Source: Kalmusia sp. IMI 367209 (lineage: Eukaryota; Ascomycota; Dothideomycetes; Pleosporales; Didymosphaeriaceae). Taken from it: a DNA stretch of 64,000 nt. Below the pieces are notes generated by a model. It saw only the letters and a program-made list of their open reading frames with translations, ran no database searches and had not been told where the DNA came from. Positions 1 to 64,000 of the stretch are shown here, in pieces (position 1 is the stretch's first letter; each line of letters begins with the position of its first letter). The stretch is from the NCBI GenBank assembly GCA_027946365.1, contig JAPEUQ010000005.1, positions 1-64,000 on the forward strand. Reading direction: 5' to 3'. Position numbers and translations under genes: made by a program.

Positions 1-3000
1 ATATCTAAGCAGCCTCTTATAGTTATTTATTAATAATATTTTAGTCCTTCACTAACTTTTATATATGAGCCTCCCACCATATTTAAGGCTTCAAACTATC
101 CTAGCCTAGAAGAAGCACCTTACTCTTGTGGTCTAGTACTCTCTCTATTATTAAGCGTATTAAGGTTAGGTGATCTTTGCCATTACTTATAAGAGATAAT
201 AGTGAAAATAAGGTGAATATAAGCCCTTTACTTGCATCTTCATCAGTAGGTCTTTTTATTAATTATATAGGAAATGTAATAAGTAAATCTAGAGCTTTAT
301 AACTAAATTTACTATATATAAGATAATATATCGTAGAAGCAAGTACTAATTATCTACTATCCTTATATAGTAACGTTTCCTCTAGCAATCATTAAGGCCA
401 ACTCTAATTCACATTACTATAAGCCTAAGGACCTAGATAAAGAAGTATTTGGCTAAAAGTTAAAGTAACTTTCTTCTAAGTATATTCTTTTACTTTTTAT
501 TTATGTACTCTTACCTGGCAGATAGAGCCTAGGTATAGATAAATAGTAGTTAGTAATACAGTTAGGTTTATTTATAATAAGATATATTAATTTTAAGTTA
601 AGTTTACATGACGACTCGCAGTGGGTATTATTATAGAGATAGATCTAAGGAGGCTAATATAGAATAAGTATTAATAACTATTATATTTCTATTGTATAGT
701 CACTCTTCTAGGACTTTTATTATTCATGATAATTTTATAGTTAATATTTAGATTCGAGATATACTCTATCCTCTAATTAACCCTATAAACGTTAGTATAT
801 CTATGCTTAAAAGTTTATAAGTACGCTAATTACTAAGTTGGTATCTACCACTCAGGTGCTTATTCAGGATTAATGTAATAATAATCCTTAATAGTATATT
901 ATTAACTATAGATGAGGATATTATCTTCCTATTATCTAAGACTTTATGCTTAAGTTTACTGACTGACATCATTTCTACTACCTCTTAGGAAACGTTAGTT
1001 ACAGGTCTACTCTAGTTTATAAAATATACTTTTAGCCTAAGAGGCGTCCCTATTATAACCCTAATTAAATATATTATTAGTAAGAGTTATTCTATATATA
1101 CCTCCTTAACTATAAAGCTAACTATATCTTTCCTAATCTAAGGGAAGTTTCTATTATATACTCTTAAAATCGTTTCACCATCTCTCTCCTAGTCATCCTA
1201 GTAACGTGTGCAGGAGTTCTCTTTAAATATTATAATCTAGATATTTATAATTTATTTATGGCTATTAGAAAATCACTTATTACTATATTTATTAATTTTA
1301 ATTTAGGGATATCGTATATCTCCGCTTTAATAGCTACCTAGTTATATTCTATTAATTATATATTCTATTTTATAGCACTTCGTAGGGTTTTAGCGTAGAT
1401 AGATATTAATTATAAGCTCTTATTATTTTAAATTAATCGTTAATGCCGACCACTAATCTTAAGTTAATAAGCTAGTTATATACTAGTATTTTAGGAAGAT
1501 AGTAAGAGTAAAGTAGATATAGAGATATAATTAATTAAATAAAGGAGACTACTTATTATAGATTTACTTCTCTATATTATAGTCATGTCTATCGCCCTTA
1601 AATAACTTATAGAGGATTTTATAGTATTTAATATCCTCCTTAAACGCCTTTTATCCTATAGAGGATATCTCTAATTATCTTTTAGGGGTTTTAATATTTA
1701 CTGCTGGCGGGTAATCTATTAGATGAGATAGTCTTAGTTTAACTAATTTCTATAATAGTGGAATATATACTTTAGGATTAATTTTAATCTAAATATTATA
1801 AATAACGTATTTAGCCTTTAGCTAAGCCTTCTAGCTTATATAATTAGTATAGTCCTCAGTATTATTAAGGGATTATATTAAGATCGTTGCGTTATATTAT
1901 AAGGCTAGTTGAGGTAGTAAGACTTTTAACTATTAATTTTTAGTATTATTAACTAAACTATAGATAAACTGTTTTATAGTTTAATTAAAGGGTTAATTAA
2001 TTCTATCTATCTCTAGGGCCTCTACTTTCTTTAATCTTTATCTCTTAACTTTAGGTTAATTAACTATCGTTAACAGCCAACCTCTGTCAACACTTGGCGC
2101 GAGGAGTTATAGCCAGTTAGTATAGTTCTAATCCTCATTCTAAGATTCTTTATTTTTTAATAGCTAATTATACTACTTCTAATAGTCTAAACTTATTATT
2201 ATAATAAGTAAGACTCTACTTCCTTTAATAGTACTATTTTATGGCGCTGAGCTTAGATGAAAGTCTAGATAATAATATACTATTATAGACTATTAGAGAC
2301 TTCTAGAGACTACTAAAAATTATTTATAACTATAATTAACTATTATAAGGTGTATTCATATTATTATATTATCTAATACTTATTACCTAGTAAATTAGAT
2401 TAATAGAACTAAATAATCTACTATAAATCTTTCTATTCTACTATAATAGACTTCTACGCGATAAGTAAGTTTAATTAAGTCTAAAGAAAAATTAATTGAG
2501 TATTATTATATCTATAATCTACCTTAGGGTTTTAAGATATTAAGTAAGGAGAAAAGGTCCTTTGTAATATAGGCTTCTTATATATATATAAATCGGGATT
2601 AGAGAGCCGTTCTGAAGCTCTTATACCCATTAGGTTACTTTATATATCTAGATAGTAACCTAGATAGCTCCGGTTCATTTCCCACTACAGCCTATACTCC
2701 TAATTATTAGTAATCTTTATAATTTTATAGTAATCTATAATAGTCTTTAGATTATTATTATAGACTTTACTAGTACTCTATCCATAATTATTTATATTTC
2801 TCTAAATATACTATCGTCGATAGTACCCCTCCTATAGTATTAAATATACTCCTTAGATATTATTATAATAGTAGGATAAGTTTTTACAACCTAATAAACT
2901 AATGTGTTAACTACCTAATTATTACATGATGCTAGATAGATTATAAGATGACGTAGTAGATAGGTTAAGTAGATCTAGTGATTAAGTTAAGCCTTATAAT

Positions 3001-6000
3001 AGTTATACTAAGTTAATATAGTAATTAGGTTGAGTTATAAATTAACTAATAATATATAAGATATATATAGGTTAATTTAGTAATAATACTGTCACGGTTA
3101 TTAGCCTCTTATCCTAGGCCTAATTTATTTATAATATAATATAGTATATACTACTATATACTTTACTTTAACGCGTGAACGCTCTAATACGCTAGGACGG
3201 CTTATAGTAAATAAGATTATGTCTTAAAAATCTACTACCTCCTTTTTTCTATGTTCTAACTATATCGTTATTAGCGTCTTACTTAAACTTATTATTATCC
3301 TTATCTCTATCTACGCCGCTTAACTATGCTAGCTTAGTTATATAATAATAGGATAGGGGTTAGCGGAGCTTCTCTATAGAAGTAAAATAGATTTTATATT
3401 TAGATATATCTATTACGCGCCTAATGACGCGTACTAAGTACTACTAGTATAAGTAGCCTAGGAGTCGTATGTAATAATTAATAGTAATAAAGATAAAAAT
3501 ATAATACTAGTCTAATATAATACTAGATAGATCTTTCCCTATATATAACTAAAATATTTTTCTATGCCGGTCTTTATCGCCTACTCCTTATTTATAGTAA
3601 TATGGCTAGTAAGATAGTCCCTTCTATAAAATATCTTATCTAATATAGAGTAGCTTTATATAGACTACTATATATATGACTTAATTCTAGGTAAATATAA
3701 ATGGATGATAGCTACTAGGTATATAAATATTATAACTATTACGGAAGTGAATAACGCCGATAAGACTATAGATAAAGAAGAGATAGAGTATAAAGATAAT
3801 ATAAATATATCTAGTTATAGCCATAAATATCCTACTAGAGAGGATATTAATTCTATAAGTCTCTAGCGCCTTCGACTCTAATCCTCAACCTAGTAGTAAT
3901 AATAATAGTAGTAGTAATAATAGTAGTAGGAAGTAAATATAGCTTTAAAAGTAGTAGAGAATAATATATACACCTAATAATAACGACGCTCCTCTAATAA
4001 GGCCTAATATATTATAATTATAAAATAATATACTTTAATACTTTAACCGCCTCTAGCTAATATCTATTATAAGGAAATAGTAGTTTTTAATACTATTATA
4101 CGTAAGGATAAAACGCTGGTTACGTAAATCCTATAATAGCCTATAGGAAGTTAAACTTTTATACTAGGATAATCTACCTATACTATACATCCATAGTTAT
4201 ACTTAAGAAAGCCTATTTACTTAGTAATAAGATTATATAAGGCTATACTTCTATCTTTCTATAGAACTAATATAAGCGTAGGGATCCCTTTAATACTAGA
4301 ATCCTTAGCGTGATAATGTCTCTAATGCCTATCTTCTCTATAGTCTAGATAGACGTAAAAGGTATACCTTAGTACGCCCTTATTAATAATTAATTCTATT
4401 AGGCCTAGAATATAATTCTCTAGTTTAAGATAGTAAAAGTATATATAGATATTTAATACTATTAGGTAATAGCCCTCCTAGGACGCTATTATATTAAGAA
4501 GATTAAGGAGCTCTAGCGCGTAGACAGGGAGTAGGGATGAAGTGGTAGCTATAGTAGCTAGAATAGAATTTATTTAGAGGCGTAGTGTGATCTTTAGCTT
4601 AGACTTTTTTATATTAATCTAAAGGACTTTTAGAAAACGCCTATATTAGACTATTTAGTAGTATAATACTATCTAGAAACTTAGTTAAAATATCCTCTAT
4701 CTTATATTACATAAGTCTATCACTACTACCTAGGTTGAGTAGACCTTACGCGTGGGTGAATAGATTATCTAGCTAGTATTAATAGAGAAGGTAAACCTAT
4801 AAATATATACTACTAGCTAGATATTAGAGGCGTGGTTAGGGCTTAAGGTCGTAGGGGTTAATATAGAAGAAGCCATTTTTATAGATTAAAGCGCCTCCAC
4901 TGAGTAGGGTCCTAAAGGTTAGAGATAGCGAGGAGGAAAGGGACGAAGAAGATAAAGAGAATATAAAGAAGATTAACTATAACTCTTCTAGTATAATAGG
5001 TAGTAATGGCGCTACGTAAGAGGACTAAATAAAATTATTACTAATAGAGCTCTTTAAGCCTAAGGAGTAAGCGATAGATTCTAGATAATAAAATATAATA
5101 TCTTATATATATAAGATTAGTATTATAGTAGATGTTCTAGTATAATATAACGTCTCTAGAGCCTTCTAATCATCTATATAGTTTAATTTATAGATATTAA
5201 TTAATACTATTATAGTTATATTCCTACTAGAGATATACCTTAGATCTAAGTATCTTTCTACCTCTATTCCTATCCACCTTTACGTGTAATCTATAATAAT
5301 CTATAATATACTATAATAGTCTATTATAAAGTAGTATACTATTTTATATAACTACTTTATATTTCTTTCTTATATCTTATAATTATATCTTATATCTTTA
5401 TAGTAATCTTACTACGCTTTAACGTAATTATTTACCACTATACCTATCTAAAGAACTATATGACTATACCTAGACCTTATAAAATAGTTACTAAAGCTTT
5501 CCATTTATATAGGTGTATTACTATAGGCCCTTTACTAGACTTATCTAAGGACCAGCGTGTAAGGTCTAGTTACTAGTACGTTCTAGTAGTTTTTCTTAAA
5601 ATAAAACGTTATATAAAATAATAAAAAAAAATTTTAATTAGAATCTCTTTACTATATTACGCCATGTGTACGCTAGAATGATAATATAAATATAGAGATA
5701 TTTATTATATACTAATTTATCTGTGTTAAGTACTTTTATACTATAATATTCCTACTATTAGGTCTCATTTATATTATAAGAGACTATTAAGTATTTTTAG
5801 ATTAATAATTAGTATAAAAAGAAATAGAAAAAGGATTTTATATAGATATCTATATCTTAAATTATTATATAGCGTATACTTTAAATAGTAGTCTTAAAAG
5901 TTTACGTAGTTTAAATAGATAGATATTTTATTTAGAAAGGAGATGAAGGAGATGACTCTCCTATTATAATAAATACTAATAATATTATATAAAAGGACTA

Positions 6001-9000
6001 GATGAAACTATCATCTATATGACTCTTCTTTAAGCTAAAGGAGTAAATGATAGAAGATAACTAATAATATAATAGATATTAATATAGTATCTCTAGATAA
6101 TTTTATAGTTCTATTTATAGTATATTAAGGATTACTATAGCTTCGTTCCTAACGGGAATACAGCTAGTCTAAGTATCTTATATATATATCTTTATATAAC
6201 GTAGTCTATAATATACTACTATAGTCTATAGTAATATATTATTTTATATTACTACTTAACTTTTACTACCTCTCATGATTCCTATAATTATAACTTAAGT
6301 TTTAGGGTGGACCTACTACGCTCTAGTAACTATATTTACCTAAAGGGACTACCTAACTACTTAGGCCTTATAAAGGAGTCATGAAAGCTTAGAGAATTAA
6401 AATACTATATTATAAGCCTCTTATAAAACTATTTAAGGCTAGTATAAATATTATAGTTTATACTATCTAATTAATATTTCTTTTTTTTTTTTGCAATTAC
6501 ACATTATATAAAAGAACTAAAAAAATCCTATATTACTACTACTATACCATGCAACATTATATACACGATAAAATAATTATATAAATATATAAATATTAAT
6601 TTATTACTTACTTAGTTATAATAAACGCTTTAATACTATTATATATCCTAATATTATATCTCTTTGGCATTATAAGGACTACAAAGTATCTATATTAATT
6701 TAATAATAATCTAGTACGTAGGTTATAAAGCTAATATCCTATATATTTATTATTAACTAGAGATATATTATATATAATTAGGTACTAATCCTACTCGTTT
6801 TTATAACTAGGTTTACGTTCTACTATAGGTGCTAGACGAGTCCGTAGGTAAACGTATTTAAGTAATCTATTATAACTATAGTATCTATAATGGTCTATCT
6901 TAATAATCTTTTATAAAAGTAAAGTTAATCTACGAATCTACTATAATAAAAGTATAATACTTAACCTAGATAGAATTAATACTCTAGAAGATATACCCTA
7001 TAAACCCTATTATATTTAATTAAAGGGATATTAAGCCCTTTTACTAACTAAGTAGGACTCTTAATCCTAAAGCCTAATCTTATTATTATATAGACTATTT
7101 TAATTATTTTAAAAGACCTCTATTTAGCCTAGCTCTTATAGTAATTAATTACTAACTCCTTTATATTCTATGGCGTTAGCCATTAACTCTATCTATATCT
7201 TATCTTTTACTAACTTACTAATCTTCTTCGTTATCTCTAATATCTATAGTATAGTATTATCTATATTATTATTATTCTAAGGAAAGGATCCGGGTCATAG
7301 GAACTAGAGTATCCTAATTACTAGGCTTACTATAAATGAGTTAGTCTCTTTCTTAGATTCTATACTAAACGTCTATACTTTAGATACTATAGTAAACATT
7401 ATAGATAAGAAGACTAGTATTAATACTATTATAAATATTAGATTATAAAGCGGATCGCCTAAACACTTAATAAAATATTAATAAACTATCTAGTAGTATT
7501 CTAGTATAGCGTGGTTATCTATCGCGAAGAGCTTCTTATACTATTAAAATTATTCTCTATTAGTAGTAATATAATATGGAAGGATAACTTATAGTTAAAG
7601 TTAATTATATTCTACTATAGTAATAATTACTTCGCCTAGATATTCCATCTTAATAACTAAGTATTTAAGGCTACTAGGCCTCACCGCGATGGCTAATACT
7701 ATGAGGCTAACCCTACTAGCTAAATAACCCTTTAGGAGCTGACCTTGGCCTAGTAGAAGCCTAGCATATACTTAATCTAATATATAAGTATAAATATAAT
7801 AATTATATTAACCTATTAGTCTTTACTTATAGTCTTCTCCTAGTATATTATATAATAGCGCGGAGTACTAAGAACTAAGTTATATTTTATAAATAGAATG
7901 GCCTTTCTACTACTAGGTCACGTTATATATAGCTATTATATAGGTTCTATATAAAGTCGCGTCGCGCGGTTAGAAATATAATAAAGAATATAATTATTCT
8001 CTATACTAAGTAGTAGAGAATGATTAACTAGTACTCCCTATAATTTATAATTATTAGCTAGCTTCTTTATAACGGCCCAGAATAGCGCTTAGAAGTTAAA
8101 TCTTTATAAGAAGGAGTCCTCACTCTATACCTATTATCTCACCTACTCTCATTACTCTTTTAGTAACTATAGCACCTCTAGACTATTACTACCTCCTTAG
8201 CTTTAACTACCCTCATTCAACGCTTAACGGAGGCGGCTAGTAATAAAGATAATTATCTAAAGTTTCTAAAGTTCCTATAGTATCTCTTTAATAAACCTCT
8301 TAGTATTATTTAGTTCTTATACCCTTAGTCTACCTAGCTCCCTAAACCACGTCTTATTATAGCAGCTAACTATGACCTCTAGTGAGTAATAGAAGGTAAT
8401 AGATACTATATATATTAGGGTAGGCCATCTATTCCCGCATTAAGGCCACTACGTAAGGCTAAGGTTATTAGTATCTTATAGACTAAATATTTTAGGATTA
8501 ATGAACGGCCATCCACCCTATTTAATACTATTAATTATCCTAAGTAGAGTAAGCACCGAGCCCATTAGAGACCTTAGAAAGCTAGTAAAGTAGTAGCTAC
8601 CTAGATAATTAAAAATAGACACGCCCTCTATTAACGCCACGTATAGTCCCTTAGAGCTAATAGTCTTAAATTAAGCGTAGAGGCTATTAATCGCCTATAT
8701 AAAGAGGTTTATAAAGAACACTAGAATACTAGAAAATATAGATAATATAAAGAAGTAGAAGAGATATATATAGTATTATAACTCTTTAAGGAAGAAACGT
8801 ATTAGTTAAAAGATAAGGGTAAGGATAGTAGAGAAGCTCCATCCATCCTTATTTAGCCTTAATATCTATATGGAGAGTACCTACTTTATCCTAAAAATAT
8901 ATTCTTTCTCTTAGATAGTTTATCTAATACGCTATTATTTATAAGTAAAGGGCCTAGACGCTTTAGAGTTATTAGGCGTTAGCTATCCTCTTAGATATTA

Positions 9001-9879
9001 TAGAAGGTAATTCCGCTTTATTATTATCTATATAAATAGTACTTTATTATAATTAAGAAGTATTAGTATTATAATTATAACATCCTTAATAGTAAATAAA
9101 TCGTTAAGCCTATGTCAGATATTCCTTTTAATATTAAAGTATATCTAAAAGTATTTATACTTTAGTATATTTACTCTATTATACTAGTAGCTTATATTCT
9201 CTATATAACTATAAGGAGGTTATTTATAAGGAACACTGGTGGCTGCGCCGACGAGAAGTTACTATAGGCTAAATAAAATATAAGTGAATAGAAGATAAAG
9301 TCTTAATATCCTTAATATTTTCTAAAACCTTATTATAATTAACTAGAAGATAGCGTACTAGTCTATTACTATATAGATCTAAAATTATTTATTTAGGTAA
9401 TTAATATTAACCGCTAGCGTATAGAAGATAGTCTTAATATTATTAAGAATATATTTTTATTTTAATTTTATTTATAGCTAATTAAGTCCGCCGGTGAAGA
9501 GGCTTTAGTAGTTATAATTAATATAAGAGTTACTAGTCTCTAGTACTTTACTCCTAGTTAGTTTATTAGATATAATAATATCTTTCTATTTTATAGTCTT
9601 TCTAGTCTCTTCGTCTAATAAGTTGGATTTATCTTCTCTAGATTAAAGTTGGGTCTCCTTTAGTACTAATTATAGCTATTCTATTATCTTAATCTTAATA
9701 TTTATATTATAGTCATATATATAGAATGCTAACTTATTTTTAATTAAAAGGCGTCTTACGTACTTTATTTAACGTATACGGACCACTTACTATAAATTTC
9801 TCTTAAAATATCATTTACTTATTAATAGTTATCTTTTATATATATAGATTACCTAGTCTCTATAATAATTTTATACCCT

Positions 9880-10390
9880 CGTCTAGTAGTTCGCCGATGA
9901 GGAAGATCTACTTAATATATAAGTTAAATTCTACGTAATAATCTTCTAGGATATTATATTAAAATATCTTTTTATAATATCTTTAAAGTTTACCTCTTAT
10001 TAGAAACTTCTTAGGTGGGTTAGTAATTAGGTGTATAATAATATATTAAACCTCCTTATAGTAATAATTATTAGCTAGAATATCTAGTACTTTAGGTTAA
10101 ATAATAGTCCATAAATATATTTATAACTATATAGGGTCCTCTAGTTTTTAAAGCTTATTATTATATTATTAAAGAACCGGCTTAACTATTATATAATTGG
10201 CCTTATGGCTAGCCGACGATTATAAAAAAATTAAGAAAAAAAAGAAAATATATAGTTATTCTCTAGTATTATAGCTTATGAGTTAGCTTTTTAACTTTTA
10301 TAGTTGAGTGTATATCACCTTTATAGTATATTAGTAGTATAACTACTATTAAAAGAGATATACTCTATTATTATAATGAATTCTTACACT
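9880..10390 (+). pseudogene. RIP-mutated ORF trace, unknown protein
   Basis: Reading one plus-strand frame gives a long amino-acid string broken only by TAA/TAG/TGA codons that C-to-T or G-to-A change would make from Gln, Arg or Trp. A recognisable run is YYIKISFYNIFKVYLLLET near 9,950, followed by alternating hydrophobic and Gln/stop positions to about 10,385. The frame is far more coherent than its neighbours, so I infer a former coding region. I cannot assign a family. A coherent frame on the opposite strand begins just beyond it (10,440-10,640), so the two may have been convergent genes of one mobile element. Confidence 0.35.
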
Positions 10391-10439
10391 GCTATATAGT
10401 TAGTGGCTATACAGGTTCTCCCTACGCACCTATTACTTA

Positions 10440-10640
10440 TTCTTAAACTTATAATCCCCTTTATATAATTAATCTTTTATATATATTACTTAAATATTAT
10501 AACTATCTATTCTTTATTACTAAAACTACCTTCATTATCATTCTATCTTAATTTATAAGACGTAATATTATCTTAGGGTTTAGCGTTATCTTTAGAAGTC
10601 TTAAATAAGTTATTATTACTCTCTTACTTATATATTAGGT
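10440..10640 (-). pseudogene. RIP-mutated ORF trace upstream-linked to a Pro/Thr repeat
   Basis: On the minus strand a frame reads as a plausible polar protein (run NNLFKTSKDNAKP near 10,600-10,560) with only TAA/TAG interruptions at presumed Gln positions. Immediately upstream on the same strand (10,860-10,650) the short tandem repeat would translate as a Pro/Thr/Ile-rich low-complexity segment. I infer the remnant of a transposon-encoded protein with a repetitive N-terminal part. The family is unknown. Confidence 0.35.
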
Positions 10641-10649
10641 ATATTAGAT

Positions 10650-10860
10650 ACGTTGTAGATATAGGTATTATAGATATATATATTATAGGTATAGGTATTA
10701 TAGGTATAAGTATTATAGATTTAGGTCTAGGTATAGATATTGTAGGTGTAAGTATTGCAGGTATAGGTATAGATATAGGTGTTATAGGTCTAGGTCTAGG
10801 TATAGATGTTATAGGTGCAGGTGTAGGCGTTGTAGGTATAGGTGTAGATGTTATAGGGAT
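10650..10860. repeat. Short-period degenerate tandem repeat (GGTATAGGTATTATA type)
   Basis: About 210 bp consist of imperfect 6-18 bp repetitions of GGTATA, GGTATTATA and GGTGTAGATGTTATA. The period drifts, and substitutions are mostly C/T and A/G. On the minus strand this would encode a Pro/Thr/Ile-rich low-complexity segment, so the repeat may be the decayed remainder of a coding minisatellite rather than a neutral satellite. Confidence 0.7.
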
Positions 10861-11675
10861 GATAGATAACTAGTTTAGTCACTAATCCATATTACTAAGC
10901 GGACCTAGGTCTACCTTATCTAATAATAAATCTATTATTAATAGAATAGTATAGAGGAGGAGCTACTTTTAGAGATAAAAGGCAGTAGAGTAGGCACTAA
11001 GTCCTATCTCTTACCCTAGGGGTAGCTATAAGAAAAGGAACTTTAAAATAAAATATAATATATATTTACTTAATACTAAATTGTTAGTAGCACTAGTGCT
11101 AAATATATAAAGTCTAGAAGATAATATATAGTCTAGATAATTTATAGGGACTAGTACTCCCTATCTATATAGTAACTTTACACTATTTAGGCCGTCTAGA
11201 CTAGTGAGAAATCATACTAATTATCTTAGATTAGTAAACTTATTTTATATTATATTTTATTAATATCTTTTTTGCCTCCAATATCGTGAGCCTATAATAG
11301 GCTATAGGGGGCTAGCTCACTTAGAATCTGTGGGCTGGTAGAGTCTAGTAGTAATTATTAGTCTAGTAGTAATTATTAAGGAGACCTAATATATTAGGTC
11401 CTTCTACTAATAATATTACTTATGAAGGCTATATAACTTATTTAAAATAAAGTTATTTATATTATTATATAGTAATTCTCTATCTAGTATTATTTATAAC
11501 CTATATTATAAGGTTTAGATAGCACCTTACTCTTTTATAAATTTATATCTATATAATACCATCTATATTCTGGGAGATAGAGACCTACGCTACTAATATA
11601 TTATAGATACTCCTTACCTTTAGATTAGGATGAATATATTTAACTCTTTAGAGAGTATCTTTATAAGGAGTAAAG

Positions 11676-11861
11676 TGCATAATCTCATAATAATATAATT
11701 ATATAATAGTTCCTTGCCAAGAGTACCACGTAAGTGAGGCGCTAGAACGCGCTAGCGTAATACCCTTAAAACGCGGAGAAAGATAGAGGGTAAAAGATAG
11801 ATTTTAATCTTATTATTACTTAAGAAATACTTACTACTATATTTAATTCTAATAATTTTGA
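11676..11861 (+). repeat. 5' LTR of the Gypsy element
   Basis: This ~186 bp segment aligns end to end with 18,402-18,588. Shared landmarks include AATCTCATAATAATATAATT near the start and GTGAGGCGCTAGAACGCGCT in the middle. The copies differ almost only by transitions, for example across the stretch after GTTCCTT. The start retains TG where the other copy has TA. The exact ends are uncertain by a few bases because RIP has erased the terminal dinucleotides. Confidence 0.85.
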
Positions 11862-13179
11862 AATCTCTCCCTATCTTATAGAATAGTGGCTTAGTATCCT
11901 CGCAATAGAAACGCTAGAGAAATATAAACGTATTAATAGAGTACTATAAAGGACCTACTAAAGACTATATATACATAGATAAAAATAAGCTAAAGATAGA
12001 GTTAATAGAAGAGCCTATTCCCCTATAAGAGTAACTGACAAGGCTTAAGTGGCGTTAAGATAAACTAGCAGAACTAGAGGAGATTTATATTTTAAAAGCT
12101 AAAATTATAAATAGAGAGTATAGGCTAGTACCTAACTTTACGCTGGAGGGTAGCGTACGAAGCGTATCTATAGCCCCTATACTAAGAATAATAGATAGTA
12201 ATAAATATGAGTACTTATTATAGTAATAATAACTATATAGTAATATAATAGAGCTATCCTATTAAAGTCTAAAGATTAAACTAATCCCTATCTTTAAGGG
12301 TAGAGTATTAGGAATACTATAACTTTAAGACCTAGGTATAGATCGCGTTTAGGCTAGATCCTTAGGTATTTATAACTAAAGACTAGTAGATTATATTTAT
12401 ACTATAATCCTTAGAGCCAATACTACGCCAGCTATGGCTATAGCGTAAACTTAAAAGCGACGCTAAGACGAGATTAATAATAGATAATAAGCTTCTTACT
12501 TAATTAGATAAAGAGCCCTATTAATTATAAGCTATAAGTGACTATATAATACTAATGGGCCACGTAGAGGGAGGGCTAATTAGTAAATAAATTTATAGCT
12601 TACCTAGCTACGCTAGAGAACCAGATTAGCCCCATCTATAAATAGAAATACCTTATCATATATCTATATAGTAAGTTATGATAAGAACTATGAGTAATAG
12701 TAACTAACTATAATAATTTTCCAAAAATGCAAAGGGAGCTAGTAGAGTATATAATTACTCTAGAAGATAACTTATAAGGGCCCAGCGCCATAATGGTGAT
12801 GCCGTAATAAACACTAAGTTATAGTATTAATATAAAGCTTATAATACTATAGAGAGATATATTAATATAACCCTATTAAAACACCACCATCCTAACGGCG
12901 TAGCGAGATAGAGTAGTAGGCTTAATACTTTTAAGGGATTAATATAGATACTATGGGAAAATGGGATACTAGGAAAGGAACTACTAGGTAAAACGCGGTG
13001 AGTTAAGCCGACCTAGAGTCTCTATTATAGATATTAATATTATTAATATGAAAAGGGCGAGCCTAGAAGGGATACCTACCTTTATAGGCATATATAAGTA
13101 AGGGCGTTTTTTAGGTAAAAGGAATAATTTAAGATAGTAAAGGTAAGGAGTAGATAATATATCTCTTACTTAACTCTAG

Positions 13180-13450
13180 AGTAATAGTAAACATCATTAA
13201 TAAAAAACTAATAGTAGAGCTATATCTAATAGAAATCATGGATGTAGCGCTACCCTCCCTAAAGATAGTAAACTCTATACTAGTAAGGAGTCACTACGCC
13301 TATTAAGTAATCATAAGTATAAAGGATAACTAGGGCGTACTATACTAAGTAACTACTATAATCTATAGAGTACCTAACTATATAGACCTAGTGACTCTAG
13401 GAATACTAGCTTTAATAAAGGGAAACGTTCTCCTTAACTATAACGTGATA
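13180..13450 (+). pseudogene. Gypsy aspartic protease remnant
   Basis: A plus-strand frame reads VNIINKKLIVELYL, then a segment ending DLVTLGILAL. This resembles retropepsin domains of fungal Gypsy elements, where the second conserved block reads like DLILGMPAL. The active-site Asp region just upstream is obscured by stops. It sits directly before the reverse transcriptase, as expected in a pol polyprotein. Confidence 0.55.
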
Positions 13451-13661
13451 AGGTGGTGCTAGGGAGTTAAAGAAATAGTACTCTAGATAGAAAATACTAC
13501 TAAGTTTACGAAATTAATAAAAGACTAAATAGAGGTATATACTATAGTAATTAATAGTATAAGAGAAATAGAAGAAGAAAATAGAAACCCAACTATACTA
13601 TCTAAAGTATTAAGGAATTTTAAAGATATTATAAGTGAGGACGCCACTAGAATACTATTAG

Positions 13662-14400
13662 AATACTAGTATATTAATTATATAATAGAATTAGAAGAAG
13701 GTACCTCTATACCCTTTAGACCACTATACAACTTATCCCTAAAAGAACTAGAGACCTTACGCGACTATATAGCGAAGGTAAAGGAGTAAGATTAAATTTA
13801 AAAAAGTACTAGCCTAGTAGAGGCCCTAGTACTATTTATTCCTAAGAAGGATAACACGCTAAGGCTCTACGTAGACTATAGAGGCTTAAATAAAGTTACT
13901 AAAAAGAACCAGCTAACCTTACTACTAATTAGTAAAATACTAGATAGGCTATTAGGCTTAGTACACTTTATAAAGCTAGACCTAAAGGATATCTATTACT
14001 AAATATAAATCTAGTAAGGTAATAAGTAGAAGACAGCGTTTTATATATAATATAGCCACTTTAAGTATATAGTAATATCTTTTAGCCTTACTAATGCCCT
14101 AGTAACTTTTTAAGGCTATATTAACTACGTACTAGCTGAGTATATTAACATCTTTTATATAGTCTACCTAAACGATATCCTTATCTTTTTAAGAAAAGGG
14201 GAAAACCACTAGAGCATATATAAAAGTCCTTAAGAGGCTATAATAATATAGCCTATTTATAAACCTAAAGAAATATATCTTTAAGATTAATTAGATTAAG
14301 TTCCTAGGGTTTATCGTGCAACTCGACGGCGTGCAGATAGATTAAAGTTAAATAGAGGTAATAGTGGCCTAGCTAAAAATTAAATTTACTAAGAATATTT
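13662..14400 (+). pseudogene. Gypsy reverse transcriptase remnant
   Basis: The frame contains the classical landmarks of Ty3/Gypsy reverse transcriptase: ELEEGTSIPFRPLYNLS at the start, FIPKKDNTLRLYVDYRGLN around 13,840-13,890, FIKLDLKDIYY near 13,970, and VYLNDILIF at about 14,162-14,188. The last is the YxDD catalytic motif with its first Asp changed to Asn, the result expected from a G-to-A change. Multiple TAA/TAG codons replace Gln and Trp codons (for example after 14,000). The enzyme is certainly inactive. Confidence 0.9.
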
Positions 14401-14509
14401 AAGTATTTATAGGCTTTATAAACTTTTATAGATGATTTATTAAAGGGTTCTCCCTTATTATAAAGTCTATCACGGATCTACTAAAAGACTTAAAAGAAGA
14501 AAAGAAGTA

Positions 14510-14960
14510 GAGCTCCTTTAGGTGAACCATAAATACTAAGGAGATAAAGTATTAGCTATATAACGTCTTCTTAATAGTATTACTTCTATAATATTATAAT
14601 CCTACATTACCCTCATACCTAAAAATAGACGCCTTAATCTATAGATTAGTAGGAATCTTCTCATAAAAGGTAGAAATAGGGAATTAATACCCTATTATAT
14701 TCTAGTTAAGAAAGCTAACGCCGGTAGAGGATAATTACCTATATATATAATTTAGAACTAGTAGTTATTATAGAGGTGATAAAGTACTAACGCCACTATA
14801 TTAAGAGGCTAATATACCCTAGAAGTCCTCACGGACTATAATAATTTACGTGGCTTTATAGAACGAAAGCCCTATTATATAAATAGACTAAATAAATAGT
14901 CTTCTTAGTAGTATATAACTTTGAGATAAAGTATAGGGTAGAAAAGACTAACCCTATAAA
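14510..14960 (+). pseudogene. Gypsy RNase H remnant
   Basis: Downstream of the reverse transcriptase one frame reads LPSYLKIDALIYRLVGIFS followed, after stops, by RKLTPVEDNYL. These are the conserved first-Asp and (S/L)RKLTPAE-like blocks of the Ty3/Gypsy RNase H domain. Premature stops occur at former Gln positions. The location between reverse transcriptase and integrase supports the call. Confidence 0.65.
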
Positions 14961-15399
14961 TAGACCGTTAAGACGACCAATAGATATAGATAAAGAGATA
15001 ATATCTCTAGATAGAGATATACTCCTAATACTATAGAGTCTACTAAAGTTAAAAAGAATACTAGTCTATATTTCTAAAGGCCCCAGAACCGGCGGTGGAA
15101 AATAAAGTTAGAATAATTAGTATAGGCTTTCTATAGCCTAATTCTAATAAGGATAAAGGAGATAACTAACATAGTAATACCTAAAGAGGAATTAAGAATA
15201 GCTAAGAGCTAGCCTAAGAGTTATTAGAAGTTAGTACTACGTTAGTATTAAGGCGGGTAACTAGACAATAGGCTTAAAAGACCCTAAAAATCTAATAAAT
15301 ATATAAGTTACTAGGTGAATTACTCCTAGAACTAATTTAAAAGTTATAAACTTCTAATATATTTATAATATAAAAGTATACTAACATTATTACCTCATT

Positions 15400-16200
15400 A
15401 CTATAAAGGTAAGGTAGGGGTAGACGGTTAGAATAGTAGAAGCTAAGAGAGAGAGGTATACTACTCCACAGAAATAGGGTATATGTGCTAAATAAACTGG
15501 CGCTTAGGGCGGAAATCCTATAAAATAGCTATAATAATCTACTAGTAGGCTACTTTAGATGGGTAAAGACCCTAGAACTAATAGATTATTAGTACTTCTA
15601 ACTAAATATAGAGGCTATAGTAAAGGAGTATATTAACTCCTACGTAGTATACTTAAGGATAAAAGCGCCAAAGCAGCGCCCTATAGAAGAACTTAACTTA
15701 CTACTCATACCTATAGGACTATAATAAGAACTAATTATAGATTTCATTATAGAACTACCGCCAAGTAGGCGCTATGGCTATATCTATAATATAATCCTCG
15801 TGGTAGTCAATTACTATACTAAGATAATACGCTATCTCCTATAATAAAAGATATAAATATAGCTAACCTAGTTAATATCTTTATAGACTAGATTATTAGA
15901 TTTTTAGGTTTCTAAAAGGCATAGTATTAGATAGAAAATCTATATTTATATTAATATTTTAGTTAGAGTTCTGCTTCACGACGAAGATAAAGTGATAACT
16001 AAATATTATTTTCTATTTATAAACTAATGAGTAGATGGAATAATAAAACTAAACCTTAGAATAATATCTATAAATATATATATTAGAGAATTAAAAGAAC
16101 TAATTATATCTACTACCCTTAGTAGAGTTCGTATATAATAATTTAAAAAATATAACTATAAGGTACTCTTTATTCTTTATATATTATGGGTTTCACTCAC
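15400..16200 (+). pseudogene. Gypsy integrase remnant
   Basis: The core around 15,735-15,840 reads IDFIIELPPS, then ILVVVNYYTK. In intact Gypsy integrases these correspond to the first catalytic Asp (DFI.DLPPS) and to the VVVDR(Y/F)TK block, whose Asp is here Asn. The zinc-binding HHCC region should lie upstream at about 15,450-15,700 but is not clearly readable. Stops are frequent and mainly TAA/TAG. Confidence 0.8.
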
Positions 16201-16429
16201 GACTTAACTGTGAAATGATAATATAACTTAATATCCCTCTATTATAAAATAAATAAGTCGCCTAGAAGGAGATTACTAGAAACTAAAAGAACAGTAGACT
16301 ATTATAGTAGAAGCCTAAAAATAGTACTATGATAAGAAGTATAAGCTATAAATATTTAAAATAAATAAGTAAGTTCTATTATTAACTAAGAACTTAAAGC
16401 TATAGTATTTAAGTAAAAAGCTATCTCCG

Positions 16430-16570
16430 CGATATATTAGGCCATTTTTAATAGTAGAACCTATAGATAAATAGACTTATAGGCTCCACTTACCACTAGG
16501 TTTAAGGATTCACCCCATATTTTATACCTTAGTACTAAAGCCATATCAGAAAAGACTAAAAGATAACCCT
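16430..16570 (+). pseudogene. Integrase C-terminal / chromodomain-adjacent remnant
   Basis: The frame reads YIGPFLIVEPIDK, a short gap, then YRLHLPLGLRIHPIFY and LKPYQ. This matches the conserved 'KYxGPFxIxxxVGxxAYRLxLP...IHxVFHVSxLxPY' block found C-terminal to integrase in chromodomain-bearing Gypsy elements. A chromodomain itself cannot be read in the degraded bases that follow. Confidence 0.65.
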
Positions 16571-16879
16571 AAACCTTCTAACCCTATTAACCTTAATAAT
16601 GGTAAGGAGTAAGAGAAATAATATAAAGTTAACTAGCTATTAGATAAAGAGAAAAATAAGGGAGTAATATAGTACTTGGTTAAATAGAAAAACTAAGTAG
16701 AAGAATTTAACTAATAGATACCTCTAAAGAAGATATTAATAGTAAGCTAATATTATAGTTTAATTAGAAAAAGAATAGAAAGACATAAAATTTTATTTTT
16801 AATAAGGTCTAAAGACTATTACTATAACGTTAACCTTACTACGCGAATATTATATATCTAGAGAAACTAGAAGTAGCTA

Positions 16880-18060
16880 TATTATAAGATAACTTAAACC
16901 TTAATCTTATCTTTACTTTTATCCTTACCCCTGTCCTTACCACCGGTGGGAGCCAGGGCCTTAGATACTAAAGTTAAGAATACTAAATTCTTTTTCTTCT
17001 TCTTCTACTAACTAATAGAGGAGGCCTCTCTAATATACTCTATAGATAGTACGCCGTCGCTACGCTTTTACTTTCCTATAGAAGTGGCAGCTTTACGAGT
17101 AATACTCATTTATAAGGACTTACTAAGATACTAATCTCAACGCAGTATGCTACTAAGGGAGGAGTAGAGAGGGGGCGGAAATATAAGGGTCTAGATAAAA
17201 ATAAAATAGAGGATAGAATAAGGGATAGAATAAGGCGTAGGGGTTAGGCTTAGTATAATTATTACCCTCTAATCTATCTCTTTTCCTTTTTATTCCTCTA
17301 GCGGCGAGTCGGCGTCGCTTAACTATAAATTAATAGAGCTACTACTTAAAGTTAATAAAGAAGAAGTGGAAACTTCCTTTTAAAGTAATAATTTAATAGT
17401 ATTTAATAGGAGAATAATAGAGGAGTAAGGTAGAGGCGACGTAGAGGCGGTAGGTAAAAGATTAATCTATATATTAATAGAGTTAAAAGGCGCCTATCTA
17501 GACTACTTAATATTAGAATAACGGTAGAACGCCTAATAAAAAGAGAAAGAATATACTAGGAAATAAAAGATGTCTAAAATGCCCTTAATAGTAATAGTAA
17601 GATGGTTAGTTATATTCACCTAAAAGAGGGTAACCTCTACTCTAGTTAGCTTATAAATACTATTCTATTTTACCTCCTTTTATAAGATATCCTCTACTAG
17701 GGCCTTATAGTCTTTATAAGAATTTAGAAAAACTTTATATATAATGGCGTTGTCACTGCCGGGAAGTATAAAGATCTTAGTAGTATAAAGTAAAATATTT
17801 ATCTCTCTTATAAAATTAATAGGATAAGCTTATAAGGTTTATATAAGCTTACGTAATACGTATACTTCTTATAGGGAAGGATATTATACTTTTATCCTTT
17901 AGCGCCAATACGCTTTAAATAGTAGAAATAGTAAGGCCGCTAGAGTTTTACCTCTAGAATAAGGCGATGGGAAAGAGGAGTCTATATAAAGAATTAATAA
18001 TAGTAAAGTATAATTAAAGAGTAAGTCTATAATAAAAATATCTAGGGATACTAGGTCATA
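16880..18060 (-). pseudogene. Antisense accessory ORF remnant inside the Gypsy element
   Basis: Between the integrase end and the 3' LTR the most coherent frame lies on the minus strand. It includes INILLYTTKIFILPGSDNAI near 17,800-17,740 and a Lys/Asp/Gly-rich tail (GGKDRGKDKSKDK) near 16,950. Interruptions are again TAA/TAG at likely Gln positions, so this strand appears to have been coding before RIP. Additional ORFs in this position are known in some LTR retrotransposons; I do not recognise this one. Confidence 0.42.
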
Positions 18061-18401
18061 GCGATAGGCAGGAGAAGGTTAAATAATATAATAATAATAA
18101 TAAGATGTAGAGAATTAATAATAAATTTAAGTTAAAAAAAAAAAAAAAGAGATAGGAGCGATAGAGGGCTTAAGAATATATATATATTTTTCTTCTCACC
18201 ACCGTTACCCCTAATAATAATAGTAATTTCATAGCCTCTACTTTACTATAGTAATAGACACAGTGACTACCTTACTATAAAGTAATAATAAGGTGATAGT
18301 ATTACTCTATTATAGTACTATAAATCTATTATATAGAGAGTAAATTATGAGTAGCTAAGATAATTATTAATAAGAAAGGGGAATAGTTATAAGAAGTGAA
18401 G

Positions 18402-18588
18402 TATATAATCTCATAATAATATAATTATATAATAGTTCCTTACCAAGAACGTCGTGTAAGTGAGGCGCTAGAACGCGCTAGCGTAACACCCCTTAAAACG
18501 TGGAGGAAGATAGAGGGTAGAAGATAGATTTTAATCTTATTATTACTTAAGGAATACTCGCTACTATATTTAATTCTAATAATCTTAA
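18402..18588 (+). repeat. 3' LTR of the Gypsy element
   Basis: This is the partner of the repeat at 11,676-11,861, in the same orientation. The roughly 15-20 differences I can count by eye are nearly all C/T or A/G, plus one single-base length difference in a C run. That fits two copies mutated independently by RIP rather than neutral drift. Downstream, a short motif (AGCGTTATCTTTATCCCCTTAGC) is itself partly repeated, so the outer boundary could be a few bases further on. Confidence 0.85.
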
Positions 18589-20659
18589 GTGTTACCTCTA
18601 TCCCTTTAGCCATCTTAAGCGTTATCTTTATCCCCTTAGCTATAAATAACTACTCCTCTTTACTAGGACTATCTAGCGCTTCTATATATTATTTAGAGAT
18701 CTATTATTAGATTACTGGCTATATTATTATAAGTAGCTTCTAGCCTATACATTTTAACTAGAGTGCTGGGTTATTAGCGACTTCTAGGATTTAGTAGATA
18801 AATATATATGTAATTTAGGTAATTATTAATAAAAGATCTATATTAGTTATATATATCTCCTTTAGAAGGAAGTCGGCTAGGTACTTATACTAGAGAGCTA
18901 ACCCTATAAAGTCTATAATAATAAGTAACATCTTCCTCTATATCTTATACTTAAAGCGTGCGCTATAGGCATTTTATATTTAGCTAAATATTTATAAAGG
19001 TAGTACTTTAGTATTATACTAGTATAGTCCTTTCTATTTTTATATATATAGTTAAGGATCTATTACTAGAGGATTTATAAGGTAGCTTCTACCTCTTCTC
19101 CATATCTTTTTTATAGTATAGGTATTAAGTCCTTCCGTAACGTGGGCTTATTATTCTCATAATTAATAACCTAGTAGGCTCCTAGTTTAATCACTAGCTA
19201 ATATATATTATTAAGATATTTATAAGCTTCCTTTCTACTTTATAGTCTTAAGGAACGCCTAGATGTTAATGAAGCGTTTACCTAGCTCTATAGATATCTA
19301 TCTATATAAGCTATAATATATATTATTATTTACTATTAAGAAGAAATCTCTTTAGTAACTACTAGACAGGTGAGACTTCATATTAGACTTAAGGCTAGGA
19401 TAGAATAGATCCTATACGTCACCTCTACTACGTGTCTGTAGTAAGCTGGTTAGCTTAGTCTAATTAACTAATTGGACCACCAGTCCCTACTAGTCACGGA
19501 TTTCTAAGGTAAGCTTAATAACCTTATTAAAGATAGTAAACTAATACTACTAATATTACTTAATATAGAATGGATAAGGGTTTTAGCTTAGGTTTACGTT
19601 TATATTATCTATCCTACAGCTTACCATCCATTTAAATATAGAGATGTTAAAGATTATCTATTTAATTAAGATATAGTACTATTTTATAATTATAGGATTC
19701 TAACTAGTATTTCATTATAGTATAGTTAGCTATTATATAGAAAACTTTACTTAACTACTAAGCCTAAGTTGCTCTAGCATCTCCTACTTAACTAACCTAT
19801 TTAACCCCTAGAATAGCTAGCTATTATTTAAGGATAGGCTTACTAATTCAGTCTAGATCTAGCCATAGTTATCTAGAAGTATAGTATCCTCTTAATTAGT
19901 ATAGAGCTTAATCTATAGGTATAATAGAAGTATATCTATCTCTTAAAGTTAGCTTACCTTAGCTAATATAAATAGGGGGTAAAACTAACCTTTATTATAG
20001 ATACTATATACCTACTAACGCTCTTTCTCTAGTAATTAAAATGTTGGAGATACTCTTTAAAAGCTTCTATTTAATAATAACCTATAATAAGCTCTACCTT
20101 TCTCTAATTATATTATTTTAACTTTTAAATAATAACTACTTTATACTATCCTCATTACCACTCTTACCTAAAGCGATGATAGTCTAAGTCTAGTCCTTTT
20201 AGTAAAGATAGTCTAGTATCTACTATATTTATACCTTAGAGTAAGTAATCTATAACTAATAGCTTATATTTTATTAAAGGATACCCACCTCTTTAAAAAT
20301 CTTATAGAGGTAATATTTATACGCTTTATTAATAGATCGATTAATACTAAGGCTCTAATCTAGGCTAAGTACGTTAATTAGAAATCTAGCTATTACTAGT
20401 TTATATAGTGTAGCTTAATTATAGAGGGAATCTATCTCTCTAACTTTTTAATTATTATATATTATCTTTTTATTACTTTTATATTATTTATACCTTTATA
20501 CTTTATAGTAGATAGCTCTAGGTGCGATTAGATTAGAAGGTAAAGAGAGTAAGGTTTTTTAAAATATAATATTAATTTTATGGAGTTATCATCTACTAAA
20601 CTAATTAGGAGTAGGTTTAGTATTTATAAATCTATAGGTCTAGTTTAAACCTCTTATCC
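18589..20659. repeat. AT-rich RIP-degraded DNA, no recognisable gene
   Basis: The same TpA-rich composition as the flanking repeats, with stops in all frames. One plus-strand segment near 19,610-19,640 reads PTAYHP, which recalls the TAYHP motif of retroviral-type integrases, but the context on both sides does not continue the family, so I do not call an integrase. Nothing else could be assigned. Confidence 0.5.
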
Positions 20660-20827
20660 CTAAGAATAGTCTTTTATAAAGTCTTTATCTCTAGGGGTAG
20701 TCTACTAGAGTCTTTACCCCTAGGGGTAGTCTTCTATAGAGTCTTTACTTCTATGGTAGTCTGCCAGAGTCTTTACCCTTAGGGGTAGTCTTCTATAGAG
20801 TCTTTACTCCTACGGTAGTTTACTATA
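20660..20827. repeat. Minisatellite, left part (about 30 bp unit)
   Basis: The tandem unit of about 30 bp reads roughly GTCTACTAGAGTCTTTA followed by CCCCTAGGGGTA; the second half contains a perfect palindrome, CCCCTAGGGG. About five units are visible. The last one runs directly into TTTACTATA (20,819-20,827) and then into the hAT element. The array resumes with the same phrase on the other side of the element at 26,805, so this was originally one array. Confidence 0.85.
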
Positions 20828-21000
20828 GACTGGCAAATGGGTATAGGTTGGGTTGGGGTTGGGTCAGATTACATAAGACCCTAACCTAACCTATACCTAA
20901 ACCCATTAATTTAGCGCTAGTAATGGGTATAGGTTAGGGTTAGGTTACTAAAATCAGGGTTGGGTTAGGGTTAGGGTATATGGTTATGTCTAGGGTCTGA
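20828..21000. repeat. Left terminal and subterminal repeats of the hAT element
   Basis: The terminal bases GACTGGCAAATGGGTATAGG are followed by several copies of GGGTATAGGTTGGGTT- and GGTTAGGGTTAGG-like motifs on the plus strand, one cluster being inverted (TAACCTAACCTATACC at about 20,882-20,898). hAT transposases typically bind short subterminal repeats, so I interpret these as transposase binding sites. They resemble TTAGGG telomere repeats but are irregular and internal. Confidence 0.7.
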
Positions 21001-21196
21001 GTAATCATAATCAATTAATATATTTCTATTTACGTCTTAGTCGTTTTTTAATTATGATTATTGTTAAGGTGGATACTAGGTAGCTAGGTAATATCAACTA
21101 TCACGCATTTATTACAGTTAATTATAACAGTATAACTAGATTCATTGCTACTAGAGCTTCATGACCTATAACTACTACCCCTAACAGGTTTTCTCC

Positions 21197-21741
21197 TTAA
21201 TTTGATAGAACGTGCAGGATATGGTATCTTTGGTAGTAACGCTTTGCCAAATAAGAATCTTTGACCTGAATTGTAACCCTCTTTGCATGGATCGCATTCA
21301 TTTGGCAGTCTAGGAAAATAAGTATTTACTTAATAGTTAATATACTGATTAGAGGTACATACCTTCAAGATATCCAACCATGAACGCCTCAGTAGCTTCT
21401 TGAAGAGCACTTAGTGCAGAAGCCTGGATGCGCAAGTCCGGCTTGCAGGCATGGACTAGCTCGCGAACAAGACGTGAGAATGGAAGCTTGCGAATAAGTA
21501 GCTCTGCAGTTTTTTGATATTGCCTAATCTCTCTAAGCGCCACCGCTATATCCTATCAGCTTAAGAATGTGATTAGAAGCTGTGATAACTTACTGCCTGG
21601 CTTAAAGCGCCGCTTTTTCTTCGCATTGCCAGCGATCTTCTCGCGCGCAGCCTTACTAGCTAGATCTTTCTTGGGAGCTTTTCCGCCAGTTGCTAGCTTA
21701 TGGCGAGGCTTTTTAGTAGCAACTTGTTTAGATCTAGCCAT
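21197..21741 (-). CDS. Transposon-borne histone H3 variant (3 exons)
   Basis: Exons are 21741-21594, 21545-21363 and 21309-21197, with introns of 48 and 53 bp bounded by GTAAGT...TAG and GTATGT...TAG. They total 444 nt, encoding 147 residues and a stop without interruption. The first junction restores the canonical H3 stretch KPGTVALREIR. The histone fold follows: [20 protein letters not shown], then [19 protein letters not shown], and [13 protein letters not shown]. The tail begins ARSKQ and keeps GGKAP (Lys14 context), but the ARKS contexts of Lys9 and Lys27 are replaced (VATKKPRH and AAREKIAG). Canonical H3 is about 136 residues; here the tail is longer and the C-terminus has an extra basic/aromatic extension (KRYYQRYH). 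There is no loop-1 insertion, so it is not an obvious CenH3. It lies inside the hAT ends, divergent from the other two genes. Expression is unproven. Confidence 0.85.
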
Positions 21742-22254
21742 TATAGGTAGAGTTTGTAGAGCAGCGATAAAAGTTAGAGCAGTTAGTAGAAGTAGAAAGT
21801 AGAAGTAGAAAGTAGAAGTTTAGTCGCTGAGGCAATAGTTATATAGCGGTGAATATAGAAGCGAAAAAGTGAAGGTGAGAGGGAGAAAGTGAAGGTGAGA
21901 GGGAAATACAAAAGTTGGGCAAGCTAATTTACAGACTCTATCAGCGTATATCACAACAACTCCGTGATAAATTTCCGTGATAATTCACATAGGGAAAGAG
22001 CTTAAGATGCGCTTTCGATTGATACTCTTGCCGTAGTAATGCGACTTTTTTTGGTCGCTGTATGCGTATGCGCAATATACGATTATTATTATTTATTGTT
22101 GTTGTACCGCGTTATGCGTCGCGCACGGGCCACCAAATCTCGCTTAACTGCATCTATAGTCAGTCCCTGTCAACTTTCTTCTACCTTCTACTATCGCACT
22201 TTTGCAGGATCGCTCTATAAGTTACTACATACCTTTATTACAGTTTCTGCGCAA
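21742..22254. promoter_or_regulatory. Divergent intergenic region of the hAT element (candidate bidirectional promoter)
   Basis: About 500 bp separate the H3 start codon from the first coding trace of the acidic-protein gene on the other strand. The H3-proximal part is purine-rich on the plus strand, hence CT-rich on the H3 strand, as is common just upstream of fungal genes. It includes AAGTAGAA repetitions (21,788-21,825) and a 20 bp tandem duplication of AAAGTGAAGGTGAGAGGGA (about 21,866-21,904). A pair of TCCGTGATAA motifs lies at about 21,960-21,985. The promoter role is inferred from position. Confidence 0.45.
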
Positions 22255-23501
22255 TGAAGTCTCCGCCTATTAAGCAGAGCCTATTGAAGAGACCGATTAT
22301 CTAGATCGTCCTGAGGTTTACTGCCCAGTATTAGCGCGAGATACCAGCTGGATATGACTATGATGAGTGGGACAAGCTTACGAAGGTATTTATTCTAGTT
22401 TATTATCACAGTATAAACTAATTTATATAGGGTTTTACTTCTGAAGAGCAAGAAATCGATCACGTCCTCTCACTACGTGGACAGAGCGGTTCTCGAAAGG
22501 TCGTCCTACGAACTTATCAGTACCGTTTAAGGGCGTACTTAGTAATAGTGCTCGTGCTGTTCAAAGCAAAGAGATCGAGCTGCTCTACGTGATAGAGAGA
22601 CCAAGGCTATTGAGAGCGCTAATGCTGCTGATCGTTCTGCCAAAAGTATGCTTAAGAAGAGACTTGAAAAACAAGACACGTACACTTCTCTGTCTGAGGA
22701 TGCAAAGAAAACTACCTTAAGATGGAGCAGGAGAAGCTTTCAGATCAGCGCTTTCAGAATCAGAAGAGTAGTAAGTTATAACAGTAATTTATCATGTTTA
22801 TACTTACAAGGTGTAGGTGAATGGCTAGTAGCTCAGCTACAACGAGTCCACCTGAAATGGGAGAAGCTTAATCACGAAGTTTCCTAGGCAGCACCACAAA
22901 TCCCTAGAGAAGCTAGCCCAGGCTAGTAAAAGCTCTCCTGATAGACAACTCCAAGGCCGTGGAGAGTTGTGACTTATGGATCTGGCGGTGCCCTTGAGAA
23001 AATTATGCGAGACACCTATGAAGACGGTTTAGCAAAGCTCAAAAGCAATACATTCGAAAGTAAAGAGGCTAAAGCTGATTGGCAACAATTTATAGATGGC
23101 CTTACCAAAGAAGAGTTAGCTATGGTAACAGATAATGACTGGCAGTAAGTTTATTACATTCTTTTATCACGCTTATATACTAATTACGCTAGACGTTGTG
23201 AGCCTACGTCTGTCCTTGAGTGTATATCTGGGGAGAAGATATTACGCTTGAAAGCAATTTGCCATATGTTCTTGGCGAGAGTGATGAGTGTGAAGAAGAA
23301 GTTGACTATGACTCTGAGATTGACGCTGCGTATAATGAGGGGGATGATGAATATGAGACCTCTACTGATAAAGATGAGGATGAGGATAATGATGATAGTG
23401 AGGAGGAGTTTGAGGGCTTTACAGATTTTGAGGGTTTTCTGATGAAGACGATTGAGTGTCAGAGTCTACTACAGAATGAATACTCAAATATTAGGAGGTA
23501 G
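22255..23501 (+). pseudogene. Degraded hAT companion gene: charged helical protein with acidic C-terminus
   Basis: Coding traces hop between frames and are separated by plausible introns (GTATTT...TATAG at about 22,388-22,430; GTAAGT...ACAAG near 22,770-22,810; GTAAGT...CTAG at about 23,147-23,191). Readable pieces are YDYDEWDKLTK then GFTSEEQEIDHVLSLRGQ, a Lys/Arg/Glu-rich helical segment (RDRETKAIESANAADRSAK near 22,590-22,650), EKIMRDTYEDGLAKLKSN near 23,000-23,050, and an acidic run (ESDECEEEVDYDSEIDAAYN, then many Asp/Glu) at about 23,278-23,430. Two TAG stops and at least two frameshifts make it a pseudogene. I do not recognise the family. Acidic tails occur in histone chaperones and the H3 gene is adjacent, but a chaperone role is speculation. 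Confidence 0.5.
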
Positions 23502-23695
23502 ATCTTAGTTAAGTTTTGGCACTCTGCTTAACTGCAATTAGCTAGTAATAGTTAATACAGCTAATAATCACAGATTGTTTACCTGAATGTAAACATATCA
23601 TTTATGATTTTAATACTCACTTATTATGGAATGTACTTAGGAATGTAAACAGACGTACTAGAATATCATAAGCCCTGCACCCTATCTTATAGTCA

Positions 23696-26467
23696 TGAAT
23701 GGAAACATACGCATTAAACCCTCTCAGGCCACCAACATATCTCACAACTCCTTTAGTTTTATCACATCTTTTATCACACCACTATCCTTTATCCATTCTA
23801 CTTATGGCATCTGCTCTTCAATCCCCACAGTTTCCACCTATCCTTAATCAATTCCAATTAAGCGCCCCCCAAATTGTTAGAGGGGGAACTCAGAGCACCC
23901 TGATATTAATTAAATATCCATCTACGAATAACGAACACAATGAGGAACAAAGCGAAATTCGTTCTATATGGAATAAGTGGTGGAGTGAAACTACATGGGC
24001 TACGGATCCTTTAACTCATAACCCACGGTGGAATTCAACCTCTCGTTTTGGCCAAATCTGGACCCAATTTGAGAGGCCGCACAGTATACAGATGGTCGCC
24101 CATATGTATTCTGTCTTAATTGCGGATTTGCACTTCAACATCCAACAGTCAAAACAATTGAACTAAGCATCTTACGAATCACCTTAATACTCAATCTTGT
24201 AAGGAGACTCTAACTCCTATACATATTCAGTTACCTACACCTACGGCCCGGCCTCTACATTATCGAAATACTATAACACCAGTCCCATTGTATTCTCCTA
24301 TGACCTATGAGAATGAACTTGTACGGGTGGTAATAGACAACAACTGGTCTTTCCGAACAGTAGAGAGGCCATCCTTTCAACGCTTCCTTCAATACCTTAG
24401 CCCAATACTGTGATAACGAGCCGTTATAAATTACAGTCGATATTCCAGGATCAAGTTAAAACAGCTAAAGCTTTCTACTTTGTGATCTTTGTAAAACTAC
24501 GAAGATCTCAATTGCCTTAGATGCTTGGTCTGCAAGAAACCATCTTAGCTTTCTTGCAGTAAAGGGGTACTATATTAATAACAACTGGGAATTTTGTGAG
24601 AAGCTACTTGATTTTATCCCAATTCGTGGAAGCCATACAGGTACTTCTATGGCATTAGAAGTACTACAGGTTCTATCTGATACGAATACTAAGCAGCAAC
24701 TTCTAGCTATCACATGTATAATGCTAGTAATAATGGAACACTGGCTCGTACTATCCAAACTCAACTACAAGAAGAAGGTATTAATTGGGATTCTACTGAG
24801 AATACGGTTCCATGCCTCGCATCATATCATCAATCTGGTTGTCAGGATATCATTCAGCATCTTGAGCTAGCAGCTCCTAGTGAGCTAGAGGTTGAAGAGA
24901 ATCTACAACGGCGCCATAAATGAGATTCAATCAGAAATTTCAATACCGAATTCTCTTCGGAAGGTAAGCTAGCTTTTATCACCCAGGTATTTATTACAGA
25001 CTAAGTTATGGCTAGCTCCGGGCAATATGCAAAGCGATTGATCGATCCCCACAACGTTTTGAACGTTTTATTGCTACTCAGCAATCCCTACCACCAAAAG
25101 AACGTCTCTCTGTTATACGAGACGTGAGAACTCGTTGGAATTCGACGTTCGACATGTGTGACCGCGCAGTTAAGCTCCAGTCATATATCGATGAATGGCT
25201 TAAACAAGAAATCAACTTAAAACGACTCCTCATATTACTAGGCTACCAGTAATAATGATAACGCGGAGGTAGATTTCCGTGACCTTAAACGACTTCGACT
25301 ATCTCATACTGAGTGGCACCACCTTTGAGCTTATCACAGCTATGCTAAAGAGGTTTAAGGATGCAACCGACTCTTTGAGCCAGAACCAAAAACCACAGAT
25401 CCAATATATCTGGCTTATGTATAATCGACTCTTTGATTTTTTAGATAAGATGACGGAAGAGCTTAGTGAAGATTCAGAGAATAGAGATAACGCAGAGTGG
25501 CCAACAGTAGTAAGAGCTGCAGCTAGAAAAGGACGAGCTAAACTAAGCAAGTACTATTCGAAAACAGATGCAGAGCGGGGCTTTTATTCAACTGCGCAAC
25601 TATTCTCGATCCAACACAAAAAGCTTACAGCATATGAGGTACTATTATCACAGCTATTTATTACAGTAATCACTAATACTATCTATAGGATGATACTTGG
25701 GAAGCTCAGGACAAGCATAACTACCGCCAGCAATTTCTTCAATACCTTGATCGCTATGATAATAAAGAAACCAGAGATTTTACTCCAGTCTCAACTACCT
25801 ATCCTAGACGATCATCAGGTACAGAGTGGTTCCGGAAGCCCCATCCTTAAACCAATCACAGTCAAGTAGTATTTCAGTATCTAGCCAAAACCAGGGTACT
25901 AGCTTACAACATATGGAAGAAGAGCAAGGGGCAGCACGTCAGAAGGAGAAGCTTATCTAAGTACACCTCATATTATTATAGGTGAATCTTTTGATATTTT
26001 ACAGTGGTGGAAAGCAAATGAGGATACTTATCCTCATCTTGCCCAAATTGCAAAAGATATTCTACCTATTCAGATTACTGCAGTAAGTATTGAGCGTGTT
26101 TTTAATATTGCAAGAGATGTAATTGGAGATCGGAGACACCGTCTTTCAGCCCAGAGAATTCAGCAGATCATGTTTTTTAAGCATGCAATTTTCAAGAGAA
26201 GGAGCAATATATTATTACAGAGGATAGCCTAGCACCTTATGATGGAGTAAATGATCTTTTGAGCTTCCAACCTATTCAGATCATATAGATAGTATAGAGG
26301 AGGAAGAGATTACAGAGGAGGAAGAGGTTATAGATGAGGAAGATATTATAGAGCAGGAAGATATTGTACATATTCCTAGTGTAAATAGGGAGCAAATACT
26401 CCAACCACGTAAACGTCGAAGGTTCAACCTCCTTTACGTTACCGTGTTTAATAGCTGTTATAAATAA
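23696..26467 (+). pseudogene. hAT transposase, interrupted
   Basis: Traces in order: a BED-type zinc finger (FCLNCGFALQHPTVK at about 24,108-24,153, continuing in another frame as HLTNHLNTQSC), FRTVERPSFQRFLQYL (about 24,355-24,400), SIALDAW with the first catalytic Asp at 24,520-24,522, DFIPIRGSHTGTSMALEVL, and NASNNGTLAR at about 24,720. In the last block the expected Asp before Asn is a Tyr and a frameshift lies just upstream. Then come VRTRWNSTFDM (about 25,125-25,160), a helical insertion domain, and the C-terminal hAT dimerisation domain from WWKANEDTYPHLAQIAKDIL (26,005) to about 26,185. The protein ends with a Glu-rich stretch and PRKRRRF, a possible nuclear signal. Two likely introns (about 24,963-25,016 and 25,639-25,689) and three or more frameshifts are present. 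It is not functional as it stands. Confidence 0.88.
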
Positions 26468-26582
26468 ATAGTTCATATCTCTGACTTCCGCTAGTAGAGT
26501 GTTCTACAAAAGTTATAGACGTTTCCCTAAATATACTTTCTAGTAATAGAATTATATAAAATATCAATATAAATTACTTTTG

Positions 26583-26804
26583 TTATATAACCAACCCAGA
26601 TAGGAACTCCTAACCCAACCTATACCCAAGGTCCGCGACCCAACCTTTAAAACTCTGCATTTTATAGGGTCCGTGCGACCCAACCTAACTCTACACCTAA
26701 GTTCAAAGTGACCTAACCCCAACTCTATACCCAATGCTTAGTAATAGCTAACCCAACCCCAACTCTACCTATGGTTAACCTCAACCCATTTGCTGGGTCT
26801 AGTT
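26583..26804. repeat. Right subterminal and terminal repeats of the hAT element
   Basis: C/A-rich motifs such as CCTAACCCAACCTATACCCA and GACCCAACC occur five or six times and are the reverse complement of the G/T-rich motifs at the left end. The end itself reads CAACCCATTTGCTGGGTCTAG, mirroring the left terminal bases with a few mismatches. The duplicated target TTTACTATA follows at 26,805-26,813. Confidence 0.7.
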
Positions 26805-27590
26805 TTTACTATAAAGTCTTTATTTTTAAAGATAATCTTTATAGTCTTTTATCTTTAAAGATAGTCTTTTTATAAAGTCTTATTTTTTATAAGTCTACTA
26901 GAGTTCTTATTTTTAAAAATAGTCTACTAGAGTTTTTATTTTTAAGATAGCCCATTAGAGTCTTTGTTTTAGAGATAGTCTTTTACTAGGAGTCTTTTTA
27001 CTCCCTAGGGGTAGTCTTTATGAGTCTTTACTTCTATAGTAGTCTACTAGAGTCTTTACCCCTAGGGGTAGTCTGTTAGAGTCTTTACCCCTAGGGGTAG
27101 TCTATTAGAGTCTTTACCTCTAGAGGTAGTCTACTAGAGTCTTTATCTCTAGAGATAGTCTACTAGAGTCTTTACCTCTAGGGGTAGTCTTTCGCAGAGT
27201 CTTTACTCCTATGGTAGTCTACTATAAAGTCTTTACCCCTAGAGGTAGTCTTTTATAAAGTCTTTACCCCTAGGGGTAGTCTACTAGAATCTTTACCCCT
27301 AGGGGCAGTCTGCTAGAGTCTTTATTTTTAAGGATAGTCTACTAGAGTCTTTGCCCCTAGGGGCAGTCTTCTATAGAGTCTTTACTATAGTAGTCTGCTA
27401 GAGTCTTTACCCCTAGAGGTAGTCTACTAGAGTCTTTACCCCTAGAGATAGTCTACTAGAGTCTTTACCCTTAGGGATAGTCTACTAGAGTCTTTATCCT
27501 TAGGGGTAGTCTACTAAAGTCTTTACCCCTAAAGATAGTCTTTTATAGAGTCTTTACTCCTATAGATCGTCCTTACACCACTTTTTCACC
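26805..27590. repeat. Minisatellite, right part (about 30 bp unit, roughly 25 copies)
   Basis: This continues the array interrupted at 20,827. The first few units are degenerate and T-rich; from about 26,990 the units are regular, with GTCTACTAGAGTCTTTA and CCCCTAGGGGTA alternating at ~29-32 bp. Many variants differ by single transitions, and the palindromic core CCCCTAGGGG is often kept. It ends around 27,590 before the Fot1/pogo remnant. No coding frame is evident. Confidence 0.9.
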
Positions 27591-27689
27591 TCTAGGGGTA
27601 ACCTAACCCTACCTTATTGACACCGTTTCATCCCTAAGTATAGAGCTTAGAACGTTTCATCCTAAGCTCTCACATATATACTGACCAGG

Positions 27690-28893
27690 TAGGTAACCTT
27701 TTTTTATATAGTAATCTGATTAATTCGTTCACTAAATTATAGTAATTTCTAGCTTACTTATTCCTCCATAGTAAGATATTATTCTAGCTAGTTATTATAA
27801 GCTTAGAAGGATCTAGTAAGAAGAAATAAGTATAGCCTAGTAATTATAAATAGATTACCCTAATATAAGATATTACCATAATAGGGGTTATAATTCTACC
27901 TTTTATTATCTTTATAGATAAGGTGTTAATCACCACCTAGTTTAAAGATCTATCCTAGAATAAATTATTACTATTAGCCCTAATGACTAGATTAATAATA
28001 ATCTTATATTTACCTGGCTAGACTACTTTGAGAAGTATTCATAGTACTAGCGCGTAGGAGGATACTACTTACTTATTATTAATAACTATAAAAGTTACTA
28101 TTCTATTAATTTCTAGAATTATTATAAGGAGAAGAATATTATTACTCTCTATATACCTTCTTATTTATTATATTTATTATAGTCTTTAGATGTCGCCTGC
28201 TTCACGCCGTTGAAGCGCGCGTATAGCGATAAGATCTTAGCCTTAGTATATAACTATACTTACTATATTAATAAAGATAGCTTTCTTTTAATCTTTAAAA
28301 GTACTTTTAGTAAGGTATTTACTAAGGATAATATTTATGCAGGCTTTTAAGGCGCTGGGCTAGTCCTAATTAACCTAGAAGCTATATTATTAAAGCTTAA
28401 TATAAGGCTGCGTATACCTACTCCACCCTAGTATAATGACGTTATATAGAAGGCGAAGACCCTATATAACGTTAAAGAACTAGAAGTATAGAGTATATTT
28501 ATTTAAATAAGAGTAAGAAATCGTCTAGGGTCCTTAGTAAGCTCTCTAGACGAATTAATTAGATAGTTAAGTAAAGATACTTAGTAGATAGTATATAATA
28601 TAAAGTTAATAAAGAAGAAAATAAATAGCCTTAAAAGTACTATTAATATAATAATGAAGCGTAAGAGCCATAAATAATAATATATATAAATAGAGGAGAT
28701 ACTTATGGTTAGAGAGGTAGGCGAATTAATTACTATAAGAAAGGGTAATAGTTATAATAGTAGTAAGGAGTTAATAAAGAGGATTTATGTTAAGAGATAC
28801 TATGGTTGTTATTATAAGAAAGGATATAATTCCCGTATCTATATAGTAGAGATAGAGGACTTAAATAATAGTAATAACTCTAAGGAATAGAAT
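27690..28893 (+). pseudogene. Fot1/pogo-type (Tc1-mariner superfamily) transposase remnant
   Basis: Plus-strand frames retain the fungal Fot1/pogo DDE transposase layout. Near 27,800-27,920 the frame reads EGSSKKK and then ILPFIIFIDKVL, where intact copies have the PGNREW...PPFIIF region. From 28,015 it reads WLDYFEKYS, GGYYLLIINNYKSYYSINF (the catalytic Asp of the 'LDGH.SH' motif is Asn), YIPSYLLYLL, SLDVACFTPLKRAYSDKI, and AGFGAGL with one stop, ending RLRIPTPP at about 28,425. The open end (28,705-28,890) has YGCYYKKGYNSRIY, which I read as the C-terminal zinc knuckle with Cys and His turned into Tyr by RIP. Inactive. Terminal inverted repeats were not found. Confidence 0.8.
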
Positions 28894-31000
28894 AGTATAT
28901 AGTAAACTACTATTAGTTTTAGTGGTATTAAGATACTACGCTGTAATGGTGGGCGTTAAAAAGCTACCAACTCACTTAGGCTATTAACTTACTTGTAAAC
29001 CACGTTATTACTATAATAATAATATAGTATATTTATAAATTTTAAAAAAATAGTATTAAGGAGAAGAAAAAATTAAGATAGGAAACTACTTATAGGCCTA
29101 TATAACCTAAAACTTTTAATATATAATTATAATTTTTTATCTTTACTACTACTATAGATAGTAAAAGGAGATAAAAGACTAAAGAATAGTTTTCTTTTAT
29201 TTTAACTTTTATCTTAAGTTTAGAAGTACTATTCTATTAATTAAATAGAGAAATCTCCTTTATATAACTTAAATAGATATTTAGATATTAGTTACTATAG
29301 CTATTACTAGATAGGATCTAATAGGGTTAGTTAATCTCTAATCTACTCTCTTAGAATAAAAAAGACCCTAAGAGGGGATAATATTATAATATAATACTAT
29401 TAAAAGATATTAAATAATAATTAATAGTTAGAGGTTCTATATATCTCTAATTATTAAAAGAGAATAATATTTAATAACTTACTCTATACTTTATATAGAT
29501 AGATTATATATCTTAATAACTAAAATATTATAATTAAGAAGGATTTATTATCTTATAACTAGGGGATAAAAGGGATCTACTATATAGATATAATCTAGTA
29601 GTAATTTATTTACTTTTTACTATATAATATATTATATTATTAACTATTATACTAAATCTATATTATTTACTTAGTAATTTAATAGAGATACTTAAGATAT
29701 TAATATTTTAGAATTATTACTAGTTTAAATACTTTTAGGTAGTAATAGTTAAGCTAATAACTCTTTTTATTTATTCTTAATTTATAGTGTCTCATTAAAC
29801 TATTTTTTAAAATATATAGTTAGCACTTCTATAACTAATTTATAAGGAAAAAACTAATTAATAAATAGAAATAGCTAGAAGTATAATAAACTTAGTAGAT
29901 ATAAACTTAATTCTATAATCTAGTAATCTAGTAGAGAGTAGAATAAATCTAAATAATATAGAGTTAAAAAAATATAATTCTAATAAAATCTAGAATAAAA
30001 AAAAAAAGACTTTAAATAACTATCTCTAGTAATTATAAATGATTTTTATCTATTAATATATTTAAACCTTTAGTCTAAATTTTACTATCTAATATTATAA
30101 TCTATATATCCCCTTTAACTCTAGTTTATTAAAAATAGAGTATAGATTAAATTTAATCTAAAAGTTACTACTATTAGTTTACTATTATAGTTAAACTTAT
30201 TTCTATTATTATTATAATATTTAATTAGCTGTATTAACTACTTCTCTAACTACTTCTTAAGAATAGTATTTTTAAAATATTTACGCCTTTACTTTACTTT
30301 AGGTATAATTTAATGTTATAAGAGAGGAATAAAAAAGATAGATAAATATAAAGAGAAAGATAATTTAAAATAAAAGTTAAAGTAAAAGAGAAAAATAGAG
30401 ATTTATTAAAAAAGAGAAGAAATAGGAGAAATATAATAGAGGAATATAATAATAGTATATAATAATTATAATAAATTATATATAAAAATAGCTTAAGAAA
30501 ATACTAATATATATATATATCCTTTCTAGTAGAAACTATACTACTTAATAGTTATCTTTAGAGTATTTAATAGTATAGTTATTTATTAAATAGATTATAT
30601 CTTAGATACTCTACTAATTTATATTATTATAGTATAATATATATTAACGTAAGTATTTAGTTTAATAAACTACTATATTATATCTAATTTAAATATTTAT
30701 ATTACTATTTAAACTATATTTAACTAGATTTAAATATTTATATTACTATAAGATAATATTTTACTAAATTTAGATTTTTATATCATGACTAAACATCTCT
30801 ATTCTAAAGGTATATCTATAATAATATTTCTAGGTACGTTAACTTTTATAGAGTGGTACTTCCTATACTATAGTATATATCTAATACCTATTTTATATAT
30901 TTTTACATCCTAATAATCTATGTTTAGAACTATTAATTTTAGTATTCCTCACTTTAAATCCTCTATAACCCTAACCATAACTACGACTATAGACAATGGG
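28894..31000. repeat. AT-rich RIP-degraded DNA, no recognisable gene
   Basis: About 2.1 kb of the most AT-rich DNA in the window, with runs of A or T and stops in every frame. No protein motif, terminal repeat or RNA gene could be recognised. The composition changes abruptly near 30,950-31,050, marking the border between the repeat compartment and the gene compartment. Confidence 0.6.
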
Positions 31001-32077
31001 GAAGTCACTCATATTTAACGAAAATTAGTTGAAGCGTTAGAGCTTAAGGAGGAAATGAGGATCGTTGAAACTGCTGGTTGACGCCGAGGCAATGCGGAAA
31101 GAAACCGAAGGATAGTAATTTTATAAGCTTCCTGAAAGTAATCTAAGCTATACGATAATAAATTTTCAGGCCTTTTGGTAGGTCGGTCTGCGTTGACTCG
31201 AGGGCAAAGTGTACATTAAAAAGTTTATTAGGTGAGGCATTGGCAGGTAGCTATAGCCTCCTGCGCAGGAGTGTAGCCTGGGATTTACTACTCCTGAGAG
31301 GGCCATAGTTTGTGGGACGTCTCGCACTCGTTTGTCATTTTGCGCTGAATGATAGTCTATTGTTGTGTTGGTGGGCACCTGCCTACTGCTCTGGCATCGT
31401 TCGTTGAGTATTATATTATCAATAGCCTATATAGTGACGCCAGGCACCAATCTCCTCAATTAACATTTTTTACCCACTTATCGGTTCTCCCTTCAACACA
31501 TTGAAGTTGTCACGAGAGTACTGTGCGGAAAGAGGCAGCCCGAGGAACGCCGCAGCTCCGGATCACCTTAACGATAAGGTCCCCGGCTCGACTGTTCTAC
31601 TGCCACATTTGCGACACGCGGTTGCCTTATCACGTCCTTCGACCGGTGAAGCAGGCGATCGGTAAAGAAGATAGACTGACTGGTCCCTGAGGCGGATCGC
31701 GATTCACCACGTACGACGATTGCACTCTCATCCTATCAATCTTTCATCTGGGCGGTCTATAATTCGCAGGTTGTGTGCAAGTCGCTGGGCCGAGTCACTA
31801 CCAAAATTTACGGTACTGTATTTTTACGTCATCTCTGATTTGAGCCGCAATCCTTGGCATGCTTCAGGGGCGCGTCCGTTCCCACATTGTTTGCTGCCTG
31901 CCTGGGAACGCTACAGCTTCGCAGTAGAGACACTGCTGCCAACTTATAGTTGTGGTGATGAGGTCGCGCTTTCCTCGACTATTTCTTCTCGCCTCCCGCG
32001 TACATGCCTCCTTCTATCTCCAGAGTTCCAACCTTCGATTATAATCTCCATTCCATCTCCACTCAGCGCAGTCTATA
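31001..32077. other. Intergenic region upstream of the amidase pseudogene
   Basis: Balanced composition and no convincing coding frame. The open frame on the plus strand at 31,720-32,148 overlaps the amidase start out of frame and has no family resemblance, so I treat it as chance. The last 150 bp before 32,078 are C/T-rich (TTCCTCGACTATTTCTTCTC and similar), typical of a fungal promoter and 5' leader. Confidence 0.5.
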
Positions 32078-34035
32078 ATGTCGTTCGACCCATTGACTGC
32101 AACGGCAACAGACGCGCAGGCGCAACTTGCCGAAGGCTCCCTCACTAGTGAAACTCTGGTTCAGCTATACCTAAGCCAGATTGCACGATACAATAGCTTC
32201 TTCAATGCCATTATCGCTACCGCTCCTGAGGATCTACTATACAAGCGCGCTAGGGAACTTGATGAAGAGCGAGCGAATGGTACTGTGCGTGGTCCACTAC
32301 ATGGTATACCGATACTTGTAAAGGACAACATCGGCACAGTTCCAGCACTGGGTCTGCCGACTACTTGTGGTAGCCTCACACCTATGGATGCGAAACCAAA
32401 GAAAAATGCAGAGGTTATAAATCATGTACGTTAGATGCAACAGTTGTCATAACTCCATCACTAATCGCACTAAGCTACTCGCCGCCGGTGTCATACTCTT
32501 GGGCAAAGCAAACCTTTCGGTAAGTTCCTAATAATTGTGGTATCTGATTGTTGCTTCAATTTAACATATGACGAAGGAGTGGGCTTGGTATAAGTCAGTA
32601 TATCTCAGTATCGAAAACAAAGCGCCGCTAGATCTCATACAAGATCGGACTTGGCTTACTCCGGCTGGTCTGCTGTTGGAGAGCAGACGCAGCCGGCAAA
32701 CGTACCCAGCGGCTTCCGCGACGACGATACAAATGGCGGACATAGTGTCAGTACCTCGTCTGAAGCAGGGCTACCTGGTATCTGACGCATGCTCCAGAAC
32801 CCGGGTGGGCCTTCTTCTGGCTCAGCTGTTGCTGTTGCTGTCGATTTCTCCCCTATTTCCATAGGCACCGAGACCATGGGTTCGCTTATAATGCCAAGTG
32901 ATAGAGCAGCTTTGTATACTACAAAGCCTACGCTCAAGCTTGTTCCTTAGGCGGGAATCATTCCGATAACATACGAGGCAGATTCCGCTGGGCCGATGGC
33001 AAAGTCCATTCAAGATCTTGCTGATCTTCTTGATGTGCTCGTTGATCCCGCTAAGACTGTGATCCCCGAAGGTGGTTATGGCTCGGCTGTGAATCGTTCC
33101 TGGGACGACATTCGTATCGGAGTCATTGAGCCCGAGAAATGGTTGTTCCCACATGAGATCGAGAATTTCGAGCAGAAGGCAACCGATCAGATGGTATGTT
33201 TTGCTGCTGTTCTCCTGGGACAAGGTTGATAATCATCAACTGCTTTAGCTGAGCGAATGGAAGGCAGCTTACGAAAAGCTGAAAGGCGTTGTCAAGGTCA
33301 TCAAGCCTGTCACGTTGCTCTCCCCAGGTGAAGCCTCTGAGGATGGCAAGAAAAATATTTGGGATGTTTTTCGTAAGCTCGACCTCCTCAATTTATGTGC
33401 TGAGCTAACAGTGTACTAGAGTCCACATTCAAAGCTAATCTCGATGAATTCCTTGCAACTGTCGAAGACAGTAAAGTCAATACACTCCAATCACTTCTCG
33501 AATTCAATGAAAAGCATGCTGAGCAAGAGCTCGGACAAAGTAAGTCACGTTGAGTGTTTGTCAATCCGCCTCTGATCTGGATTACAAGGTGCAAATTACA
33601 ATCAAGATGGATTCATCAGAGCGTTAGACTCCAACATGTCCAAAGATGCGTACCAATGACCTCTTAAAATCCGCACGAAACAAAGCCGGACCGTATCGAA
33701 TCGATAAGACACTGGACGATAATGGTGTAGATATAATCATGGGGCCGGGAGATGGGGCTTTTGTTCTCAATCTTGGGAACAGCAGGTCAGACATCACAAT
33801 CTGGCAAAGATCCTAAGACTTAAATAAACCCGGATCAGGATACCCAGTTACCACGTTGCCTCTCAGCTATCTTGACTTCAACGGCAGATCATTTGGACTT
33901 CAGGTCACGGCCAAGGCACACCAAGAAACACTGCTCATTCGGGTCCAGAGCGCATGGGAAGCAACGTTCCCAAAGCGTCAGCCACCCGATCTTGAACAAG
34001 TTCATCCTGAGATTGCGTGGATGCATGTGTGTTAG
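32078..34035 (+). pseudogene. Amidase-signature family enzyme, pseudogene
   Basis: The start codon at 32,078 opens an amidase (AS family; amide hydrolysis by Ser-cisSer-Lys). The Lys motif is HGIPILVKDN (about 32,303-32,330). Then LLAAGVILLGKANLS, an intron (32,520-32,576, GTAAGT...AAG) and EWAWYKS. The cis-Ser region [13 protein letters not shown] and the nucleophile region IGTETMGSL are present, followed by ITYEADSAGPMAKSIQDLAD. Later exons continue to WEATFPKRQPPDLEQVHPE and the stop at 34,033. Defects: TGA before the GGPSSGSA motif (about 32,780), TAG at about 32,949, TGA in place of a Trp codon at about 33,656, and an uncertain join near 32,433. Most are the C-to-T or G-to-A kind produced by RIP. 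The family usually has about 500-560 residues, which this locus covers. Confidence 0.85.
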
Positions 34036-34239
34036 TGAATAGCTTTCCTTAGATAGGTATCCAAGTGCTAATAGGTCATTGAGCAACTTTTTTTACTTAA
34101 AACGATAGTCGCTCTACAACTAATGCTTGGCCTGGTATAAAACTTCACATAATGCCTCCAGGGCTGTTTGATGTGCACGCGATTCGCTTGTAAACCCGGT
34201 ACCTCGCAGAGATCCAAATACCGGGTTGCCCCACGTCCC

Positions 34240-35313
34240 ATCCTTCCACGGTGCAACTCGGAAATCTACTACTCCCAAGTCGAACCAACTGTCCAGATCA
34301 ATCATCCTACGAAATAGCTTTGCGAGCCTTTGAACTACCAGGCTCGAAATCCCGCGTCGACCTCAGCTTCTTGCGTGATCCTTCAGAGTATGATTGCGCG
34401 AAACCTTACCACGTCTCAGGTGATCTTCTCGAGGAACATGAATCGTTTCCGGACAAACATACCGTATGAGATATGACGTGGACATCTTAATTACAACCCT
34501 GCGGGGTAACGAGGATAAACTAGACCTCGCGAGTCATGCATTGCAAATCTTGCGACTCCCGGAAGCTGTGTGGATTTTGGAGGTTCGCAAACATAAGAAG
34601 GCAGAATATATCAGGAAGATAACGGGTCTGGTCAAGGATGTCCTCGGGCGAAATTTGGCCTATTTCACGCTCGTAGACTTCGTTGGCTGAGTCGAGTGAT
34701 GTCATCGGAACGGCGGCTCGAACAGATACTCCAGCAGAAGCTGCACACATCAGTAAGTCAAGATACTACCAACTGACTTCAGTGATACCTGACTATGGAA
34801 GACCTCACCCCATTTGCAGCATTTAAATGTGCAAGACGGTATCTGACCAAAAAAGAAGCAAAGCAGTACCTGAACGGCGATGGGAGGATGCGGATTGTCA
34901 AGTAAGTCATCCTGCGATCAATTTACTCCATCTTCTCGGAGCCTAGCTGACGAGCATTATCTTGTTGTAGTGTGTGGAGACTTTTAGCCACTGTGCTGGA
35001 CTGAAATCTGATTTGCTGCGACTTCGCCATTATCCAGCCCACCAATCTAATACCTGTCAAGTGAGTATGTCGGAGAGGTATTCATGCTGAAACCAAGGGA
35101 ACGCTATAAGTGGTATCGGCTGGATAATCAGAGGCCAATTGAGACAACACTATTCTTGAGTTACGACAGCGCGCCTGATCCAGGAGCACCTTGTAAGCTA
35201 AAGGCGCGCGTTATAGCCAGCCAGGCGGATCATTATACTCAGACTGTTCTCATACATCGGTCAGAAACTCAAAAGCTTCTGTTGGAGGATACACGCGAGA
35301 GAGCGTCGTGCTG
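34240..35313 (+). pseudogene. AsaB/CmcJ-type hydroxylase-desaturase family remnant
   Basis: Consecutive frames read as one family: RVDLSFLRDPSEYDCAKPYH and VSGDLLEEHESFP, then ILITTLRGNEDKLDLASH, LQILRLPEAVW, AEYIRKITGLVKDVLG, and after a probable intron (about 34,752-34,818) ARRYLTKKEAKQYL, a NVWR-like block near 34,970, then MLKPRERYKWYRLDNQRP and ETTLFLSYDSAPDPGAP. The NVWRPL, 'WYWLDNQ' and 'LFLSYDS' blocks are, from my knowledge of fungal annotations, typical of the GA4 desaturase / AsaB-related / CmcJ-NvfI family acting in secondary metabolism. Several frame changes and an altered C-terminus after DPGAP show decay. The family assignment is moderate. Confidence 0.55.
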
Positions 35314-35319
35314 AAAATG

Positions 35320-36660
35320 ATTTTTTTTTTCCCGATGCTCGATGCAGTCATAACAGTTGAGCCTTCTGTTGTGGCCTAGCATGGATTTCGAATATCTTAT
35401 GTTTCTTCTTGTAATATTACAAGACGAGCTCTAAATAGCTTCTCTACAGTATGATTTGACGAATGCCTGCCCCTGCCTTATAGTCACACATTACTCCAAC
35501 AATTTCATCACTTGCGTTATTAGTGACTAGTCACATAATTGCCGAGTTCAGTTCCAGTTCTAGATCAGAGGATCATGTAGACGACCACAAGGCTGGAAGC
35601 GCCATTACCAAATACTACGTGGGGGTTCGAATTCATAGCCGGAAATGGCACCAACCGCCTGCGGCGGATGTATGCAAGAGCCACAAAATCATAGCCTGCA
35701 GCAAGGCTCTACGCATTATTGCACGCCATAGTGTAAGAGTCGGAGTGCAGATGGTTGGAAATAGAGTCTGATGCGACACAGACGCACAAATCCCCAAAGG
35801 TATCCGTGTACTTCGCAATAATTACGAGTTCCAGAGGTAGCTTTCACCGGGATTACGTAGCATGCGTTTTCATCATATCGAACAGAATCCAACAGTATTC
35901 ATCTATCAATCAGCCAATGCAACATGTGACACCATTTGCCTTGAAGCAAGTATTTTATCCTGCATGTGCGGTTCGTAACGTCCAATCGTTGTGGCCAACA
36001 ACTTAACATACAAATGCAGTTGCGTACCAAAGTGGAAACTCACATATAGAAAGAAATTTATCGGTACAATGATTCGTTGATATATGAGGGCCTGACACAT
36101 GACCCTGGCGATCAGGCTCAAAATCATGTATATATCACCTGCTGAGCAGCAGAAACGAGCCCTCCATTGAATTGCAAAATCTTCATGCGCCACTCATACA
36201 GCCTTCGAAACCCAAATTACAATAGTGAGTATCCTGTAGGACTCTAGAGAGCTGACAAGTTGTGAAGCGACTCTTGCACTTCCCGCTGTGAATCCTGTCA
36301 TCAACAACGCCAAGGAGCAACCTTGGAAGGCTTTTCTCAACGAGTCAAAAGATAGCACGTTTGAGGCTAAGGATGGTCAAGATGATGTTTTGCGCCTGAA
36401 GACCTAAAAGGATGAGCATGGTCTCGAAAGTTGATCGGATTATATTGAGAATGGGAACGAGCAAGCCTCTTATGGACAGTCAGGTCCTGATTTTCTGTTC
36501 TACAGCCCTAAATATGGGATATCTTGCTCTTTGCTGATAAGTTCACTTGATTTAATCTGGGCTGCACTAGCCCACCAACCCCTGTGTGAATCGTAATGCC
36601 AGTTTTGAACTATATAATTGCCGTCATTCACCTACTTGACTGGAACTTTGCATCTCTCCA
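35320..36660. other. Intergenic region with no convincing gene
   Basis: No frame here resembles a known family. Open frames up to 95 codons exist on both strands (for example 35,906-36,193 minus) but overlap each other and lack introns or motifs. A short plus-strand run near 36,280-36,405 (NAKEQPWKAFLNESKDSTFE) reads plausibly as protein and ends in a stop, possibly a decayed exon of unknown origin. Confidence 0.4.
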
Positions 36661-36686
36661 CCTCAGCCTCGCCTCCAACAGCTGAC

Positions 36687-37403
36687 AAGATGGTGACCGC
36701 CACTTTGACTTTCATCAATTCTCTTTCGCTTTACAATACTGAGAGAGCATATTTTTTGAGATTCCCAGCCACAGAGGAATCCCAGTCACTCCGTAAAACC
36801 AATCTCAAGTATAGCACACAACCCAATATTGTGTTTCAATATGTGCGAGAACCAGGATTGCAGACTTTTTCCCTCAAAAGCAACGCATTCGAATTCCTGT
36901 ACTATGAGTCTCGAGCATCTCTTCATGAAATGAACGCGGACGTTGAGTTTTACTGCCGTGAGATCACTGACCTGGTATCGCAAAAGTGCGCTGCTGCGTA
37001 TATGATCTGCTATGATTTTCAAGTGCATATTCGCTGTTATTGGCTATTACTACCATTATTGGGTAATATGATTTCACTCACTCAGCTTGGACGAAGCAAT
37101 TTGGGAGTCTCTGCATATGAGGAAGACGAAGAGACGGAACGTACGGTCGCAGCGCCACCAGTGCTCCTTGTGAATCTCAATCACACAGTAGATGGAGGAC
37201 CTAAGCGCGTGCCAAAGGTATGGACGTACTTTCGTCATCTTTATACTTACTTGCAAGAACGGAGAGTTTCAGCATTGAGAAAGAAGCGCTACTCGAGCCG
37301 CCGTGCAGTAAGCGATTGTCTTTTGAGCTTAGGGTATTGGATGAGAATTCTCAGGTGTTATCGACTGTGCCGCATTAGACGCTGTGTAGTACATCGAGTC
37401 TAA
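36687..37403 (+). pseudogene. Second AsaB/CmcJ-type family remnant, N-terminal part only
   Basis: An open frame of 261 codons (from 36,618) contains an internal start at 36,687 giving MVTATLTFINSLSLYNTERA, the usual way proteins of the AsaB-type hydroxylase/desaturase family begin. LRKTNLKYSTQPNIVFQYVR and a YYESRASLHEMN block follow. A likely intron (37,022-37,084) separates ICYDFQ from the block LVNLNHTVDGGPKRV, which aligns with the family's HVD(H/Q)x(3-4)GGPKRV motif but lacks its His and Asp. After a second GTATGG...GCAAG segment (about 37,220-37,259) the similarity stops and the remaining frame is unrelated. I call it a truncated pseudogene. It may have come from the same parental gene family as the remnant 1.4 kb upstream. 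Confidence 0.5.
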
Positions 37404-39560
37404 TACTGTTTTAGCATAGTGAATGCCCGGATCTAGTCAATGCAGGTTGCGGCGCGGGCGAGGTTCGCACAACTGGAATAGCTGGGGACTGAGCCCGGCC
37501 AGCGCCATGGCCTCGACAGACTGCCATCACAGGCCATCACATACCATCATAGTCATAGACCGCTGTTGTCTCTTGATCCGTCGCGGCTATCTTGGATAGA
37601 TCCAGACAACTTCTGGCCCCGACCTATCTGCAGTTTCTGCTTGAGCGTCCGAGCATCGATATAGCAGCCATGCAACTTCTCCACCTCGACCAGTCTGAGA
37701 GTCATGTCCTGACAGTTTTGCAGCAAATTTGTTCCGCCATATGCTATCCTTTCACATAGATGGGGAAATCCCCTATTCTAAGGTTATTCTTAAGATCTAG
37801 GAAGCAACGCCTGTAACGAGAAGACAGTTATTAAAACATTGAATACTATGCCACGTAGGCGGTCCAAGATAAGCTCTAGTACTGTTATTTCGACGAATGT
37901 CGTATTGATAATAGAACTATCGTGAGTCCTCACATTCGACTAACTTAATAAATCGTTAGTATAAGAGTGTAGCAAGATGTCATGTATTTCCATTTGATGT
38001 TTTGGCGTCGACTATGACTAAGACACACTAATGAACTGACTGGAAAGCATCTTTACGCACAAGAAAATGATTTGAATTGAGGCTAGATGCTTTAGAACGT
38101 GCTGTGCTGTAATTGATTGAGTTCTTTCTGGTGAAGGACGATAAAAAGGCGATAAACAGTCGCTTGTACCCAATACATAAGGTAATTGGCAGGTATGTAG
38201 CGGAGAGAAAGAGATAGCCTTCGAACCGCGAAATAAAGGAGGAAGACATTTTATACTGCCTTCTTGGAATGCTCCATGTCTTCATGTCTGTCTCTTACGT
38301 TGAGAGAAAGGAGAAAGCAATGGGGAGACCCCTTGTTGAAGTAGAAGTAGCAAATAGCGCACCATATATCATTCCGTTTTCCTGGAATGATTTTTTTGTG
38401 GGTGAGGTGTCATAAATGAGCTTCGAATTAACTCGCGCTATTTCCGGGCTTGCCGTCTCAGCAACAGGTTACGCAGACATGGCGCTGCAGAAAAGGTTTA
38501 CATATAGATTGATTCAAATCGACCCCGTATTAGAAGTAGGCGCCGAATGTCCGGTATCAAAGACTAAACATTATACTGGCACAAGTTTTCTTTAGTCCTG
38601 ACGCGTTCTTTAGTCGCCCAATCCATACACAAACGCGTAGATCAGATACAGAGTCATGCCTGAAAGTCCTTCTTAAGCTTTAGACCGATCCTTGTAGGTG
38701 TGTCGACCTGCCGGCCTTACTTCATGAAAGTTTCTTGTGCCGTTCCTCTTAATGAGTTGGAGCAGGCAGCGTCAGGTCGATGCGCAAGAGCGCTGCACGC
38801 TTTCATCTCAGATAGCATTTTGTCGACGCCAATCAGCGACTACATGGCTTTGGGTTAGACATATGCAGCCCGTGATTCAGATGCAGGGAGGAGAAAGGGA
38901 TATATGGGTCAGATGGCACCACAAACAAGGCGGACCTACTATCCTATAAGAACCGGGCAGGCCGATATGCTGATTGTTGTCTAGGCTCTTCGCCCGCTGT
39001 ACTTCTGCAGGGAGACTGTTCTCCTGTTACAGCACAATGTTGTTCATTTGCTGCATGTACAAACTAGAATGCAAGGCAAAGGATCGTTCTCGGGTGACAA
39101 TACTCATACTAGCCGCACCTCGATGCAGTCAATACGATCTTAGTGCTTGAACAGGTCCCCAATACTGCCGATGAATCAAGCGGGCATTACATGTCAGGTC
39201 ATCGGTCAGACAGAATGATCAGCACTCTCTTGTCGTAGTACGTCATCACGGTCATTCACGTGAGTGCTAAACACCATCGATACCGTTAGCAACTCGTTCG
39301 TAACGTAGGCTAGTCAGTGCGGCCTCATTCTATGGCTAATGAGCAACACATACGGATCATCCCGCTAAGCTTACTTACTCCCAGACGAATGCCTACCCTA
39401 TGATATAGTCATATCTGTGCGGTGCTATAAAACGCAATGATGCCGATACATAGGCGCCACTGGTATCCGTGGAGGTACAATCTGAGTTATCGACGCGACG
39501 TAATGCCATTAGAGATGCTCACTTGTAAGTTTTCAATATACTCACTGAACCATTGAAGCT
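37404..39560. other. Intergenic region with no convincing gene
   Basis: Both strands hold only short open frames (85 codons at most) without motifs, introns or family resemblance. Stretches rich in CATCACA/CATCATA occur at 37,530-37,550. I see no RNA gene or terminal repeat. Confidence 0.4.
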
Positions 39561-39564
39561 GGTC

Positions 39565-40034
39565 TTAAGCTTTCTTGCCACCGCGGACTGGAAGAAACTC
39601 CAAGTCGCATGTAAAGCATCTCGCCGTATCGCGGGCTCTATTCTTGCAAAATATGCCTTTCACGCTCAGCACGGATGGCATGAAGAGCCTCGTCAAGACT
39701 ACTAAGGACAAATGATGCAGCTCCGTACAAAGGGGAACGCATATTCCCATACCAGCCTGGCCAGAGTGCTTTGAACCTAACCCCACAACTCGCCCAAAGT
39801 TTAAATTTCGTAGAGCCGTCACACCTTCTACCGCTCCTGCAAGCTGTCGATCAATCCCAAGCCTCCAGCAGACGCGCCAAAATCCCCACTGTATGTATCG
39901 GTATCGGTAAGAACTTGCTGTATCAGTTCCAAAGGCGAGATTTCGAGCTCTCCCAGGTTCGAGATGATACTTAGTAAATTCGTCATCGTTGATATCGCGA
40001 GACCTCCGCTGATATCCAAGTGAATAGCCTTCAA
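39565..40034 (-). pseudogene. Possible F-box/LRR-like fragment
   Basis: On the minus strand a frame beginning at 40,034 reads HLDISGGLAISTMTNLLSII, then SNLGELEISPL, which recalls the leucine-rich segments of fungal F-box proteins. Downstream, a different frame reads RFKALWPGWYGNMRSPLYG and then SLDEALHAIRAERE, again plausible protein. The pieces are in two frames with stops between them. The assignment is weak; it could also be an unrelated decayed gene. Confidence 0.25.
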
Positions 40035-40661
40035 TAAAAGTCCCTCAGATTGAGGATGTAGTCGTTAAGGACTTGGAGACTCGGGTAATCTCCTACCCAT
40101 GCGTCTTAACGCCCCATATCGGAGTTCGAGAGTTTGGCGATGAGTGAATGAATGATGATCATTTCCGAGATTTAAGATTGAGTGCAGTCATATGTGCGCC
40201 TGTGGGTCTATAAGAGTTGCTAATATGAGCTCAAAGCATTATATGGTCTTAAGTGTGGTTATACCTTCTGTATATGCAAATTCTAATATTATTTCTGAAG
40301 TAAATATATTCAAAGAATCAATAAACGTAGAATGAATACTCAATATCAGTAGTCTCCACTTAGTGTAGTGTTCACTACAGTAGATATACTAGAGCGAAAT
40401 ACCTATAGCGATCTCTATCAAGACCCTCCTACTACATGGTCATACCCTATATACTCTACCCTCGAAGATACCCTGTAAACTAAATTTGCACTCACATTAT
40501 CGACCTTATGTTATATAGACTTACGTATTCAAGACCCACACTAGTCTCTGCTGTATTTAGCTCCGTACAAGCAACGTTTGCATTCTCCAACTCCACGACA
40601 TTCACCTGAGGCCCGACGTAATCAAGAATCTAACAATCTTTCAGGAGATAACACAAATTAT
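40035..40661. other. Intergenic region between convergent features
   Basis: About 600 bp without a coding frame. It lies downstream of the phosphotransferase stop and probably holds its 3' untranslated region. Confidence 0.4.
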
Positions 40662-41624
40662 CTACCATGCCCAGGCATCAACCGTAAGGGGAACCAACGC
40701 TTTCTCACTCTCCAGCTCGGCCGCGTATTTGTCACCGCCTAGTCTCCACACCAACTTGTTCCACCAAAAATCTTTAGGGCCGAATCTTAACGGTGTAGTA
40801 AACTCCCAATAATCCGGATACCAGCCTGCAGACTCCCAGTCCAGGAACCCCGAGATGTGACCATCTAGAACCATAATATTGTGATGCTTAAGGTCGCCAT
40901 GAGTAAAGACGATTGGATGCCGCATTTTCCGCAGTCTTCCAGCAATTTCCACTGTCTCTTCGAACTTTTCCCGAGTTTCGAAACTGTGGCTGGAGATGGA
41001 ACTGAAGAGATGGTCGTTGAATTCCAATTCAGATTCACACGGTCCGACTGCATGACTGGGAATGCGCACGCTCCTGACTGCTGTACCTAACACTGAATAG
41101 ATCTGGTCTTTGCCCGATGGGTGCAACCAATTTCGCATGACTTGCAGGATGCACTGTAGTTCTGCGAAAATGCTCTCTCGCTCGTCATCGGTCATTCGCT
41201 CATACGAATCAGGGTCGCCCAGGTCTTTTCCCGGTATGCGGGTCATAAGTATTGACACCGGTGCATGAGGTGCGTCGGGATGCTCGCCGTATGAGACAAT
41301 CTTTGGCACTGGAAAGCCTGCAGACCGCGCTATCATGGTTGCCGCTACTTCTTCAAGCCTCGTGCCGTCTGACCATTTTAATACCAGTCCAAATGGAAGG
41401 GCCGCGATCTGATTGTCAAATGGAATGCCACACCAATGGCAGTAGTAGCTCGAGAAAGAACGAAGGTAATGATGCAATAATCCCAAAGCTCGACGAAAAT
41501 TTGGAGAGAAAAGGCGCGGTGTTGATGGAATTGATGACGCTAGATCAACAGACCCAAGGTCTTGATGAGGCCAAGTATAGGTAGGTAAGAGAACTTTAGG
41601 TATGAGGTGCCGAAGCCAATTCAT
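40662..41624 (-). CDS. APH-family (aminoglycoside phosphotransferase-like) kinase
   Basis: A single uninterrupted frame encodes a kinase-fold protein of the fungal APH/choline-kinase-like family. The catalytic loop reads FTHGDLKHHNIMV and the metal-binding motif GFLDWESAGWYPDYWE lies shortly after. The N-lobe has VLKWSDGTRLEEVAATMI, and RIPGKDLGD forms the linker region. I choose MNWLRHL at 41,624 as the start (320 residues); the frame is open to 41,780 (372 residues), but those extra residues look unlike the family. Substrates of fungal APH proteins are mostly unknown. This is one of the few intact genes next to several pseudogenes. Convergent or tail-side context gives no further hint. Confidence 0.85.
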   Translation of the reverse strand: MNWLRHLIPKVLLPTYTWPHQDLGSVDLASSIPSTPRLFSPNFRRALGLLHHYLRSFSSYYCHWCGIPFDNQIAALPFGLVLKWSDGTRLEEVAATMIARSAGFPVPKIVSYGEHPDAPHAPVSILMTRIPGKDLGDPDSYERMTDDERESIFAELQCILQVMRNWLHPSGKDQIYSVLGTAVRSVRIPSHAVGPCESELEFNDHLFSSISSHSFETREKFEETVEIAGRLRKMRHPIVFTHGDLKHHNIMVLDGHISGFLDWESAGWYPDYWEFTTPLRFGPKDFWWNKLVWRLGGDKYAAELESEKALVPLTVDAWAW

Positions 41625-41809
41625 TATTGTCGTATGTACGAAGGACAGGTAATATTTGTATTGAGGATGTGGCAGTTGTGTTGTCCGTTGAAGGGTTGCG
41701 TCCGAATATTTTGCCTGTGAAAACTGGATACCAGGCATAAGTGAGTGTGTTCCCACACCCCCTATGGCGCCGAAGTTCAATTCTAGAATGTCTTTTCGTT
41801 TCGTTCACG

Positions 41810-42690
41810 TCAAGTCCGTCTTTGGCAAGGAGCCGCGCGCGCGCCCCCCTCTGTAAGCAGGATGTGTCTGGAACTATTAAGAGAAGGTCCAGATCTGGAA
41901 TGAACAGATCACATACCTCGTGACTTATGAGTAATAGCTTAACAGTATCGAGTTGTTTGCGTGGTGGTAAAAAGCTGCCTTACAGTCGCGGAGAGGGTTC
42001 CGTTTGAGGTTTTGGGGTGACGCTACGCCGCTCCTTTTAAAACCCCGGGCGCACGAGCCACTATGCCAAGACATACAAGCCAAATGAACATTTAGAATGT
42101 TTGACTAGATTGGTTTTCTCCACAGTGGTCACACCTACGTGTAGTTTACTATCCGCAACGCGGATGATGTTTGCATCGCAATGGCGCTGAATATTACAAT
42201 TGTTTCTTTACCATGCTCGTTTTATATGTAGAACTATGCTGCTGTTGCTTTTGAACTGGATTTATTTCATTTCGAAGATTGTATTGTCGTCATAGGAAGA
42301 ACGAGAGAAACTGAAACTCGGGCAATGTATCTGTCGTGGGTATCAAGGTAGTATCTGGAAGCTACTCTCTTATAGTTATAAGCATCACTTTTCTGGACTA
42401 CATATAAGTTGAGTAGAGAGAATCATAAGTGTGTATGTGTAAAAAATGCAGTTATATCAAAGTTCCAGTACTCTGAGCTCGTGTATATAACATTGAGCAA
42501 AATTTATGCCATTTACTCTTATTGCAAGTCTCATCCACTCATTGACTTAACGATAGTTCCATGTCACTCAAGTTCCAACCTTCTACTCTTGATAACCTAA
42601 CAAAATATCTGACCGGGTCCATCTTACTTCTAAATTAATCCTATCTACCTCATCGTCTCACCTCGCAAACAATTTCACGGTAAAAGGATC
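41810..42690. other. Upstream region of the APH gene, no other gene seen
   Basis: The 200 bp before the APH start contain a GC-rich patch (CGCGCGCGCGCCCC at about 41,836-41,849). The remainder has only short frames without resemblance to any family. The region probably includes the APH promoter, reading leftward. Confidence 0.4.
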
Positions 42691-42699
42691 CGCCAACGA

Positions 42700-43240
42700 C
42701 TAATACCCGTGCGCCTCCGATGCAGATAATGCCCCGAACCACTCTTCTTCAATTGGCTCGATAATTTGGTGATTCCTTAACATAGCGTCCAGATCTAGCC
42801 CTATATCGCACGTCATACTCTCTCTAACGAACTTACTTACCTTTTGCCGTATACGGTTCCGCTCTAAAGCCGAATAAGCCTGACCCGTAAAGCTCGATGA
42901 AGCGAATAAATGGCGTAGGTACCGCACCGAGAACGAGAATATTAAAAGCATGGGTCTGCCGTTCTTGGTCATGACTCTGTGGAGCATGGGAAAAGAGCTT
43001 TAAGTACCCCATTGGGCGTGTGGCCTCCACTTTTGCCAGCATGATAGGTGGTGAGGTTTTAAAATAGGAAGTAGTAATGTCGCAGGCGGTGCCGCCGCAT
43101 GCCTCTTGTCCAGGAGACCGAAATTGAGCCCCCGTCGGTACTCTCATGCCGCATAAGCTAGCCTGAGGTAGGGAACTCAATGGTAGAGACGGAAGCTGAC
43201 ATAGCAGCCGCTGAGGGAGTTTAGGGATAGTGTTTGTCAT
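42700..43240 (-). CDS. Unrecognised protein, probably one gene in two frames
   Basis: A frame from 43,240 gives 135 residues (start MTNTIPKLPQRLLCQLPSLP; later RPMGYLKLFSHAPQSHDQER and TPFIRFIELYGSGLFGFRA). An overlapping frame continues to 42,700 with KFVRESMTCDIGLDLDAML and EPIEEEWFGALSASEAHGY. The protein-like character passes from the first to the second frame around 42,835, where the sequence AAAGGTAAGTAAG occurs. Either a small frameshift or an intron I could not place joins them. No signal peptide, membrane segment or domain was recognised. It lies 300 bp beyond the end of the pectinesterase gene, on the same strand. Confidence 0.4.
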
Positions 43241-43551
43241 GAAAGAAATAGCAGCGGTAATGAGATCCGAGCAGCTAGTATAGATGAGGTAGAGGAGTGC
43301 AGAATAGTGGGGTCACGTTAAGGTAAAATAATTACTATCATTGTGTTAATGAGATTTTCATTCTATTAAATAGCAAGACTATTGAAGAATGATTCAAGGG
43401 TACAAGAATAATTGTAATAACTATCTAAAAGTACCCCAAAAAAAATTCGAACCTGGTTTATATATTCAATAATAAAAGGATTTATTAGATATTAGATATT
43501 ACTGAACTGAATACTACCTGGACATTGATTCTTTTCCATCTACGAGTATAC

Positions 43552-46500
43552 TTACGTACCACAGGTAGGAACATTCTTCTTCGTTGTGGTTGCCCAGCTT
43601 GTCACAGTATGTGCCTGCTTGACTGAAGTGGTCTTGTAGATTGTTGACTGGTGGGTCACGGTTGCTGTGGGTTCCAGTGATAGCGTGACGGTCTTCCATA
43701 CGATGGAGGTGCTTGCAGGGAGCGTCATCGTACTCTTGACTACGGTATCTTTGCTATATGTCTTTGTGATGGTCTGTGTAGGTAAAATCGTGGTGCTCTT
43801 GACGGACATAAGCTTGATGCTCGTCGTCGTTGGGCCTGCTACTGTGGTGGTGGACGCGGATGTTGACGTAGCTGTCACAGTCCGAAGCACAGTCGATGTA
43901 GACTTTTTGAGGGTCGTGATTTTGCCGGTCTCGCTTGTCTTGATAGTAGACACTGTCGTTGTCGATCCCTGTAGCGTCGTGGTTGTATACTTGATGCTCG
44001 TTGAGTAGCTAGTGCTAGAGACAGTGGCGGGTCTAAGAGAAACGGTATCAGTGGAGGTAAGAGTCGTATAAATGTCGGACGTGTAAGTTGTACCCGGAAT
44101 AGTTATGGCTGACGTCTTGATATTTGTAGTGAGTGGAGAAGTGATGGTAACAGTCACGGTCAAGACAGAGGCGGCCCGACCAACAAGCTGCTCAGTATTG
44201 CGCGGTCGGAGGGTATCTTCAGGTTCCCAGGACCGAACGCGAAGCTTGTTGGCAGTTGGTATACAAGTGATAGTTGTCGTGCTCTTCTTTGTTGTTGTTG
44301 CAGTCGTGTAGGCTGTCGAATAAACAGTCGTGGGCTTTGCCTCAACAGTAGTCTTTGCATCGCTTCCAAGAGTCTTCGTAGTCGTGCTCGTAGCTTTGAT
44401 TGCCTTTGACGTGGTTGTGTATAAGCTTGTGAAGGTGTTTCCTTTTGAGATGGTGATAGTATTCGGATTCGGTGTCAACGTTGTCAACGTTGTAGTTGTA
44501 GAAGTGATCTCCATAGTTGAAGCTTTTCCTGTAGTTGTCTTGACATTGTAGACCAGTGATTCTTGCGTGACGGTCGATGTCTTGACAGCCGGGTCTGGCG
44601 TCACGGTCGAGGCAACGTCCACATATGAGGTAGATGTTTGCGTAACAGTCTTATCAGGCTCGGTAACTGTGGAAGTTAGAATCGCCGTTGTCTTCTCCAC
44701 AGTAGTCCTCGTAGTCGGCAAGGGAGTGATCGTAGTCCCTACAACCAGAGTTGTAGTGTGAAGCTTTGTCAGCGTCATGTCGGGGATCGTGGTGGTTATA
44801 GAGAGCGTAGCCTTGATTGTGGAAATTTTGGTGGTGGTCACTGTGACTGTTGAGGTGGAAAGCGAAGTGGAGGTGGAGCTTGCTACCGATGTCGACAGAA
44901 CTGAGCTAGTTGATTGAGTTGGAATGATGACGGTTCCAGCCGAGAACGGAGCTCCATGCACCAACGTCATGTTGATCCACGAAATGGATGCAAAGAAGCT
45001 GGCCAACTCGAACTGCGCTGCAGAAGCAGCAGTAAGCTGGGTGGCAAATGAGGCGCGACCAGATGTTGACGAACCAGGGCCGTAGTTGGCCATCTCACCA
45101 AAGATAACGCCATCAGTTTGGGGAGCAGACTTTGACCATGGCTCCCACCCTACGGCTTCAATACAAGAGCCAAGATAGCTCTCAATGAAAGCAACGCGGG
45201 CGTAATTGTTCCAGGGCCGGCCAAGAGAGATCTCAGAATAAGGACCGCCGGTGACAGGGGCCACTGTGCACTGATCGAACACAAAGCCGGCGGCAGTGGT
45301 GTTCGTAGCCCGTTTGCTTGCTGTCAGTGAGACATCATCTGTGTTTGGTGATATGGTGGTATTTAGGAAATACCCCGCTCCGCTTCCCCAGATCATGTCT
45401 ATGCTGCCTTGAATTAAAGAATTCGAGGCAAAAAAATATCCATTGATGAGGAGGGCATCCTGGTTGCCATATACCTGGCATCCATAGAGCGAGGCATACT
45501 TGCTGCTCTTAACACCAAAACCAAGAGTAGCGAAGCTGCATTCATGTCAGCAATCTGAATAACTTGGGGTCAATATGAACTTACTTCTTTGCAGTGCCAT
45601 AGGTATTAGCAAAGTTGATGTTGATGGCCTGGAAGTAATTTCCAGTGGCATAGACAGTAGCGGAATCCGAGTTGGATGCATCTGCTTGGGTATCGATACC
45701 ATGAGCATAGGTGATTGTGACCTGATTTTGAGTGTAATCCTCAGTAGCAACAGAGTAGCCCACGAATATTGTCGTACCAGACTTATTCAGCACAAGTTTC
45801 TCCTCGTAAACACCAGGATAGATGAAGACAGTCGCAGTGATCTTACTGGATGCGGGTAGAGCGTCCACAGCTGATTGGATTGTGCCATAAGTTGTTTTTC
45901 CTTCAATGGCAGTCTTGGATACGATGTAAGCTCCGGCCGGTGGTGTAGTTCCGTCATACGTGGTAGTGGTATTTCCGGTTCCACCAGTGGACGCGGAAGT
46001 TGGCTGAGGAGTAGATATGTTGTCCCAGTAGGTCATGTCGATCCAGTCGATGCTGTCCATAACTGTCGCAAGAGGGTACGAATCGCTTGTAAGCAGCGTG
46101 CAGTTTTGCCAGGCTATTCTAGCCGCAGCGTTGTTCTCCCAATTACCGGGTCCAGAATTGTTGTACTCGGCGAACGTAATGTGGTCCGTGTTCGGGCTAG
46201 TGGTTCCCCAGACCTTCCAACCAGATGGGTGAATGATGTTAGTCAGATAGCTGTTCTTTACGACGACTGTTGCATAATTAGAGTATGGTCTTCCAAGGTA
46301 TACACTCTGAGTCAAGTCCACTGTCGCACTATCTGCTGCCTTGAAGAGACACTGATCAAAAATGTAGCCACCAATGGCTGCAGATGACGCACGGCTCTGG
46401 GCGGTGATAGCCGACTTCGCCCGCTGGGCACCAATTGTACATCCCTTGAAGTAGGCCTTAGAGTAGCCCCAGATAAAGTCAATAGCACCCTCTATGTATG

Positions 46501-49500
46501 AGGATTCGTAATATTGGTAGCCAGTAGTGGCTCCCGTAAGCAGAGTGTCTTGCCAGCCGATAAACGAGCATCCGTAGAAGCCAATATGATTGCCATAGAT
46601 ACTGCCAGCGAGAGTGACATAGCTTGCCCGAGCGCCATCCAGGTTATCAGAGTTGATCACATTGACGTTGTACATGCTGATCTTGGTGCTGCCGGTAGAG
46701 AATGTTGCAGTCTCGGCATCACTGTGACCGGTCGGCAGCGGGCTAACGGACAGGCCACGGGCATTGGTGATTGTGACCTTGTTGTTTGAATATGTCTGAC
46801 CCGGACTGCCTTCGGTGTAACCAATAATCATCACCGGACCAGCTCTTGAGACGGCTGGCACTTGTTCCTCATATGTTCCAGGATAAATAAAGATGATCTG
46901 TGTGCTGGAGTCGCGCGGTAGACTGGCCAAGGCAGAAGTTAAGTTACTATATGATCCGCTAACGGATCCACCTAGCGAAACAAGCACAGCTCCTGTGGGA
47001 GGGACAGTGCCACTGGTGGGATGCGCCCACGTAGCCGCTGCAGAGGAAGACGTGGTTGGGCTAGTTGTTTGGCTTGGGGCCACGCCTAGGGTGAAGCTTG
47101 GTTTGTAATTGTAAGCCGTCATATCGATCCAATCGGTAGTATCCAAGAATGAGGACAGCATATACGCAGATGCCTCTGACGAGGTAAGATTTGTTGCATA
47201 TGAGACACGAGAAGTGCTCCAATTTCCTGGGCCGCTGTTGTTGTATTCGCCAAACAAAACATTCGAAGTTCGAGGATCACTGGTGGCCCAACCATGCCAA
47301 CCTTCCGGAGCGATATGTCGATCGAGATACGAATTCATGTACACCACAAGGGCATACTGAGACCAAGGACGTCCGAGGTACGTTGTTCCAGTGGATGTAC
47401 CGTAGGAGCTGGTGTATGTGACGTAGCAGGAGTCAAAAACGTAGCCACCTGCCCAGCTAGCAGTGGGGCGATTCTGAGCTGTGATGTAGGCACCAGCAGT
47501 GTTCGAAGCAATGTAGCATTGATGGAAGTAGGCTTTCGAGTAGCCCCATATGAAATCCACACTACCCTCAATGTAGCAATTGCTGAACACTTGAACACCT
47601 TGGTTGGCTAGTAGAGTGTCCTGAAAACCGATAAATGAGCATCCATAGGCAGCCATATTTTTGCCATAGAAGTCAGCTGCTAGAGCGGCCGAATTTGGGG
47701 TTTGAGGGTAGATGTTGACGAAATCAATATTGTAAAGAGCCAAACCAGTTCCGTCCGTTTTCTTGGAATTTACCACAGGGGTCAGCTCGTTCTGATTGGC
47801 GTTCGTGGAAACCCCATAATTGAATTGTATTCTCACCCCATTCTGGGAGTAGTCATTAGGGTAATCAGTCTCGCCCCGCAGTGTCACCTTGCCGGTGCGG
47901 TTAACCCAAATTTGCTCAGTGTATGTTCCAGCAAGGATGTAGATCGTGTAAGCTTTTCCATCATTGGGAAGAGCAGCCACAGCAGACATAACGGTGCCAT
48001 ATTGGCCAGCTGTTGGTGTAGGCGCAACCGTGTATCCTGTTGATACCGAGCTTGTAGTCGTGGAGGCAACAGATGAAGTTGAAGTACTGGTAGCAATCAT
48101 GGATGAGCTTGAGGCAGTCGCGGCGATGCTTGAATACACAGAATCTGGGAAACCGGAAGCCGGGGAAATGGCATTGTTATCGAGCCAGCTAACGTCTCCA
48201 AGCACATCAACAGCGGAGTAAGCCGATGAGTCAGACAGGATCTGAACGCTGGAAATTCGAGATGTGGTGGATGATCCGGGACCAGTGTTATTTGATTCCA
48301 CGAAGACTGGCGATGAGCTCGCCGACGAAATTTTCCATCCAATAGGATTAATATGGTTGTCAAGGTACGAGTTGATGTAAGCCACGTGTGGCATAGTTGA
48401 GTAGTCTCTTCCCAGATAAGTGGCACCTATCGGCACTGAAGAGCTGCCAGGGACTATGGCGCAGTGATCAAATACAATGATCGAGGTTCCTACGGACGTC
48501 TGATAACTTTGAGCCGCAATAGTCTGTCCAGTACTGGTACTCGTCTCAACGATCTCAGAATTGTAGATGTAAGCAGCTCCTTGGCCCCACACGAAGTCTG
48601 TCGTACCCTCAATATGACAGTTGGAGAAATAGAACGCTCCATAGTTCACGAGTAAGCTTCCTTGTGACGACTTGATGTTGCAAGAATAGAATGCCGCCCT
48701 CTTTGTCTTGATCGAAACAGCGACTGCCTGATAATTCGTTGTTGGCGTGTAATTGTTCTCGAAGTTGATGTTGTAGAAGGTGAGCTGGTTCGTGTAGTAC
48801 TGGGTAGATTGGAAAGCTCCAGTGCCTGCAGCAGCTCCCGCGCTCGACAGAACACCGCCATTAGTCCTAATAGTAACACTGTTTCCCGATCGAGACAGAG
48901 GGTTGGCAGCCTCTCCGCGGAAGGTCGTTGCGCCAGTTCTACCATTGGGAAACACCACCTGCTCGTTATACACGCCGGCTAAGATGTAGATGGTCTGCAC
49001 AGTAGCATCAAGAGGTAAGCTGGAAATTGCAGCAGAGATACTTGTGTAGTTGGCACAAGATCCAGATGGTCCTACAGTACGGGCAGTACTAGGCACCGAG
49101 GATGGCAGAACGCAACTAGTGGCGCTCGCAGAAGCGCTGGAAGACGCGACGTTCGTTGGAGAGGATGATGATGTCAGGGTGGAGGTGAAGCCAGTAGACG
49201 AGCTTGATAAAGCCGAAGTCATTAATGTTGTTGCTGAAGCTGAACTTGAACTCTGGATAGAGCTCGAACCTGAAATAAGGCTGGAGCTTGGGGTCGCACT
49301 CAAGGCCGCGCTGGAACTGGAGCCTGTTGATGAACTGTATGATGCTGCGAAAGTCTGACTTGAGCTCGAAGTAGCACTAGATTCACCGGATTGCCTTTCC
49401 TGGGCTGCGTCGCTAGCCTGAATGGCGCTCAAGACCTTGGAGTCGACCCATGAGAGGCTAGTGGTGGCCACTGTGGGATATGCGTTGGCGAAGAGACTTG

Positions 49501-50718
49501 CGAGATTGAAAGGCGCAAGTTGGGCCGCATCTGTGACATAAAAGTAATTGGCTGTATATGGAGTCCGGGAAGCCCGATTGTTCAGGTAGCTTCCCGCACC
49601 CGTAGTCAGATACTCGTAGTATGCGTTCCCAGAAGCCTGAGTGCTTGTGTCGACGTGGACACCACTCGGAGCAATCAAACTAGCCATGGCCGTGTTGCGA
49701 TACACTACAACGGATCCCAGCCCGTTGGCAGAGGCTAGATAGACATAGTTATTTGTTGTTCCTGCCTTCTGGATGACCGAGCATGAGTCGAACACTACGG
49801 TGGAATTGTATTGGATGCCTCCAGAAACTCCACCCTTGTTGTATGTGAGAAGAGCGTTCTTGGCCGTCGCGGTGATCGTCGAGCCGTAGATGTAGAGTGA
49901 GGGATATGAGTAGATAACTTTGTCCGCAGCCTCAATGTAGGAATTGGCGATGAGGGCTGACGCATAGTTGGTGCTAAAGCCAGTAGGCCCCGCGGCAACG
50001 AATTGGCAGGAGTAGAATGCATTCTGGGATCCGCGAAGATACATGAATCCTGCTGTAGAAGCGGAGTTTGTGTTAAAGAAATTGATGTTCTTCCAGGAAA
50101 TTCCTTTAGTCGCAACCGAGTAGGTTACTGGGGCTGCGCTATTCGAGATAGTCACTAGGTTCGAGGAGTAGTCGTCAGCATCGGTTGATTCTCCCACGAT
50201 GGTGACTGCCGCAGTAGCTTGGATCACAACGCTCTCGGTATATGTCCCAGCTTTGACCGTCACAGTAGGAACTCCTTGACTCTGCGCATACAGAATAGCA
50301 GGGCCAACGGCAGTAAACTGGCCAGTTCCATCAGGTGCCACTGTCACGGCAGATAAGGCAGCTATTTGGTCTTAATTCAACAAACTCTGCAATGACGGAT
50401 CTGAGCTACCATACCAGTAGATGTGGAACTCGTTGAGGATAGAGTCGTCGAGGATAGGGTATCCGTGGTGACTACAATACTAGATGCTGTGGCACTGGTT
50501 GCGGGCGCAATGTCGGAGACTGAATTGGCACTCGAAGCTACAGTAGCACCGATGTCAGCATATTTGAGTCAAGTCACAAGTCGGGAAAGAGGAAGAGGGG
50601 CCTGCTCACAGCAAGCGTTGCCAGACAATGAGGAGACAACCGAGGCGGTCGTACCTTGTTCTGCGATGCTCTGCCCAGCAAGGAGCAGTAGGAGAAGAGA
50701 TGAAAGCATCTTGGTCAT
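43552..50718 (-). CDS. Secreted pectin methylesterase with five tandem domains and a Ser/Thr-rich tail
   Basis: Exons 50718-50610, 50537-50415, 50370-45585 and 45535-43552 have GT-AG introns of 72, 44 and 49 bp and total 7,002 nt (2,333 residues), an exact multiple of three. A signal peptide (MTKMLSSLLLLLLLAGQSIA) opens the protein. Five CE8-type beta-helix domains follow: about residues 88-395, 507-808, 858-1161, 1206-1523 and 1558-1861. Domains 3, 4 and 5 keep the active-site blocks (GFQDTLL, GWQDTLL and GNQDALL; VDFIWG, IDFIWG and IDMIWG; LGRPW or LGRPY). Domain 2 has TDFVWG and LGRDYS but QGSLL instead of QDTLL. Domain 1 has lost all three. Linkers 1-2 and 2-3 are Ser-rich. The ~450-residue tail is Thr/Ser/Val repeats, probably O-glycosylated. 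The enzyme would demethylate pectin in plant walls. Typical fungal enzymes have about 320-340 residues. Confidence 0.9.
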
Positions 50719-52181
50719 CTCGGATCAAGCCGCCTCGACTGCGCGTGTCGCTGTCAAGGTATGACAGAATATAGAAACCTCATCCACAGTCGAGGAGCCA
50801 GAGCCCGGTATTATGACATTTCGGCAAGTGAGCCCCCATGGCTGCCACTACGGATCAATGACGGCGAGGCCGGCCGCCACATGAGCATACAAATGACGCC
50901 AGTCGAACTCAGGGGTCTGGATTCGGATCGACATTAAGATCTGGACAAGCTTTCCCAGTGCACCAACTAGTCTTTGTGGGCCAGGCGTCTGCTACTCAGA
51001 GGCTGGAATAATCGAGACACTGTCAAATTACCACAATGCGGACCAGTGGACTAACAAGGCTAGGGACACTAAGAGCTAGAATGTATTGGGAATACGTAGC
51101 TTCGGCAGCTCCCGAGGAGCATCACTCGGCCGAGGCCTAGGATGGATGGAAGCCGCCGCATGTGGATGGTATAATACCGATTCACGGGTATCTGGAATTC
51201 AAGGTGACCAGATGTAGCCTGCCTTGTGAGCGAGCGCGACAATATTTTCAGAAATGATCATGACCACTACGTACATTTCACTCGACATATACGTCAAACT
51301 GTGTCAGGACGGACATGTCTAGCAAGCGCTGTAGCGTTGAAGCGGGATTTAGGTCGCACGGCACATGGAGATGGCTGAGGCTGGCTGAAGTTAGCTGAGG
51401 CGAGCTGGAGCTGGCTTCCAGCAAATTTTCTCCATCGCGGCTGCTGAAGTTGTTGTATGAGTACTGACCCCTGACTTAAGGACCCAGCGGGGCTCCTAAA
51501 GTAGCTAGTGAGTCCTAAAGGCACGCAATCGTATCCAAATATTGAAGAGTCTAGCTCATAGATCTTGATAAGAGCACGTGTTGAGTGGAGTGCGGTCGAT
51601 AAAAATGGTATCAAGCGTGGGCGGATTGCGCTCGATAAGAGCGGAGATAAAAGAAGGTGTGTAAAGTGCTCGCTAAAAGCACGTGGTTAGCGGGTTCTCA
51701 AAATATCTTCCACCTATGAGAGAAGAGCCCGATGCGCCGGTAGCGGCTGCGCTAACCCTCGGCGGCGATTGAAGTCCCGAAATCGCGGATCATCTGAGGC
51801 CTGGGGCGACAGACTAATCCAACGCCATCAGCCGAGGCTCTACCTGCGGTCAGGAGCTTCTAGATGGTGACGAGGATGAGCTAGACTCTACAGGCATATT
51901 GAAGGAAAAGTATGCGCCGACGGACAAATCAATCTGTCCTTCGATCAATCAGGCGACGCGTTCGCCGTGTTCAAGGATTCGACTCTTGCAGCCGGGCCAC
52001 TCAGCTAGCAACAAACGTTCTATTTGCGCAGAACTATAGAGTCCCAGACGCCCAAAAAGGATAGAATAGAGTCGAAACTCATGGCCCAAGGTCCGTGGCC
52101 ACATGAGGTTAAAGCATTCGTAGTAGCAGCAGGTGACATATCCATAACAGAGTCTGAGATCTCTGATTACTTCATTGGTTC
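50719..52181. other. Upstream region of the pectinesterase, no other gene seen
   Basis: The first few hundred bases beyond 50,718 should hold the pectinesterase promoter. A tandem GGCTGAGG/AGCTGAGG/AGCTGG motif set occurs at 51,370-51,415. No frame resembles a known family; the 106-codon minus frame at 51,294-51,614 has no motif and no homologue I can recall. Confidence 0.4.
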
Positions 52182-53225
52182 CTAATCCTCATCATTCTCG
52201 TCGGAATAAGGGCACCGCACCTGCGACTGAGCTTTTTGATACACCACATTGACATCTGTTACAGCATTCCAAGGATATATCTTCGGATCACAAGAGTCAT
52301 CCGTACCTCTGGTGGCTTGTAGAATAGAAATAATCGTCTGAATATACGAATCAAGTGAAAGAGTTTGCATGTGGATCAAGCCGCACAATTGGCTATCTAG
52401 TGACTATGTGGAAGCGTATAGTTTGGCGTAAACTACGACAGGGTAGACTACGCGAGTGTAGACGACCACAGGTACTATCCGCAGGTCGTTATTAGTCATG
52501 CTTAGGAAACTCTTTGACAGGAATCACCGCACGCAAAAGACAATCACCTAGTGCGGGAAGGGTATTGTGGTCTGGCAGAACGATTATTTTCAACTGAGTC
52601 AGAGCCCGTAGTAAGACGTGTGGCGGCTTGAAGTCATCTGCTCGACAACCGTGGTGGAGAGGTTTGTTCATGAGCATGCGCCTGGACATAGTGGTAGTCT
52701 ATCATGAACTTCAGATTATGAGTCAGAAGCTCTTAGGTCAGATTGGCTGCGTAGAACAATCTAACTACTCATAGATTGTTGGTCAGTAGTGATCAATTAT
52801 GATGCTAGACCCGCAATAATGTCATTCAACCAAAAGCCATGCTCTGGTATCACTTGCTGATCAGGAACGTCTGCCGTGATGGCGGTCCCGACGATCTCTA
52901 CTGGGTTTTGTAGCTCAGCCAAGACTGCCGAATGATAATCCTGCGGACTTGCTTGAAGCGAATCTTTCGCATGAGTAATGCACTTTTCGGTGGCAATAGA
53001 AACAAGCATTGAAATGGTCCACGAGATGTGAGCGCAATGCTAAGAAATTGTCAGCTCATCTATGCATGCATTTTCAGAAGGATGTGAATAATTACCTAGA
53101 ACACAACAAGAAGTATGCAACGCCCGTTCGACATCCCTTGAACAATTCATATCATGAGGTAATTCTTTCGCCCAGCGACTCTTCGCTAATGGACAGTCTT
53201 CGATCGAGGTCCCGTAGAAGATCAA
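52182..53225 (-). pseudogene. Possible decayed gene of unknown family
   Basis: Four consecutive minus-strand open frames tile this interval and each reads like protein: NCSRDVERALHTSCCVLG then NYSHPSENACIDELTIS (53,225-53,040), THAKDSLQASPQDYHSAVL (53,009-52,797), PLHHGCRADDFKPPHVLLRA (52,689-52,492) and YIQTIISILQATRGTDDSCD (52,388-52,182). They lie in different frames with stops between them and no convincing introns joining them. I infer a decayed gene but cannot name the family. Confidence 0.25.
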
Positions 53226-55290
53226 GTTGTATCAATATGTGGGCCGCCATCTTCGTGTAACGACCGAATTTCAAATCAAAGTAAATCTTGTATGGATATT
53301 ATCGAACGGCGCTGACCAACAACACTTGTGCGAGTGCAAGTGACTTTTCTCCGTCCAAAATGATGCCCTGAACATGGGAGCAATGTCATGCTCGAGGCTT
53401 GCGACCGCAGCGGTTATGATTTGAACGAAACAAAGATAGACTGCCGTGCTGCGTATATATATGTATATATTTATTGAGAGGCAGTATATTGAGCCAATAT
53501 GGTGCCAAGCCAGCGCTCGGTATGATGTGCTCAGTATAGTGTTCCTGCTCTCGATATAATGCGCTCAGTATAATTCCTGCCGTTCCCATCGCGATAACGC
53601 CAGTCGCATGCTCGCTGACTTACACTCTGTAGGCAAGCTCTCTACCAAGCGATGATCCCAACCCTCTTGCCGAATTTTTAGCCTTTTGTGAACGGCTAAC
53701 CCCCACTAGATTTCGTACTCGCTTCCGCTCTCACCACCGCACCCAACGTTACTCCAACGATTACCCCCACCGCTCTAGTCTGTTGCACTGCCGCCGAAGT
53801 CGATATCCAAATTAGCTGATTAGATGCAGGGCGGTCGGCACAGCCATAGTACCTATAAGAGCAGCCTATCTTTCGCGAAGATATAAGTCTAAGTTCTCTA
53901 ATGGAAAGTTGTGCTGCCTCGTTGACTTGCTGCATCATGGCAATCGGTTGCACAGTGCGATTAGGTGTTTTAGCTGCGACTAGCGATGCGGGTGGAAGAA
54001 GGCACTCTAATGGCCCACGATTTATTGTTCATAAAGTAATAGACCCCTTCACACCCGCGAAGACTCTATATCTGCCACTGATGAATACGTAAATTACGGT
54101 ATCACAAGTGAGTTCTAGGAGGAATGGCACAGTAGACATTATACTCAAAGACGAATTCCTGCAAGGTGTGAAAGCGACAGCGTATACACTAGTCTTGCTC
54201 GCGGTGAGGATGGATCCTTCAGGCTCAGGTGGTAAAAGAGTAGCAATTCATGTACGGAACGCGAAATTTAATGGACCTTTTTTCGAATTTCCATATTCAA
54301 TCACATAACGGAAGAGTGCTGGAATTCAAAATTTCACATAGCAAATCAGTAGCAAAGAGCCGGAGAATAAAAATTAACGTGTAGTTGACCCTAGGTGCGG
54401 CGACATGAACCTTCTAAAAAGGGGGCTAAAAGACTTTAGGCCTAATGTTACTATAGTAATCTAGGAAAGCGATCTAATACAAGTCGTGGTCTATAGTGTA
54501 GGTTTCACTCAATTGAGGGAACCCTGCAATGGATGGAGTACTGTCTTTGACCTATGACATCTATCTTATAGGTATTTGGACCTATGTATATGTAGAAAGA
54601 CCTAGCTAGTTACTTTTATGTCTTCACTGTAAAAAGCTCGAAGACTCGGGCAAGGACGTTGGTGTTGCTGGTAAAGTAATTCTAGATTTAATACCATCTC
54701 AAAACTTACTACGGAGGGATGAAAGCCAAACCGTGTGGATGTGGCAAAACCTAAAAAAGAGGGGCCTGATGAATCAGATGTAGAGGATGACAAGCGATGC
54801 TGTAGCGTCTACATCGGCTTGTAGAAGTGAAAACAAAGCAATGAATTATTGAGCACACCGATGAACATGCGGCCATTATGTCTTTACCGGGGCTACGAAT
54901 TTTACATCAGGCAATTACTTGGACGGAGAACCACTGTTGCGGAATGAAATAAATTGCAGAGCTGAGGTGGAGTAGTACAACTTTATTCCTAGTGATAAAA
55001 ACGGGCAGGTCGCGGTGAACCGATATTTTCGACAAGGTAACCCCTGTTTGTTAGCCTCGTGTAGATTGTCCGTACCCGTTCCTGTCGCTCCGCACCCAAA
55101 CCACCAACCCAGTCCCCTTGTGAATTATTCGTATTCTAAGCAACAAAAGATGTGTTTGACAGTATAAGATCACTTAAACCGTTTAAGGATGATCTGCTTG
55201 ACTTCTCTACCATTCAACTTTCCTGACCTTCGCTGTTAAACAGCCTCTGCAGATTTCAAATACTTTTACCACAGTCTACGTTTTGATCAA
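53226..55290. other. Intergenic region with no convincing gene
   Basis: Only short overlapping open frames on both strands. An alternating TATATATGTATATAT tract lies at about 53,453-53,468. Nothing was recognised as a protein family, RNA gene or transposon end. Confidence 0.4.
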
Positions 55291-55311
55291 TGCTATTTTC
55301 TTCAATTTACT

Positions 55312-55952
55312 ATGCTATGCCATGCCAACGCACTTGATGCACGCAATGCAGCCTCCATAGTCTCAATCTCACAGAACATGAATCTCTATAGCTACCTTGT
55401 TGATCGCAATCAAAGCTCTCAGCTCGGACAGGTCTTTTCTGATAAAGCCACGATGAACTTCAACTTACCTGGCTTGGGCATTGCTCATGGTCTGCTCGAG
55501 ATTATCCAGCATGTTGACCTTTACTCAAACGTTACTAGCCAGCACGCTCTAATCACGAACTACATACAGCTTCTCAGTGAGAAGACTGCGAATGCCAACA
55601 CGGAGCTTACTGTTACTTTTTTCGGCGGCGGCAAGCAGGTAGGAGAAATCTATGTCGTATACCGAACGTAAGTCCACAACCCAATTCTCTCAGCTCTCTC
55701 TAACGGGTAGTTTAAAAAAAATTGTTCATAAATTATAGCACTGTAGCATCCATATTCCTAACGAGTTCTAATTATGACACGGACTGGTTGGTGACTAGAG
55801 ACGTTTGGAGAATTTATAACGTGATTTTTGTGCCAACAGTGAGTCAATACATACGAGAGTAAACTTTATCATGTACCAGAAATTGTTAATACGTGATCAA
55901 GGGCGCTTGGGGAAATGTGTCAATCAACTATCCGGGAGGAGCTCTGTCCTAG
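55312..55952 (+). CDS. SnoaL/NTF2-like protein, possibly frame-damaged
   Basis: The first exon (ending about 55,667) reads DARNAASIVSISQNMNLYSY, FSDKATMNFNLPGLGIAHGL, NVTSQHALITNYIQLLSEK and VTFFGGGKQVGEIYVVYRT, the pattern of small fungal SnoaL-like (NTF2-fold) proteins. After an intron (GTAAGT...TATAG, about 55,668-55,739) comes DTDWLVTRDVWRIYNV. A last piece ends GAWGNVSINYPGGALS with the stop at 55,950. The last junction cannot be placed cleanly: a TAA lies in the likely frame near 55,888. Upstream, a hydrophobic start (MLFSSIYYA at 55,291) is out of frame with the body by one or two bases. The fold is credible; whether the gene still works is doubtful. The function of this subgroup is unknown. 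Confidence 0.6.
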
Positions 55953-56296
55953 CCTTCGCAATATTTTAGATGCTACACATTCTTTCTTAATGTCTCGAAT
56001 TTTGTTTGAAGGTGAACGTGGGGGCTATAAGGTTTGATGGTTTCTCAAAAAGTTTCTGGGTGCGTATATAATTTGTGGAGGGCAGGATGATGAAGAAGGG
56101 TTGCGCACGATGGTAAATACCTATCTCCATTCGGATGTGGTCTTTGGTACCGAATCGTGCCTATGCAGATAATCAAACATCATTTTCGAAACTTGACCTT
56201 CTGGTAAAAGTCCATTGGCCATAGTTGAGCATTTTACTGTGATTACGATGTTGTCATTGAATTGTGTGTTGGTCTATCTGTTGTTCAGGCCGTTAT

Positions 56297-56929
56297 CTAG
56301 TCCTGCTCGCTTGCCTTGTTCTGCCTTTTCTTCAGAGCACGGAGGACTTCTTCCACGGTAGTGACCCCGCTAAACCAGACTAAATTCTTCATACATGCAT
56401 TGTAATCCTCCATTGTAAGCGTTGCTGTGGCATCGCTAAGTGTCTTACAGTAGAAGTCGTGCGATACACCGTCACGCACCGTCGATTCAACACAAACGTT
56501 GCTCCCAACACTTGTGCATAATAGCTGGTTGATGCCTCGGCTGAAGAGAAGCTCCTTGAGCCCCGTGCTGAGGAAGGCTGAATTGCGGGTCTTGTTGATC
56601 ATGTTATCGCCTTTACTCGTGTCTGGCGCGAGGTCGTCGAGGACGTCCGCATCCCACGTACCGCGTACGAAACCCTTGAGCTTCTGCATCTAAGGCTGCT
56701 TATTCATCTGCCTGCCAGCATCTGAGTAGTCCTCGTTGTAGCAAAGGCGAGTAAATATGGTGGGAACCTTGGTCGCATGGCTTGCTGTGCTGAGCTTGTT
56801 GATAGCTGAAACAATGTCGAGGTGGTTGGCAACTGACAGCCCAAGCTTCCCAAAGCGGCCATTTGGGTGACAGAAGCCATTTTGCATGTCGATAATGAGC
56901 AGTGCCGGGTTTGACTTAAAGTAAGTCGG
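56297..56929 (-). pseudogene. Isochorismatase-family hydrolase, pseudogene
   Basis: The minus strand reads SNPALLIIDMQNGFCHPNG (catalytic Asp in IIDMQNGF), AINKLSTASHATKVPTIFTR, YNEDYSDAGRQMNKQP, then a TAG stop at about 56,690, and continues in the same frame: KLKGFVRGTWDADVLDDLA, NKTRNSAFLSTGLKELL (Lys motif) and SVGSNVCVESTVRDG, which carries the catalytic Cys of the cysteine-hydrolase family. The end is ALKKRQNKASEQD. No in-frame ATG precedes SNPALLIID; the nearest ATG is in another frame. The stop where a Gln or Glu codon is likely, plus the missing start, mark it as a pseudogene. The natural substrate is unknown; many such proteins are not true isochorismatases. Confidence 0.8.
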
Positions 56930-57469
56930 ACATCCTTAGATTCGTAACGTTAAAGTAGGTCGAGAAAGACTGAAACAAGTAAATTTTCTTCGTGTGTTAC
57001 AGTATTGGCGCGATGTTCTCTTGGCTCATATATTCCTTGTTGGGGTCTTTTCTCTCAAGCTACGCCGCCTCTCTCGGTCTCTTAGCTAAGAGCGCGATAA
57101 GCCTTTGTGAAACCCGACAATCAGGCGACATCCCCGCTTTGAACCGCGAAGGTGAAACAGTAGGAGATAGCTAGGTTTCCTGCAGGTAAGCAAACGCCTC
57201 CACCTTAGGACCCCTGTGAAATCTGAATGCGCAGCTAGCACCGCCTGTTTTGTGCCATATTTCAATATATGCACTTGATTTATTCCTTGCGCACGCGTCG
57301 TGTCGAAATTCCTCACTTTGGGGGCTAAACAAAGCTGTAATGGAGGCCCACAGGTTTATAGTAACCCATAAGAACCCTAATTCTAGCTGGTCCATGGTGC
57401 GATGGGTCTTTGAGTCTCCTATGTCTCTACCTATCCGTTGTCCGTCGATAAATCTTTTTTTTTTTTTGC
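56930..57469. other. Spacer between the isochorismatase and receptor pseudogenes
   Basis: About 540 bp of divergent upstream DNA. A run of 12 T lies at about 57,456-57,467, directly before the receptor start. The minus-strand frame of 105 codons at 57,171-57,488 shows no motif. Confidence 0.4.
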
Positions 57470-58805
57470 ATGACAATGGGATATACAATTGATACGTCCT
57501 ATATCACCCCAGGTGGTGTACTTGCAGCAGCTATTCTACCTGCAATCCTCGCTATCGTTGCGGTTATTCTACGCTTCTATGCCAGATGCAAAAAGAAGCA
57601 AGCCATCTTGTGAGATGACTGGATTCTACTACCTGGGCTTGTAAGTTACTCTTCCAGAGTTCGCATTCATCAGCTCATCACTCAATTATTAGGCTTGCAC
57701 AACAGGAATTTCTATCGCGCTTATCATTGGTGCGCTCTCTAGCTCTATGCGCTACGCTTTCCCTTTTGACTTGCTACAGGAGTTGCAGGACATGAACTAG
57801 GCTATACCAAAGTTATTCCTTCAGGATCACCTCCAGAGGCACAGCTAGTATATCTCGCACCAAATGTCGTTTTGACTGAAAGGGTACGTCGTGAATATAC
57901 ACAATACGCCATATGATTCTCTGTTAATGTTTCTATGGTTCAAGGTTGGATATGCCGTTCAACTTATGCAAATACTTGGACTTGGCTTCATCAAAACAAG
58001 CTTTGTCCTGTTCTATCGCCGAATCTTTTGTGTTGGCGTATGAGACTGGTTCTGGTTCGTGACTCTGACTCTTCTTGTCCTGATTGCTTGTTGGATGATA
58101 ATATTCTTCTTTCTGTTCGTCTTCTACTGTGGTACAGATATGTGGGCGGAGTGGAGCAATGTTGCAAACCTAATTTCCTATTGTCCTAATAGTGTTTCAT
58201 ATCAGAACGCGCTTGCTATTTCTGATTTCATGATGGATGTCATGGTCATTTTGTTACCCATGCCGCCGGTAAGCTTCACGATCAACGAGAAACTTGGTTT
58301 TGCTGACATCTCCGTTCCCGAGGTCCTCCAATTAAACATTGACCTTCGGCGAAAATTGCTTGTATTGATGATTTTTATGCTTGGTCTAGTGTACGTTCAT
58401 CCTTCCTGTGAAATTCAGTATGGTACACTTGCCGATTCCACAATGTGTAGAGCCATAGCGGCTTCATTGACCAGAATGGTCATTTTTGTCATCCAGATGG
58501 ACGTTGGTTTTGATTTATCCGAAGATGGTGACAGTGAGTTGATTACGACAATCGCGTGACTAGATATTCTTGCTAACGATTTGGTAGAAGTTATCAGGCT
58601 TATACTGTTCTGGTCGAGTATCGAGAACGGTGCTGCGATTGTCGCAGCCTGCCTTCCTACCCTTCGGCCATTGCTCAAACGAAGCACGCTCAGGGAGCTC
58701 CTGCAAAGCCTCCAGAACAAGTTCGCATTGAGCCCATTGCGTAGCAATCGAGGTCACCCTCCAAATCCTGTATCTGCCAACCTAGAGCGCATGGCATCCG
58801 AGTAG
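57470..58805 (+). pseudogene. PTH11-like/rhodopsin-domain membrane protein, pseudogene
   Basis: The fungal 'rhodopsin domain' (SAT4/PTH11-like) seven-helix layout is readable. MTMGYTIDTSYITPGGVLAA is followed by a hydrophobic helix ending LRFYARCKKKQAIL, a TGA stop, and DDWILLPGL. Next come ISIALIIG, GHELGYTKVIPSG, and after an intron (about 57,883-57,949) MQILGLGFIKTSFVLFYRRI, a second TGA before DWFWFVTL, then CGTDMWAEWSNVANLISYC and NALAISDFMMDVMVILLPMP. The frame RRKLLVLMIFMLGLV, a piece on ATTIQ-like transmembrane context and SLQNKFALSPLRSNRG close the gene at 58,803. The two TGA codons could come from CGA by C-to-T. Some PTH11-like receptors sense host surfaces in plant pathogens; this copy is inactive. 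Confidence 0.75.
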
Positions 58806-59755
58806 AAGGAGCCAGTTTAGAGTGCACCAAGTATCGATAGCCATGGCGAGCGCAATTTAGTGTAACGAAGAACTGGGTATTGCCAAATGGGATAAATATG
58901 ATCTATATCTCTCTTCATGAGATTTTTGTCTGAATCTATTATCTTGATTGATTTCGCAAAGGAGAGGAGATGCGATCAAGTTAGTGATATAGCTTCAACA
59001 TACGAACTGTATTTTTGTAGAATCGTTCCACAGAATGAGAAAGTAGTATGTATCCTACAGAGTTGCTCGAGTGCACGTACATGATAGCTCATAAGCACAA
59101 CATCCATATACAACGAACTTTGGCCTTTCAAGGAACAGTGGGGATATATGCCCGTTTGTCAAGGTTCAGCAACGGCTATCTCTTCTTTCTCCAGCTAAGC
59201 TGAGAGAAAGGTAGTTGTGAAAGGGTGAGGTGGGGATCATGAGATCTTCCGACTATGTTATCCCACTAGGGCCATGGATTGGCCCTTGTCCGGACTTTGA
59301 GAAAGGCATATGTATATTTCACCATGCTAATCCCCACCTCATATGCTCATGTGAAACGTCCCTTTCAACTATATATGCGTCTTATGAACAGAGTAGACGT
59401 CGACCGATTCACAAAGATAATCGTCATCTAACCGGATCTGCGGAAAACACGTCCAATGTGAGGCGGAAATGGCCACTGATCATCATCTTCCTGGGCCACC
59501 ATATCACCTATTCCATGATCTACCATCAAGACGTGAGCAGTATCATAATATTTTGATTAGTATGATGTGGCACCCTTGATGACTGGAGCAGCAAACGCCA
59601 ATGATTTGATGGCGGCGAAGATGATAAATGGAAGTTGATATCGAAGTTGATGCATCGTAACAAGAAGTGCTTCTAGATGAGGACTTTTAGTTTGGCAGTC
59701 TGAATTGGTAATGGCCAAGGACCTGACCATTGAACTATCGTCTCAGAATTCCTTA
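58806..59755. other. Intergenic region with no convincing gene
   Basis: About 950 bp between the receptor pseudogene and the end of the kelch gene. The plus-strand frame at 59,230-59,556 (108 codons) has no motif. It likely contains 3' ends of both neighbours. Confidence 0.4.
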
Positions 59756-61849
59756 TCACACCTCTCGCGCCACCTCACTTGACGTCCTACTCCCACAGCT
59801 AGTCGGTCGTTTCAGCCCTGGCGTATATTCCGGCAACTCTGGAAGGTCATCTCCAGGCATTCTGATGATAGGCATACCAAGTACGCCTCCTGCTGCTGTA
59901 TTTGTGCCCGGAAGTTCAACTGCGGCTGCTGCTGTATCACGATCTGCTTCGACGCACTCTTCTGCAGCGTTCAACTCTTGAATCTCTAGACCTGGTACTT
60001 CTGCTGGTTCTTTCTCATTGATCCCTTGGAGTTCATGGAATTTCCTCTCATGTATGTCGCGTGAAAGAAGGAGATCGTCGCTATGTAACTTGGGGGACGA
60101 TTTTCCTTTGGTGCGTTTGTGGTGCCAGAAGTATGAGCCAACAGCGATGAGACCAAGTCCTACAATACCACCAACACATCCTGCGATGGTGCCAACGTGC
60201 GACTTCTTCGGCTCTGGTGATAGTATCCAGGTTGAGGGTAGAGTAGACCTTGACTTACGAAAAACCTTTCTTAGACCGTCTTCGGTCCAACCTTGTTTTG
60301 GTTCGCCAACTGTGGCCTCCCCGTCCGCTGTACCATTCGTTGCCCAAAAGAACATGTTCGGAACTTTAAAATCATTGTCATCACCTTCACCCATGAATAC
60401 ACTTCCCCATTCGAGTGTAGTCAATTCTAATAATCCCACACCTTTTCGCTGCCAGTCGCATGCTAGATTCGTGACGTTACCGCCCACCGATATCATTTGT
60501 CGCTTGCCAGCCCGATAGCACGTGTGACCTAATCTAGGAGCATCACTCACTATCCAGGCATTCGTCCATGTAAACGATGGTAAAGATAGGATAACAACAT
60601 CGTCATAACCCTTCTCAGTGATAGGATTGATACCACCAAAAAGGTAGATATGATGACTTGAATTGTCCGGCGCCGAAATCAATGTCGTGCAAAAGTCTAT
60701 TCGAGGCGGGGGAACATCACCGGTTGTCGCCTGCTCATACCACGTGCCATTGCTAGACGGATCTTTAAGATAGGAATCGAGATCGAAAACATCCACAGCG
60801 TTGAAATCAATCTATGCACTCAATTAGTGGTCAGGCTCATGAACGTACTTTTTGCGCACGCCTTGGCTGCCTACGGGATTCCGCCTCACTTACGAGTTCT
60901 CCTTGTGTTCTATAAGCGACCCGCATGTCTAAGCTAGGTTGTATTTGGCCTCCAAGTGCTACCAAGATACCACTACTACCCACCGACTCAACGTACTCCA
61001 ACGTTCCACCGACTCTTGGAAACCCCCTTTTCATCGACGATGTTGATATTCTTTCGAATGTAAAATCCACAAGATCAATGACAAGCATACCTTCTAATGG
61101 TGTGTACACGTCCGGACCGTACTTATTGGTTTGACCATTTAAGTAGAATCCAAGGGCTTGGTCGATGGCCTCTGCACCTGCGCCATGATTCGGCTGTAAT
61201 GCTTGACTGATGTTATGTTGACTCCAAGGATTAGATGGGTCGTCTGGCTGATAAGTCCATAAAGAGTTGGCAGATGTATCAGGTTGTAAACTTTCTTTAA
61301 ATGGTGTGCCTCCAAAGCGGTATATCTCGCTGGTATTGCTAGGACCATGAAAGAGATGACCAAGGTATAAGTCAGGTATAGGAGTACTTGTATCTAGGTC
61401 TGTCGAATCTTTGCTCGTTATGTCGATTGAGAGACCGTCAGTCTCATTTGGCTTTGCTTTCCAATCCCATGTTTTTGTCAAATTGATAGTCAAGATATAG
61501 TTGTCTGGACACATTAGCTGACTATTTCCATCATGAACCGGCAATCATACTGATTCCATCGTATAGGTTGCCTGAGTCGTTGAATCTTTCGACGCCACTG
61601 TCAATGTACAGGACATTATTTTTCACAACAGCTGAGTTTCTGTTTAGCTCCACGAAGCTGAAAAAAATAGCGACGAAACTTACACTGAGACCACCATCGC
61701 ATACAAAAATTCTTCACGGGATCAAGGCGAACGGTTTTGGGTGCGGACTGGGCACTAGCAAGCGCCAAGGACCACATAAAGATGACCAGCAGTATCCAAG
61801 GCGAGGCTAGATTTAAAGTATATGCTCGCCAGCCATGAGTCAGAGCCAT
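59756..61849 (-). CDS. Kelch-type extracellular protein with one membrane span
   Basis: The start at 61,849 gives a signal peptide (LASPWILLVIFMWSLALASA). The body includes NNVLYIDSGVERFNDSG, YILTINLTKTWDWK, GTLEYVESVGSSGILVALGG and, after an intron (60,812-60,893, GTAAGT...ATAG), IDFNAVDVFDLDSYLKD, HHIYLFGGINP and RQMISVGGN. These hydrophobic-GG blade ends are typical of kelch/galactose-oxidase-like propellers. Near the C-terminus a membrane span (VGTIAGCVGGIVGLGLIAVG) is followed by HHKRTKGK and a ~110-residue acidic, Pro-rich cytoplasmic tail ending SSEVAREV. Between 61,684 and about 61,540 the frame shifts twice by gaps of only 26-29 bp that look like GT...AG but are shorter than usual fungal introns. 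Micro-introns or small frameshifts are both possible. Confidence 0.7.
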
Positions 61850-63484
61850 GCTGCTAGTGCATGTGTGGTGTTGGGAAGTGTTGTGTAAAGTTGTGTAAAA
61901 GGTCCTCAGTGAGGAGAACGGTAGCCCAATATGCAAGTGCTCATTATAACGCTTTCCCGGCGTTCGTGACTTCTCAGCCCTGCACACGCTCTGCAGGCTT
62001 TGCTATGGTGAGATCTCCGCCAACAGTATGCTACCAGTGTGCGGTTATTGCGAGAGATCCTTGATACGCTAGGTGGCTGGCTTAGGCCCTACTGGTCTAA
62101 GCTTCGCAGAGGAGCGATCTTTCCAATAAAATGCAGCAGCTCTGAACTTCGGCTGTAATAGAATATGAGCCATCAGCGCGCTGTGTTAGATTGACCATAG
62201 ACATTACGTCTGAGCTTGTAACGAGGAAGCTGGCAGCCAGTCTTTTCCATTCAAGTGTAGCCGGCAGGCTGCAAAGAGTTCTCGGCGTGACCTATCCGCT
62301 GTCGATTCCTGGTATGGCGCCGCTTACTCATGATGAGAACGGCATCAGATGCTTCAGCCTTACCAAATGAGAGGTGCTCAGGAAACCCGCCAACAACCTC
62401 GACGCCACTGGTGGGTCATACTCCTAACAGTGCAGAAGCATGGGGGAGAAAAAGGCAAACGCGAGGCATCTAAAACAGGTCTAGTAAACAGCGCAACGAG
62501 TTCAGAGCAAGGAAGGTGGGCCACGGCTTGGCGTCCGGATTAGGCATTCCTGGAAGAACACGATCGTGTTGGTTCGTAATTCATCGTTACGCCAAGCTTG
62601 CGTGCGTCACAGAAGATACAATGTTAGCCAAAGATAGAATGGAAGGAGCACTGTTCTACAGCCCAGATGCGCTCCTTGCCTCATTGCGCCTCGCCGGATG
62701 ATCTGCAACGGATGTGGTGGCCCACGCAGGGCGTAGGCACACCCGTTGAGATCCTTGTAGTGCTTACAAGGTAAAATGTAATGAAGACACTCATTTCTAG
62801 CCAATGAGACTGCTGCAACCAATATCTCTCCAGGTGAAGAGCTCCTGTAGATCTTGTAGCTTGGCTTACACGCATCAGTAGCATGTCATCCAATTGAAGT
62901 CCTTGCATGTTCTGATGTCAGCGTGGAACATCGGCCTTTTGAAACAACATAGCAAGAATGAGTTTAGAGGTGACATGGTCAGGGACCTACATTTGCCTTC
63001 TAGTCAGCTAAGAACTGCGCACCCGGCATCTCCGATGCTCCTCCACCCTGCGCTAGCACACCAATTCAAATGCACGTTATTTTAAACGTTTTCGAGACTA
63101 TCCAAAGTACGTACGTGGTTTTTTTTAGGTGTCCACACATTGGAAGGCCCACGAGATCCATCATCTATCTTTCACCACTATAATCCACAAAGCAAATTGT
63201 AGGGTCAAACTTATTCCGCTTACTTCCTAGCTTTGGAATGATCCAGAAGCTTCTCACACTTCATGGAGAGAAGGAGTAATAGAGATAGGGCAAAGGTAAT
63301 GATAATGACAATAATAAAAGCATCAGTATTACCTTTGACAATAGTAGTAGAAACTTCCTCTCACTTTCCTAATCCTAATCCATCAAGAAATGAGCTCCTA
63401 AATTCGTACCCTATAAAGCTTGGTAAGAGTGCTGTCCTCACTTGTGTTACTTACTCGCTATGCATCCTACTTAAGATTATATTC
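61850..63484. other. Intergenic region with no convincing gene
   Basis: Both strands contain only short frames (75 codons at most). An imperfect inverted pair, AAAGGTAAT at about 63,292 and ATTACCTTT at about 63,330, flanks an A-rich loop. No family could be recognised. Confidence 0.4.
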
Positions 63485-64000
63485 TTATAGTATATATCTA
63501 CCTCTAGTTCCACAATTACTTCTGCATTGCTGCCAGAGACCACCACAGCGATAGCAGAATTCTGCGCGGCACCGACAAATGATGTGCAGGCAACCGTCCC
63601 TTCTTTTTACCATTTCTCCGCATCTGGGACATGGCTTCCAACCCGTCACAGCGGCCAGCGCACGCACTTGCTCGGTAGCTTGGTCCGCCGTGCGACCCTT
63701 ACCAGTATGGTCCCTTGTCCGACAATGTCTACAGGTGTCAATCCGGCACATTGTGCATCGGGCTAGGTCTGGTCCATGATAGTTCGCAAGGGGGGATGAA
63801 GACACCACACTCAGTGTTTGCGCAATACGTCGGGTTCGGCGTCGTCTGTTCGAGCACCAGTAATTCGTAGCGCTCCTGAAAATCGATTTCGACCAAATCT
63901 GCGACTAATCTCACAGGTGGGATTTTTTGGCAGCAGTTGAATACGGATCTCGATGCGTACGATGCTTCGATGGCATGTCTCAGACAAGTTCGGCAATACC
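63485..64000 (-). pseudogene. RBR-type E3 ubiquitin ligase, C-terminal part (incomplete at window edge, frameshifted)
   Basis: The minus strand enters from the window edge with a RING1-end-like segment (LVADLVEIDFQERYELLVLE), then the IBR start NPTYCANTECGVFIPP. A one-base frame change at about 63,800, in a run of C, joins it to ANYHGPDLARCTMC, CRHCRTRDHTGKG, and the RING2/Rcat segment GWKPCPRCGEMVKRRDGCLH with IICRCRAEFCYRCG, ending at 63,485. The Cys of HIIC would be the catalytic thioester Cys of RBR ligases. The frameshift could be a real lesion or a sequence error. The N-terminal part lies outside the window. Confidence 0.75.

What the first reader, a model, noticed from the sequence alone, without database searches (positions are those of the whole stretch)
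21197..21741. A DNA transposon that carries its own histone H3 gene
Seen directly: an uninterrupted three-exon frame encoding a 147-residue H3-fold protein lies inside the ends of a hAT element, 370 bp from its left terminus and divergent from the transposase. The introns show it is not a processed retrocopy. The target-site duplication and inverted subterminal repeats place it within the mobile unit. hAT elements are known for transposase, and I recall no established description of one with a core histone as cargo. Inference: the H3 variant could be deposited on the element or host DNA to escape silencing, mark the element for the transposase, or alter replication timing.
Basis: partly seen in the sequence, partly recalled or inferred. 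Interest (0 to 1): 0.95.

Follow-up and report, generated by a model that had tools for sequence, protein, structure and literature searches.

The report
Fungal jumping gene with own histone
This stretch is a copy of a mobile DNA element (a hAT transposon) of a filamentous fungus that carries its own unusual histone H3 gene; elements of this kind were reported in a wheat pathogen in 2013, but the histone looks like an old, specialised part of the element rather than a recently captured host gene.

Summary
Window 21741-21197 (-) encodes an uninterrupted 147-aa, three-exon H3-like protein (H3L) inside a 5,976-bp hAT transposon (20826-26801). In the host assembly all 27 long DNA matches to the element (23 near full length, 4 partial) span H3L, and 15 of the 23 show exact 8-bp target duplications, so H3L moves with the element. 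Most later damage is C-to-T/G-to-A (RIP), so the burst is recent.

The novelty claim fails. A ~5.6-kb hAT with H3L, a central gene and transposase was described in Pyrenophora tritici-repentis (Manning 2013), and hATs with captured H3 in Mycosphaerellaceae (Dhillon 2019). This element is of the Pyrenophora kind: its central protein has homologues in Pyrenophora, Bipolaris, Alternaria, Boeremia and Parastagonospora.

Added here: H3L and four relatives form one clade (100/99) far from canonical H3; its introns differ from the host H3 gene's; all five share replacements at H3-H3 contact residues 110 and 130; the central protein has an AT-hook-like motif, a very acidic tail and C-terminal FEGF motifs like those that dock on LEDGF-type domains. 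Best inference: a long-resident, element-specific H3 with a companion chromatin protein. Function is untested.

The parts
20826..26801 (+). hAT element, three genes, 5,976 bp
   Evidence: family ends and TSDs; 23 near-full and 4 partial copies in the host assembly
20826..20841 (+). left terminal inverted repeat TAGACTGGCAAATGGG
26785..26801 (-). right terminal inverted repeat (divergent in this copy; CCCATTTGCCAGTCTA in most other copies)
20818..20825 (.). left target-site duplication GTTTACTA
26802..26811 (.). right target-site duplication GTTTTTACTA, imperfect
20836..20990 (.). left subterminal G-rich repeats (GGTATAGGTTRGGG-like, with TTAGGGTTAGGG)
   Evidence: inverted pairs I1, I2, I5, I12
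26601..26793 (.). right subterminal repeats, inverted relative to the left ones
21594..21741 (-). H3L exon 1: variant tail with a 6-aa insertion after K9
21363..21545 (-). H3L exon 2
21197..21309 (-). H3L exon 3, with the C107/N110/S124/Y130/Y131 clade signature (canonical numbering)
22254..23455 (+). central gene, 4 exons, frame broken in this copy; 359-aa protein read from copies L002/L003; AT-hook-like motif, acidic tail, two FEGF motifs
23804..26451 (+). hAT transposase gene (limits approximate), frame broken in this copy; Dimer_Tnp_hAT near its C-terminal end
20667..20825 (.). 29-31-bp tandem array left of the element (insertion site)
26815..27562 (.). similar 28-29-bp tandem arrays right of the element (three adjoining rows)

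Best explanation
Shown: this is one of at least 27 copies of a recently active hAT DNA transposon with three genes (H3-like histone, central chromatin-type protein, transposase), of the kind first described in Pyrenophora tritici-repentis. H3L is not a recently captured host gene but belongs to a separate, diverged H3 clade. Inferred: H3L is a working part of the element. It keeps the histone fold (so it can pair with host H4) but has replaced residues at the H3-H3 contact, so it would preferentially pair with itself and form its own nucleosomes. The central protein, with an AT-hook-like motif, a strongly acidic tail and C-terminal FEGF motifs, would act as its carrier and tether to DNA and to host transcription-elongation factors. 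The pair would place H3L nucleosomes on element (or donor/target) chromatin to keep it transcribable and accessible to the transposase. The identity part is near certain (about 0.95); the functional part is about 0.35.
For: Mobile unit with H3L in 27 of 27 long matches and exact 8-bp TSDs in 15 of 23. Central protein hits 16 proteins; 13 bear a species name, all in Pleosporales (lineages); P0136 is a P. tritici-repentis fusion of central protein and Dimer_Tnp_hAT, matching the short chimeric form in Manning 2013. H3L clade of 5 rows supported 100/99, stem 0.66 changes per site. H3L introns at codons 50 and 111, host H3 introns at codons 9 and 121. N at H3 position 110 in the 4 H3L relatives and in 0 of 195 other C-terminal signature matches in the 168 H3-type proteins held, which are top-ranked hits only; residues 109, 110, 126 and 130 form a hydrophobic cluster of the H3-H3 interface (PMC5626479). 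Central protein: [RK]GRP in 13 of 16 (13 of the 14 that cover it), FxGF in 9 of 16 (9 of the 12 that reach that part), last 70 aa of ours with 35 D/E and 1 K/R. FxGF (DFxGFDE in JIL-1) is the motif of LEDGF/IBD-domain ligands (PMC6877644).
Against: No transcript, protein or binding data. Whether the four H3L relatives lie in hAT elements could not be checked, and the P. tritici-repentis H3L sequence was not obtained. Three of the five H3L rows are flagged as long branches and the bootstrap had not settled. The burst here is too recent for a dN/dS test inside this genome. H3L does not save copies from RIP: 15 of 27 are heavily RIPped. Loss of the ARKS contexts is peculiar to this H3L: an RK context is kept at K27 in 4 of 4 relatives and at K9 in 2 of the 3 that cover it. 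21 of 23 copies have at least one flank under 40% GC, which does not look like targeting of active genes, though retention could explain it. The central-protein model is only moderate (pLDDT 68.5) and matched no known fold. The FxGF examples that I read are animal proteins; a fungal partner is assumed.
Confidence: 0.55

Rival explanations
1. H3L is a passenger: a captured H3 gene amplified by the hAT and drifting without function (the transduplication reading).
For: Published view for P. tritici-repentis ('may have undergone drift', PMC3538342); capture and inactivation is the published account for Mycosphaerellaceae (PMC6710886). No expression data here. Only 1 of 12 young copies has all three H3L exon peptides exact.
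Against: Diverged H3L clade with open frames and 5 of 5 shared non-canonical residues; introns unlike those of the host H3 gene; all 27 long copies span the gene; the same three-gene plan in P. tritici-repentis.
Confidence: 0.22
2. H3L acts on the whole host genome: a divergent H3 incorporated broadly that loosens heterochromatin and favours transposition of all elements.
For: In this H3L the ARKS contexts at K9 and K27 are replaced while the K4 context is nearly kept. Manning 2013 asked whether altered chromatin could be partly responsible for TE amplification.
Against: An RK context is kept at K27 in 4 of 4 relatives and at K9 in 2 of 3. The genome still shows strong RIP of this element and the window an AT-rich block.
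Confidence: 0.13
3. H3L is a structural cofactor of the transposition complex (DNA wrapping or synapsis of the G-rich subterminal repeats) rather than a nucleosome component.
For: H3L lies next to long inverted subterminal repeats and has a basic tail.
Against: The histone fold sequence is well conserved along its length, which points to nucleosomes.
Confidence: 0.07
4. Recent local insertion or capture of the host's own H3 gene.
For: None found beyond the H3 fold.
Against: Separate clade; 58% nucleotide identity in aligned codons and different introns; many insertions carry it.
Confidence: 0.02

Closest known systems
H3L-carrying hAT element of Pyrenophora tritici-repentis (Manning et al. 2013, PMC3538342; passages and part 1 of 2 of section 20 read)
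   Same: hAT with TIRs; H3-like gene, central gene and transposase in one element; insertion in the H3L tail; multi-copy and recently expanded; homologous central protein; central/transposase chimera
   Different: About 6.0 kb instead of 5.6 kb; central protein only about 50% identical; here heavily RIPped as well as un-RIPped copies; host unnamed. H3L and TIR sequences of P. tritici-repentis could not be compared.
H3-carrying hAT of Pseudocercospora fijiensis and relatives (Dhillon et al. 2019, PMC6710886; abstract, Results and part 1 of the Discussion read)
   Same: hAT, 8-bp TSD, H3-like cargo, RIP
   Different: About 9.5 kb, H3-like copies intronless and all inactivated, no Dimer_Tnp_hAT found, and by that paper no similarity to the P. 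tritici-repentis element
Canonical histone H3 of the host (L031)
   Same: H3 fold, 63% identity over 134 aligned residues
   Different: Different introns, a divergent H4 gene upstream, different residues at 107, 110, 124, 130 and 131, no tail insertion
LEDGF/IBD (TFIIS-N) ligands such as JIL-1 and IWS1 (PMC6877644, PMC13175633, PMC12278311; passages read)
   Same: Short acidic D/E-F-x-G-F motif in a tail predicted or expected to be disordered
   Different: No shared domain; binding untested; the examples in those passages are animal proteins

Membership tests
hAT superfamily | 8-bp target-site duplication | tested here: met
   15 of 23 near-full copies exact; window copy imperfect
hAT superfamily | short terminal inverted repeats | tested here: met
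   TAGACTGGCAAATGGG at both ends in most copies
hAT superfamily | transposase with hAT dimerisation region | tested here: met
   PF05699 E = 3.6e-18; hAT-like RNase-H PF14372 only below its cut-off
hAT superfamily | catalytic triad and transposition activity | not tested
   not examined; many insertions with TSDs imply past activity
P. tritici-repentis H3L-hAT family | H3L + central gene + hAT transposase between TIRs | tested here: met
P. tritici-repentis H3L-hAT family | homologous central protein | tested here: met
   P0123 50% identity over 89% of the query, E = 1.4e-92
P. tritici-repentis H3L-hAT family | homologous transposase | tested here: met
   chimera P0136 matches our transposase piece at 50% over 338 columns
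P. tritici-repentis H3L-hAT family | H3L closest to that of P. tritici-repentis | not testable with these tools
   no P. tritici-repentis H3L among the 120 best listed of 7,994 and 7,992 scored
Mycosphaerellaceae H3-hAT | intronless H3 copy, about 9.5-kb element | tested here: not met
   two introns, about 6.0 kb
Canonical H3 | groups with canonical H3 rows | tested here: not met
   separate clade 100/99
CENP-A | is the host centromeric H3 | tested here: not met
   a separate CENP-A-like gene exists (L032); its PDB search gives H3.3 first (140.6 bits) and fission-yeast Cnp1 at 135.3 bits, so the label is mine; the H3L clade excludes it
Histone chaperone (central protein) | acidic tail | tested here: met
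   35 D/E and 1 K/R in the last 70 aa
Histone chaperone (central protein) | histone binding or known chaperone fold | tested here: inconclusive
   no fold match at E <= 0.001; binding not testable

The most novel reading that the evidence does not exclude
The element runs a private nucleosome system: a self-pairing H3 variant plus its own dedicated chaperone/tether that couples deposition to host transcription elongation, so that the transposon builds and inherits its own chromatin state apart from the host's. It would be an old, selectable trait of a hAT lineage across Pleosporales, not gene capture.
Probability: 0.2. Interest if true: 0.88.

Novelty: new member of a known kind. Interest (0 to 1): 0.47.

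Why it matters
If H3L is a kept, specialised part of the element, then a DNA transposon encodes its own core-histone variant and a partner chromatin protein: a selfish element supplying the substance of its own chromatin. It turns the published picture (captured housekeeping gene, drift) into a testable one: two conserved changes at the H3-H3 contact predict homotypic H3L nucleosomes, and the acidic FEGF tail predicts a TFIIS-N/LEDGF-type partner.

Tried and rejected
Recent capture of host H3: rejected by tree and introns. Clade-wide loss of ARKS at K9/K27 as the reason for H3L: dropped, since the relatives mostly keep RK contexts. Within-genome dN/dS: not informative, because in 14 of 15 RIPped copies all non-RIP differences sum to 22 or fewer (L019 is the exception with 152). 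Subtelomeric targeting: 10 of 23 near-full copies lie within 21 kb of a contig end (about 0.7 expected by my arithmetic), but contigs may simply break in repeats and no array of four TTAGGG units was found, so left open. H3L relatives in viral contigs: none confirmed. A second search with an H3L profile listed no H3L member beyond the four already known among its 120 best of 7,992 scored. Fold of the central protein: no match. Host species: not identified. Papers opened for passages that gave nothing used as evidence: PMC7835958, PMC9167812, PMC4112212, PMC10680173.

Full report
What is there. On the minus strand of the window, exons 21741-21594, 21545-21363 and 21309-21197 join through GT-AG introns into a 147-residue protein with a core-histone domain (PF00125, E = 2.1e-32). 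It is 63% identical to the host's canonical H3 over 134 aligned residues, with a 6-residue insertion after K9. The host H3 lies elsewhere (L031), with a divergent H4 gene upstream. A second H3-type gene (L032) I call CENP-A-like; in the PDB its best matches are H3.3 (140.6 bits) and, a little lower, fission-yeast Cnp1 (135.3 bits).

The mobile unit. A DNA search of the window's own assembly (42.8 Mb, 30 contigs, unnamed) gave 35 matches: 27 long ones (23 near full length, 4 partial) and 8 short ones within the subterminal repeats; the tool calls its counts lower bounds. All 27 long ones span the H3L region. Most begin and end with TAGACTGGCAAATGGG and its inverse, and 15 of the 23 near-full copies have exact 8-bp target duplications (14 by script; L017 read by eye). 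The window copy has an imperfect duplication and lies between tandem arrays of a 28-31-bp unit. Protein searches showed further, older places. I fetched the left part of seven: five carry H3L (L045-L048, L051), two (L049, L050) break off before reaching it. The remaining fragments were not examined for H3L. I saw no intact element without H3L, but did not survey every fragment. Two partial copies, L026 and probably L027, look like old copies split by younger copies of the same element.

Age and decay. The window copy and 11 others (95.7-98.3% identical to it) form the young set; two of these, L011 and L012, are lightly RIPped (136 and 148 substitutions against the majority). Against the majority of the young set the 15 other copies differ almost only by C-to-T/G-to-A, with CpA the commonest context in each, as expected of RIP: for example L013 has 557 such changes against 4 others; the exception is L019 with 152 others. 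So nearly all copies stem from one recent burst. Deleted bases in the young copies are enriched about threefold in homopolymers (159 of 354 against 892 of 5,974), while the single-copy host H3 reads cleanly; I take many as assembly errors, but 184 of the 354 are shared by 2 to 5 copies, so this is not proven.

The other genes. The transposase has a hAT dimerisation region. Between H3L and transposase lies a four-exon gene for a 359-aa protein without a significant Pfam family. Its 16 database hits at E <= 0.001 include 13 with a species name: Pyrenophora seminiperda, P. tritici-repentis, P. teres, Bipolaris sorokiniana, Alternaria panax, Boeremia exigua and Parastagonospora nodorum, all genera of Pleosporales. 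The cluster headed by P0123 (P. tritici-repentis) has 29 members. One hit, P0136, fuses this protein to a hAT dimerisation domain. The family shares an AT-hook-like core ([RK]GRP in 13 of 16; 13 of the 14 that cover it), a very acidic C-terminal part, and FEGF near the C-terminus (9 of 16; 9 of the 12 that reach that part). In 20,000 shuffles of our last 70 residues FxGF appears in about 1%. An AlphaFold2 model of P0123 is all-helical, mean pLDDT 68.5, without a PDB match at E <= 0.001. The name AT-hook is recalled, not from a call.

H3L as a clade. Two searches, each listing its best 120 of about 8,000 scored candidates, showed four clear relatives: P0045 (Paraphoma chrysanthemicola, partial; Pleosporales), P0053 (18 contigs, longest 1,999 bases), P0055 and P0059. 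With ours they form one clade, support 100/99, stem 0.66 changes per site, in a 33-row tree. The rows were chosen by me, the bootstrap had not settled, and three of the five rows are flagged as long. All five have C107, N110, S124, Y130 and Y131 in canonical numbering. Among the 168 H3-type proteins held, N110 occurs only in the four relatives, against 195 other matches of the signature. Residues 109, 110, 126 and 130 are those used to re-engineer H3-H3 pairing (PMC5626479, passages). H3L introns interrupt codons 50 and 111; those of the host H3 interrupt codons 9 and 121. The ARKS contexts of K9 and K27 are changed in our H3L, but relatives keep an RK context at K27 (4 of 4) and at K9 (2 of the 3 that cover it).

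What is in print. Searches of the held library led to Manning 2013 (PMC3538342; passages and part 1 of section 20 read) and Dhillon 2019 (PMC6710886; abstract, Results and part 1 of the Discussion read). The first describes a ~5.6-kb hAT with H3L, central ORF and transposase, plus a chimeric 2.3-kb form, in P. tritici-repentis, and suggests drift; ESTs of H3L exist there. The second describes ~9.5-kb hATs with RIPped, intronless H3 in Mycosphaerellaceae. In these search listings and the parts read I saw no report of the H3L clade, its H3-H3 contact changes, or the motifs of the central protein; the figures and supplements of Manning 2013 were not seen and papers outside that library were not searched.

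How it may work. Shown: anatomy, mobility, kinship. Inferred: H3L pairs with H4 and with itself, and the central protein, by its acidic tail and FEGF motif, carries or tethers it. FxGF motifs dock on LEDGF/IBD domains (PMC6877644, passages), and TND-interacting motifs are known from IWS1 and others (PMC13175633, PMC12278311; passages). A TFIIS-N protein is a plausible host partner in fungi, but none was tested. Against a strong anti-silencing role stand the 15 heavily RIPped copies; against targeting of active genes stand AT-rich flanks (at least one flank under 40% GC in 21 of 23 copies).

Verdict. A real and well-defined element of a kind known since 2013, with evidence that its histone is diverged and specialised rather than a fresh or drifting capture.

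Noticed in passing
20940-20985: The left subterminal repeat contains TTAGGGTTAGGG, the usual fungal telomere unit (recalled), and 10 of 23 near-full copies lie within 21 kb of a contig end; whether this is targeting or assembly breakage is open.
   Followed up: partly
20800-20825 and L010: The copy near the other end of the same contig (L010) shares the left flank of the window copy, suggesting a subtelomere-like duplication.
   Followed up: no
20667-20825, 26815-27562: 28-31-bp tandem arrays (unit like TTTACCCCTAGGGGTAGTCTACTAGAGTC) on both sides of the element.
   Followed up: partly
L026 with L014; L027 with L011: Old RIPped copies appear to be split by younger insertions of the same element: pieces end and resume at nearly the same element position.
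   Followed up: partly
43552-50347: Two long minus-strand frames with pectinesterase domains in the GC-normal part of the window.
   Followed up: no
40662-41780: Frame with an APH phosphotransferase domain, E = 2.6e-17.
   Followed up: no
1-31000: AT-rich, low-GC block (0.18-0.43 per kb) ending sharply at about 31,000, as in RIP-made AT isochores.
   Followed up: no
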